Origin: Levilactobacillus fuyuanensis
GTDB taxonomy: Bacteria; Bacillota; Bacilli; Lactobacillales; Lactobacillaceae
Direction of reading: 5' to 3'
Length of the DNA: 37,926 nt
Assembly: GCF_003946395.1 (NCBI RefSeq)
Contig: NZ_RHNZ01000022.1
Coordinates: 1 to 37,926, forward strand
A program made the translations under genes and the position numbers. The notes beneath the pieces were generated by a model that was given only the letters and a program-made list of their open reading frames with translations, did not search any database and was not told the origin of the DNA. Numbering within the stretch: the first letter of the stretch is position 1; each line of letters opens with the position of its first letter. Shown in pieces: positions 1 through 37,926 of this stretch.

Positions 1-105
1 AGATACGTTAGAATCCATGTATTAGAAGCTAGCTAATGGGAGAGGACTTCCATTTACACAAAAAATTTGACACTCCCAAATTTTCATAGTTTTCGAGCAA
101 AAAGG

Positions 106-134
106 CTGACAAACTTGCTGGCAGGCGTTATAGT
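106..134 (+). promoter_or_regulatory. Promoter of the MATE gene
   Basis: A -35 box CTGACA (106-111), a 17-nt spacer and a -10 box TATAGT (129-134) lie about 50 nt before the MATE start. This is a close match to a housekeeping sigma-A promoter. Bases 1-105 hold no recognisable gene. Confidence 0.6.
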
Positions 135-182
135 AGTAATCCTGTGCCAAGGGTTGGCAAAATTCTAAAAGGAGGTCGGCGC

Positions 183-1625
183 ATGAACGACTTAACTAAG
201 GGTAACTCCCTCAAACTCATTTTCTTCTTTACGATTCCACTTTTAATTGGTAACTTATTTCAGCAATTATATAACGTTTCTGATACTGTGGTTGTGGGGC
301 AAACCTTAGGGGTCAAAGCGCTGGCTGCGGTGGGAGCAACAGGCTCTATCAACTTTTTGATTATTGGTTTCGCACAAGGCTTAACTGCTGGTTTAGCTAT
401 TATTACGGCTACACGTTATGGTGCGCGTGATTACAAAGGCGTACGGAAGTCATTCGCTGCGAGCATTGTCATTTCAATTTTGATGACGGTTGTGTTGACG
501 GTATTGTCGTTAACGTTCGTTGACCCAATCCTGCACTTGATGCAAACACCAGCTTCTATCTTTGAAAATTCTCGAATCTTTATCAGAACCATTTTTGCAG
601 GGATCTTCGCATCAATGGCCTTCAACTTACTCTCAAATATTATCCGGGCGCTCGGAGATTCGCGGACACCACTGATCTTCTTAATGATCGGGACGGTTAT
701 CAACGTTTTATTGGAATTGCTGTTTATCTTAGTCTTTCACATGGGGGTTGCCGGGGCCGGCTGGGCAACGGTCATCTCACAAGTCATTGCTTCTCTGCTT
801 TGCGTGGTTTACATCGTTCGGTCTATTCCCTTGCTGCATATCTCCAAGGACGACTTTAAGATTGACTTCCATGAACTGTGGGACCACTTCTCTACGGGGA
901 TGCCCATGGGCTTCCAGTTGTCGATCATTGCGATTGGCACAATGGTGATGCAGGCTGCCCTGAACTCATTAGGGACAGATTCTGTTGCCGCTTCGACCGC
1001 TGCTTCCAAGGTGGATCAATTGTGCTCGCTGCCAATGTCATCCTTTGGTGTAACCATGGCGACATTTGCCGCTCAGAACTTTGGGGCATCGAAGTACGGC
1101 CGGATCATGGAAGGGGTCAAGAAGACGCTCTGGTTGTCCGGAAGCTTTGCCGTCTTTGCCGGTGGTCTGGTTATCTTCTTCGGCAAGCCGATTGTGACAT
1201 TGATTATTGGAACTGCTGATGAAAACGTCATTCGGTTATCGCAGACCTACTTCAACATTATTGGGAGTAGCTACCTGTTATTGAGCGTCCTCTTTATCAT
1301 TCGGAATACTCTCCAAGGCCTTGGGCGTCGGGTATTACCAACGCTGGCTGGTGTTGGTGAATTGACGATGCGGGTCTTTGCTGCCGTATTCATGGTTGGG
1401 GCCTTTGGCTATGCCGGGGCCGTTTCAGCAGAACCACTGGCCTGGTTGGGTTCTTGCGCCATTCTGGTGCCATCTTGGATTCGAGCTGTTAAGCAACTGC
1501 GGAACCTGCAACGTTCTGTTGATATTGTTGAAGGTAAAACGGATGCAGACCAAGTGGACACTGCGTCGCAAACTACGACGAACCAGCCGCGTTTGGCTGG
1601 TGCACAGCCTAAATTAGAGTCTTAG
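183..1625 (+). CDS. MATE family multidrug/solute exporter
   Basis: A 480-residue polytopic membrane protein of the MATE (multi antimicrobial extrusion) family. Such proteins export organic cations, drugs or metabolites using a Na+ or H+ gradient. The N-terminus has the family opening, a short basic/polar start followed by FFFTIPLLIGNLFQQLYNVSDTV-like sequence, and about 12 hydrophobic segments in two halves follow, the usual MATE size. The start is set at the ATG at 183 because AAAGGAGG lies just before it; the in-frame start 39 nt upstream would put this ribosome binding site inside the coding sequence. The hydrophilic Thr/Gln-rich tail of about 30 residues is cytosolic. It is transcribed alone, between its own promoter and a terminator. 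The substrate cannot be told from sequence. Confidence 0.93.
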   Translation: MNDLTKGNSLKLIFFFTIPLLIGNLFQQLYNVSDTVVVGQTLGVKALAAVGATGSINFLIIGFAQGLTAGLAIITATRYGARDYKGVRKSFAASIVISILMTVVLTVLSLTFVDPILHLMQTPASIFENSRIFIRTIFAGIFASMAFNLLSNIIRALGDSRTPLIFLMIGTVINVLLELLFILVFHMGVAGAGWATVISQVIASLLCVVYIVRSIPLLHISKDDFKIDFHELWDHFSTGMPMGFQLSIIAIGTMVMQAALNSLGTDSVAASTAASKVDQLCSLPMSSFGVTMATFAAQNFGASKYGRIMEGVKKTLWLSGSFAVFAGGLVIFFGKPIVTLIIGTADENVIRLSQTYFNIIGSSYLLLSVLFIIRNTLQGLGRRVLPTLAGVGELTMRVFAAVFMVGAFGYAGAVSAEPLAWLGSCAILVPSWIRAVKQLRNLQRSVDIVEGKTDADQVDTASQTTTNQPRLAGAQPKLES

Positions 1626-1646
1626 CATTAAGCGTGATACACTAGA

Positions 1647-1677
1647 GGTGGTCGTTTTTTAACGGCTGCCTTTTTTT
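1647..1677 (+). terminator. Intrinsic terminator after the MATE gene
   Basis: A 10-bp stem (1647-1656 with 1661-1670, several G-U pairs), a TTTT loop and seven T residues after the stem. Confidence 0.75.
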
Positions 1678-1773
1678 GACGAAAAAATAGGCGGCAGTAG
1701 CTGACTAACTGATTTTGACGGTTAAGTCTATTTAGTGAATCGGCTGCCCGCTAATCAAGGAGTGCTTAACGAG

Positions 1774-2385
1774 ATGAAGAGTTTTATTTTTGATATTGAT
1801 GGAACCTTGTTGGACACGGAAGCAATGTACATTAAGTCCCTCCAGGCCATTCTGTATGAGCGGGGAATGGATCGCCCATATGCTGAGTTGGCAACGACCT
1901 TTGGCATTCCAAGTCGTGACGCATTGATTCGGTTGAAGGTTCCGGAAGTTGAGAAAGTTTTGGCATTGTGGGGCCCTCGTACACAAGACTATCGGGAGAC
2001 AGTTGCAGTCTATCCAGGCGTAAAGGCGGCCTTGCAACAATTAAAGGATGCCGGCGCCCATTTAGCCGTAATGACGTCAAAGCAAAAGTTCGAGTATGAA
2101 CGAGATGTGGTCGGAGAAGGCTTGGCGGATTACTTTACGCAACACGTAATTGCTGAAGACGTTGCACACGGTAAGCCAGATCCAGATGGCATTTTATTGG
2201 CAATGGCACGACTACATGCAGATCCCGCAACAACTATTTATGTTGGCGACACGGACTATGATGTTCGGGCATCGCAGGCAGCGCATGTGACCTTTGGCTT
2301 TGCTGGTTGGAATGGTAAGCGACCAAACGGCTTTACACCAGATGTGACATTTGCGCGGCCTGAAGATATGTTGAAATTGCTGTAA
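1774..2385 (+). CDS. HAD superfamily phosphatase
   Basis: A 203-residue haloacid-dehalogenase-type hydrolase, most likely a small-molecule phosphatase of the phosphoglycolate phosphatase/beta-phosphoglucomutase subgroup with an alpha-helical cap inserted after motif I. Motif I is DIDGTLLDTE (nucleophile Asp7, general acid Asp9), motif II is VMTSK, the motif III lysine lies in HGKPDPDG, and motif IV is YVGDTDYD, which binds Mg2+. All catalytic positions are present. The start at 1774 is chosen because AAGGAG (1757-1762) lies ahead of it and motif I then falls at the normal distance from the N-terminus; the longer reading from 1735 has no ribosome binding site. The substrate is unknown. Confidence 0.9.
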   Translation: MKSFIFDIDGTLLDTEAMYIKSLQAILYERGMDRPYAELATTFGIPSRDALIRLKVPEVEKVLALWGPRTQDYRETVAVYPGVKAALQQLKDAGAHLAVMTSKQKFEYERDVVGEGLADYFTQHVIAEDVAHGKPDPDGILLAMARLHADPATTIYVGDTDYDVRASQAAHVTFGFAGWNGKRPNGFTPDVTFARPEDMLKLL

Positions 2386-2473
2386 AGTGGTTGTCCTGAC
2401 AGTTTTGTGCTATATTTGAGCCAAGTAGTTTTTCAGAAAGCCGCAATTGCGGTGCCAACAAAGGGGTGGCAGG

Positions 2474-2887
2474 ATGCTTGCCATAATCGTCACAGGTCAC
2501 GGTGAATTTGCCCGTGGCATCTTACAAAGTGCCGAGATGATCTTCGGTAAAGCGCAGAAAGTTATGGCTGTTACGTTAGCTGATAACGAGAGTGTGGAAG
2601 ATTTGGTCAATCATTATCGTGCAGCTATTCAGAGTATGCAGCCAGTTTCAGAATTACTGTTTTTAGTCGATCTATGGGGTGGGGCGCCCTTTAACGCTGC
2701 ACGACAGGTCGTTGCACAGACGCCAGACAAGTACGGGTTGATTGCGGGATTGAATTTACCGATGTTGATTGAGGCGTTGGCAATCCAAAAACAGCCGCTT
2801 GAAGTGGTTCTGCCACACCTAGTACGTGCAGCACAGGGTGGAATTCGTCAGCTTGATACCACTAATCAGTCAGATGAAGAAGATTAA
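2474..2887 (+). CDS. PTS EIIA component, mannose (Man) family, orphan
   Basis: A 137-residue cytosolic EIIA domain of the mannose-fructose-sorbose phosphotransferase family. It accepts phosphate from HPr on a histidine, here His9 in IIVTGHGEFA, and normally passes it to EIIB. The family signature FLVDLWGGAPFNAA and the GLNLPMLIEAL segment are present. The start at 2474 follows AAAGGGG; the upstream in-frame ATG at 2447 would add nine atypical residues. No EIIB, EIIC or EIID gene is adjacent, so this is an orphan EIIA that either serves a distant permease or has a regulatory role (inference). A strong terminator follows directly. Confidence 0.9.
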   Translation: MLAIIVTGHGEFARGILQSAEMIFGKAQKVMAVTLADNESVEDLVNHYRAAIQSMQPVSELLFLVDLWGGAPFNAARQVVAQTPDKYGLIAGLNLPMLIEALAIQKQPLEVVLPHLVRAAQGGIRQLDTTNQSDEED

Positions 2888-2915
2888 GTGATTGTGGCGA
2901 TAAATACCGTAGAAG

Positions 2916-2944
2916 AGTCTTGCCGAATTGGCGAGACTTTTTTT
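2916..2944 (+). terminator. Intrinsic terminator after the EIIA gene
   Basis: A 9-bp stem (2916-2924 with 2930-2938), a 5-nt loop and a run of seven T residues (2938-2944). Confidence 0.85.
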
Positions 2945-3446
2945 AGCGATTTTTTAGTTTAAGACGCAGAGGGGACGATAGACGGTATTTGTATGATAGA
3001 TGGGCAATTGACCGTAGGGGGATGCTTAATGGGCTGACAACGAAATTTAGGGGACTTGGATGGGGCGTGAATGGTTGAAGTATTGACGGCACCAGAATTA
3101 TCCCAATGCTGAGATGCAGACTTGCAGATGAAAGGGGACTTGTGAATCTGATTGCCAAAAAGGGGTTGCACTTGCCAGCGAAAGACCATTCGAAATCACC
3201 CGCCATTCATTTTTTGTAAGTTAATCTTAGCATAGATTCCAATGTAATACACACTATTAACCTTATAAATAAATTTATGAGCTGATGTGGTGGAAACTAT
3301 GGATATGATAAGCAATAGCCACAAAACCTTTACAAACAATTTACACATCATGATTCTATAATGTGTTATGATTTTGGCATAGACCAGGTAATGACGAATT
3401 GAGTACGTGTCGCAACGTATAACACTGCTAAACGAGATACTTGGTT
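2945..3446. other. Gene-free interval of about 500 bp
   Basis: No coding sequence is convincing here. Open frames on the minus strand up to 87 codons lack ribosome binding sites, and their Pro/Ser-rich composition looks non-coding. The right part (from about 3210) is AT-rich and contains an imperfect inverted repeat TTACACAT...ATGTGTTA near 3340-3368. Confidence 0.4.
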
Positions 3447-3476
3447 CAAAAAAACTACTGCCAAGCTGGCAGTAGT
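3447..3476 (-). terminator. Terminator of the first GGDEF gene
   Basis: A perfect 9-bp stem (3454-3462 with 3468-3476) around AAGCT, flanked on the left by a run of A residues that reads as a U-tract on the minus strand. It lies beyond the ancestral stop at 3493, which supports the longer original reading frame. Confidence 0.85.
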
Positions 3477-3540
3477 CTGTAAATCACTGATATTAGCCTA
3501 CGGTTACTTGATCGCGGCCATGACGTTTGGAGTAGTAGAG

Positions 3541-4623
3541 TTATTCGTCAGCCCGACGATAGACGTCGACTTGATTCTCATCACCAGATTTTAGCTGTGT
3601 AAGTCCGGCTGAAATTGTGATGTCAATGGGCTGTCCAGAATGCTTAAAGGCTGTTGCTTTAACTCGATTGGCGATCTCGTCCACAATCGTGCGTGCGCGT
3701 TCTGACGTGTAACCAGCAAAGATGATAGTAAATTCTTCGCCACCAGTTCGGTAGAGTTGAAGTGTTGGGTCGCTTGCCCTGAGTTCCTGCATAATTAGAC
3801 GAGAGACGGTCGTTAACACATAATCACCAGCTAAGTGGCCATAGGTGTCGTTGACGTGCTTGAATCGGTCAATATCAAAGAGCATGAGTGTCAGTGGTTC
3901 TTCACGGTTCTGAGCATGGTCAAAGGCCTGACCAAAGTTATTTTTATATGCATAGAAGTTATGTGCGTGGGTCAGTTCGTCAAAATTAGTCGTGTAAGTC
4001 AATTGTGCAAGTGTATTGGCACCGGCAAGAACGGCATCGATGTAGACAAACATAATAGTCATGAAGAAAAAGCTAAACAAGATTTCCCAGCCAATTGTCA
4101 CGGGATGTAAGTCAAATCGAAATTTCATGACCATCCACATCGCTGTTGAGAAGGCAAGGTTGACTAAGCTATAGTCAACAAAGTCTTGCCAGGCATGATG
4201 GCGATGCTGCTTAATCACCTTCATAGCGAAGTACAGACCAACGTAGATCGCTGCAAATAGCCAAGACAGGGGGATGGTCAATGTTCCGTTAATGCCCATA
4301 AAAGCCACGATGACGATGGCCATCTGCCAGAATTTGATTTCTAATTGTAAAAAATAGGCGATGAATACAACGGCAAATATTTGAAAATTAACGAAGACCC
4401 AACCGTTTTGAGTTCCGTCAACGGAGAGTTGGGCGCCAACAATCAAGATGGCCATGTACAACAAACCAATGATGGTTCGCACCCTGTTGACATCAATATT
4501 CGGATGTCGCTTTTGCAGATGTTTGGTTAAATGATCGGTTATAAACCAATAAAGGGTCAGCACGCCTAACAGGAAGAATACACTGGTGAAGGCGGGCGTC
4601 ACGAACCACTGGGCCCAAGTCAT
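3541..4623 (-). CDS. Membrane diguanylate cyclase (GGDEF), C-terminus lost to an in-frame stop
   Basis: A 360-residue protein with about six N-terminal membrane segments and a C-terminal GGDEF domain that would make cyclic-di-GMP from two GTP. The metal-binding segment is LMLFDIDRFKHVNDTYGH and the active-site loop is RTGGEEF (GGEEF at about residue 294). Downstream of the TAA at 3541-3543, the same frame continues as LYYSKRHGRDQVTVG to a second stop at 3493. Read through, the product is 376 residues, exactly the length of the paralogue at 4762-5892, which has Ser at the stop position. A single base change probably converted a serine codon to TAA, removing the last 16 residues of the conserved GGDEF C-terminal helix region. 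The active site is intact, so activity could be reduced or lost. No canonical RxxD inhibitory site sits five residues before GGEEF. Confidence 0.88.
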   Translation of the reverse strand: MTWAQWFVTPAFTSVFFLLGVLTLYWFITDHLTKHLQKRHPNIDVNRVRTIIGLLYMAILIVGAQLSVDGTQNGWVFVNFQIFAVVFIAYFLQLEIKFWQMAIVIVAFMGINGTLTIPLSWLFAAIYVGLYFAMKVIKQHRHHAWQDFVDYSLVNLAFSTAMWMVMKFRFDLHPVTIGWEILFSFFFMTIMFVYIDAVLAGANTLAQLTYTTNFDELTHAHNFYAYKNNFGQAFDHAQNREEPLTLMLFDIDRFKHVNDTYGHLAGDYVLTTVSRLIMQELRASDPTLQLYRTGGEEFTIIFAGYTSERARTIVDEIANRVKATAFKHSGQPIDITISAGLTQLKSGDENQVDVYRRADE

Positions 4624-4712
4624 GTTAAGTCATCCATTCTATAATTTTTTTGAAATGCGTCTTGTATCGTACCACAGGCAGCGGTTTAACGCCACAACTT
4701 TTGTGGTTGGTA

Positions 4713-4744
4713 ATAAAAGGACTCAGAACTATTGTTCCGGGTCC
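4713..4744 (-). terminator. Terminator of the second GGDEF gene
   Basis: An 11-nt stem with one mismatch (4719-4729 with 4734-4744), flanked by an A-rich left side that gives TTTTATTA on the minus strand. It separates the transcripts of the two tandem GGDEF genes. Confidence 0.7.
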
Positions 4745-4761
4745 TAATTGTCGCTGTTTCT

Positions 4762-5892
4762 TTAACCGATTGTGACTTGATCTCGTCCATGACGTTTAGA
4801 GTAATAGAGGCTTTCATCAGCGCGACGATAGAGGTCAACCTGGCTACCATCGTCGATTTTAAGTTGTGTAATACCAACCGAGATACTAATATCGATAGTC
4901 TTACCAGCGTGCTGAAATTCGGCCTCACGGACACTTTGGGCAATCGCATCGACGTGTTCACGAGCTTGACTAACTGTGTAGTTGTCAAAAATAATGGTAA
5001 ACTCTTCGCCACCTGTTCGATAAAGGATGAGTGAGGGATCAATTGCTTTTAGTTGTTGCGTAATCAGCCCAGCAACGTGAGTCAATACATAGTCGCCGGT
5101 CAGATGTCCATAAGTGTCATTCACGTGCTTGAAGTGATCAATATCGAACAACATTAATGTTAGGGGATGTTTCTCCGTTTGTGCATCTTTGAATTGATGA
5201 CCAAAGGCCCTTTTAAAGGAATAAAAGTTGTGGACTCGAGTCAATTCATCATAGTTCGTCGTGTAAGTGAGTTGCGCTAATGTGTCCGCGCCAGCCAACA
5301 AGGAATCAACGTAAATATACATAATCGTCAGCAGAACAAAACTGAATAATATTTCCCAGGAGATAACGCTCCAGGATAAATGGAACCGTAACCGCATCAG
5401 CCACCATAAAATTGCAGAAAAGAGAAGGGCAGTGCTGGCAAAGTCCATGTAATTACGCCAAGGACTGTGTAAATGGTGCTTAATATTCTTCATGGTCAAG
5501 TAGAAGCCAATGTAAACGACAGCGTACGCCCACGAGAGCCCAATTGTGAGGGTGCCATCAATCAACATAAAGAGGAGGGTGGCCAAGGCAAATTGCCAGA
5601 CCCGAATCTCCAACATTAAGAAGTAGCTCACGAAGACGACCGCAAATATCTGGAAATTAGTAAAGACCCAGCTGTGATCGGTTCCGCTGACCGAGGCTTG
5701 CGTTGTAATCAAAAGAATGACCATGTAAATGAGTCCGACAATTGTGCGGACGTGGTTAGCGTTAGGATGTTGACCGCGATTCTCCATGTATTTAATTAGT
5801 TTACTGGTCAAGAACCAGTAGAGGGTCAGGACGCCCAGCAGAAAAAAGATACTGGTAAAGGCGGGCTCCACAAACCATTTGGACCAGGTCAT
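4762..5892 (-). CDS. Membrane diguanylate cyclase (GGDEF), intact paralogue
   Basis: A 376-residue protein with an N-terminal multi-pass membrane sensor region (about six segments in residues 10-215) and a C-terminal GGDEF domain predicted to synthesise cyclic-di-GMP. The nucleotide/metal motif is LMLFDIDHFKHVNDTYGH, the catalytic loop is RTGGEEF (GGEEF at about 294-298), and the C-terminal RRADESLYYSKRHGRD segment is complete. It is collinear and equal in length with the neighbour at 3493-4623. The two genes also share the sequence just before the start (ATAGAATGGATGAC), so this is a tandem gene duplication. The start is weakly supported by GGATGA only. Signal sensed by the membrane domain: unknown. 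Confidence 0.92.
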   Translation of the reverse strand: MTWSKWFVEPAFTSIFFLLGVLTLYWFLTSKLIKYMENRGQHPNANHVRTIVGLIYMVILLITTQASVSGTDHSWVFTNFQIFAVVFVSYFLMLEIRVWQFALATLLFMLIDGTLTIGLSWAYAVVYIGFYLTMKNIKHHLHSPWRNYMDFASTALLFSAILWWLMRLRFHLSWSVISWEILFSFVLLTIMYIYVDSLLAGADTLAQLTYTTNYDELTRVHNFYSFKRAFGHQFKDAQTEKHPLTLMLFDIDHFKHVNDTYGHLTGDYVLTHVAGLITQQLKAIDPSLILYRTGGEEFTIIFDNYTVSQAREHVDAIAQSVREAEFQHAGKTIDISISVGITQLKIDDGSQVDLYRRADESLYYSKRHGRDQVTIG

Positions 5893-5993
5893 GAGTTGTC
5901 ATCCATTCTATAATTGACTGCTTAAAAAAGTATTCACTACTTATATATTAACGCGCAAAACTTAATTGGACTACCCCATTGTGCGAAATTTCG

Positions 5994-6037
5994 TAAGAAA
6001 TAAGGAGTCAGCCTGAATATATGATTCGGGCGACTCC
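5994..6037 (-). terminator. Terminator of the EAL gene
   Basis: A long imperfect stem GGAGTC..GCC..GAAT with ATTC..GGC..GACTCC (6004-6018 with 6024-6037). The A-rich left flank reads TTATTTCTT on the minus strand. Confidence 0.8.
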
Positions 6038-6041
6038 CTGT

Positions 6042-6689
6042 TTAGACCAGACTAGGTTTGCCATAAAGGTAACCTTGATGTAGCGAAATGCCAAATTTTT
6101 TAGCCAGGGCTTGGTCTTTGGCATCTTCAACACCTTCAAGAATCAATTGCAGACGGTAATATTTTGCAACTTTAGACCAAAAGGCCAGGGCGTCAGGAAT
6201 TTCCTTGGCCCGACCGTCCATCCGCAGATTTTGCATAGCAAATTTAATCTGGTCGACGAAGGGGAGAAGATGCTGAATATTATCGTAAGTATTTGATCCA
6301 GTACCGACGTCGTCTAAGACCAGAGCGATGCCATACTGATGAATAGCTGTACTAAAGAGCTGAATTTCCGGTAAGGTAGGGGCTTCAGTAAGTTCAATCG
6401 TTAAGGCAGCTGGGTTCAATCGCTTCTTAAGCGCAATAATGGTCCCCAGGGTGAGGGGATCACGTAGTTGTTGGTTGTTGAGGTTAAAGGCCAGTACCTG
6501 CTGATTAATTGCTGTATTTAAGGCATTAGCTGTTTCTTCTAAAAGTCTGGCTTGTTCTCCCACTGAGATATCGGTGAAATGTTGGGGGAGCACCCACGTT
6601 TCATTTTGCTGCTTACGCAGGAGGACCTCATAGCCAAATACTTTATGATCATCTTGATTAATTTGTGGTTGCACAAAAAAACGATACAT
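6042..6689 (-). CDS. Stand-alone EAL-domain cyclic-di-GMP phosphodiesterase
   Basis: A 215-residue soluble protein consisting of only an EAL domain, predicted to hydrolyse cyclic-di-GMP to pGpG. The signature reads EVLLR (Glu21), followed by FNLNN, IELTE, LDDVGTG, DQIKFA, LILEGVED and QGYLYGKP. The Glu, Asn, Asp-Asp, Lys, Glu and Gln positions used for metal and substrate binding all appear present, so it is probably active despite EVL replacing EAL. The start at 6689 follows AAAGGAG; the reading from 6716 lacks such a site. With the two GGDEF genes on the same strand it forms a compact make-and-break c-di-GMP module, although each gene has its own terminator. Confidence 0.9.
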   Translation of the reverse strand: MYRFFVQPQINQDDHKVFGYEVLLRKQQNETWVLPQHFTDISVGEQARLLEETANALNTAINQQVLAFNLNNQQLRDPLTLGTIIALKKRLNPAALTIELTEAPTLPEIQLFSTAIHQYGIALVLDDVGTGSNTYDNIQHLLPFVDQIKFAMQNLRMDGRAKEIPDALAFWSKVAKYYRLQLILEGVEDAKDQALAKKFGISLHQGYLYGKPSLV

Positions 6690-6716
6690 TTGGGTCGACT
6701 CCTTTAAATTTTTCAA

Positions 6717-7038
6717 TTTAATGAATTAACTTTATTTTAGCGCATTTCTATAAAAGAACAACGCCATATATCATTTAATGTTGCCATTGATTCACGTTTC
6801 GATTAAGCCCAGATGTATACTAGCGACTCCCTTGATGAGTTACTGTACTTGCTGAATCTTTGCCAGTTACCGATTATTTACGAAAAATGTGGCCTTGCAT
6901 GTTACTGCCCCGTTGTATTAATTAAACAGCTTTCGAAGAAGAGACGTTCTCGACGACTAGTACAAAGTGAGCATTATTGTGCCGATAGGCCAACACAGTT
7001 AAAGCACAATCGCTGACGGACTTGCTAATAGTATTCTA
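6717..7038. other. Gene-free, probably decayed interval
   Basis: An open frame of 67 codons on the plus strand (6813-7016) has no ribosome binding site and no recognisable domain. The stretch adjoins the remnant at 7039-7420 and is probably decayed DNA too. Confidence 0.35.
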
Positions 7039-7420
7039 TCAATTTGTGGCTATTTTACTTAAGTGTCTTAATTTGTCGCCGAAGTGGTGTAAGTTACGTC
7101 GTGTTCTTGAGGGAAATTGCCCCTTATACCTTGGCATTTCCGTAGTCAATTGCTTCGTAAGACCGTTCATTAACTAGACCGTCCTATCTGTCATGAATAG
7201 TGAGGTCCATTTTGAGTTCCAATTCAATGGCCTTAGTTGGCGTATTCTCCGGTAGTGCTAATGGGTCACGACCTTCAATCTGCTGAAAGTAAGGTTGTGC
7301 CTCTCGGTAGATGGTATTTTAGAGCAGGACGCTCAGCTGTGATCCAGGAAAAAACGGTGACTGTCAATGGGGAACACCTTCTAATTCCAATGATTTAGCA
7401 GTGATTGCTTAACTTCAGTA
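7039..7420 (-). pseudogene. Degenerate remnant of an unidentified gene
   Basis: Reading leftwards on the minus strand, one frame gives protein-like sequence with several stops: KSLELEGVPH, stop, QSPFFPGSQLSVLL, stop, NTIYREAQPYFQQIEGR and on through KAIELELKMDLTIHDR, stop, DGLVNERSYEAIDYGNAKV, stop. After an apparent frameshift near 7125 a second frame continues as RYKGQFPSRTRRNLHHFGDK to a stop at 7039. The amino-acid composition is that of a soluble protein, and the stops (TGA, TAA, TAG) interrupt a continuous frame, so I read this as the C-terminal part of a decayed gene. I do not recognise the family. No intact start or ribosome binding site was found. Confidence 0.5.
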
Positions 7421-7432
7421 TACTGTGCCTAC

Positions 7433-7464
7433 ATAAAAACGGCACCGCCCCTGAAGGCGATGTC
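7433..7464 (-). terminator. Terminator of the LCP gene
   Basis: A stem GGCACCGCC/GGCGATGTC (7441-7449 with 7456-7464, one mismatch) with a run of A residues on the left that is a U-tract on the minus strand. Confidence 0.7.
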
Positions 7465-7490
7465 ATTTATTCGATCTAAATTTAAAAAGA

Positions 7491-8648
7491 TTAGTAACCG
7501 TAGTTGCCATTATCCGTAGAGCCAGTCGACGACCCGTAACCGGAGTTGGTCGTGGTTGAGCCGTAGCTGGTATCCGTGCCATAAGCCGAGGTATCGGCAT
7601 CCGTTGTGAAATTCTTAGTATTAGACAAGCCCAACGTCTTGCGAATATGGTTCGAGACCTTCTTCAGTTCATCGTTGGTTGGGACCTGGTAAGACAAGCC
7701 ATCAATCATAGCATCTTGACCTTGCAATGTTTCTGACTTGATATGGTGAGAGGCGTCACCGTATTTAGCGCGGATTTGCATCAGATCATCAAAGGTCAGG
7801 TCGGTCTTCAAGTTTCCCTTCAGAGAAGTTAGGATTTGTTGATAACGCGTGAGGGAGGTTAACCCAGCCGCCTTAACGACTAACTTCTGTAAGACCTGTC
7901 GTTGCCGCTTTTGCCGACCGTAGTCACCTAACGGATCTTCGTGTCGCATCCGGGAGTAAGCCAGAGCTTGCTTCCCATTCAAATGGATCTTCTTGCCCTT
8001 GGTGACATTGGCTGCCCCGTACTGGAAGGTCAGCGGTGGTGTCACATCGACGCCGTTAACGGCATCGACCATCTTCTCCAAGCCACCCATGTTGACGATA
8101 GCATAGAAGTCGATGGGAATGTCCAACAAGTTTTCAACGGTTTTAACGGCCGTCTTTGGGCCACCAATCGTGTAAGCGGCGTTGATCTTCTGAACGGAGG
8201 CATTGACCCCAGAACCAACCGTCACGCGGGTATCCCGTGGAATACTGGTTAGATAGGCGGTTTCGGTCTTCGGATTGATTGTGGCAACCATCAACGTATC
8301 AGTCCGACCCACATCAGAACGACCTAACGCCCCCGTATCGGTTCCCATTAACAGGATAGAGAAAGGCTGATTCTTTTTCAGAACGGCAGAAACGTTACGA
8401 CTCTTGGCGGCCTTGGAAGACTCGTAGGTTTGACTAAAGGTCTTCTTGGCAGAATTCCAAGCTTGATAGCCATAAGCTAGGCCACCGGTCAACATCACCA
8501 ATAGGACGATGACAATCGTCCACATCACGGGACGATGGGGGTGAACTTGCGGCACTTTGAAGTGTGAGTTACGGTCAGCACGCCGGTCATAGACTTGTTC
8601 GAAGTCCTCTGGTGATCGGTGACGTCTACTTTCATTATCGTTTGGCAT
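7491..8648 (-). CDS. LytR-CpsA-Psr (LCP) family cell-wall glycopolymer ligase
   Basis: A 385-residue membrane-anchored enzyme. LCP proteins transfer teichoic acid or polysaccharide chains from undecaprenyl-phosphate carriers to peptidoglycan on the outer face of the membrane. A basic, His/Arg-rich cytosolic N-terminus of about 45 residues is followed by one membrane helix (VMWTIVIVLLVMLTGGLAYG) and the extracellular LCP domain. Visible motifs include ILLMGTDTG, GRSDVGRTDTLMVA, YLTSIPRDTRV with the conserved Arg and Asp, KINAAYTIGG, and QALAYSRMRHEDPLGDYGR. The last 35 residues are a low-complexity Gly/Ser/Thr/Tyr tail. The start at 8648 follows GAGGATGAGGA; the longer open frame from 8792 has no ribosome binding site. 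It is monocistronic. Confidence 0.93.
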   Translation of the reverse strand: MPNDNESRRHRSPEDFEQVYDRRADRNSHFKVPQVHPHRPVMWTIVIVLLVMLTGGLAYGYQAWNSAKKTFSQTYESSKAAKSRNVSAVLKKNQPFSILLMGTDTGALGRSDVGRTDTLMVATINPKTETAYLTSIPRDTRVTVGSGVNASVQKINAAYTIGGPKTAVKTVENLLDIPIDFYAIVNMGGLEKMVDAVNGVDVTPPLTFQYGAANVTKGKKIHLNGKQALAYSRMRHEDPLGDYGRQKRQRQVLQKLVVKAAGLTSLTRYQQILTSLKGNLKTDLTFDDLMQIRAKYGDASHHIKSETLQGQDAMIDGLSYQVPTNDELKKVSNHIRKTLGLSNTKNFTTDADTSAYGTDTSYGSTTTNSGYGSSTGSTDNGNYGY

Positions 8649-8780
8649 AGTTATTTCCTCATCCTCATTAAAATCTTTGTATACGCGCTGCTGGCGCTCA
8701 CGAAATGTTGACGGAGTCGGCCAGCGCAACCAAATTTTAAAAGTTCCCCTGGAAATCTGGTTTGCGGACTCAATTAATTT

Positions 8781-8809
8781 ATTAGACCACAAAAAAGGCC
8801 ATTCGTAAA
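8781..8809 (-). promoter_or_regulatory. Probable promoter of the LCP gene
   Basis: On the minus strand TTTACG (8804-8809) and TCTAAT (8781-8786) are separated by 17 nt. This would give a leader of about 125 nt before the LCP start. Confidence 0.4.
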
Positions 8810-8910
8810 CGCTTGGTTGGGCTAAAAAGGTGGAAATAACCAGTCAATATGGAAGGTAAATGTAATTTTCAAAAGCTTGTCAAGGCTCACTAAAGCATGG
8901 CACATGGGCG

Positions 8911-8957
8911 TTTGTAACCGGTTACGAATTCGGCCATTTTCAGACCCGTGCTATAAT
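8911..8957 (+). promoter_or_regulatory. Extended -10 promoter with an upstream palindromic operator candidate
   Basis: TGCTATAAT (TATAAT at 8952-8957) is an extended -10 box with no good -35 box. About 27 nt upstream is the perfect 12-bp palindrome GTAACCGGTTAC (8914-8925), extended to 16 of 18 symmetrical positions (8911-8928). It probably binds a dimeric regulator controlling the AEC transporter operon (inference). Confidence 0.5.
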
Positions 8958-9015
8958 GAGCCAAGTTAGTTAAGAATCGTTAATATTTTATCACGAGCGG
9001 CGAGGAGGGTGACTG

Positions 9016-9963
9016 ATGGCCGTCTTTGTTCGAAGCATCTCGGGTGTTTTAATTATCCTAGTGATGATTGGTTTAGGTTATATTCTTTCTCGCCGCGGTT
9101 GGTTTGACGAACAATCTCGGCGGTTGATCGCCCGGTTGGTCACGCAGATTGCGTTGCCAGCTTACATGATCAGTACGATTACGACCCAGTTTTCAGCGCA
9201 GACGTTGAAATCAACGTTGCCGGATCTGCGGTTTCCCGTGGTTTCCATGTTAATCATGTTTGGTTTATCAGTGATTGCCTTTCATGGATTCAAGGTTCAT
9301 CCACAACGACGGGGATTGTTTGAAGCCATGTTTGCTAATTCCAACACTGTGTTCGTTGGCTTGCCCGTTAACGAAGCCTTGTTTGGACCTAAGAGTATGC
9401 CGTTCGTGTTAGTCTATTACATGGCCAACACCACGTTCTTCTGGACGTTAGGGGCTTACTTGATTCAACGAGACGGACAGGGTACCGCAAAATTCAATCT
9501 AGTAAACACACTGAAGAAAATCTTTTCGCCGCCTCTGTTAGGCTTTATGCTGGGGGTTGCGCTGGTCCTACTCGATATTCAATTACCGTCATGGATTATG
9601 AAGGACTTCAGCTATGTTGGTGGCCTCACGGTGCCGTTGTCGATGATCTTTATCGGGACGGCGATCGCCGGTGCCGGTGTGCAGAATATTCGGTTGAACC
9701 GGGATAGTTTAGGCATTTTATTTGGCAGATTCTTAGTCGCACCGACGTTGATGGCCTGTTTGGTCATTCCAACGCCGATGCCAGTGTTAATGAAGCAAGT
9801 CTTTATCTTACAAGCGGCGATGCCCGTTATGACGAACGCGCCGGTAGTAGCCAAGCTCTACCACGCGGATACGGATTACGCGGCCATCATGGTAACCGAA
9901 ACGACCCTCCTAAGTTTAGTGGTGATTCCGATTTTGATGGTAATCGTCCAGCAAATTCATTAG
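9016..9963 (+). CDS. AEC (auxin efflux carrier) family transporter
   Basis: A 315-residue membrane protein of about 10 helices in two five-helix repeats. In lactic acid bacteria this family includes malate and other organic-acid permeases. Family features include the ISGVLIILVMIGLGYILSRRGWF opening, MFANSNTVFVGLPVNEALFG in the first half (the conserved Asn/Gly/Pro crossover region), and LQAAMPVMTNAPVVAKLY in the second. GGAGG precedes the ATG at the usual distance. The next gene begins 36 nt downstream with no terminator between, so they are probably cotranscribed. No malolactic enzyme lies nearby, so a malate role is not supported here. Confidence 0.9.
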   Translation: MAVFVRSISGVLIILVMIGLGYILSRRGWFDEQSRRLIARLVTQIALPAYMISTITTQFSAQTLKSTLPDLRFPVVSMLIMFGLSVIAFHGFKVHPQRRGLFEAMFANSNTVFVGLPVNEALFGPKSMPFVLVYYMANTTFFWTLGAYLIQRDGQGTAKFNLVNTLKKIFSPPLLGFMLGVALVLLDIQLPSWIMKDFSYVGGLTVPLSMIFIGTAIAGAGVQNIRLNRDSLGILFGRFLVAPTLMACLVIPTPMPVLMKQVFILQAAMPVMTNAPVVAKLYHADTDYAAIMVTETTLLSLVVIPILMVIVQQIH

Positions 9964-9999
9964 TTGATAGGTTTTACATAGGGAGGAACTAGGTTCGTT

Positions 10000-11067
10000 T
10001 TGAGAAGAACATTGTTGTACGTCGCATTTTCAACTTTAATGTTTAGTTCAATGGAAATCGCCTTGAAGGCTGCCGGCGGGGCATTCAACCCCATCCAACT
10101 CAACCTGATTCGATTCTTCATTGGGGGAGTCATCCTGTTGCCAATCGCCTTACGGGCATTGAACAAGCAGCAACATCACTTGACGCGTTCCGATTGGGGC
10201 CTGTTCTTCCTGACCGGATTCGTCTGTGTCATTGTCTCCATGACGCTTTATCAGTTAGCTATTTCAGTCGACGAAGCTTCAACGGTTGCCGTTTTATTCA
10301 GTTGCAACCCCGTCTTCGCCCTGATCTTCTCCTACCTGATCTTACATGAACGGCTCGGGCGAGCTAACTTGATTGCGGTGGTTATCTCAATCATTGGCTT
10401 AATCGTCATTGTTAACCCCGCCCATTTGACCAATCCTATTGGTTTGAGCTTAGCCATCGGTTCTGCCCTGACCTTCGGGCTCTACAGTATCGTTTCGCGG
10501 TGGGGTTCCGTGCGGCATCACTTTAATGGGATTATCATGACCTGCTTCACTTTCTTTGCCGGATCATTTGAACTGTTACTGTTGATGCTGTTGAGTCACG
10601 TGCCTGCTGTTGCCGGTGGGATGCGTCAGGTATCTTGGCTCAGCCAGTTCGCCGCAATGCCGATTCTGAAAAACGTTAGCTTGCAATATTTCTGGTTACT
10701 GTTCTTCATCGGGGTCTGTGTGACCGGTGGTGGGTTTGCCTTTTACTTCTTAGCCATGGAACGTTCCGACGTTTCCACCGCTTCCTTGGTCTTCTTCATC
10801 AAGCCGGGGCTGGCACCAATCTTAGCTGCCTTACTGATTCACGAACAGATCTTGACCAATACCGTTATTGGGATTGTCATCATTTTGTTGGGGTCGGTGG
10901 TCACCTTTATGGGGAACCGGGTCAAGTCTCGGGAATCTCAATTGGCGGATCAAGAGGCTACCGTACCAGCTAGCGAATTCCAAGAAGAGACACAGACGGC
11001 AGCTGCCAAGCTCCGTGCGCGGGCGCAAGCTCACGTGAAGTCCTCTTCGACAGAATCAACGGATTAA
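10000..11067 (+). CDS. EamA/DMT family transporter
   Basis: A 355-residue protein of the drug/metabolite transporter superfamily with two EamA repeats of five helices each (about residues 5-140 and 150-300). Visible repeats are SSMEIALKAAGGAFNPIQLN and, in the second half, FYFLAMERSDVSTASLVFFI followed by ALLIHEQI. Members export metabolites such as amino acids; the substrate here is unknown. Translation starts at TTG (10000) after GGGAGG (9981-9986); the 13-nt spacing is long but no better start exists in frame. A hydrophilic tail of about 50 residues rich in Gln, Ala and Ser follows the last helix. It is probably cotranscribed with the AEC gene. Confidence 0.88.
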   Translation: MRRTLLYVAFSTLMFSSMEIALKAAGGAFNPIQLNLIRFFIGGVILLPIALRALNKQQHHLTRSDWGLFFLTGFVCVIVSMTLYQLAISVDEASTVAVLFSCNPVFALIFSYLILHERLGRANLIAVVISIIGLIVIVNPAHLTNPIGLSLAIGSALTFGLYSIVSRWGSVRHHFNGIIMTCFTFFAGSFELLLLMLLSHVPAVAGGMRQVSWLSQFAAMPILKNVSLQYFWLLFFIGVCVTGGGFAFYFLAMERSDVSTASLVFFIKPGLAPILAALLIHEQILTNTVIGIVIILLGSVVTFMGNRVKSRESQLADQEATVPASEFQEETQTAAAKLRARAQAHVKSSSTESTD

Positions 11068-11115
11068 CTTAAAATAAAACGCGTCCTTAAGCGCAAATGT
11101 AACGCTTAGGAACGG

Positions 11116-11158
11116 ATAGTAGGAATGACTGGCCAACAGTTGTTTCTACTATTTTTTT
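11116..11158 (+). terminator. Terminator after the EamA gene
   Basis: A stem ATAGTAGGAA/TTTCTACTAT (11116-11125 with 11143-11152) followed by seven T residues. A second hairpin without a T-run lies just upstream (about 11082-11114). Confidence 0.7.
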
Positions 11159-11333
11159 GTCGTGTGTTGGGTCGATTACCTGAAATAGGGTGTATTGACG
11201 GTGAGTAACTGGCGGTAATGTCTTGTGCCTGAATAGGTAAGTCTGATGAAGGAATAGCTCGCAATCCGGTTAGCTGGCTTTACATTTCGCAGTTTCAGCC
11301 TACACTAGAGCTCTGATTGAAGGAGGGACTTAC

Positions 11334-11696
11334 ATGGACTTAAAAGTAGAAGTGATTAAGCGTTATTTTAGGCTATCGGACTTGGCTTCTCGTGACGATC
11401 AAGCTTGTCGGGAGATTATCAAACTTTTCGCCGACAATGCGGTTGTTAAGGGATCCAACGGGATGATTGCTGCTACCCCCGCTGAAATTACGACATTTTT
11501 TGAGAACTTTTTCCAGGATAATCAGTCACTACGACATCTTTGTCGGGTTGTCATTACCAATGGTGCCTATCAAGCTGAGTGGGCAGTCGCAGGACGTAAG
11601 CAAAATGGTAAGTTGTTTGCCCTCCGTGGTTTTGATAGTTATGAATTTAATCAGAATAATAAAATAACTTTTCTACAAGTTGAGATTCGGCAGTAA
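11334..11696 (+). CDS. NTF2-like/SnoaL-type small protein
   Basis: A 120-residue soluble protein that reads as a cone-shaped NTF2-like fold: an N-terminal helical part (VIKRYFRLSDLASRDDQACREI), the LFADNAVVKG segment typical of the family, the ITTFFENFF helix, and C-terminal strands including YQAEWAVAGRKQNGKLFALRGFDSYEF. Proteins of this fold bind small molecules or act as isomerase-like enzymes; the role is not predictable. AAGGAGGG lies before the ATG. It is transcribed alone and followed by a strong terminator. Confidence 0.8.
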   Translation: MDLKVEVIKRYFRLSDLASRDDQACREIIKLFADNAVVKGSNGMIAATPAEITTFFENFFQDNQSLRHLCRVVITNGAYQAEWAVAGRKQNGKLFALRGFDSYEFNQNNKITFLQVEIRQ

Positions 11697-11723
11697 GTGT
11701 AAGGTTGTCAGGGTAACATTATC

Positions 11724-11770
11724 AAAAAAACAGTTCCAGCAATCGCGTGAAGGTTGTCGGAACTGTTTTT
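11724..11770. terminator. Bidirectional terminator
   Basis: AAAAAACAGTTCC pairs with GGAACTGTTTTT, with additional inner pairing. A and T runs on both sides allow it to act in either direction. Confidence 0.8.
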
Positions 11771-11954
11771 GGGCAGTTGTGGGCCAGCATTTTCGACTTG
11801 CCAAGGTTAGTGATAGGTCATCCATGGACACAGTTGAAATAAGATTAGGAGTCAACGGGTACTGTCCGTGATTTTTCGCACAAATTAAACGAAACCCGGC
11901 CGCGGCTATGTTATGATTGTCGTGGTCATTATAGAGAGAAAGGGAGCGTGACGA

Positions 11955-12626
11955 ATGGCAAAGCTGGTTATTTTACGGCACGGTGAGAGTGTTGCCAACC
12001 GAGATAACATTTTTACGGGGTGGAATGACGTCCCGCTGACTGCGAAGGGGCGGCAACAGGCACAGGCCGCTGGACAGTTGGTGGCACAGACGGGACTTCG
12101 TTTTGGCGCGCTCCACACGTCCATGTTACAACGCGCTATTGTCACCTCAAACATTGTCTTGGAAGCCATTGATCAACTCTACATTCCGGAGTATAAGTCT
12201 TGGCGGCTTAACGAACGCCACTATGGCGCGCTTCGTGGAAAGAATAAGGATCGTGTTCGTGAGGAGGTCGGCGACAAGCAGATCAAGATTTGGCGGCGAA
12301 GCTTTGAGACGATTCCACCACAGTTAGACCACATCGTTCAGGATGCGCGGTACGACCGGTTCGGTCCCAACATTGAACCGCTGGGTGAGAGCCTTGAGAT
12401 GGCCTATCACCGGCTGATGCCGTATTGGGTAGACCAGGTAGCCCCCCGGTTGTTGGACGGTCAGAATCAGTTGATCGTTGCTCATGGGAGTACGTTGCGA
12501 GCCTTGATCAAGTACCTTGATGGTGTGGCGGATGCGGATATTAGCAAGGTTGAAGTTGCCAATGGTGAACCCATTCAGTACACGTTTGATGAACACCTGA
12601 ATGTACTCGAAAAATTAATTCTTTAA
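11955..12626 (+). CDS. Phosphoglycerate mutase (cofactor-dependent, dPGM-like) paralogue
   Basis: A 223-residue histidine phosphatase superfamily enzyme related to 2,3-bisphosphoglycerate-dependent phosphoglycerate mutase (3-PG to 2-PG, glycolysis). The catalytic phospho-histidine is His9 in [18 protein letters not shown], the [14 protein letters not shown] segment with the catalytic Glu, and a second histidine in [10 protein letters not shown] are present. Differences from standard GpmA are the AHGST motif (usually AHGNS) and an Arg-rich segment after the RHYGALRG motif. It is therefore likely a second, diverged mutase rather than the main glycolytic one (inference). It is monocistronic and ends at a strong terminator. 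Confidence 0.85.
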
Positions 12627-12656
12627 TAATTAGTTAACGAAATACTAAGATAATTA

Positions 12657-12704
12657 GGTTGGCGGACACAATCAGCAGAAAAGATTGTGTTTAGCCAGCC
12701 TTTT
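12657..12704 (+). terminator. Terminator after the phosphoglycerate mutase
   Basis: A long stem: GGTTGGC/GCCAGCC plus ACACAATC/GATTGTGT (arms 12657-12673 and 12683-12700), followed by TTTT. Confidence 0.8.
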
Positions 12705-12735
12705 CGTATAATCAGAGGCAGGGACTTTTCTGTAG

Positions 12736-12819
12736 GTAATTGCCGAGCCACGTTGTCGGGTTGTGTTGCGAGCACATCATGGGGAGCTTGGTGAGTGACG
12801 CGTGTGGCAGGGCAATTAC
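12736..12819 (+). other. 84-nt inverted-repeat structure in the serine hydrolase leader
   Basis: A perfect 9-bp stem GTAATTGCC/GGCAATTAC (12736-12744 with 12811-12819), a 2x2 internal loop, then GCCAC/GTGGC (12747-12751 with 12804-12808) enclose about 52 nt with a small GTG/CAC hairpin. There is no T-run, so it is not a terminator. It may be a leader RNA structure; it does not share the motif of the three larger elements. Confidence 0.4.
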
Positions 12820-12859
12820 AAAATTGAGTAGGGTCTAATTTCTAGGGGGATTGAGGATT

Positions 12860-14086
12860 GTGAACAAGCGTAATTTGGGGCACTGGGCCATTTTGGCAAC
12901 AGTGATTGTGGGCATTACCGGTCTGGTCATGGGCATGCATGAGATCGATACTAAGGACCAGCAGGCAGTTCGCACAACGAGTAAGCTACACGCAAAACAG
13001 ACGCGGCAAGAGATTGCATACGATGCGTTGCGTAGCAATCAACTGCGGCAAAAGAAGAAAACGGCGTTGGATAAACAGAATAAGGGACAGAAGCATCCCC
13101 AATTTGCGGCCCGCTTCACCAAGAGCTTAAAGGCCAAGAAGTTTGTGGGAACGGCCCTGGTAGTCAAAAACAACAAGGTGATCTATCAACGCTCCTTTGG
13201 TAAGGCCAACGCGAAAAAACAGCAAGCTAATCAACCGACATCACAGTTTCTGATCAATTCTATTCAGAAGTCAATCACGGGCATGCTGATTATGCGAGCG
13301 GCGCAGTCGGGTCAGCTGCATTTGACGGATAAGCTAAGCAAGTACTACCCACAAATCAAGGGGAGTAATCGGGTGACGATTCGGCAGATGCTGAATATGG
13401 AAGCCGGGATCAGTGGTGACCTGAATCCAGGGACGACACTGACGGAGCCCGCCGTTTACAAATATGCCGCACAACAAGCGCGTATCAACCGAACGAAAAT
13501 TAATCAGTTTAATTACCAACCTATCTGTTATACCCTGTTAGCTGGAATCCTGCGGAAGGTGACGCATGAATCCTATTACGGGTTGTACTACGAGCATGTG
13601 GTGACGCCATTGAATCTGAACCATTCTAGCTTTGCGCAGCTCAAGCATCCGGGAACGACCATCGGTTATAGTGGAACGGTTCCTGGTAACTATTCGCAGC
13701 CTCATGTGCCATCTGCCAAAGATATGGCCGTGCAGATTGCGACGGGGAACGCCACAATGTCCGCTGGTGATGTCTTTAGAACGGAACGGGCATTGATCCA
13801 GGGCACACTCCTCAAGAAGCACTCCGGCGCCAACGTTCTGCATCAAAGCAAGTCGACCACGGCTCACTATGCCGGGGGGATGTATCATCTCGACCGCATC
13901 GGTTACTATGGTCACGGTGTCGGCGATGATTATGAAGGCACGTACGCACTGAGCCGCAACGGGAAGACCGGAGTCGTTCTGTTGTCGAACAACTACTACA
14001 AGGGTGGCATGTATCCAACGTGGTCGACGGAAGACCTAGCCCTCAATACGTTCCGAAATATTAACGCAGCAAGCAAACTCTATTAG
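12860..14086 (+). CDS. Serine hydrolase of the beta-lactamase/class C penicillin-binding family
   Basis: A 408-residue protein with an N-terminal membrane anchor (WAILATVIVGITGLVMGM), a basic Gln/Lys-rich linker and an extracellular beta-lactamase-like domain. The SxxK nucleophile motif is SIQK (about residues 134-137). The second motif, usually YxN, reads YQP here within NYQPICYTLL, so the Asn is replaced. The third motif is probably the HGVG segment near GYYGHGVGDD. Family members are D-Ala carboxypeptidases, esterases or transpeptidase-like proteins; the specific reaction is unknown. The start is the GTG at 12860 because AGGGGGA lies 9 nt upstream; the TTG at 12851 would abut that site. 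Confidence 0.85.
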   Translation: MNKRNLGHWAILATVIVGITGLVMGMHEIDTKDQQAVRTTSKLHAKQTRQEIAYDALRSNQLRQKKKTALDKQNKGQKHPQFAARFTKSLKAKKFVGTALVVKNNKVIYQRSFGKANAKKQQANQPTSQFLINSIQKSITGMLIMRAAQSGQLHLTDKLSKYYPQIKGSNRVTIRQMLNMEAGISGDLNPGTTLTEPAVYKYAAQQARINRTKINQFNYQPICYTLLAGILRKVTHESYYGLYYEHVVTPLNLNHSSFAQLKHPGTTIGYSGTVPGNYSQPHVPSAKDMAVQIATGNATMSAGDVFRTERALIQGTLLKKHSGANVLHQSKSTTAHYAGGMYHLDRIGYYGHGVGDDYEGTYALSRNGKTGVVLLSNNYYKGGMYPTWSTEDLALNTFRNINAASKLY

Positions 14087-14091
14087 AATTT

Positions 14092-14120
14092 AAAAAGTCG
14101 GCGTAAGTGCCGGCTTTTTT
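14092..14120 (+). terminator. Terminator after the serine hydrolase
   Basis: An 8-bp stem AAGTCGGC/GCCGGCTT (14095-14102 with 14109-14116) with a T6 run. Confidence 0.85.
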
Positions 14121-14168
14121 GATTAATTATGAGAAAAGTGGAAATCATCGTTAATAAATGAGCAAATC

Positions 14169-14182
14169 AGAAAACGATTTCA
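14169..14182 (+). promoter_or_regulatory. cre site (CcpA operator) candidate
   Basis: AGAAAACGATTTCA matches 13 of 14 positions of the cre consensus TGWAANCGNTNWCA (only the first base differs). It lies about 170 nt upstream of the glycerate operon promoter. This implies carbon catabolite control by CcpA-HPr(Ser-P), as is known for other such operons. Confidence 0.55.
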
Positions 14183-14322
14183 TTAAGATAATCGGTTATT
14201 AGGGATGTTCCAATCCGTTAGCCGATAAATGGTGATATACCAACAAGATAGCGCTCTCAGATAAGTAACCAGTGGTTGTTAAGTTTAGTAACTCTTCCTA
14301 TATAATTAACCAACTGAAGGAT

Positions 14323-14360
14323 AATTAACGCTTTCATTGTGAAATGGGTTGTTGTATAAT
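14323..14360 (+). promoter_or_regulatory. Promoter of the glycerate operon with an overlapping weak cre-like site
   Basis: The -10 box is TATAAT (14355-14360) and a weak -35 box TTTCAT (14332-14337) lies 17 nt upstream. A weaker cre-like sequence AATTAACGCTTTCA (14323-14336, three mismatches) overlaps the -35 box, a position suited to repression. Confidence 0.45.
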
Positions 14361-14420
14361 TCTACAGGTTCAAAAAGTTAGTTACGCAATTCACTTATTG
14401 GCATAAGGAGCGTGAAGAGA

Positions 14421-15725
14421 ATGACTGTTTCAGTTAGCTGGATTGGGGCCCTTATTGGGTTAGCTCTTGCTATTATTTTGATTTTACGGAAGGTAAACCC
14501 CGTCTACTCTCTATTGTTGGGAACGATTGTGGGTGCACTGATTGGTGGTGCCAATTTAACACAAACCGTCAACATCGTTGTGACAGGTTCACAAAGTGTC
14601 ATGGGAACCGTCGTCCGAGTCTTGGCTGCCGGTGTTTTCGCCGGGGTCATGATGGAATCTGGCGCGGCAAATGCCATTGCGCGAGGTATCGTCGATAAAT
14701 TCGGTGAGAGCCTCGCCATTCTGTCGTTGGCCTTAGCCACGATGATCATTACGGCCGTGGGGGTCTTCATCCCTGTTGCCGTCCTGATTGTGGCGCCGAT
14801 TGCCCTCGAAGTGGGGAGTCGGATGAAGATTTCCAAGCTGGCCCTGCTAGTTGCCTTGTCAGGTGGGGGTAAGGCCGGGAACATCATCTCGCCAAATCCG
14901 AACACGATTGCCGCAGCCCATGGATTCCACCTGGAGCTCAGTCAACTGATGGTCGCCGATTTTATTCCGGCGGTCTTTGGCTTAGTGGCTACGGTGCTGA
15001 TTGCCACTCTTTTACGGCATCACGGCACGATTGCGACGATGGCTGACGTCGAAGCCAATCAGGAACAGGGTGACCAACAGGAGACGGCGGCCTTGCCCTC
15101 TCTAGGAACGGCGATTGTTGCGCCCCTCTTAGCCGTGATTCTACTACTCATGAATCCGGTGGGGAACGTCTTACACATTGGCTTTCTTGAGAAGTTCAAT
15201 GTGGATGCCATGTATATTCTGCCACTGGCTGGGCTGATTGGGATGCTCGCCATGCATCAAGGCAAGCAGGTCCTGGCCTATACTAAGGCGGGAATGGCCC
15301 GTATGACCGATGTCGTCTTGATTCTGATTGGTGCCGGCGCTATTGGTGGGCTGATCACCACCTCGACGCTACCAGCCGCCATCGTTCACCTGATCAAGGT
15401 CTCCGGGATTTCCGGGACGTTCTTGGCACCAATTGCCGGGATCCTGATGGCGGCCGCAACGGCTTCCACCTCGACCGGGGTTATTTTGGCGACCGGATCA
15501 TTTGGCAAGGCCATCTTGGCTTTCGGAACGGCGCCACTGGCAGCCGCTGTGATGGTTCACACTGGGGCCACGGTCATCGACCACTTGCCACAGGGGAACT
15601 ACTTCCACGTGACCGCCAACGCTATGAACATGACGTTGAAGGAACGGATGCAGTCAGTTCCTTATGAAACGGCCGTGGGGTTAACCATGACTATCGTCGG
15701 GGTCGTGATGTTTACGCTGTTCTAG
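14421..15725 (+). CDS. GntP family permease, probably for glycerate
   Basis: A 434-residue membrane protein of the gluconate:H+ symporter (GntP) family with about 12 hydrophobic segments. Recognisable stretches are LGTIVGALIGG, VMMESGAANAIA, and SGGGKAGNIISPNPNTIAAA with the conserved Gly/Asn/Pro loop, plus a matching second half. The start is the ATG at 14421, 10 nt after AAGGAG (14405-14410); the in-frame GTG at 14412 is too close to that site. The gene is followed after 24 nt by glycerate kinase, so glycerate is the likely substrate rather than gluconate (inference from context). Confidence 0.88.
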   Translation: MTVSVSWIGALIGLALAIILILRKVNPVYSLLLGTIVGALIGGANLTQTVNIVVTGSQSVMGTVVRVLAAGVFAGVMMESGAANAIARGIVDKFGESLAILSLALATMIITAVGVFIPVAVLIVAPIALEVGSRMKISKLALLVALSGGGKAGNIISPNPNTIAAAHGFHLELSQLMVADFIPAVFGLVATVLIATLLRHHGTIATMADVEANQEQGDQQETAALPSLGTAIVAPLLAVILLLMNPVGNVLHIGFLEKFNVDAMYILPLAGLIGMLAMHQGKQVLAYTKAGMARMTDVVLILIGAGAIGGLITTSTLPAAIVHLIKVSGISGTFLAPIAGILMAAATASTSTGVILATGSFGKAILAFGTAPLAAAVMVHTGATVIDHLPQGNYFHVTANAMNMTLKERMQSVPYETAVGLTMTIVGVVMFTLF

Positions 15726-15749
15726 CGTGACGGAAAGGATGACAAAATT

Positions 15750-16880
15750 ATGAAAATTGTGATTGCTCCCGATTCTTTTAAGGGAAGTTTGACGGCCAAA
15801 CAAGCCGCTGACGCCATTCATACTGGGCTGAAACGGGTCTTCCCCGATGCCGATTATGAAATTGTGCCAATGGCGGATGGTGGTGAAGGAACGGTTCAGT
15901 CCTTAGTCGACGCCACGCAGGGAAGTTTCCGCCAGGCGTCGGTCTTGAACCCTCTGGGCGAGACCGTCTCAGCCGAATACGGCTTGTTGGGTGATCAGCA
16001 GACCGCGGTTATTGAAATGGCGGCGGCGAGCGGCATTCAATTTGTGAATGATGAAACGAAAAATCCACTGGTAACGACGACGTACGGGACGGGCCAACTC
16101 ATGCTGGACGCGATGCACCACGGTGCCCGTGAGATTATCATCGGTATTGGCGGGAGTGCCACAACCGATGGGGGTCAGGGGATGGCTGAAGCGCTGGGCG
16201 TCAAGTTTCTCGATGCCACTGGCAATCCCATTTCTCGTGGTGGGGGCGGCTTGGCCGACCTCGCGACGATTGACGTGAGCGGTGTGGATCCACTGGTTGC
16301 GCAGACCAAGGTTCGTATCGCCTCGGATGTGACCAATCCACTGGTGGGGTCAACTGGTTCTGCCGCGGTATTTGGCCCGCAAAAGGGGGCTACGCCAGAG
16401 ATGGTCAAGGTGTTGGATGGCAATCTGGCCCATTACGCCGCGGTGATCAAGACCACGCTGGGTAAGGACTTAGCCGACTTTCCTGGTGCTGGTGCCGCTG
16501 GTGGTCTGGGTGCCGGGTTACTAGCATTTACCGATTCCAATATGGAAAAGGGCGTGGAGATTGTGGTTCGTGAAACCCATCTCAAAGAACGGGCAGCCAA
16601 TGCCGACTATGCTTTCACTGGTGAGGGTGCCATCGACTTTCAAACGCAGTACGGTAAGACCCCAATGGGCACGGCACAGGCGGTCAAGGCTGCTAGCCCT
16701 CATGTCAAGGTGATTGGAGTTGCCGGTAATGTGGGTGCAGGTATTGATCAGCTCTACGATCTTGGTATCGATGCTATCTTCGGCATCCTGCCAGGTATCG
16801 TAGATCTGCCAACGGCAATTGCCACCGGTCAGGAAAACCTGGCACGGACGGCGGAGAATATTGCCCGGGTTATTAAATAG
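15750..16880 (+). CDS. glxK: Glycerate kinase (GlxK/GarK family)
   Basis: A 376-residue cytosolic kinase that phosphorylates D-glycerate with ATP, feeding 2- or 3-phosphoglycerate into lower glycolysis. Family motifs are IAPDSFKGSLTA at the N-terminus, VPMADGGEGTVQ, GIGGSATTDGGQGMAEALG, and the C-terminal TGEGAIDFQTQYGKTP. The length is normal for the family. GGAAAGGATG precedes the ATG. It is cotranscribed with the GntP permease and ended by a terminator, giving a two-gene uptake and phosphorylation operon under probable CcpA control. Confidence 0.95.
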   Translation: MKIVIAPDSFKGSLTAKQAADAIHTGLKRVFPDADYEIVPMADGGEGTVQSLVDATQGSFRQASVLNPLGETVSAEYGLLGDQQTAVIEMAAASGIQFVNDETKNPLVTTTYGTGQLMLDAMHHGAREIIIGIGGSATTDGGQGMAEALGVKFLDATGNPISRGGGGLADLATIDVSGVDPLVAQTKVRIASDVTNPLVGSTGSAAVFGPQKGATPEMVKVLDGNLAHYAAVIKTTLGKDLADFPGAGAAGGLGAGLLAFTDSNMEKGVEIVVRETHLKERAANADYAFTGEGAIDFQTQYGKTPMGTAQAVKAASPHVKVIGVAGNVGAGIDQLYDLGIDAIFGILPGIVDLPTAIATGQENLARTAENIARVIK

Positions 16881-16890
16881 AATTTAAACA

Positions 16891-16922
16891 GAGGGACTGT
16901 GGCGGTAGTTGCAGTCCCTTTT
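16891..16922 (+). terminator. Terminator of the glycerate operon
   Basis: A perfect 7-bp stem GGGACTG/CAGTCCC (16893-16899 with 16912-16918) followed by TTTT. Confidence 0.8.
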
Positions 16923-17091
16923 GTCACCCCAGTGAGTTGTATCCATTTTTAAGTAAACCATCAAATTATCCAGTTCTAGCCATTCCGGTAATCACGGCTT
17001 ACCTGGGAGTGGTACCATTAGAACTGGAGAGACCGATTGACGATTTATACCACGTGTTAATTGGTTACATAGCAATTGAGGGGGAGTTTAG

Positions 17092-18237
17092 ATGGTTAAG
17101 GGAATCAAATGGGTCATGGCGGGGAGCCTCATGGTCTTTGGGGGTGTCATGGCTAGCGAGCTTGGTCCTGCTCAGACAGCACAAGCGGCCAGCACAGTTA
17201 AAACCAGGTATGCGCTTGGTAATTATCAAGCCAAAAAGTTCAAGTGGGTTCAGAACAAAAATGAATATGTCCCACACCCCAAGGCTTATGCCTGGTCAAT
17301 GACCTACCAAAAGCAGGGGACGTTTCAAACACAACCAATGACCTACACGACCCGCCGGGGGAATGCGCCGGCTACTCTGACGACTGACCTCTATCTGCCG
17401 GTTACCGTCCAGAGTTCTGGCGATTGGGGTAATCCCCAGAGTGTCGTCCTGACCAAGAATGGTCGAACGGCTTACGTGGGTTACTTGGCAACGGGGACCA
17501 CGAGTACGGGGTGGATCGTGAAGTATGATCTGGCCAAGTTGCGGCAGAAATTTGGCGCAAGTTCGGGGCACATGGCTCTCATCCGGCAAGCTACCAATGC
17601 CTATTCTAAAGGAAAGTCGGCGTCACAGCAGAAAACGGTGATGGCGGCCATGCAGATTGGGTCTACGTTTGACATAGGTCACGGCCAATCGTTGGCATTG
17701 AATCCGCGAACGCAACAGCTCTGGCTGAGTCGGACAAGTGGAGAAGACGGCCGGTATGGCAGTGCCGTGCAGGTCTCGACCCGTACCTTACGGCCAGTCC
17801 GGACGGTGGACTATCGGTTGGTCAATAAGACCGGTGCCAAGTTGGCCGTCAATAGTACTCTGACGTTTGATAAACGCGGGTACGCTTACTTCAGCAGTTA
17901 CAGTGGTAAGCGATCCCTGCGCGTTTATCGGGGAACCATGTCTAAGAAGGGTGTCCACTTCAACCTGGTCATGCAGGGGCTAAAATACCGGCCTGGACAG
18001 ACACATCAGTCGATTGCCTACAATGCCAAGAATGATCGGCTCTACTTTGTCAGCGACGATGCGATTTCTTCCGTGCCGTTGGCGAAGTTGAACCGCAGTA
18101 AGGTCAAGCCTAAAAATGTGAAAGCCACGGTCTTTGCCAGCAGTCGTGAGTTCGAAGGCCTGTCATTTTCCGGCGGTGGCCAAGCGTATGTGCTCTTGAA
18201 TCGCGGACCGGAATTAATGCGGTTAACCTTTAGATAG
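17092..18237 (+). CDS. Secreted protein of unknown function, probable beta-propeller-like repeats
   Basis: A 381-residue exported protein. The N-terminus is a typical signal peptide: basic MVKGIKW, a hydrophobic core, and a likely cleavage after AQA in TAQAAS (about residue 32). The mature part is rich in Thr, Ser, Gly, Tyr and Lys. It contains recurrent strand-like units such as SVVLTKNGRTAYVGYL, SLALNPRTQQLWLSR, LTFDKRGYAYFSSYSG and SIAYNAKNDRLYFVSD, each reminiscent of a propeller blade with a YVxx/LYFVS strand. No catalytic motif and no LPXTG, LysM or choline-binding signal is visible, so it is probably released. GAGGGGGAG precedes the ATG. It is transcribed alone. I do not assign a function. 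Confidence 0.85.
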   Translation: MVKGIKWVMAGSLMVFGGVMASELGPAQTAQAASTVKTRYALGNYQAKKFKWVQNKNEYVPHPKAYAWSMTYQKQGTFQTQPMTYTTRRGNAPATLTTDLYLPVTVQSSGDWGNPQSVVLTKNGRTAYVGYLATGTTSTGWIVKYDLAKLRQKFGASSGHMALIRQATNAYSKGKSASQQKTVMAAMQIGSTFDIGHGQSLALNPRTQQLWLSRTSGEDGRYGSAVQVSTRTLRPVRTVDYRLVNKTGAKLAVNSTLTFDKRGYAYFSSYSGKRSLRVYRGTMSKKGVHFNLVMQGLKYRPGQTHQSIAYNAKNDRLYFVSDDAISSVPLAKLNRSKVKPKNVKATVFASSREFEGLSFSGGGQAYVLLNRGPELMRLTFR

Positions 18238-18241
18238 CAAC

Positions 18242-18276
18242 AAAAAAATTCCGAGACAAGTGTCCCGGAATTCTTT
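18242..18276. terminator. Bidirectional terminator between the secreted-protein gene and pepC
   Basis: AAATTCCGAGACA pairs with TGTCCCGGAATT (arms 18246-18258 and 18261-18272). An A-run lies on the left and TTCTTT on the right. It could end both the plus transcript and the pepC transcript from the minus strand. Confidence 0.8.
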
Positions 18277-18350
18277 GTAGTTACTTTAATCAGAGTAAGA
18301 ATGTCCCTCCGTTTAAGAAAGACAACATTTCATTTTAAAAGCTAACTTAG

Positions 18351-18550
18351 CCGGAAGAGGCCAGAGATGGAACCAGCTGTGACGACGGTGTTAGATTGGG
18401 CATTTGTTTCTTCCAATCGTACAGCGTGGGACGTGTTGGGAAACTCGCATGAACTTTGCGAGGTTTCCAACCGAGCCGGAAGCCCGTTCTTGGGCTGCAG
18501 GTGGTCCCCACAGCAGGTGGAATCTCTGGCAGCTGCAGGCGGCAGTTTTT
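18351..18550 (+). ncRNA. Structured RNA element, copy A (new family candidate)
   Basis: About 200 nt closed by paired arms: CCAGAGAT (18361-18368) with ATCTCTGG (18522-18529), ACC with GGT, and GCTGTG (18376-18381) with CACAGC (18509-18514). Inside are hairpins GATTGG/CCAATC (18394-18399, 18413-18418), a 15-nt stem at 18435-18449 with 18457-18471, and AGCCC/GGGCT (18481-18485, 18492-18496). A T5 run (18546-18550) ends it on the plus strand. In the 15-nt stem one non-Watson-Crick position is a G-U pair on the plus strand but a C-A mismatch on the minus strand, which favours plus. It shares sequence motifs with copies B (24555-24736) and C (27836-27979). No promoter is clear. Small open frames inside it are incidental. 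Confidence 0.5.
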
Positions 18551-18557
18551 AAAATGA

Positions 18558-19892
18558 TTAAGCTAAAGCACCCATTGGATCCCATGGTGCCAAGACCGTT
18601 GGTTCTTCAGTTTCTTGAGTCTTCTTTAAGTCGTCAGGCAGGAATTGCTTGTTCACAACAACTTGGTAGCAGTATTCATCCATCCAAGCGTCGCTCATCA
18701 CGAAGTAACCCTTCGTGCCGACCTTTTCACCCCAAGAGTTTTCAACCTTCCACTTGGTTGGTTGGCCATCGACTAAGTCGACACCAGTCAAGACCATAGC
18801 GTGGGTCATCATGCTTTCCCCGTAGTCCAGGCGTTCTGCCTTGGTCGTGGAGAAGTCAATGTTGAAGAGGGCATCCTTGTCGTAGAACTTGGTGTCCATG
18901 ATCCCCTTTTGACGTTCTGAGGATTGACCAACATCACAACCGAACCATACGGATTGGCCAGCTTGCAATTGCTTGATGGCCAAAGCCTTGAAGTCCTTCA
19001 TCGTGACGTTTAAATGCTTTACTTGACGGCCGTTGACCACGTTACCCAGCATTTCAACTGTGTAGGTATGGTTGTAAGGCTTGTCGTCAGTAGGGGCGTT
19101 GATGATGGAAACGTAATCGCTCAGGTCCCAGTTGACGTACTTGTCAAAGAAGGACTTAGGGGTTAAGCCCTTGTCGATGTGGTAGTTCTTATCGTCATCG
19201 CGGTATTCGAAATCGAATTCGCTAACGGGTTCGCCGAGTGAGAAGCTCAGTAAGCGGTAAACTTCACCAAGCATCTTGTCTTTAGCAGCGGCAATGTCAG
19301 CATCGCTGGTCTTGTCGGCAACTAATTTACGTAAAGTTACGGCGTCTTTCCGTAGCTTTAAGTTCAACGTGCTGTTGAGTTCGCTTGACTTGGAACTGTT
19401 GTAAGTTTCAGGCATAACGGACTTAGGCACGATCCCGTATTTTTCAATGATGGCACACAGCATGTCCCATTGACCACCATCTTGTTGTGGGGTAGCCATT
19501 AAGAAGGCGACCTTACGGCTAGACGTTGGTTGGTCGGCAGTAGCCAAGACGTTTTCGTAGAAGTAGTTGGCTTTTTCAAATTTGTCCCAGAAGTTGGTGT
19601 AGTTCTGAGATAATTCGAAGTCACTCAAATTGAAGAGGTCGGCTAAATGATGACGCATGGTGTTCAATGCGGCAAACATCCAGCAACGGCCACTTTGCTT
19701 TTGGTTAGCAACTTTCCCAGTGTCCAAATCAATGGAGAAGACGGGAGTCATGTCGGTTTCAGAAGCATAATCGGCAGAGGTTGCTAAGATTCCCTGATGG
19801 CTGACGGCGCGTTCTAAAACCTTTGCGGTGGGGTCGGCAGCTAAAGCTTGTTGATAACGGGCGGTTTGGTCCGCCGTGATTTCTTTACTCAA
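18558..19892 (-). CDS. pepC: Aminopeptidase C (bleomycin hydrolase family)
   Basis: A 444-residue cytosolic cysteine aminopeptidase (peptidase family C1B) that releases N-terminal residues from peptides and supports growth on milk or protein-derived peptides. The catalytic cysteine is Cys70 in KQSGRCWMFAALN, the histidine is in MMTHAMVLTGVD and the asparagine in KVENSWGEKVGTKGYF. The papain-like bleomycin hydrolase layout and length are complete. The start is the TTG at 19892 (MSKEI..., as in other lactobacilli), 10 nt after TAGGAGA; the GTG at 19901 directly abuts that site. It is monocistronic on the minus strand. Confidence 0.95.
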   Translation of the reverse strand: MSKEITADQTARYQQALAADPTAKVLERAVSHQGILATSADYASETDMTPVFSIDLDTGKVANQKQSGRCWMFAALNTMRHHLADLFNLSDFELSQNYTNFWDKFEKANYFYENVLATADQPTSSRKVAFLMATPQQDGGQWDMLCAIIEKYGIVPKSVMPETYNSSKSSELNSTLNLKLRKDAVTLRKLVADKTSDADIAAAKDKMLGEVYRLLSFSLGEPVSEFDFEYRDDDKNYHIDKGLTPKSFFDKYVNWDLSDYVSIINAPTDDKPYNHTYTVEMLGNVVNGRQVKHLNVTMKDFKALAIKQLQAGQSVWFGCDVGQSSERQKGIMDTKFYDKDALFNIDFSTTKAERLDYGESMMTHAMVLTGVDLVDGQPTKWKVENSWGEKVGTKGYFVMSDAWMDEYCYQVVVNKQFLPDDLKKTQETEEPTVLAPWDPMGALA

Positions 19893-20056
19893 TGACGTCA
19901 CTCTCCTAACTTATTTCTCTCATTGTACTCCAATATTCTCATTTTTTGTATAGATACCCAAAAGTTGTTTAAAAATAGGTGAGACGAGTAGGCAAAATCT
20001 AGGTGCAAACTGAATGAAGAGATTTCAGTGAAAGCAGCGTTAGTTCTATCGCAAAT

Positions 20057-20098
20057 TAAAAGGGCCTCTCAATACGACGGGTATCGAGAAGTCCTTAT
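20057..20098 (-). terminator. Terminator of the aldo/keto reductase gene
   Basis: An imperfect 16-nt stem (AAGGGCCTCTCAATAC with GTATCGAGAAGTCCTT) flanked on the left by AAATTAAAA, which is a U-rich tract on the minus strand. Confidence 0.7.
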
Positions 20099-20143
20099 TA
20101 GAAAACGCGTTAACTTTAAGGTTACTTGAATAACTAGCCCAGT

Positions 20144-20950
20144 TTAATCGTAGTTAAGGTGCTTGTCCTGATCGAGGGCGTTGATTTCAGCGATTTCAGC
20201 GGCAGTTAAGTTAAAGCCGGAAATTTCAAAGTTTTCCTTGACCCGTGCTGGTTTTGAGGACTTAGGGAAGACCACGAAGCCCGTGTCGACTTGCCACCGT
20301 AAAACAATCTGAGCGGGTGACTTGCCGTATTTTTCAGCTAACTTGGTAATCACGGGGTCTTCGAGAATCAAGTGACCGTGACCAATTGGGGAGTACCCTT
20401 CGTTGATCAGACCGTTGTCCGTGTCGAACTTGCCTAACTCGGCTTGTACCTTGTAAGGGTGGCGTTCGATTTGGTTGACCATTGGCTTAACCTTAGCCAT
20501 GGCGAAGACTTGTTCGAGTTGGTTTTCGGAGAAGTTTGAGACACCGATAGCTCGAACCTTTTTTTGTTGGTAGAGGGTTTCTAGGGCCCGCCAAGTATCC
20601 AAGGTCAGATCGAAGTTTTCTTCGTTAGGCCAGTGAATCAGGTATAAGTCCAAGTAGTCCAACTGTAAGTCGGCTAACGTCTTGTCAAAAGCAGCCAAGG
20701 TCTTGTCGTAACCTTGATCAGCGTTCCAAACCTTAGACGTGATGAATAGGTCGGACCGGTCGATGCCGGAGGCCTTGATAGCTGCGCCCACGGCTGGTTC
20801 ATTGCCGTAAATGTGTGCACAGTCGAGATGCCGATAGCCAGCGTCTAAGGCCGTCTTGATGGCTGCGGGGACGTCCTTGCTGTCAATTAAGTAAGTTCCG
20901 AATCCTAACATTGGGATGGTAACGCCGTTGCTTAATTGTGTCGTTTCCAT
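20144..20950 (-). CDS. Aldo/keto reductase (2,5-diketogluconate reductase type)
   Basis: A 268-residue NAD(P)H-dependent reductase with the (beta/alpha)8 fold of the aldo/keto reductase family, reducing aldehydes and ketones. The catalytic tetrad is visible: Asp and Tyr in AGYRHLDCAHIYGNE, Lys in ITSKVWN and His in LIHWP. VRAIGVSNFSENQLE and the NADPH-binding VVFPKSSKPARVKENFEI segment are present. The start is the ATG at 20950 after GCGAGG; the longer frame to 20998 lacks a ribosome binding site. It is transcribed alone. The physiological substrate is unknown. Confidence 0.93.
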   Translation of the reverse strand: METTQLSNGVTIPMLGFGTYLIDSKDVPAAIKTALDAGYRHLDCAHIYGNEPAVGAAIKASGIDRSDLFITSKVWNADQGYDKTLAAFDKTLADLQLDYLDLYLIHWPNEENFDLTLDTWRALETLYQQKKVRAIGVSNFSENQLEQVFAMAKVKPMVNQIERHPYKVQAELGKFDTDNGLINEGYSPIGHGHLILEDPVITKLAEKYGKSPAQIVLRWQVDTGFVVFPKSSKPARVKENFEISGFNLTAAEIAEINALDQDKHLNYD

Positions 20951-21077
20951 GTAATTACCTCGCTCTACAAATATTTTAAAGCATATAAACACATACATTC
21001 ATGATACACTACTGTGCCAATAGTTTCATGGATTAACCCTTGTTGTGTGCGATAGGGGGTGAAATAAGCGGGATTAG

Positions 21078-21125
21078 AAAAGTCACCCAGCCGATTCCAT
21101 CATTAGCATTGGCTGGGTGACTTTT
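21078..21125. terminator. Bidirectional terminator downstream of rpiA
   Basis: A perfect 15-bp stem AAAAGTCACCCAGCC/GGCTGGGTGACTTTT (21078-21092 with 21111-21125) with an 18-nt loop. Terminal A and T runs make it usable in both directions. Confidence 0.9.
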
Positions 21126-21146
21126 AATACGTTAATTTAGCAAAGA

Positions 21147-21833
21147 TTAGTCGCGCGCGTTCAAGACTTCTGGACCGTCTTGACGACCAACGATAACCGT
21201 GTTAACCGTGTCCAAGAACAGACCGTGTTCAACAACACCCACGATGCCATTTAAGGTGTTGGCTAATTCGTGGGGATGGTCGATGCGACCCAAGTGTAAG
21301 TCGATGATATAGTTCTTGGAATCAGTCAAGACATGGCTACCGTCTTCGTTCATCCGGAAGCTAGGGTGTAAGTCCATCTTGTCTAACTTTTCCAGAACGT
21401 GGCTGGAACCGAATGGAATAACTTCCAATGGCAATGGGAACTTGCCCAAGTGGTGAACCATCTTGCTTTCGTCGACGATCCACATGTTCTTTGTGGAGTT
21501 GATAGCAACGATCTTTTCCCAAAGGTGAGCGGCACCGCCACCCTTGATCCCTTGGAAGTTGTCGTCGATTTCGTCGGCGCCGTCGATGGTTAAGTCGAGG
21601 TGATCAACTTCGTCCAATTGCTTGATCGTAATACCAAGAGATTCGGCTTGCTTAGCGGAACGGTCTGACGTAGCGACCCCCACGATGCTCAAGCCTTCCT
21701 CTTTGACGCGCTTACCTAAAGCATCGATCATGTAGCGAACGGTCGAGCCGGTCCCGATTCCTAAAATCATGCCATCCTTTACGTACTTGACGGCTTCTTG
21801 GCCAACGAGGGCTTTTAATGCGTTTTGATCCAT
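21147..21833 (-). CDS. rpiA: Ribose-5-phosphate isomerase A
   Basis: A 228-residue enzyme interconverting ribose 5-phosphate and ribulose 5-phosphate in the pentose phosphate/phosphoketolase route. Diagnostic motifs are [17 protein letters not shown] (phosphate binding), [10 protein letters not shown] with the catalytic Asp, and [15 protein letters not shown] (catalytic Glu/Lys region). The length is full. It starts 5 nt after the stop of the upstream GNAT-like gene, and its ribosome binding site AGAGGAG lies inside that gene's last codons, so the two are probably translationally coupled. Confidence 0.97.
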
Positions 21834-21838
21834 CTTAA

Positions 21839-22177
21839 CTACTCCTCTTCTATGTGTTCTGGGTGTAAGGCAACTGGTCGCACGGCATCCGCACCGCTAA
21901 CGGGCAATTGATGTGCCGCTAGGAAGTCGGCGGGGTGGGCCGCAAAGTAACGTTTGGCGTACGGGTCCAGTAATTTCACGCTGACTTGGGCGGTCGTTGC
22001 CAGTTGGGTAAAACGTTTTATCAGTTGCTCAGCTAACGTGGTAGCGGGCTGGGCAGGGCGCACAAAGATTTGTTCGAGAACCCACGTGGATTCGTCTAAA
22101 CAAAGGTAGTGGAGACTTGCCAATAGCCGGCTATCGTCAACGATTGCCAGCTCACCTGGATGTTCCGTAATCGTCAT
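21839..22177 (-). CDS. Small GNAT-like acetyltransferase (YjdJ-type)
   Basis: A 112-residue protein resembling the compact YjdJ-type GNAT domain. It has strands [20 protein letters not shown] and [11 protein letters not shown], an acetyl-CoA-binding-like helix region [14 protein letters not shown], and the family ending [19 protein letters not shown], which matches the usual CPYVxxYLxxHPEY pattern with Cys replaced by Leu/Asp. The substrate is unknown. AAAGGAG precedes the ATG. It is cotranscribed with rpiA; the Glu-rich C-terminus (EHIEEE) ends 5 nt before the rpiA start. Confidence 0.75.
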
Positions 22178-22328
22178 GGTTACTTGCTCCTTTCGTGACC
22201 AGATTCACTCCTAATTCTGGTCTATCCACGTGGCCTTGTCAACTAATTTTCGCTGGCGGATAATTTTGCTGGCATTCTCATGGAAAGGTAGGTACTCTAG
22301 TAAGAGGTTAGTCGAAATCTGACCTAAT

Positions 22329-22356
22329 TTGTATTTTGATTACAGGGTGTTAGAAT
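22329..22356 (+). promoter_or_regulatory. Promoter of dut
   Basis: TTGTAT (22329-22334) and TAGAAT (22351-22356) are spaced 16 nt apart, about 90 nt before the dut start. The stretch between is very AT-rich. Confidence 0.4.
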
Positions 22357-22449
22357 GAACAGTCATGGCGTCAATATGAACCATGATCAATTATAAAAAA
22401 TAATGACTATTAATTTAGAACTAATTATAGAAATAAAAGGAGTGTCACA

Positions 22450-22989
22450 ATGCATCGAGGATTTGAAATTGTCAGTAAATATGAAGCACAAGATATCAAG
22501 GTTCCTTACCGCACAACACAACAGGCCGCGGGATATGATTTTGAGTGTGCTGAGGACTTTACGTTGCCCTCTATTTGGCGGCACGACCTACTCCACGCCT
22601 TCAAGCGGCTTTGGCACCGTGATCCGCTGACGACTGAAGAATTGGTCGCTGGGCAACATAACTTGAAACCGTGGTTGGTGCCTACGGGAGTCAAGGCCTA
22701 CATGGAACCTGGTGAGGTTCTTTTACTGGCGAACCGGTCGAGCAATCCCCTGAAGCACAACTTGATTCTGCCCAATGGGGTTGGGGTGATCGACGCGGAT
22801 TATTATAATAATGAAAAGAACGAGGGCGAGATCTTTGTTCAATTGGTCAATGTTGGGCTGAAAGATCAAGTTATTAAGAAGGGACAACGCATTGCCCAGG
22901 GGATTTTTATGCCATTTTTACTGGCCGATGGGGAACAGATTCCAAGCCAGCAACGCATTGGTGGTTTTGGGTCCTCTGATCGCAACTAA
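22450..22989 (+). CDS. dut: dUTP diphosphatase, trimeric type
   Basis: A 179-residue enzyme hydrolysing dUTP to dUMP and PPi, preventing uracil misincorporation and supplying dUMP for thymidylate. The five dUTPase motifs are recognisable: I AAGYDFEC, II NRSSNPLKHNL, III NGVGVIDADYYNN, IV IKKGQRIAQGIF, V RIGGFGSSD. Compared with a minimal dUTPase (about 150 residues) there is an insertion of about 30 residues between motifs I and II (around IWRHDLLHAFKRLWHRDPLT). AAAAGGAG lies before the ATG. It leads the conserved block, with radA 94 nt downstream. Confidence 0.93.
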   Translation: MHRGFEIVSKYEAQDIKVPYRTTQQAAGYDFECAEDFTLPSIWRHDLLHAFKRLWHRDPLTTEELVAGQHNLKPWLVPTGVKAYMEPGEVLLLANRSSNPLKHNLILPNGVGVIDADYYNNEKNEGEIFVQLVNVGLKDQVIKKGQRIAQGIFMPFLLADGEQIPSQQRIGGFGSSDRN

Positions 22990-23083
22990 ATCTTTACATT
23001 TGAAGCTGATAGACTAGTGGGGAAACACCCCCGAGATATGCTAAAATGAAAGTGCTGAAAGTAAACGGATAAGGGGGATGAAC

Positions 23084-24460
23084 GTGGCTAAAACGAAAAC
23101 AAAATTTGTCTGTCAGAACTGTGATTATAGCTCCCCCCGGTATCTGGGACGCTGCCCGAATTGTGGGGAGTGGAACACCATGGTCGAAGAGGTCATCACA
23201 CCGGCTGCAGCCAAGCCTCAGTCAACGCGAACGACGGTGACTGGCGAGCATTCTAAGCCGCAACTGATGAATGATATCAAGCACACGACGGAAATGCGGG
23301 TCAAGACCCAAATGAACGAACTCAATCGTGTGTTGGGTGGTGGTATCGTGCCGGGTTCACTGATCCTGATCGGTGGAGATCCTGGTATTGGGAAATCAAC
23401 TCTGCTACTCCAGGTATCCGGCCAGTTAAGTGCGACCGGGGGTAAGGTGCTCTACGTCTCTGGGGAAGAAAGTGCCTCACAGATCAAGATGCGCGCTGAC
23501 CGATTGGTCGTCAACAGCGACAATCTTTACCTCTATCCGGAAACGGACATGGCCAGCATCCGGGCTAACATCGAGGAGATGCAGCCGGATTACGTGGTCA
23601 TTGACTCCGTCCAAACGATGCAGGCGCCCGGAATTGAATCGGCGATCGGGTCTGTTTCCCAGATTCGGGCGGTCACCGGTGAACTGATGCAGATTGCCAA
23701 GACCAACGGCATTACGATCTTTGTCGTGGGTCACGTGACCAAGGGTGGCGCGATTGCTGGTCCTAAGATTCTGGAACACATGGTGGATACTGTGTTGTAC
23801 TTCGAAGGGGACCTGCATCACACTTACCGGATTCTGCGGGCGGTCAAGAACCGTTTTGGCTCGACTAATGAACTAGGGATCTTTGAAATGCGTGAGGGTG
23901 GTCTGTATGAGGTAGCCAACCCCTCGGAAATATTCTTGGAGGAACGCCTCGAGGATGCGACCGGCTCGGCCATCGTGGTCTCGATGGAGGGGACTCGGCC
24001 CATTTTGGTTGAAGTGCAAGCACTGATTTCACCATCCGTCTTCGGTAACGCCCAACGTACGTCGAGTGGGCTGGACCGTAATCGAGTGGCCTTGTTGATG
24101 GCTGTGCTGGAGAAACGGGCTAACCTGATGCTTCAGAACCAGGATGCTTTCCTGAAGGCCGCTGGTGGCGTGAAGCTGGATGAACCAGCGATTGACTTGG
24201 CGATTGCCATGAGTATCGCTTCCAGTTATCGCGACACTGCAACGGAGCCCAGCGATTGTTTCGTGGGTGAGGTGGGGTTGACCGGTGAAATTCGCCGAGT
24301 CAGCCGTATTGAGTCTCGAGTAGCGGAAGCCAAGAAGCTCGGGTTCAAGCGAATTTTCGTCCCTAAGAACAATATGCAAGGCTGGAATCCACCGACCGGC
24401 ATCAAGGTCGTCGGGGTCTCAACCCTGCGGCAGGCTTTGAAACTGGCGCTGGATATTTGA
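23084..24460 (+). CDS. radA: DNA repair ATPase/branch-migration helicase RadA (Sms)
   Basis: A 458-residue RecA-like ATPase that processes recombination intermediates in homologous recombination and natural transformation. An N-terminal zinc finger (CQNC...CPNC), Walker [11 protein letters not shown], a Walker B segment VVIDSVQT, the RadA-specific KNRFG motif and a C-terminal Lon-protease-like domain ([27 protein letters not shown]) are all present. The start is the GTG at 23084, 7 nt after AAGGGGG, giving [10 protein letters not shown]; the ATG at 23078 would touch the ribosome binding site. In Bacillus radA is followed by disA; here the next gene is yacL, with structured element B between. 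Confidence 0.95.
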
Positions 24461-24554
24461 TCTGTGAACGTTTTAGGTAGTGGGCGCGTGACGAGCTGAC
24501 GCGTTTCACATGATTTCGACAGTCATGGTTGTGTTCCTGCAAAGCACTATTGAA
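24461..24554 (+). other. 5' part of the radA-yacL intergenic region
   Basis: No gene. It contains small hairpins, for example CATGA/TCATG near 24509-24527 and GCGT/ACGC near 24485-24501, that may be accessory stems of element B. No terminator with a T-run is visible after radA, so radA and yacL could be cotranscribed through the element. Confidence 0.35.
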
Positions 24555-24736
24555 GCCGTAGAGTCGGTGAAAATGAACCCAGCTGTGGGACTTCTCTTAG
24601 CGGCGGACTGTGCCGGTTAGAGAAGTGGTGTGGCTAAGACGCGTTTTACAGCGGCTTGGACACAAGCCTAAAGGCCGTTCTATGGCTTTAGGCGTCCGCC
24701 CTCAGCGTCACGGTTCATTTTCACCGGCTCGGAGGC
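24555..24736 (+). ncRNA. Structured RNA element, copy B, in the yacL leader
   Basis: Closed by a 19-bp stem (24561-24579 with 24712-24730, one G-U pair) extended outward by GCC/GGC across a 3x3 loop. Next comes GCTGTGGG (24582-24589) with CCCTCAGC (24699-24706). Internal hairpins are ACTTCTCT/AGAGAAGT (24590-24597, 24619-24626) and GCCTAAAGGCC/GGCTTTAGGC (24666-24676, 24684-24693). It shares the GAAAATG, CAGCTGTG, 9-nt gap, TTAG motif and CCCTCAGC with copies A and C. It ends 66 nt before yacL, without a T-run. Either a leader RNA or a repeat element. Confidence 0.55.
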
Positions 24737-24801
24737 GCTGTCAATCTCAGTTTTAGCTTAATCAGTATTACAAAGAAATCAATTTGAAAGGAGGTGAACG
24801 T

Positions 24802-25968
24802 ATGCGTAAGAAAACAGTTATTCTCGTGATCTTCGCCATCCTAGGTGGTGTCATGGGGGTCGCGTATCTTTCCCGCTTCTGGCACGTCATCGGCATGACC
24901 AGTCCGCTTGTCAACAACATCTTAGTTAACATTTTAGTTGGTGCAATTATTTTCCTCATTCTGGGGTTGTTGTTTGCCGGACTGATCATGCGGGTGGTCA
25001 ACAAGCTTGAGGCCTATCTCAACAAGCAGAATCCAATGACGATTCTCTTCGGTAGTTTGGGTGCAATCATTAGTTTGGCGCTGGCCCTACTGATTTCATC
25101 GTTTCTTTTCCGAGTGCCATCGTTCTTCATCAGTACCTTCATTCCATGGATTTTGATGCTATTGTTTGGGTATCTTGGCTTCCGAATCGGGACGCGGTTG
25201 AGTAAGGTGCGAGCCGAAGAATGGCGCAAGTTGTTCCAGTCACGGAGCAAGAAAGCCAGCGAAGAAGAGTCTAAGAAGGTCATCGATAAACAAACGGAGC
25301 CCAACTTCCATCACTATAAGATCTTGGATACCAATATTTTAATTGACGGCCGGATTTATGACCTGGCTAAGACGGGGTTCCTGGAAGGGACGCTGTTGGT
25401 TCCCAATTTCGTGTTGTATGAATTGCAGTACATCGCGGACTCCAGCGACTCCATCAAGCGGGTTCGTGGCCGCCGGGGCTTGGATATCTTAAACAAGCTG
25501 CAGAACGAAAATATTATGCCGATTGAAATGTACGAAGGTGACTTCGAGGATATTCCCGAAGTCGACAGCAAGTTGATTCGACTGGCCAAGGAAAATGGTG
25601 GGGTGATCGTCACCAACGATTACAACTTGAACAAGGTTATTCAGTTCCAAAATGTTCAAGTCCTCAACATCAACTCCTTAGCTAACGCCTTGAAACCACG
25701 GGTAATTCCGGGTGAGAACCTCCACGTCATGGTGGTTAAGAACGGGACCGAACGGCAACAGGGGGTCGCTTATCTCGATGATGGCACGATGGTCGTCGTC
25801 GAAGATGGGAAGTACTTCATCAACAAACAGTTGGATGTGGTGGTGACAAGTGCCATCCAGACCGATGCTGGGCGGATGATCTTTGCCAAGCCCGTGCATT
25901 CTAGCAGAAACATCGAAGAGGATGCCGGGGGCAAGGATCAGTCGAAGAAGCAGAAACGGTCACGGTAA
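24802..25968 (+). CDS. yacL: Membrane PIN/TRAM domain protein YacL
   Basis: A 388-residue protein with four N-terminal membrane segments (about residues 1-125), a cytosolic PIN nuclease domain (KILDTNILIDGRIYD, FVLYELQYIAD, VDSKLIRLAKENGGVIVTNDYNL, with the acidic Asp residues conserved) and a C-terminal TRAM RNA-binding domain (about 320-365), then a charged Lys/Gln/Arg tail. It is predicted to be a membrane-bound RNase; the cellular target is not established. The start at 24802 follows AAAGGAGG; the upstream ATG at 24784 overlaps that site. It lies between radA and gltX as in other Firmicutes, without disA, ispD or ispF. Confidence 0.92.
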   Translation: MRKKTVILVIFAILGGVMGVAYLSRFWHVIGMTSPLVNNILVNILVGAIIFLILGLLFAGLIMRVVNKLEAYLNKQNPMTILFGSLGAIISLALALLISSFLFRVPSFFISTFIPWILMLLFGYLGFRIGTRLSKVRAEEWRKLFQSRSKKASEEESKKVIDKQTEPNFHHYKILDTNILIDGRIYDLAKTGFLEGTLLVPNFVLYELQYIADSSDSIKRVRGRRGLDILNKLQNENIMPIEMYEGDFEDIPEVDSKLIRLAKENGGVIVTNDYNLNKVIQFQNVQVLNINSLANALKPRVIPGENLHVMVVKNGTERQQGVAYLDDGTMVVVEDGKYFINKQLDVVVTSAIQTDAGRMIFAKPVHSSRNIEEDAGGKDQSKKQKRSR

Positions 25969-26118
25969 ATAACCGCTTACTTGAGATTTCTGGGAGAGAT
26001 TAAGGGTCACACCTTTATTTTTCCGGTTGGTCATTGTACACTAAGAACAATGTGTCATCACGCAGATGACAGTTAACACCTAAATTACGTAAATAATGGA
26101 GAAAGAGGCGCAAACGTT
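25969..26118 (+). other. yacL-gltX intergenic region
   Basis: 150 nt without a terminator. CATTGT (26033-26038) and ACAATG (26047-26052) form an inverted repeat around TACACT, a possible -10 box for gltX, but no good -35 box is seen. No T-box signature is present. Confidence 0.3.
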
Positions 26119-27609
26119 TTGGCGAAAAATTCAATTCGGGTTCGGTACGCACCGAGTCCTACCGGTCATTTGCACATTGGTAATGCCCGGACAGCGATCT
26201 TTAATTACTTATTTGCCCGGCACAACAAGGGTAAGTTCATCATCAGAATCGAAGATACCGATACTAAGCGGAACATCGCGGATGGTGAAAGAAGCCAACT
26301 GGAAAACCTGAAGTGGTTAGGCTTGGACTGGGATGAAGGTCCCGATGTTGGTGGCGACTACGGTCCCTACCGGCAATCAGAACGGCGCGACATTTACACG
26401 CCACTGATCCAACAACTGATCGATGAAGGCAAAGCTTACGAATCTTACCGGACGGAAGATGAATTACAAGCCGACCGTGAAGCTCAAAAGGCCCGCAAAG
26501 AAATGCCACATTACGAATACGAATATGCTGGTATGGATGAAGCTGAAAAGCAAGCTGCTATCGATGCTGCTAAAGCTAAAGGCTTGAAGCCAGTTATTCG
26601 TTTCCGCGTGCCTAAGGATGAAATCTTTGCTTGGGACGACATGGTTAAGGGGAACGTTTCCTTTAACTCTGACACCATTGGTGGGGACTTCGTCATTGCT
26701 AAGCGCGATGGGATGCCAACTTACAACTTCGCTGTTGTTGTTGACGACCACAAGATGGCCATTAGCCACGTTTTCCGTGGGGACGACCACGTTGCCAACA
26801 CGCCTAAGCAATTGATGATCTACCAAGCCTTTGGTTGGGATGCACCTAAGTTCGGCCACATGAGCCTGATCATCAGCAAGGACACGGGTAAGAAGTTGTC
26901 CAAGCGTGACGAATCTGTTCTCCAATTCATCGAACAATATCGTGACCTCGGTTACCTGCCAGAAGCCATGTTCAACTTCATTCTGTTGTTGGGCTGGTCT
27001 CCAGTTGGGGAAGATGAAATCTTTAACCGGAAGCAATTCATCAAGATGTACGATGAAACGCGTCTGAGTTCATCACCCGCAACCTTTGATAGCGACAAGC
27101 TGGACTGGTTGAATAACCGTTACGTGAAGGATGCTGATCAAAGCACTATCGTCGACTTGGCCATGAAGCAATTGATCAAGGCGGGTAACATTCCTGCCAA
27201 CCCAGACACGAACACCATCGAATGGTCGCGTCAGTTGATCAACCTGTACAAGCAACAAATGAGCTACATGGCACAGATCAATGATATGGCTTCCGTCTTC
27301 TTCCAAGAACCAGAACAAGTTTCTGGCGACGCTCTGGAAGAAATCAGTAATGACACGGCCCCCGTTGTCTTAAAGGCATTCGCTGAAGAAATCGAAAAGC
27401 TCGATTTGTTTGACTCCGTAGAAATCTTCCACGTGATCAAGCGGGTCCAAGCCAAGACCGGTATCAAGGGTCGTCAATTATGGATGCCAATCCGGATTGC
27501 CGTTACCCACGAAATGCACGGTCCAGAATTACCTGAATCAATCGAATTAGTCGGCCGCAAGACCGCATTACAACACATTCACCAAACTTTGGCCCAACTA
27601 GAAGGCTAA
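26119..27609 (+). CDS. gltX: Glutamyl-tRNA synthetase
   Basis: A 496-residue class I aminoacyl-tRNA synthetase charging tRNA-Glu. The HIGH-type motif is [14 protein letters not shown] and the KMSKS-type motif is [10 protein letters not shown]; the catalytic Rossmann fold and the helical anticodon-binding C-terminus are complete. In lactobacilli this enzyme is usually non-discriminating and also charges tRNA-Gln for GatCAB amidation (family knowledge). Translation starts at TTG (26119) after GAGG at 10-nt spacing. It is followed by a strong terminator, so cysS is separately transcribed. Confidence 0.97.
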
Positions 27610-27622
27610 CGTTTTGGTAAAG

Positions 27623-27662
27623 AAGCCGAATGAGGGGCCATTGGCCGTCCATTCGGCTTTTT
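27623..27662 (+). terminator. Terminator after gltX
   Basis: AAGCCGAATG/CATTCGGCTT with inner GGCC pairing, then TTTTT (to 27662). Confidence 0.88.
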
Positions 27663-27678
27663 GCTAACCGCTCTGGTA

Positions 27679-27687
27679 TGCTACAAT
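27679..27687 (+). promoter_or_regulatory. Extended -10 promoter of the cysS leader
   Basis: TGCTACAAT (TACAAT at 27682-27687) is an extended -10 box. TTGCTA (27661-27666) is a possible but closely spaced -35 box. The transcript would start near 27694 and carry a leader of about 360 nt. Confidence 0.45.
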
Positions 27688-27699
27688 GGAGCTAACTCA

Positions 27700-28016
27700 T
27701 TCGACATCCTTGGGTTGGCGGTTATGTCGCCTCCCGGGTGGTTTTGAAGATGCTGATTGGATACCAATGTGTGCGTCAGTTCATATCATTATATGAGTGA
27801 CAATTGCGTAGGGGGATAGGTCAGTGTAAGCCGGAGGTTGGTTCTGGAGATGCTCAGGTGTGTCGTTTTCCTTGGCTGAGTGATTTACTCGGTCTAGGAA
27901 AAGGCCAAGCTTGAAGACTCGTGTTTTTTGGCGAGGCTTCAAGTTGCGCCCACCCGTTCCAGTATCTCCAGAACCAACCGGGAGGCGAAATCAATTGCCC
28001 ACTCAGCGATGTCGAA
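27700..28016 (+). ncRNA. Structured cysS leader containing RNA element copy C
   Basis: Nested long-range pairings: TTCGACATC (27700-27708) with GATGTCGAA (28008-28016); CGCCTCCCGG (27728-27737) with CCGGGAGGCG (27978-27987); and a perfect 16-bp stem 27836-27851 with 27964-27979 that closes copy C. Inside copy C are GGTG (27857-27860) with CACC (27951-27954), a hairpin TTTTCCT/AGGAAAA (27866-27872, 27896-27902) and CTTGAAGACTCG/CGAGGCTTCAAG (27910-27921, 27932-27943). Copy C shares GAGATG, CAGGTGTG, a 9-nt gap, TTGG and GCCCACC with copies A and B. No T-box sequence (AGGGTGGNACCGCG) and no terminator T-run is present, so this is not a standard tRNA-Cys T-box. Confidence 0.6.
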
Positions 28017-28038
28017 ACGAAGCAATATATAAAGGTTA

Positions 28039-28056
28039 CGCGAAAGGAGCCTCGCG
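28039..28056 (+). promoter_or_regulatory. Hairpin presenting the cysS ribosome binding site
   Basis: CGCGA (28039-28043) and TCGCG (28052-28056) form a 5-bp stem whose loop is AAGGAGCC, so the Shine-Dalgarno sequence is in the loop and the stem ends directly at the ATG (28057). It may modulate translation. Confidence 0.4.
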
Positions 28057-29469
28057 ATGCTCAAAGTATTTAATACCATGACCCGCCAGAAAGAGACCTT
28101 CGAACCCATCACTCCCGGAGTGGTTAACATGTATGTGTGTGGTCCGACCGTCTATAACTATATTCATATTGGGAACGCGCGGAGTGCCATTGCCTTTGAC
28201 ACGATTCGGCGTTACTTCGAATACCGCGGCTATCAGGTGAAGTACATTTCTAACTTTACTGATGTCGACGATAAAATGATCAATCAAGCGAAAAAATTAA
28301 ACATTACCGTTCCCGAATTGGGTGATCGGTTCATCAAGGCCTTCAAGGAAGACACGGCGGCTCTAAACATTGAACCGGCAACCGCTAATCCACGGGCCAC
28401 GGAACACATTTCCGAAATCATTGAGTTTGTGCAGGACCTGATCGACAAGGGCTACGCTTATCCAGTTGATGGGGATGTTTATTACCGGGCACACAAGTTT
28501 GCTCATTACGGTGAACTGTCCCATCAGAATTTGGACGAACTCGAGGAAGGAGCTTCCCAGCACACCAACGATGAAGAGACGGCTCGCAAGGAAGATCCCG
28601 TTGACTTTGCCCTCTGGAAGGGTGCTAAGCCGGGTGAAATCTCCTGGCCATCTCCTTGGGGTGCGGGCCGACCTGGTTGGCACATCGAGTGTTCCGTCAT
28701 GTCGACGCACTACCTTGGTGACACCTTTGACATCCACGGTGGTGGCGAGGACTTAACCTTCCCCCATCATGAAAATGAAATTGCGCAGAGTGAAGCTAAG
28801 ACGGGCAAGACATTTGTCCACTACTGGTTACACAATGGCTTCGTGACGGTTGGCGATGAAAATGAGAAGATGAGTAAGTCACTAGGCAACTTTGTGACGG
28901 TTCACGATATCTTGAAGACCATCGACCCACAGACGTTACGTTTCTTCATGGCCACGACCCAGTACCGGCGGCCAATTCAATATAACCAACGGAATTTGGA
29001 CACGGCGGCGCGGAACCTGGAACGGCTGCAAACTTCGTACAATAACATGGGGTATCGTTTGAAGGACGCGGAAGAGGGCAATGATCCAAAGGTCGAACAG
29101 GAAATTCGACAGATCATCGCCGACTACAACGATGCCATGGACGATGACTTCAACGTGCAAAATGGGGTCGCCGAGGTTCATGACTTAGCTCGCTTAGGAA
29201 ACGTGTATGCTGAACGGCCAGTGGTCTTTAGCGGGACGCTGACGTTTATTCGTCAGACCTTAGCCGACCTGCTGAGCGTGTTCGGTGTTGAACTGGCGGA
29301 AGCCGACTCACTGGATGATGATGGGATTCAGACACTGATCGATGAACGGTTGGCTGCCCGGAAGAACCGGAATTTTGAACGCAGTGATGAAATTCGTGAA
29401 CAACTGAAGAGCCAAGGGATTATCTTGGAAGACACGCCCCAAGGGACGCGTTGGAGAAAGGGAAATTAA
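28057..29469 (+). CDS. cysS: Cysteinyl-tRNA synthetase
   Basis: A 470-residue class I synthetase charging tRNA-Cys. The N-terminal zinc/HIGH region is [19 protein letters not shown], the ADP-binding region includes [10 protein letters not shown] and [15 protein letters not shown], and the second motif is [15 protein letters not shown]-type anticodon-binding domain and a complete C-terminus follow. AAAGGAG precedes the ATG. It is preceded by an unusually long structured leader rather than by cysE as in Bacillus. It overlaps mrnC by one base (TAATG), so cysS, mrnC, rlmB and rae1 form one operon. Confidence 0.97.
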
Positions 29470-29885
29470 TGACTGAACAAACAGAACAAGTCGATTTTCG
29501 ACAATTAAACGGGGTCGCACTGGCCTACATGGGCGATTCCGCCTATGAAGTAATTATTCGTCAGCATCTGATTGCGGAGGGCTTGGCTAAGCCCAACCAT
29601 CTGCAGAAGAAGGCGACCCACTACGTCTCAGCGAAGGCCCAGGCCGCACTGATCGACCTGATGGAAAAGGACGGCATTTTAAGCGATGACGAATGGACGA
29701 TGTTTAAGCGCGGGCGTAATGCCAAAAGCTACACGCACGCCAAGAACACGGACGTCGTGACCTACCGGATTTCCACCGGGTTTGAAGCCTTAATGGGCTA
29801 CTTAGCCCTCAGTGGACAGCAGGATCGGGTCAATGAGTTGGGTAAATGGTGCATTGAACAAGTAGAAGCGGGGCGGACTGAATAA
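29469..29885 (+). CDS. mrnC: Mini-ribonuclease 3
   Basis: A 138-residue Mini-III enzyme, an RNase III catalytic domain without the double-stranded RNA-binding domain, that matures 23S rRNA in Firmicutes. [17 protein letters not shown] is the RNase III signature helix with the catalytic Asp; [13 protein letters not shown] and the [32 protein letters not shown] segment complete the fold. The start (ATG at 29469) overlaps the cysS stop by one base, and GGAGAAAGGG inside cysS serves as the ribosome binding site. The cysS-mrnC-rlmB order is conserved across Bacilli. Confidence 0.95.
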
Positions 29886-30655
29886 TGAATCCAGAAAACG
29901 AAACGAACGACGTATCCAACGACTTTGTGATCGGCCGGCACCCAGCCGTTGCCGCATTACGTAGTCAACAGACTATCAACAAGGTCTTTTTGCAGAGTGG
30001 TCTGAAGGCCGAAGCTATCGATGAAATTCGCCAATTGGCCAAGAAGCGTCACTTGGTGATTTCAGAAGTGCCTAAGCAAAAGCTGGACCAGCTGACGGAT
30101 CATCAGAATCACCAAGGGGTCGTTCTCGGTGTCGCAGCGTTTGAATATGCTAGCATCGATGATCTCTTTGCCAAGGCTGAAGCAGCTGGTGAAGCACCAT
30201 TCTTTCTGATTTTGGATGGTGTTGAAGACCCCCACAACTTGGGGTCCATCTTGCGAACAGCCGATGCCAGTGGCGTCCACGGGGTAATTATCCCGAAGCG
30301 CCGGGCCGTTGGCTTGACTTCGACTGTTGCCAAGACCTCGACTGGTGCGATTGAAACGGTGCCGGTTGCCCGAGTCACCAATCTGGTCAACACGGTTCAC
30401 GACTTGAAGGAACGTGGCATGTGGATCTTTGGAACCGACATGGAAGGCTCTGACTATCGCGACTGGAACGCCAAGGGCGCCGTCGGCTTGATTATCGGTA
30501 ACGAGGGTAAGGGGATTTCTCGCTTGCTTAAGGAGACCGTTGACGAGATGCTAACAATTCCAATGGTTGGTTCCGTACAGAGCCTGAACGCCAGTGTGGC
30601 TGCCGGCCTGCTGATGTATCAAGGCTTCAGTTCACGGCACCCAGTCCAACACTGA
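29885..30655 (+). CDS. rlmB: 23S rRNA 2'-O-ribose methyltransferase (RlmB-type TrmH family)
   Basis: A 256-residue SPOUT-fold methyltransferase predicted to methylate a guanosine ribose in 23S rRNA using S-adenosylmethionine. An N-terminal substrate-binding domain (VIGRHPAVAALRSQ to about residue 90) precedes the knotted catalytic domain with motif 1 DGVEDPHNLGSILRTADASG, motif 2 IIGNEGKGISRL and motif 3 SLNASVAAGLLMY. The start codon overlaps the mrnC stop by one base, indicating translational coupling. Confidence 0.93.
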   Translation: MNPENETNDVSNDFVIGRHPAVAALRSQQTINKVFLQSGLKAEAIDEIRQLAKKRHLVISEVPKQKLDQLTDHQNHQGVVLGVAAFEYASIDDLFAKAEAAGEAPFFLILDGVEDPHNLGSILRTADASGVHGVIIPKRRAVGLTSTVAKTSTGAIETVPVARVTNLVNTVHDLKERGMWIFGTDMEGSDYRDWNAKGAVGLIIGNEGKGISRLLKETVDEMLTIPMVGSVQSLNASVAAGLLMYQGFSSRHPVQH

Positions 30656-30677
30656 ACGAAGGGATGAGCGTGGGAAA

Positions 30678-31229
30678 ATGAAAGAAGATATTCTTATTGT
30701 CGACGCCTATAACATGATCGGCAACTGGCCCAAGCTCAACCGGCTCAAGCTCAGTGATCGGTTACCGGAGGCCAGAGATCTGCTCCTGTCCATGTTGGCA
30801 AATTATAAGAAGCTACGGGACGCCTCAATCACCGTGGTTTTCGATGCGATGTACGTGCCAGGCATTTCCAAGAGCTATAAGCAGTTCGACCTGGAAGTCG
30901 TCTGGACGAATCGTGATGAGACGGCCGATAGCTATATTGAAAAAATCGCTAAGGAACGTCAGACCCGGTTCACCCAGGTGACGGTTGCCACCAGTGACCA
31001 GGCGGAACAGTGGACCATCTTTTCAGAAGGGGCCTTGCGGATTCCTGCCGGGGAACTGTTGCGCGATATCGAACGGGCCCAGAACGAAGTCAAACAGACT
31101 GCCCGTGAGTTTGCCGATAAAGGGTTAGTACGTAAGTCGCCGTGGAACGACCAGCAGTTGTACAAGCTGGAAAAGTTACGGGACCAAATGATGGCGCGCC
31201 CTGACCGTGATCACCGGCCTAAGCACTAG
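30678..31229 (+). CDS. rae1: NYN-domain ribosome-associated endoribonuclease Rae1/YacP
   Basis: A 183-residue NYN (PIN-like) domain protein. The Bacillus orthologue enters the ribosomal A site and cleaves translated mRNAs. ILIVDAYNMIGNWP contains the first catalytic Asp, ITVVFDAMYVPG and the DETADSYIEKIA acidic segment are typical, and VTVATSDQAEQW supplies the last acidic residue. A Lys/Arg-rich C-terminal helix follows (WNDQQLYKLEKLRDQMMARP). It is the last gene of the cysS operon, 22 nt after rlmB, with a purine-rich ribosome binding site (GTGGGAAA) that is weaker than its neighbours'. Confidence 0.92.
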   Translation: MKEDILIVDAYNMIGNWPKLNRLKLSDRLPEARDLLLSMLANYKKLRDASITVVFDAMYVPGISKSYKQFDLEVVWTNRDETADSYIEKIAKERQTRFTQVTVATSDQAEQWTIFSEGALRIPAGELLRDIERAQNEVKQTAREFADKGLVRKSPWNDQQLYKLEKLRDQMMARPDRDHRPKH

Positions 31230-31348
31230 CTGTCATAAGTTAGTGTGGACGGAGACAGTCCGTCTATAGAATACTAATGTGAAAAATCTAAAAGTAGTCG
31301 CACATTTTTCGAATATAAATTATTTTGTATTCGGTCATGTGACAATGA
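31230..31348 (+). other. AT-rich interval between rae1 and its terminator
   Basis: No gene. GACGGA/TCCGTC near 31249-31268 forms a small hairpin, and ATGTG...CACATTTTT (about 31278-31308) could be a weak terminator. Confidence 0.3.
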
Positions 31349-31391
31349 GCCGCTTCGACTAACCCTCAAAAGGATGGTCGAGTGGCTTTTT
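31349..31391 (+). terminator. Terminator of the cysS operon
   Basis: GCCGCTTCGACTA pairs with TGGTCGAGTGGC around ACCCTCAAAAGGA and is followed by TTTTT. Confidence 0.8.
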
Positions 31392-31571
31392 GCGTCTTAT
31401 AGAAATGGTAGACGGCGTTTGGATAGTGAATTGTGCTAACTAACAGTTTGAGTGGTGATAGCTATCGACAATTAAGGACGAGTGCACGCCAATCAGAGAT
31501 TGCTGGTAGACAGATGCAATTATAAAAAGATAAATTTTATTTAAACGTCCGTTCGCTCGGCAATGGCAGGG

Positions 31572-31608
31572 GCCTCCTTTAGACTAGAAATAGACCCAAT
31601 AAGGAGGC
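31572..31608 (+). promoter_or_regulatory. Hairpin sequestering the sigH ribosome binding site
   Basis: GCCTCCTT (31572-31579) is perfectly complementary to AAGGAGGC (31601-31608), which is the Shine-Dalgarno sequence of the sigma factor gene; flanking GGG/CCC can extend the stem. The loop is about 21 nt. This would block initiation at the TTG (31616) unless opened. Confidence 0.55.
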
Positions 31609-31615
31609 TTTCCCA

Positions 31616-32185
31616 TTGATCGACTTAAGTGATACGCAGCTTCTCTTTCTCATCCGTGAATCGCTGGATTCGCCCGCATTGCTGGTCCTATTTGAAAGGT
31701 ATCGGCCGGTGCTGTTTAAGATTCAGAGCAAGTATTTCATTCCCGACCATGATCCTGATGACTGGGATCAGGAAGCCTTATTGGTGTTCTGTCGGGTCGT
31801 CCAGCGCTACGAAATCGAGCGAATGAAGAGCTTTGGCGCTTTCTACCGCCGGGCACTCCTATTTCGCGTATACGACCTGATTCGTCAGAGCCAGACTCAG
31901 AAGCGCATGGAAGATCGTTTAGCGGTTTCCTTGGATGCAAATCGGGTGTTTATCTGTGAAACAGTCAGGGATGCTCGGTGGGTGCTACGGGAAGCGCTAG
32001 AAGTGAAGGATGCCATTCGCCAGGTTGGGGAGCGCTTGTCAGGCATTGAGCAGGGGGTCTTCAACGATCTCTTGCAGGGGCAGTCGCTACAAGACATCAG
32101 TCAGACCCGCGCCTTGTCGTTGGCCCAGGTCACCAGTGCGGCCCACAGAAGTCAGATAAAGCTCCGGGAAGTCCTTGCCGAATGA
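31616..32185 (+). CDS. sigH: Sigma-70 family factor, SigH/ComX-like
   Basis: A 189-residue alternative sigma factor at the position of Bacillus sigH, between yacP/rae1 and rpmG-secE-nusG. In lactobacilli the orthologue (SigH/ComX) is linked to late competence gene expression. Region 2 includes LLVLFERYRPVLFKIQSKY, DPDDWDQEALLVFCRVVQRYE and FGAFYRRALLFRVYDLIRQSQ; region 4 is the C-terminal helix-turn-helix around GIEQGVFNDLLQGQSLQDIS and SLAQVTSAAHRSQIKLREVL. Translation starts at TTG with AAGGAGG 8 nt upstream, but that site is locked in a perfect hairpin. The sequence is divergent and short for the family, as is usual for ComX-like factors. Confidence 0.88.
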   Translation: MIDLSDTQLLFLIRESLDSPALLVLFERYRPVLFKIQSKYFIPDHDPDDWDQEALLVFCRVVQRYEIERMKSFGAFYRRALLFRVYDLIRQSQTQKRMEDRLAVSLDANRVFICETVRDARWVLREALEVKDAIRQVGERLSGIEQGVFNDLLQGQSLQDISQTRALSLAQVTSAAHRSQIKLREVLAE

Positions 32186-32214
32186 TTGACGGGTGGAGGA
32201 GACAATGGTAAACT
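32186..32214 (+). promoter_or_regulatory. Promoter of rpmG-secE
   Basis: TTGACG (32186-32191), a 17-nt spacer and TAAACT (32209-32214) begin at the base directly after the sigH stop codon. Confidence 0.55.
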
Positions 32215-32259
32215 ACTCCAGTATGAGTTGAACATGATTTACTTAAAGGTGGTGGCAAG

Positions 32260-32409
32260 ATGGCTCAAAGGAAAATTGCTCTGGCCTGTTCAGTATGTGG
32301 GTCGCGAAATTACACCATCACAGCGAGTGCGACCCGCACTAAGCGTCTAGAGGTTAAAAAGTTCTGTAAGGTTTGTGGGAAGCACACGTTACACCGCGAA
32401 ACCCGTTAA
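32260..32409 (+). CDS. rpmG: 50S ribosomal protein L33
   Basis: A 49-residue protein of the large ribosomal subunit. It reads [18 protein letters not shown], with two CxxC pairs (Cys10/Cys13 and Cys36/Cys39) that make it the zinc-binding form of L33; lactobacilli commonly carry both zinc and zinc-free paralogues. It ends KHTLHRETR, the normal L33 ending. AAAGGTGG precedes the ATG. It is followed after 51 nt by secE, as in other Bacilli. Confidence 0.95.
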
Positions 32410-32460
32410 TGTGACTGATCGTAACGACAAACACACTACAATTTATTAGGAGGCAACACC

Positions 32461-32637
32461 ATGCGTTTATTCCGTTTCTTTAAAGCGGTCGGACAGGAAA
32501 TGAAGCAAGTTTCTTGGCCTGGTCCTAAGCAAACGCGGCACGATACTGGTACCGTTATTGGCATTTCCGTGCTCTTCGCGATTTTCTTCGCGGTCGTTGA
32601 CTGGATTGTTCAGTACGGCTTAAAGTTCATCGCTTAG
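32461..32637 (+). CDS. secE: Preprotein translocase subunit SecE
   Basis: A 58-residue single-pass inner component of the SecYEG channel. The amphipathic N-terminal helix has FRFFKAVGQEMKQVSWPGPK, including the conserved VSWP hinge, followed by one membrane helix (TVIGISVLFAIFFAVVDWIV). This is the standard short Gram-positive SecE. TAGGAGG precedes the ATG. It lies between rpmG and nusG as expected. Confidence 0.95.
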   Translation: MRLFRFFKAVGQEMKQVSWPGPKQTRHDTGTVIGISVLFAIFFAVVDWIVQYGLKFIA

Positions 32638-32670
32638 GTGAATTGTCAGTGGCCAAATATGGCCAGATAT

Positions 32671-32717
32671 GGTATATTAGGTAGCAACAGGAACTTCGTG
32701 TATTGCGGAGTTTTTTT
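32671..32717 (+). promoter_or_regulatory. Promoter followed at once by an intrinsic terminator (nusG attenuator candidate)
   Basis: TGGTATATT (TATATT at 32673-32678) is an extended -10 box. Only about 14 nt later, AACTTCG (32692-32698) pairs with CGGAGTT (32706-32712), followed by seven T residues (32711-32717). The terminator could end the rpmG-secE transcript, attenuate the nusG transcript, or both. Confidence 0.55.
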
Positions 32718-32759
32718 ATTTTGGACGAAAAAGTCAATTATTAAAGGAGTGCACCACAC

Positions 32760-33311
32760 ATGGTTGAGTCAGCTGAAAAGCAATGGTACGTGCTACACAC
32801 GTACGCCGGATACGAAAACAAAGTTATGGCAAACTTGGAATCCCGTGCCGAATCAATGGGGATGCAGGACAACATTTTCCGTGTCGTTGTTCCTGAAGAA
32901 GAAGAACACGAAGTTAAGAATGGTAAGGACAAGGTTACTATGGAAAAGACCTTCCCTGGCTACGTCTTAGTCGAAATGGTCATGAGTGACCAAGCTTGGT
33001 ACATTGTCCGGAACACGCCTGGGGTTACTGGGTTCTTGGGTTCCCATGGTCAAGGTAGTAAGCCAACGCCACTGTTGCCTGACGAAGTTGAACGCATCTT
33101 ACGCCGTGTCGGGATCTCCGCACGTCACGCTGAATTGGACGTTGCTCCTGGCGACTCCGTAACCATCGTGGATGGGGCCTTCAGTGGCTTAGTTGGTAAG
33201 ATCACGGAAGTCGACAACGAAAAGATGAAGTTGAAGGTCAACATCGACATGTTCGGCCGGGAAACCAGTACGGAACTCAACTTCGATCAAGTCGATCCTA
33301 TCCTGGGTTAA
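32760..33311 (+). CDS. nusG: Transcription termination/antitermination factor NusG
   Basis: A 183-residue RNA polymerase-binding factor affecting pausing, termination and transcription-translation coupling. The N-terminal NGN domain contains WYVLHTYAGYENKV and FPGYVLVEMVMSDQAWYIVRNTPGVTGF; the C-terminal KOW domain begins at about residue 130 with PGDSVTIVDGAFSGLVGKITEVD. The length is full. AAAGGAG lies before the ATG. It is preceded by a terminator-like hairpin right after its own promoter. Confidence 0.97.
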   Translation: MVESAEKQWYVLHTYAGYENKVMANLESRAESMGMQDNIFRVVVPEEEEHEVKNGKDKVTMEKTFPGYVLVEMVMSDQAWYIVRNTPGVTGFLGSHGQGSKPTPLLPDEVERILRRVGISARHAELDVAPGDSVTIVDGAFSGLVGKITEVDNEKMKLKVNIDMFGRETSTELNFDQVDPILG

Positions 33312-33333
33312 TCTGGCTTTTTCAGAAAAGAAC

Positions 33334-33362
33334 TTGTTGCAGTTAGTAAAGTGTGGTATGAT
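33334..33362 (+). promoter_or_regulatory. Promoter of rplK-rplA
   Basis: TTGTTG (33334-33339), a 17-nt spacer and TATGAT (33357-33362). The roughly 85-nt leader contains a strong hairpin GTGGG..GGGGC/GCCCCAC (about 33393-33420), a possible L1-type autoregulatory site. Confidence 0.6.
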
Positions 33363-33453
33363 TCTCAGGTATGCGTGATGCATATTTTTCAAAGTGGGAG
33401 GGGCAAACTAACAGCCCCACTTACCACACACGGACTCAAGGAGGTATTGTCTC

Positions 33454-33879
33454 GTGGCTAAAAAAGTAGCTAATGTCGTTAAATTACAAATTCCTGCGGG
33501 TAAAGCAACCCCAGCTCCCCCAGTTGGACCAGCTTTAGGTCAAGCAGGTATCAATATCATGGGCTTCACTAAGGAATTCAACGCTCGTACCGCTGACCAA
33601 GCTGGTATGATCATTCCTGTTGTGATCAGTGTCTATGAAGATCGTTCCTTTGATTTCATCACCAAGACCCCTCCAGCAGCTGTACTGTTGAAGAAGGCTG
33701 CTGGTGTTGAAAGTGGTTCCGGCGAACCTAACACGAAAAAGGTTGCAACTGTAACCAAGGATCAAGTTAAGCAAATCGCTGAAACTAAAATGCAAGATCT
33801 AAACGCAGCTGATGTTGAAGCAGCTATGCGCATGATTGAAGGTACTGCCCGGAGCATGGGCTTCACGGTCGAAGGTTAA
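33454..33879 (+). CDS. rplK: 50S ribosomal protein L11
   Basis: A 141-residue protein of the GTPase-associated centre of the large subunit, binding 23S rRNA and needed for the stringent response. It reads [34 protein letters not shown], the universally conserved N-terminal region, and ends with [20 protein letters not shown]. Translation starts at GTG after AAGGAGG. It is the first gene of the rplKA operon. Confidence 0.98.
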
Positions 33880-33976
33880 GCTCAGTTTTCGGATAGTCGG
33901 ACACTTCACGAAAATGAAATGTGTCAAGTGGGAGGTTTATCCGTTACAACCACATTTGCAAGGAGGAAAACACAAA

Positions 33977-34675
33977 ATGGCTCACAAACGAGGTAAAAAG
34001 TATCAAGACGCTGCTAAATTGGTCGAGGCTGACAAGGTCTACACCATGGGCGACGCTGTTGATTTAGTTAAGAAGATGGATTTCGCTAAGTTCGATGCAA
34101 CTGTTGAAGTTGCCTTCAAGCTTAACGTTGACACGAAGCAAGCGGACCAACAACTCCGTGGCGCATTAGTATTACCAAATGGTACCGGTAAGGAAACCAC
34201 GGTAATCGTATTCGCTAAGGGTGACCAAGCTAAGGCTGCTGAAGCAGCTGGTGCTGACGTTGTTGGCGAACAAGACTTAGTAGAACGCATCCAAGACGGT
34301 TGGTTGGACTTTGACGTTGCTATTGCAACGCCAGACATGATGGCCCAAGTTGGTCGTTTAGGTCGGGTCTTAGGACCTAAGGGCTTAATGCCTAACCCTA
34401 AGACGGGGACTGTTACGATGAACGTCGAAAAGGCTGTTTCAGATGCTAAGAACGGACAAGTTACTTACCGGACTGACCGGGATGGTAACGTTGCTGTTCC
34501 ATTTGGTAAGGTTTCCTTTGATGCTGACAAGCTTGCCGGCAACTTGAAGACCATTGCTGAAACGATTGCTCGCATTCGTCCAGCTGCTGTACGTGGGACT
34601 TACGTCCAACACGTTTCAATTTCTTCAACGTTCGGCCCTAGCGTCGACGTTGACATGGCTTCTTTATTAGCCTAA
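33977..34675 (+). CDS. rplA: 50S ribosomal protein L1
   Basis: A 232-residue protein of the L1 stalk involved in E-site tRNA release and, in many bacteria, a translational repressor of its own operon. It starts [14 protein letters not shown] at the ATG following AAGGAGG; the open frame runs further upstream without a start signal. Conserved stretches are [20 protein letters not shown] and [15 protein letters not shown]. In the preceding gap, GACAC...GTGTC and GTGGG...CCAC hairpins (about 33901-33952) may be L1 target sites. Confidence 0.97.
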
Positions 34676-34710
34676 GTTAAAACGTAAATTAAAAAATCCC
34701 TTGCAGTGCA

Positions 34711-34739
34711 TTGACAGTGATGTCGAAGTATTGTATGCT
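34711..34739 (+). promoter_or_regulatory. Promoter of rplJ-rplL
   Basis: A consensus -35 TTGACA (34711-34716), a 17-nt spacer and TATGCT (34734-34739). Confidence 0.75.
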
Positions 34740-34745
34740 ATTGAA

Positions 34746-34866
34746 GTTGTATTTAATAGATCCTACCTAAGACTCAGGTGGCCTAATGGTCTTAATTTCC
34801 TGCCGAGGCAGAAGTTTACTTAAACTTTTGACTCCTTATGTCTTGGTGGCATAGGGATTTTTTAAT
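34746..34866 (+). promoter_or_regulatory. Ribosomal protein L10 leader with attenuator
   Basis: The leader between promoter and rplJ has the layout of the L10 leader known in Firmicutes: paired segments (AGACTCAGGTGGCCTAATGGTCT and CTGCCGAGGCAG) followed by an intrinsic terminator, TCCTTATG/CATAGGGA with a T6 run (about 34831-34862). L10(L12)4 is known to bind such leaders and repress the operon; here termination is the likely mechanism. Confidence 0.75.
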
Positions 34867-34897
34867 CCCACCAAACTTTTCCGGGAGGTGAAATAAT

Positions 34898-35404
34898 TTG
34901 AGTGAACAAGCTATTGCTGTTAAAGCAAAAAAGGTTGATGAGGTTGTTGAGAAATTCAACAACGCCGTCAGTGCTATCGTTGTTGACTACCGTGGTTTAA
35001 CTGTTGAAGAAGCAACTGAATTACGGAAGCAATTGCGTGAAGCAGGCGTTCATATGAGCGTTATCAAAAACAAGATCTTGGTTCGGGCTGCTGAAAAAGC
35101 TGGTTATGCAGATTTAAACGATCTGTTTGCTGGCCCTACTGCCGTTGCTTTCTCTGACGAGGATGCAATTGCTCCAGCTAAGGTTTTGAAGAAGTTTGCT
35201 GATGGTGTTGACGACCTTGAAATCAAGGGTGGTTTCATCGAAGACAAGATTGTCTCCGTTGACGAAATCAACACTTACGCAAGCTTGCCTAGTCGTGAAG
35301 ACCTTCTTTCTATGCTGGCTAATGTCTTACAAGCACCAGTACGGAACGTGGCTTACGCTGTTAAGGCTATTGCTGAAAAGGGTGACGAAGGCGACGCAGC
35401 CTAA
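34898..35404 (+). CDS. rplJ: 50S ribosomal protein L10
   Basis: A 168-residue base of the L7/L12 stalk. The N-terminal rRNA-binding domain contains [26 protein letters not shown] and [15 protein letters not shown]; the C-terminal helix that binds L7/L12 dimers is at about 135-160. Translation starts at TTG (34898) after GGGAGG. It is the autogenous regulator of its operon through the upstream leader (family knowledge). Confidence 0.97.
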
Positions 35405-35461
35405 GTCCCTGATTCAAATTGAAACATAAAATATAAAACCCAATTATTGGAGGAAAATAAC

Positions 35462-35827
35462 ATGGCTTTTGATAAAGATGCTATCATCGCTTCTCTTAAA
35501 GAAGCATCAATTACTGACCTTAACGACTTAGTTAAGGGTATCGAAGACGAATTCGGCGTTTCTGCTGCTGCACCAGTTGCTGCAGCCGGTGCTGCTGGTG
35601 GCGACGCTGCTGCCAAGGATTCATTCGACGTTGAATTAACTGAATCTGGTGACGCTAAGGTTAAGGCTATCAAGGCTGTCCGTGAAATCACTGGTTTAGG
35701 TTTGAAGGACGCTAAGGGTCTTGTTGACAACGTACCATCTGTCATCAAGGAAGGCCTTTCAGAAGACGAAGCTAACGACGTCAAGGAAAAGCTTGAAGCC
35801 GCTGGTGGTGTGGTTACTCTTAAGTAA
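35462..35827 (+). CDS. rplL: 50S ribosomal protein L7/L12
   Basis: A 121-residue acidic stalk protein that recruits translation GTPases. It has an N-terminal dimerisation domain ([28 protein letters not shown]), an Ala/Gly-rich hinge ([18 protein letters not shown]) and a C-terminal factor-binding domain ([22 protein letters not shown], ending AAGGVVTLK). The start at 35462 follows GGAGG. It is the last gene of the ribosomal block and is followed by a terminator. Confidence 0.98.
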
Positions 35828-35850
35828 TCACTTACACTTCGAAATTAAAG

Positions 35851-35884
35851 AAGTCGCTGCCTCCGGGTGGCGGCTTTTTGTTTT
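35851..35884 (+). terminator. Terminator after rplL
   Basis: AGTCGCTGCC pairs with GGTGGCGGCT around a TCCG loop and is followed by TTTTTGTTTT. Confidence 0.85.
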
Positions 35885-36025
35885 ATCTTCCTCTCTAGGT
35901 GACCACGATGCGTTAGCCGGGGTAAGCTAACGTTTAAGTTATCATGCTATGATGGGGCTCAAGGGTTGAATGGCATAGCACTTACTCTTGGGATACATAT
36001 TGATCGGAGAAAAGGGGAGCTTAGG

Positions 36026-36694
36026 ATGCACAAAGGGATTTTACCGCAACTGTGGTTTTGGAGCGGTTTTGCTTTGAGCTTATATGTACTACTACTGATT
36101 TCAAGTATACCTGTGTTGGGATTGGTACGGTGGCCCGGGGTCCACGGCATGATCAACAACGCGGGAATTCGGATTCTGGTGACGCTGGTGTTAATGGTGA
36201 TCAGCGCGCTTGCTATCTGGTGGTTTTATCGGTATCACACGAGTCTGTGGCTCCGACAAATTATCACACCACGCCACGTGTGGTGGACGCTGGGGGCTTC
36301 TGGTGTTGGCGGTGTAGCATTGGCGATCATTGCCTTTACGCTAACGCCATCACCACTGACGGTTCCGTTGATTCCGGGGGTGACCGTGGAACTAGTATTG
36401 AGTGGCTTCGCCGTTTTCGTGGCCTCGCTGCTGTTCGTGTGGGTGTTACAGGGGATCCTACAGGAACGACTCAATCGGTTACCGGATTTTCCAAAATGGG
36501 CGGCCGTACTGTTGCCGATTATTGCCTATATCCTGGTGTCTTGGGGGTCGCTCAGTGACAATCTGTCAGCTTTAGTCGTTGGCGGGGTAGTGGCTGGTAT
36601 CTATCAGGTCACGCGCGACTGGCAGTGTTCCTGGCTGGCAATGTCATTGCTAACAATTGTGTCGCTGGGACTGCCACCCGTTGGATTAGGTTAA
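36026..36694 (+). CDS. CPBP/Abi-like membrane protein with degenerate active site
   Basis: A 222-residue protein with about seven hydrophobic helices. The arrangement of the last part (GILQERLNRLPDFPKWAAVLLPIIAYIL, then LVVGGVVAGIYQVTRDWQCSWLAMSLLTI) resembles CPBP family intramembrane proteases, in which EExxxR and two histidine motifs bind metal. Here the first Glu of the motif is Gln (QERLNR) and no histidines stand at the expected places, so protease activity is unlikely. CPBP proteins near bacteriocin genes give immunity, but no bacteriocin gene is seen here. The start at 36026 follows AAAGGGGAG. It is monocistronic. Confidence 0.65.
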   Translation: MHKGILPQLWFWSGFALSLYVLLLISSIPVLGLVRWPGVHGMINNAGIRILVTLVLMVISALAIWWFYRYHTSLWLRQIITPRHVWWTLGASGVGGVALAIIAFTLTPSPLTVPLIPGVTVELVLSGFAVFVASLLFVWVLQGILQERLNRLPDFPKWAAVLLPIIAYILVSWGSLSDNLSALVVGGVVAGIYQVTRDWQCSWLAMSLLTIVSLGLPPVGLG

Positions 36695-36704
36695 GTTAGT
36701 TGTG

Positions 36705-36736
36705 AGTGATCGGCGTATGTGCCGGTCACTTTTTTT
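36705..36736 (+). terminator. Terminator after the CPBP-like gene
   Basis: A stem AGTGATCGGC/GCCGGTCACT (36705-36714 with 36721-36730) and a T7 run. Confidence 0.85.
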
Positions 36737-36920
36737 AGAAATTAAGATGCCATATGGAAAAAGTATGTACTTACATTAAGTTGGTAATAAGTCTGGTGCT
36801 ATGGGAATGGCGACAATTTTACTTACTTTTAGTTATCGGATGATTGACTAATTCTTATTGTGTTTAGTTAACCCCCATGGTAAGCTGACACACGTTGTTA
36901 ACTAATTAGGAGGCCCACCC

Positions 36921-37517
36921 ATGTCAGTAAAAATTGGTGTTATTCTCGGTAGTACCCGGACGAATTCGCTCGGTGAAAAGTTGTTCAAGTATCTGCAACA
37001 GACCATGCCCACCGCGGACGTTGACTTTACGTGGATTGATTTGAAAGATTACCCGTTGCCGTTTTATGACCACGCAGAGACGCCGTTGTCCGAGGCTATT
37101 CAAGGTCTGGCACCAATCGAGGAACAGTGGTTGAATGTGTTAAAGGCTCAGGATGGTTACGTCATTCTCAGTCCTGAGTACGATCACGCCATTACGGGGA
37201 GCCTCAAGAACGCTTTAGACTTTGTGGGTCCCGAGACCGATCACAAGCCCGTTCAAATCGTTACCTACTCCAAGTATAGCGATGGTGGGGCACTGGCTGC
37301 CGCGTCCGTCGTGGAGATTCTGCAGATGTTGAAGATGATGGTGCTGCCATCCCCAGTGCTGCTGTGGAATGCCGAACCTAACTTTACAGCTGACGGTACA
37401 CTCGTCAAGACGGCGCCAAACAGCGATCACTTCGCTAAGCGCTTGGCGGCGGCGTTTGATGAACTGACTCACTATGCAACATTGATGAAGAACCATCCCT
37501 ATCAGAGTAAATCATAA
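36921..37517 (+). CDS. NADPH-dependent FMN reductase (flavodoxin-like)
   Basis: A 198-residue flavoprotein of the NADPH-dependent FMN reductase/azoreductase family with a flavodoxin-like fold. The FMN-phosphate loop is LGSTRTNSLGEKL at the N-terminus; VILSPEYDHAITGSLKNALDF matches the PEYNxxxxxxLKNAxDW motif that binds FMN, and VTYSKYSDGGALAAASVVEIL follows. It reduces flavin or quinone-like substrates with NADPH; the natural acceptor is unknown. TTAGGAGG precedes the ATG. It is monocistronic with a strong terminator. Confidence 0.92.
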   Translation: MSVKIGVILGSTRTNSLGEKLFKYLQQTMPTADVDFTWIDLKDYPLPFYDHAETPLSEAIQGLAPIEEQWLNVLKAQDGYVILSPEYDHAITGSLKNALDFVGPETDHKPVQIVTYSKYSDGGALAAASVVEILQMLKMMVLPSPVLLWNAEPNFTADGTLVKTAPNSDHFAKRLAAAFDELTHYATLMKNHPYQSKS

Positions 37518-37524
37518 TAATTCA

Positions 37525-37559
37525 AAGAGAGCTCGGGAGAAATTCCGAGCTCTCTTTTT
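37525..37559 (+). terminator. Terminator after the FMN reductase gene
   Basis: A perfect stem of 11-12 bp, AAGAGAGCTCGG with CCGAGCTCTCTT, then a T-run ending at 37559. Confidence 0.92.
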
Positions 37560-37715
37560 AGGCAAAATTCAGTGAGTTGATCATTAACCTACGCCGTTCC
37601 GTATCAAAGAATTCATAGACTTTTTAGAAAGGCTGAAGATTTATCCGTATAGTAGTCAGATAAATTGTAATGGCGTAAGCTGAAGGTAATGATACGAAAA
37701 CTAGGGGGACGTGCA

Positions 37716-37849
37716 ATGAGTGACATGATTTTAGTAGTGGAGGACGATGAGGCGCTACTGGCATCGGTCAGTATGGATCTGCAATTCGAGGGGTACACGG
37801 TGCTGAACGCCAAGGACGGCCGCAGTGCACTGGAGGTCTATGAAAATAA
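37716..37849 (+). pseudogene. Response regulator gene, truncated by an insertion
   Basis: The first 45 codons of a two-component response regulator receiver domain: MSDMILVVEDDEALLASVS, with the Glu-Asp-Asp acidic pocket, then MDLQFEGYTVLNAKDG and SALEVYENK. AGGGGGAC precedes the ATG. At codon 45 the reading changes abruptly to AT-rich, hydrophobic sequence (VLCQLLLVILFIKLS), and the expected LLDxMLP segment with the phospho-acceptor Asp is missing. The junction coincides with a sequence that looks like an insertion-sequence end (37850). The partner histidine kinase and the rest of the gene are outside the window. Confidence 0.75.
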
Positions 37850-37926
37850 GGTTCTATGTCAACTGTTGTTGGTAATTCTATTTATAAAGTTGTCTAATCC
37901 ATTGAGATTAGGCAATTTTTTTGAGT
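37850..37926. mobile_element. Left end of an insertion sequence, runs off the window
   Basis: From 37850 the sequence GGTTCTATGTCAACTGTTG looks like the terminal inverted repeat of an ISL3-like element, and base composition drops sharply. The insertion breaks the response regulator frame. Inside the end, TTGTCTAATC/GATTAGGCAA (37890-37899 with 37906-37915) and a T-run form an intrinsic terminator. The transposase is not in the window, so the family is tentative. Confidence 0.55.
37890..37922 (+). terminator. Intrinsic terminator inside the insertion-sequence end
   Basis: A 10-nt stem with one G-U/mismatch position, a CATTGA loop and a T-run (37914-37922). Such terminators commonly block read-through at insertion-sequence ends. 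Confidence 0.7.

Follow-up and report, generated by a model that had tools for sequence, protein, structure and literature searches.

A probable new high-copy MITE-like repeat family of Lactobacillaceae with a structured core selected on one strand

In this study, we analyzed a stretch of 37,926 nucleotides from Levilactobacillus fuyuanensis (hereafter the window), in which a first-pass annotation had noticed three intergenic copies (A, B and C) of one large structured RNA element. Our results suggest, with a probability of roughly two thirds, that these copies belong to a new high-copy, non-autonomous MITE-like family of Lactobacillaceae that carries a strand-selected structured core. A unit holds either one core or two outward-pointing cores, in which case the 5' ends face inwards and the 3' ends lie near the unit ends. 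Such units may be put into sites between genes by a DDE-type transposase that works in trans, and the shape of the core would be kept after insertion because its sense-strand fold is of use either to the host or for further movement. The fold would most likely act as a self-folding transcribed RNA, folded single-stranded DNA being less likely.

The ordered features that had been described for A, B and C were all present, and all three copies lie on the forward strand. Copy A (18350..18541), located in the gap between the gene at 17092-18237 and pepC, is a type II core with an MFE fold and a score of 213.4 bits against model R2, and is included in the 86-copy alignment A7. It has a closing stem, an inner stem with CCAGCTGTG and three arms, and pattern search placed its signature, CCAGCTGTG-9 nt-TTAG, at 18373..18394. 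Copy B (24554..24737) is a type I core (199.7 bits, model R1; alignments A2 and A6) within the 323-bp intergenic block between radA and yacL (24459..24781, forward strand), with the same signature at 24579..24600. Copy C (27829..27987), between gltX and cysS, has an MFE fold, scored 56.2 bits with R1 and 61.4 bits with R2, and carries TCAGGTGTG-9 nt-TTGG at 27854..27875. Both A and B have three arms; C represents a two-arm form that was also found in Schleiferilactobacillus perolens. The proposal that the three copies form one family was borne out; however, far more than three exist, and this dispersed family is represented in the window by three sub-types, one for each of A, B and C.

Searches of this genome and of other Lactobacillaceae, as had been proposed for these copies, revealed many more of them. 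The pattern YCAGSTGTG-9 nt-TTRG matched 27 times in the genome of the window (16 forward and 11 reverse, with 0 and 1 matches to a reversed control). With model R1 alone, scoring of 150 out of 962 candidates yielded 142 matches across the genome at E<=1. We found 172 copies in the 1,613,950 bases searched of the 2.72-Mb Levilactobacillus genome, occupying ~2% of the searched bases with no strand bias on contigs (88 plus, 84 minus). Neighboring copies no more than 700 bp apart were divergent in 35 of 39 cases. The family was present in 11 of 40 sampled genera and, among the genomes tested, was confined to Lactobacillaceae. A search of 72,556 plasmids with B, C and part of a composite unit from L. 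suantsaiihabitans gave no match (the radA-yacL control returned gene matches and short chance matches), nor did a phage search with A. Such absence from plasmids is unusual for a transposon and counts against the MITE reading.

The core spans ~140-195 nt and comprises a closed stem with two or three arms, a fold shared by 26 of the 27 signature matches (the exception being locus L005). Across 52 copies of type I, to which B belongs, pairing extended to 97.7% of cells compared with 83.6% after shuffling, and both sides had changed in 43 of 60 pairs. For 86 copies of type II, to which A belongs, the corresponding values were 95.8%, 85.2% and 51 of 62. The two alignments had been fitted to the models, so these figures lean towards structure. 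As a control on both alignments, sliding the partners by 1-3 columns reduced pairing to 28-51% of cells. Thus, the conserved fold proposed earlier held in larger copy sets, and the covariation between paired elements was real when judged against shuffles. The contrast that had been drawn between a conserved RNA fold and recent repeat copies was not sustained, since both hold: this is a high-copy repeat that is still turning over with its fold kept.

Recent activity was observed in L. suantsaiihabitans, where a burst had produced units of ~640 bp with 13-bp terminal inverted repeats and two cores pointing outward. The terminal repeat CTGAAGGTTGAAA gave 109 matches at no more than one mismatch (control 0 and 2). 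Unit lengths were 637-640 bp in four cases and ranged from 153 to 729 bp in the rest, and 11 of 20 loci picked for strong type I matches also carried a type II core that scored strongly, with the two cores divergent at all 11. Perfect direct repeats of 6-8 bp (offset by up to 1 nt) surrounded 6 of 13 units (0.6% in swapped controls); together with the terminal inverted repeats, they point to staggered-cut DNA transposition. The family occurs as dispersed units (172 copies in the searched part of the window's genome) that appear to lack an internal transposase gene, as judged from an ORF check on one 637-bp unit, whose longest stop-free stretch was 97 codons. In the draft assembly of L. suantsaiihabitans, no autonomous element with matching ends was found, the ORFs at 20 regions with terminal-repeat matches looked by eye like ordinary genes, and three Pfam families of transposases gave five matches, none with matching ends. 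Intrinsic terminators were rejected as insertion targets, being only mildly enriched at the unit ends (one directed into the unit at 11 of 42 ends and one directed outwards at 9 of 42; controls 7% and 7.5%).

Turnover was also visible in the window's genome and its relatives. Among 74 of the 172 copies that could be compared with a close relative (genome G007), 39 were in the same place, 27 were in unaligned intergenic sequence with a copy in both genomes, and 8 sites were empty. Inversion of whole intergenic blocks was rejected, as the inverted score was clearly higher at only three of 19 unaligned-block sites. Two losses between close species could be seen as deletion remnants. In L. parabrevis, the core at the site of A was deleted except for approximately the first 20 nt and C was kept at the same site, while radA and yacL were separated by a different intergenic sequence of 333 bp that contained a type II copy and gave no alignment to the 323-bp block holding B. 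At ten further loci (L058-L066 and L096), the flanks of B aligned with just 19-27 bp between the aligned parts, the block with B being absent. An old mobile repeat had been one of the possibilities listed in the first-pass annotation, and it is now favored by the terminal repeats, the flanking direct repeats and the presence/absence pattern across species.

The ends themselves varied. In S. perolens they were different (GTGCCAATGC-like), and in the window's genome the end motif of L. suantsaiihabitans showed a weak excess at positions -20 to -23 and +17 to +18 relative to the core (155 copies; 16 versus 6 downstream and 13 versus 6 upstream). Target duplications were not detectable there (5 of 157 copies at >=7/8 versus 3.5% of controls). 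The flanks in this genome were copy-specific inverted repeats, with 81 of 140 scoring at least 11 versus 2.6%, which a plain MITE does not account for.

The fold of one strand is under selection, as indicated by the tolerance of G-U wobbles on the sense strand and by the pairing kept in mutating orthologues. First, G-U cells outnumbered A-C cells by 123:29 in type I and 157:51 in type II, counts from which pairs with a GU majority and a single conserved C.A pair were left out. Second, we compared the window's genome with G007 (94% identical over gltX-cysS), for which 32 of 39 orthologous copies were usable. Read on the sense strand, 62% of changed core pairs were still paired, compared with 46% when the complementary strand was read; in the outer arms the value was 39%. 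Core divergence was 7.1% versus 16.2% for 45-nt flanks, and the core was lower in 28 of 32 copies. The outer arms decayed at a flank-like rate and were rejected as a selected helix; a two-sequence alifold version of this test was discarded because broken pairs are invisible to it. Such constraint on resident copies suggests more than selfish mobility, a point against the MITE reading.

Several alternatives should be considered. It is unlikely that the element acts as folded single-stranded DNA of the REP/RAYT or attC kind, with a sense-strand hairpin that is read by a recombinase and is never an RNA. High copy number, divergent pairs as in REPINs and BIMEs, cores sitting between inverted flanks, the missing promoter signal described below and balanced contig strands would all fit; however, the tolerance of G-U pairs and what by eye are internal loops of the GNA type resemble RNA, the ends and direct repeats in L. 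suantsaiihabitans fit staggered-cut DNA transposition, and fold selection during transposition alone leaves the compensation in resident orthologues unexplained. Because the same core has different transposon ends across genera and copy-specific inverted flanks in the window's genome, the structured RNA (or RNA-like) domain itself might be the selected unit, repeatedly gaining new ends or hairpin sites through RNA-dependent or RNA-guided spread with the core retaining its function in hundreds of resident copies, which we consider unlikely.

The proposal of a trans-acting RNA, here in the form of independent small RNA genes multiplied by duplication and each with its own promoter, appears slightly more doubtful still. 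Structural selection was strand-specific regardless of neighbor orientation (pairing survived in 61% of changed pairs between two antisense neighbors and in 64% and 60% for the two remaining sampled contexts), in 39 of 45 single copies the gene nearest the 5' side lay farther off than the one nearest the 3' side, which leaves space for a promoter, and the composite spacers of L. suantsaiihabitans contained weak promoter-like pairs towards type I (p 0.02-0.14 in six of eight related copies; 0.59 and 0.86 in the remaining two). However, no sigma-A signal was present upstream of 157 copies (strong sites 1.3% versus 0.6% antisense), although 338 gene upstream regions gave a clear positive control (10.7% versus 1.5%); sigma-A sites just downstream of the elements (7.7% versus 0.6%) were taken for the promoters of the next genes. 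Moreover, upstream flanks were mostly unrelated between copies, so a long 5' extension common to the units was likewise rejected for the window's genome. At E<0.01, 35 flank pairs matched (0 in shuffles); some were overlaps of neighboring copies and some shared a hairpin-like stretch. Least probable is a general leader, attenuator or mRNA-stability element acting in cis. In its favor, A, B and C all sit between genes, yacL and cysS follow B and C on the same coding strand, and action on adjacent transcripts is reported or proposed for ERIC and NEMIS (PMC2229807). However, 90 copies were inconsistently oriented relative to genes (27, 28, 19 and 16 over four classes by simple ORF calls) and structural constraint was similar across the three contexts.

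Returning to a MITE-like family with a selected core, comparison with known RNAs supported its novelty. At gathering score, Rfam 15 identified only an L10 leader in the whole window, and a lax threshold brought A, B, C and one L. suantsaiihabitans unit nothing better than chance-like matches below the gathering score (best 19.8 bits where 36 were needed). The earlier view that the element is not a T-box, 6S, SRP, tmRNA or standard riboswitch agreed with Rfam and, on the window, with ARAGORN. Searches of the open PMC literature brought up no account of the family; supplements or subscription papers may hold an unnamed candidate. In all, ~2% of the examined Levilactobacillus sequence is one structured repeat uncatalogued in Rfam, offering hundreds of natural variants of a strongly covarying fold and a recent transposition burst for study. 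It raises the question of why a mobile element retains a strand-specific RNA-like structure after insertion. The covariance model is now available for annotation of Lactobacillaceae genomes, in which copies can be mistaken for new riboswitches.

Similar elements exist elsewhere. In the Bacillus cereus group, the bcr1 elements are ~150-bp, high-copy, mobile Firmicute repeats with a conserved RNA fold; the host range differs. HEARO and IscB omega-RNAs are large structured RNAs tied to mobile elements, and many of their copies often stand alone; the lactobacillar core reaches no gathering score for these or other large Rfam RNAs. REP, BIME and REPIN repeats are associated with RAYT transposases, and the REP palindrome has a conserved tetranucleotide. 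REP/BIME repeats exceed 100 copies per genome and are extragenic with alternating orientation (PMC2817692), which our family shares with REP, BIME and REPIN; length alone sets its cores apart from the 20-40-bp REP palindromes (PMC3733652). According to a review (PMC2229807), ERIC, NEMIS/Correia, the Yersinia repeat (YPAL/RU-2) and other MITE-like repeats are ~100-170 bp, mostly intergenic and RNA-foldable, and empty and filled sites are reported for the Yersinia element. These resemble the lactobacillar family as intergenic, RNA-foldable repeats of a similar size class. However, the same review describes the other repeats as a single stem-loop in which one end pairs with the other, CIR being the sole case noted with two arms, whereas the lactobacillar core is multi-branched, shows heavy two-sided covariation, is constrained in resident copies and occurs in divergent two-core composites.

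In this part of the study, we found that copies A (18350-18541), B (24554-24737) and the two-arm copy C (27829-27987), all intergenic in the window, belong to a real repeat family, for which no published account was found in the open-access literature. Every sequence feature listed in the first-pass annotation was recovered in the three copies, and the names of the neighbouring genes agreed with Pfam (pepC, RadA, PIN-domain YacL, GltX and CysS). The closest named locus to the window was that of L. parabrevis (99% gltX identity). The gene upstream of copy A (17092-18237) encodes a secreted-looking protein (judged by eye) of 381 aa with no Pfam match at 1e-5. Elsewhere in the window, a ribosomal protein L10 leader (34748-34872) was the sole match at Rfam gathering score, and a compact cyclic-di-GMP cluster on the minus strand (3541-6716) comprises two adjoining GGDEF-domain genes and an EAL-domain gene.

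The common plan, read partly by eye from the folds, comprises a closing stem that has GNA-type internal loops close to its foot, an inner stem in which CAGCUGUG faces a CACAGC-like sequence, arm 1, whose internal loop is of the UUAG/CUUA type, and one or two more arms. The covariation claimed earlier held in alignments fitted to covariance models: in type I (B-like, 52 copies) 97.7% of cells were paired (83.6% in shuffles), two-sided changes occurred in 43 of 60 pairs and the covariation score was 0.453 (at most 0.102 after sliding partners), and the corresponding values for type II (A-like, 86 copies) were 95.8% (85.2%), 51 of 62 pairs and 0.356 (at most 0.087). Two-sided changes were also present in MAFFT alignments (A2, 29/60 pairs; A3, 31/62 pairs). 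Within the otherwise conserved CAGC[C/U]GUG inner stem, one position shows a C.A opposition (columns 32/157 of the type I alignment A6 and 30/181 of the type II alignment A7), which is commoner than U-A in type II (56 and 26 of 86) and about equal to it in type I (19 and 18 of 52).

Searching the genome itself showed that the family extends far beyond three members. The motif YCAGSTGTG-9 nt-TTRG had 27 matches, whereas its reversed control had 0 and 1, and 26 of the 27 sites share a similar fold (about -92 to -119 kcal/mol). The type I covariance model (R1, 13 sequences) alone found at least 142 places genome-wide at E≤1 (150 of 962 candidates scored). Together with the type II model (R2, 12 sequences), it gave 172 copies over 1,613,950 of 2,718,279 bases, with weak and cut matches left out; the listed copies occupy 1.97% of the searched bases, which were partly picked for known matches, and by nearer model 116 were type II and 56 type I. 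In other Lactobacillaceae, where the first-pass annotation had proposed to look, at least 74 of 251 genomes and at least 11 of 40 genera matched at E≤1e-3; since ten candidates were scored per genome, missed genomes are expected. Within the genus, 23 of 24 genomes matched (E≤1e-5), and none of 16 genomes from other families of the order did. Ten of 27 named genomes had a match (Levilactobacillus zymae, L. namurensis, L. suantsaiihabitans, Lactobacillus sp. HBUAS51381, Secundilactobacillus mixtipabuli, S. silagincola, S. oryzae, Schleiferilactobacillus perolens, Companilactobacillus furfuricola and Pediococcus argentinicus); no match was seen in the other 17, among them six Lentilactobacillus, two Paucilactobacillus and one each of Apilactobacillus, Fructilactobacillus, Agrilactobacillus, Lacticaseibacillus and Pediococcus pentosaceus. 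In S. perolens, the best 16 of 79 copies all had the C-like two-arm fold, and the ends differ, a pattern search showing them to be GTGCCAATGC-like in 9 of 14 looked at.

Regarding the roles previously suggested, a trans-acting RNA transcribed as an ordinary RNA gene from its own sigma-A promoter was rejected, because a sigma-A scan upstream of 157 elements gave no signal (strong sites 1.3% vs 0.6% antisense), though the identical scan was positive for genes (10.7% vs 1.5% antisense, 338 upstream regions). Strong sites just downstream of the elements (7.7% vs 0.6%) were taken for promoters of the next genes. A general leader element was rejected given the spread of 90 copies over four classes of orientation relative to their neighbours (27/28/19/16, simple ORF calls).

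Sense-strand wobble pairs outnumbered A-C mismatches by 123:29 and 157:51 (excluding majority-GU pairs and the C.A pair). Of the 39 copies at the same place in a close relative, G007 (94% identical over gltX-cysS), 32 were usable; in these, pairing survived at 62% of changed core pairs when read on the sense strand and at 46% when read on the antisense strand (70% and 53% in an earlier, smaller orthologue set), against 39% for the outer arms and 38% for local flank pairs. Divergence was 7.1% in cores and 16.2% in flanks, and sense-strand retention was 60-64% in each of three sampled gene contexts. Thus, the fold of resident copies is maintained, on a single strand and regardless of adjoining genes.

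Turnover was also evident. Seventy-four of the 172 copies were comparable with G007: the 39 in place, 8 opposite an empty site, and 27 in intergenic sequence that does not align although G007 has a copy there as well, often of a different type. Many copy-bearing intergenic regions thus fail to align between these two species (genes ~94% identical here), for example window 24459-24781, a pattern pointing to exchange of entire intergenic regions or to hot spots of insertion. In L. parabrevis, only a deletion remnant of A is left, and 19-27 bp separates the aligned flanks of site B in ten other loci. No target duplication was detectable in the window's genome, where flanking direct repeats were found in 6 of 140 copies (vs 3.0%) and terminal inverted repeat (TIR)-like ends were only weakly enriched. 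Core-flanking sequences, mainly the first 45 nt, were mutual inverted complements in 81 of 140 copies (score ≥11, vs 2.6%). From copy to copy these flanks bear no relation to one another, even with cores up to 93% identical, and a copy-free relative still shows a hairpin at two sites (C45:153456 and C34:145106, by eye). In G007 orthologues the flanks lose pairing without compensation, which marks them as relics either of the insertion or of its site.

L. suantsaiihabitans (genome G293, reached via locus L064) carries a recent burst, with core identity up to 98% among 20 fetched copies. Six aligned copies define a unit comprising TIR CTGAAGGTTGAAA, a minus-strand type II core, a ~100-nt spacer, a plus-strand type I core, a tail and the mirrored TIR. 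This layout was confirmed by model matches: 11 of 20 loci, picked for strong type I matches, had an additional type II core (>100 bits), divergent in 11/11. It explains why, in the window's genome, neighbouring copies ≤700 bp apart (median gap 226 bp) were divergent, with 5' ends facing each other, in 35 of 39 cases, and why the nearer gene lay on the 3' side in 39/45 single and 42/45 paired copies. The TIR had 109 genome matches at ≤1 mismatch (2 for the control). Among 13 units with both ends, four were 637-640 bp and the remainder 153-729 bp; perfect 6-8-bp direct repeats (CTGTATAA, TTAATCAG, TTTTGCT, TTACCAA, TTTTTA and TCGTAA) flanked six (0.6% of swapped controls), and five had none. An autonomous partner was looked for in this genome and none was found. 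At the start of its contig C11 (L302), an ISL3-type transposase fragment, on which no matching ends were found, lies next to a 476-bp unit in which both end motifs are present. A plasmid search with B, C and part of the G293 composite gave no copies.

TIR-based mobility is thus evident in this one species and may be expected elsewhere, and the maintained fold presumably has a use. In L. suantsaiihabitans, the family behaves like a MITE, a non-autonomous transposon, combined with a strand-selected structured domain.
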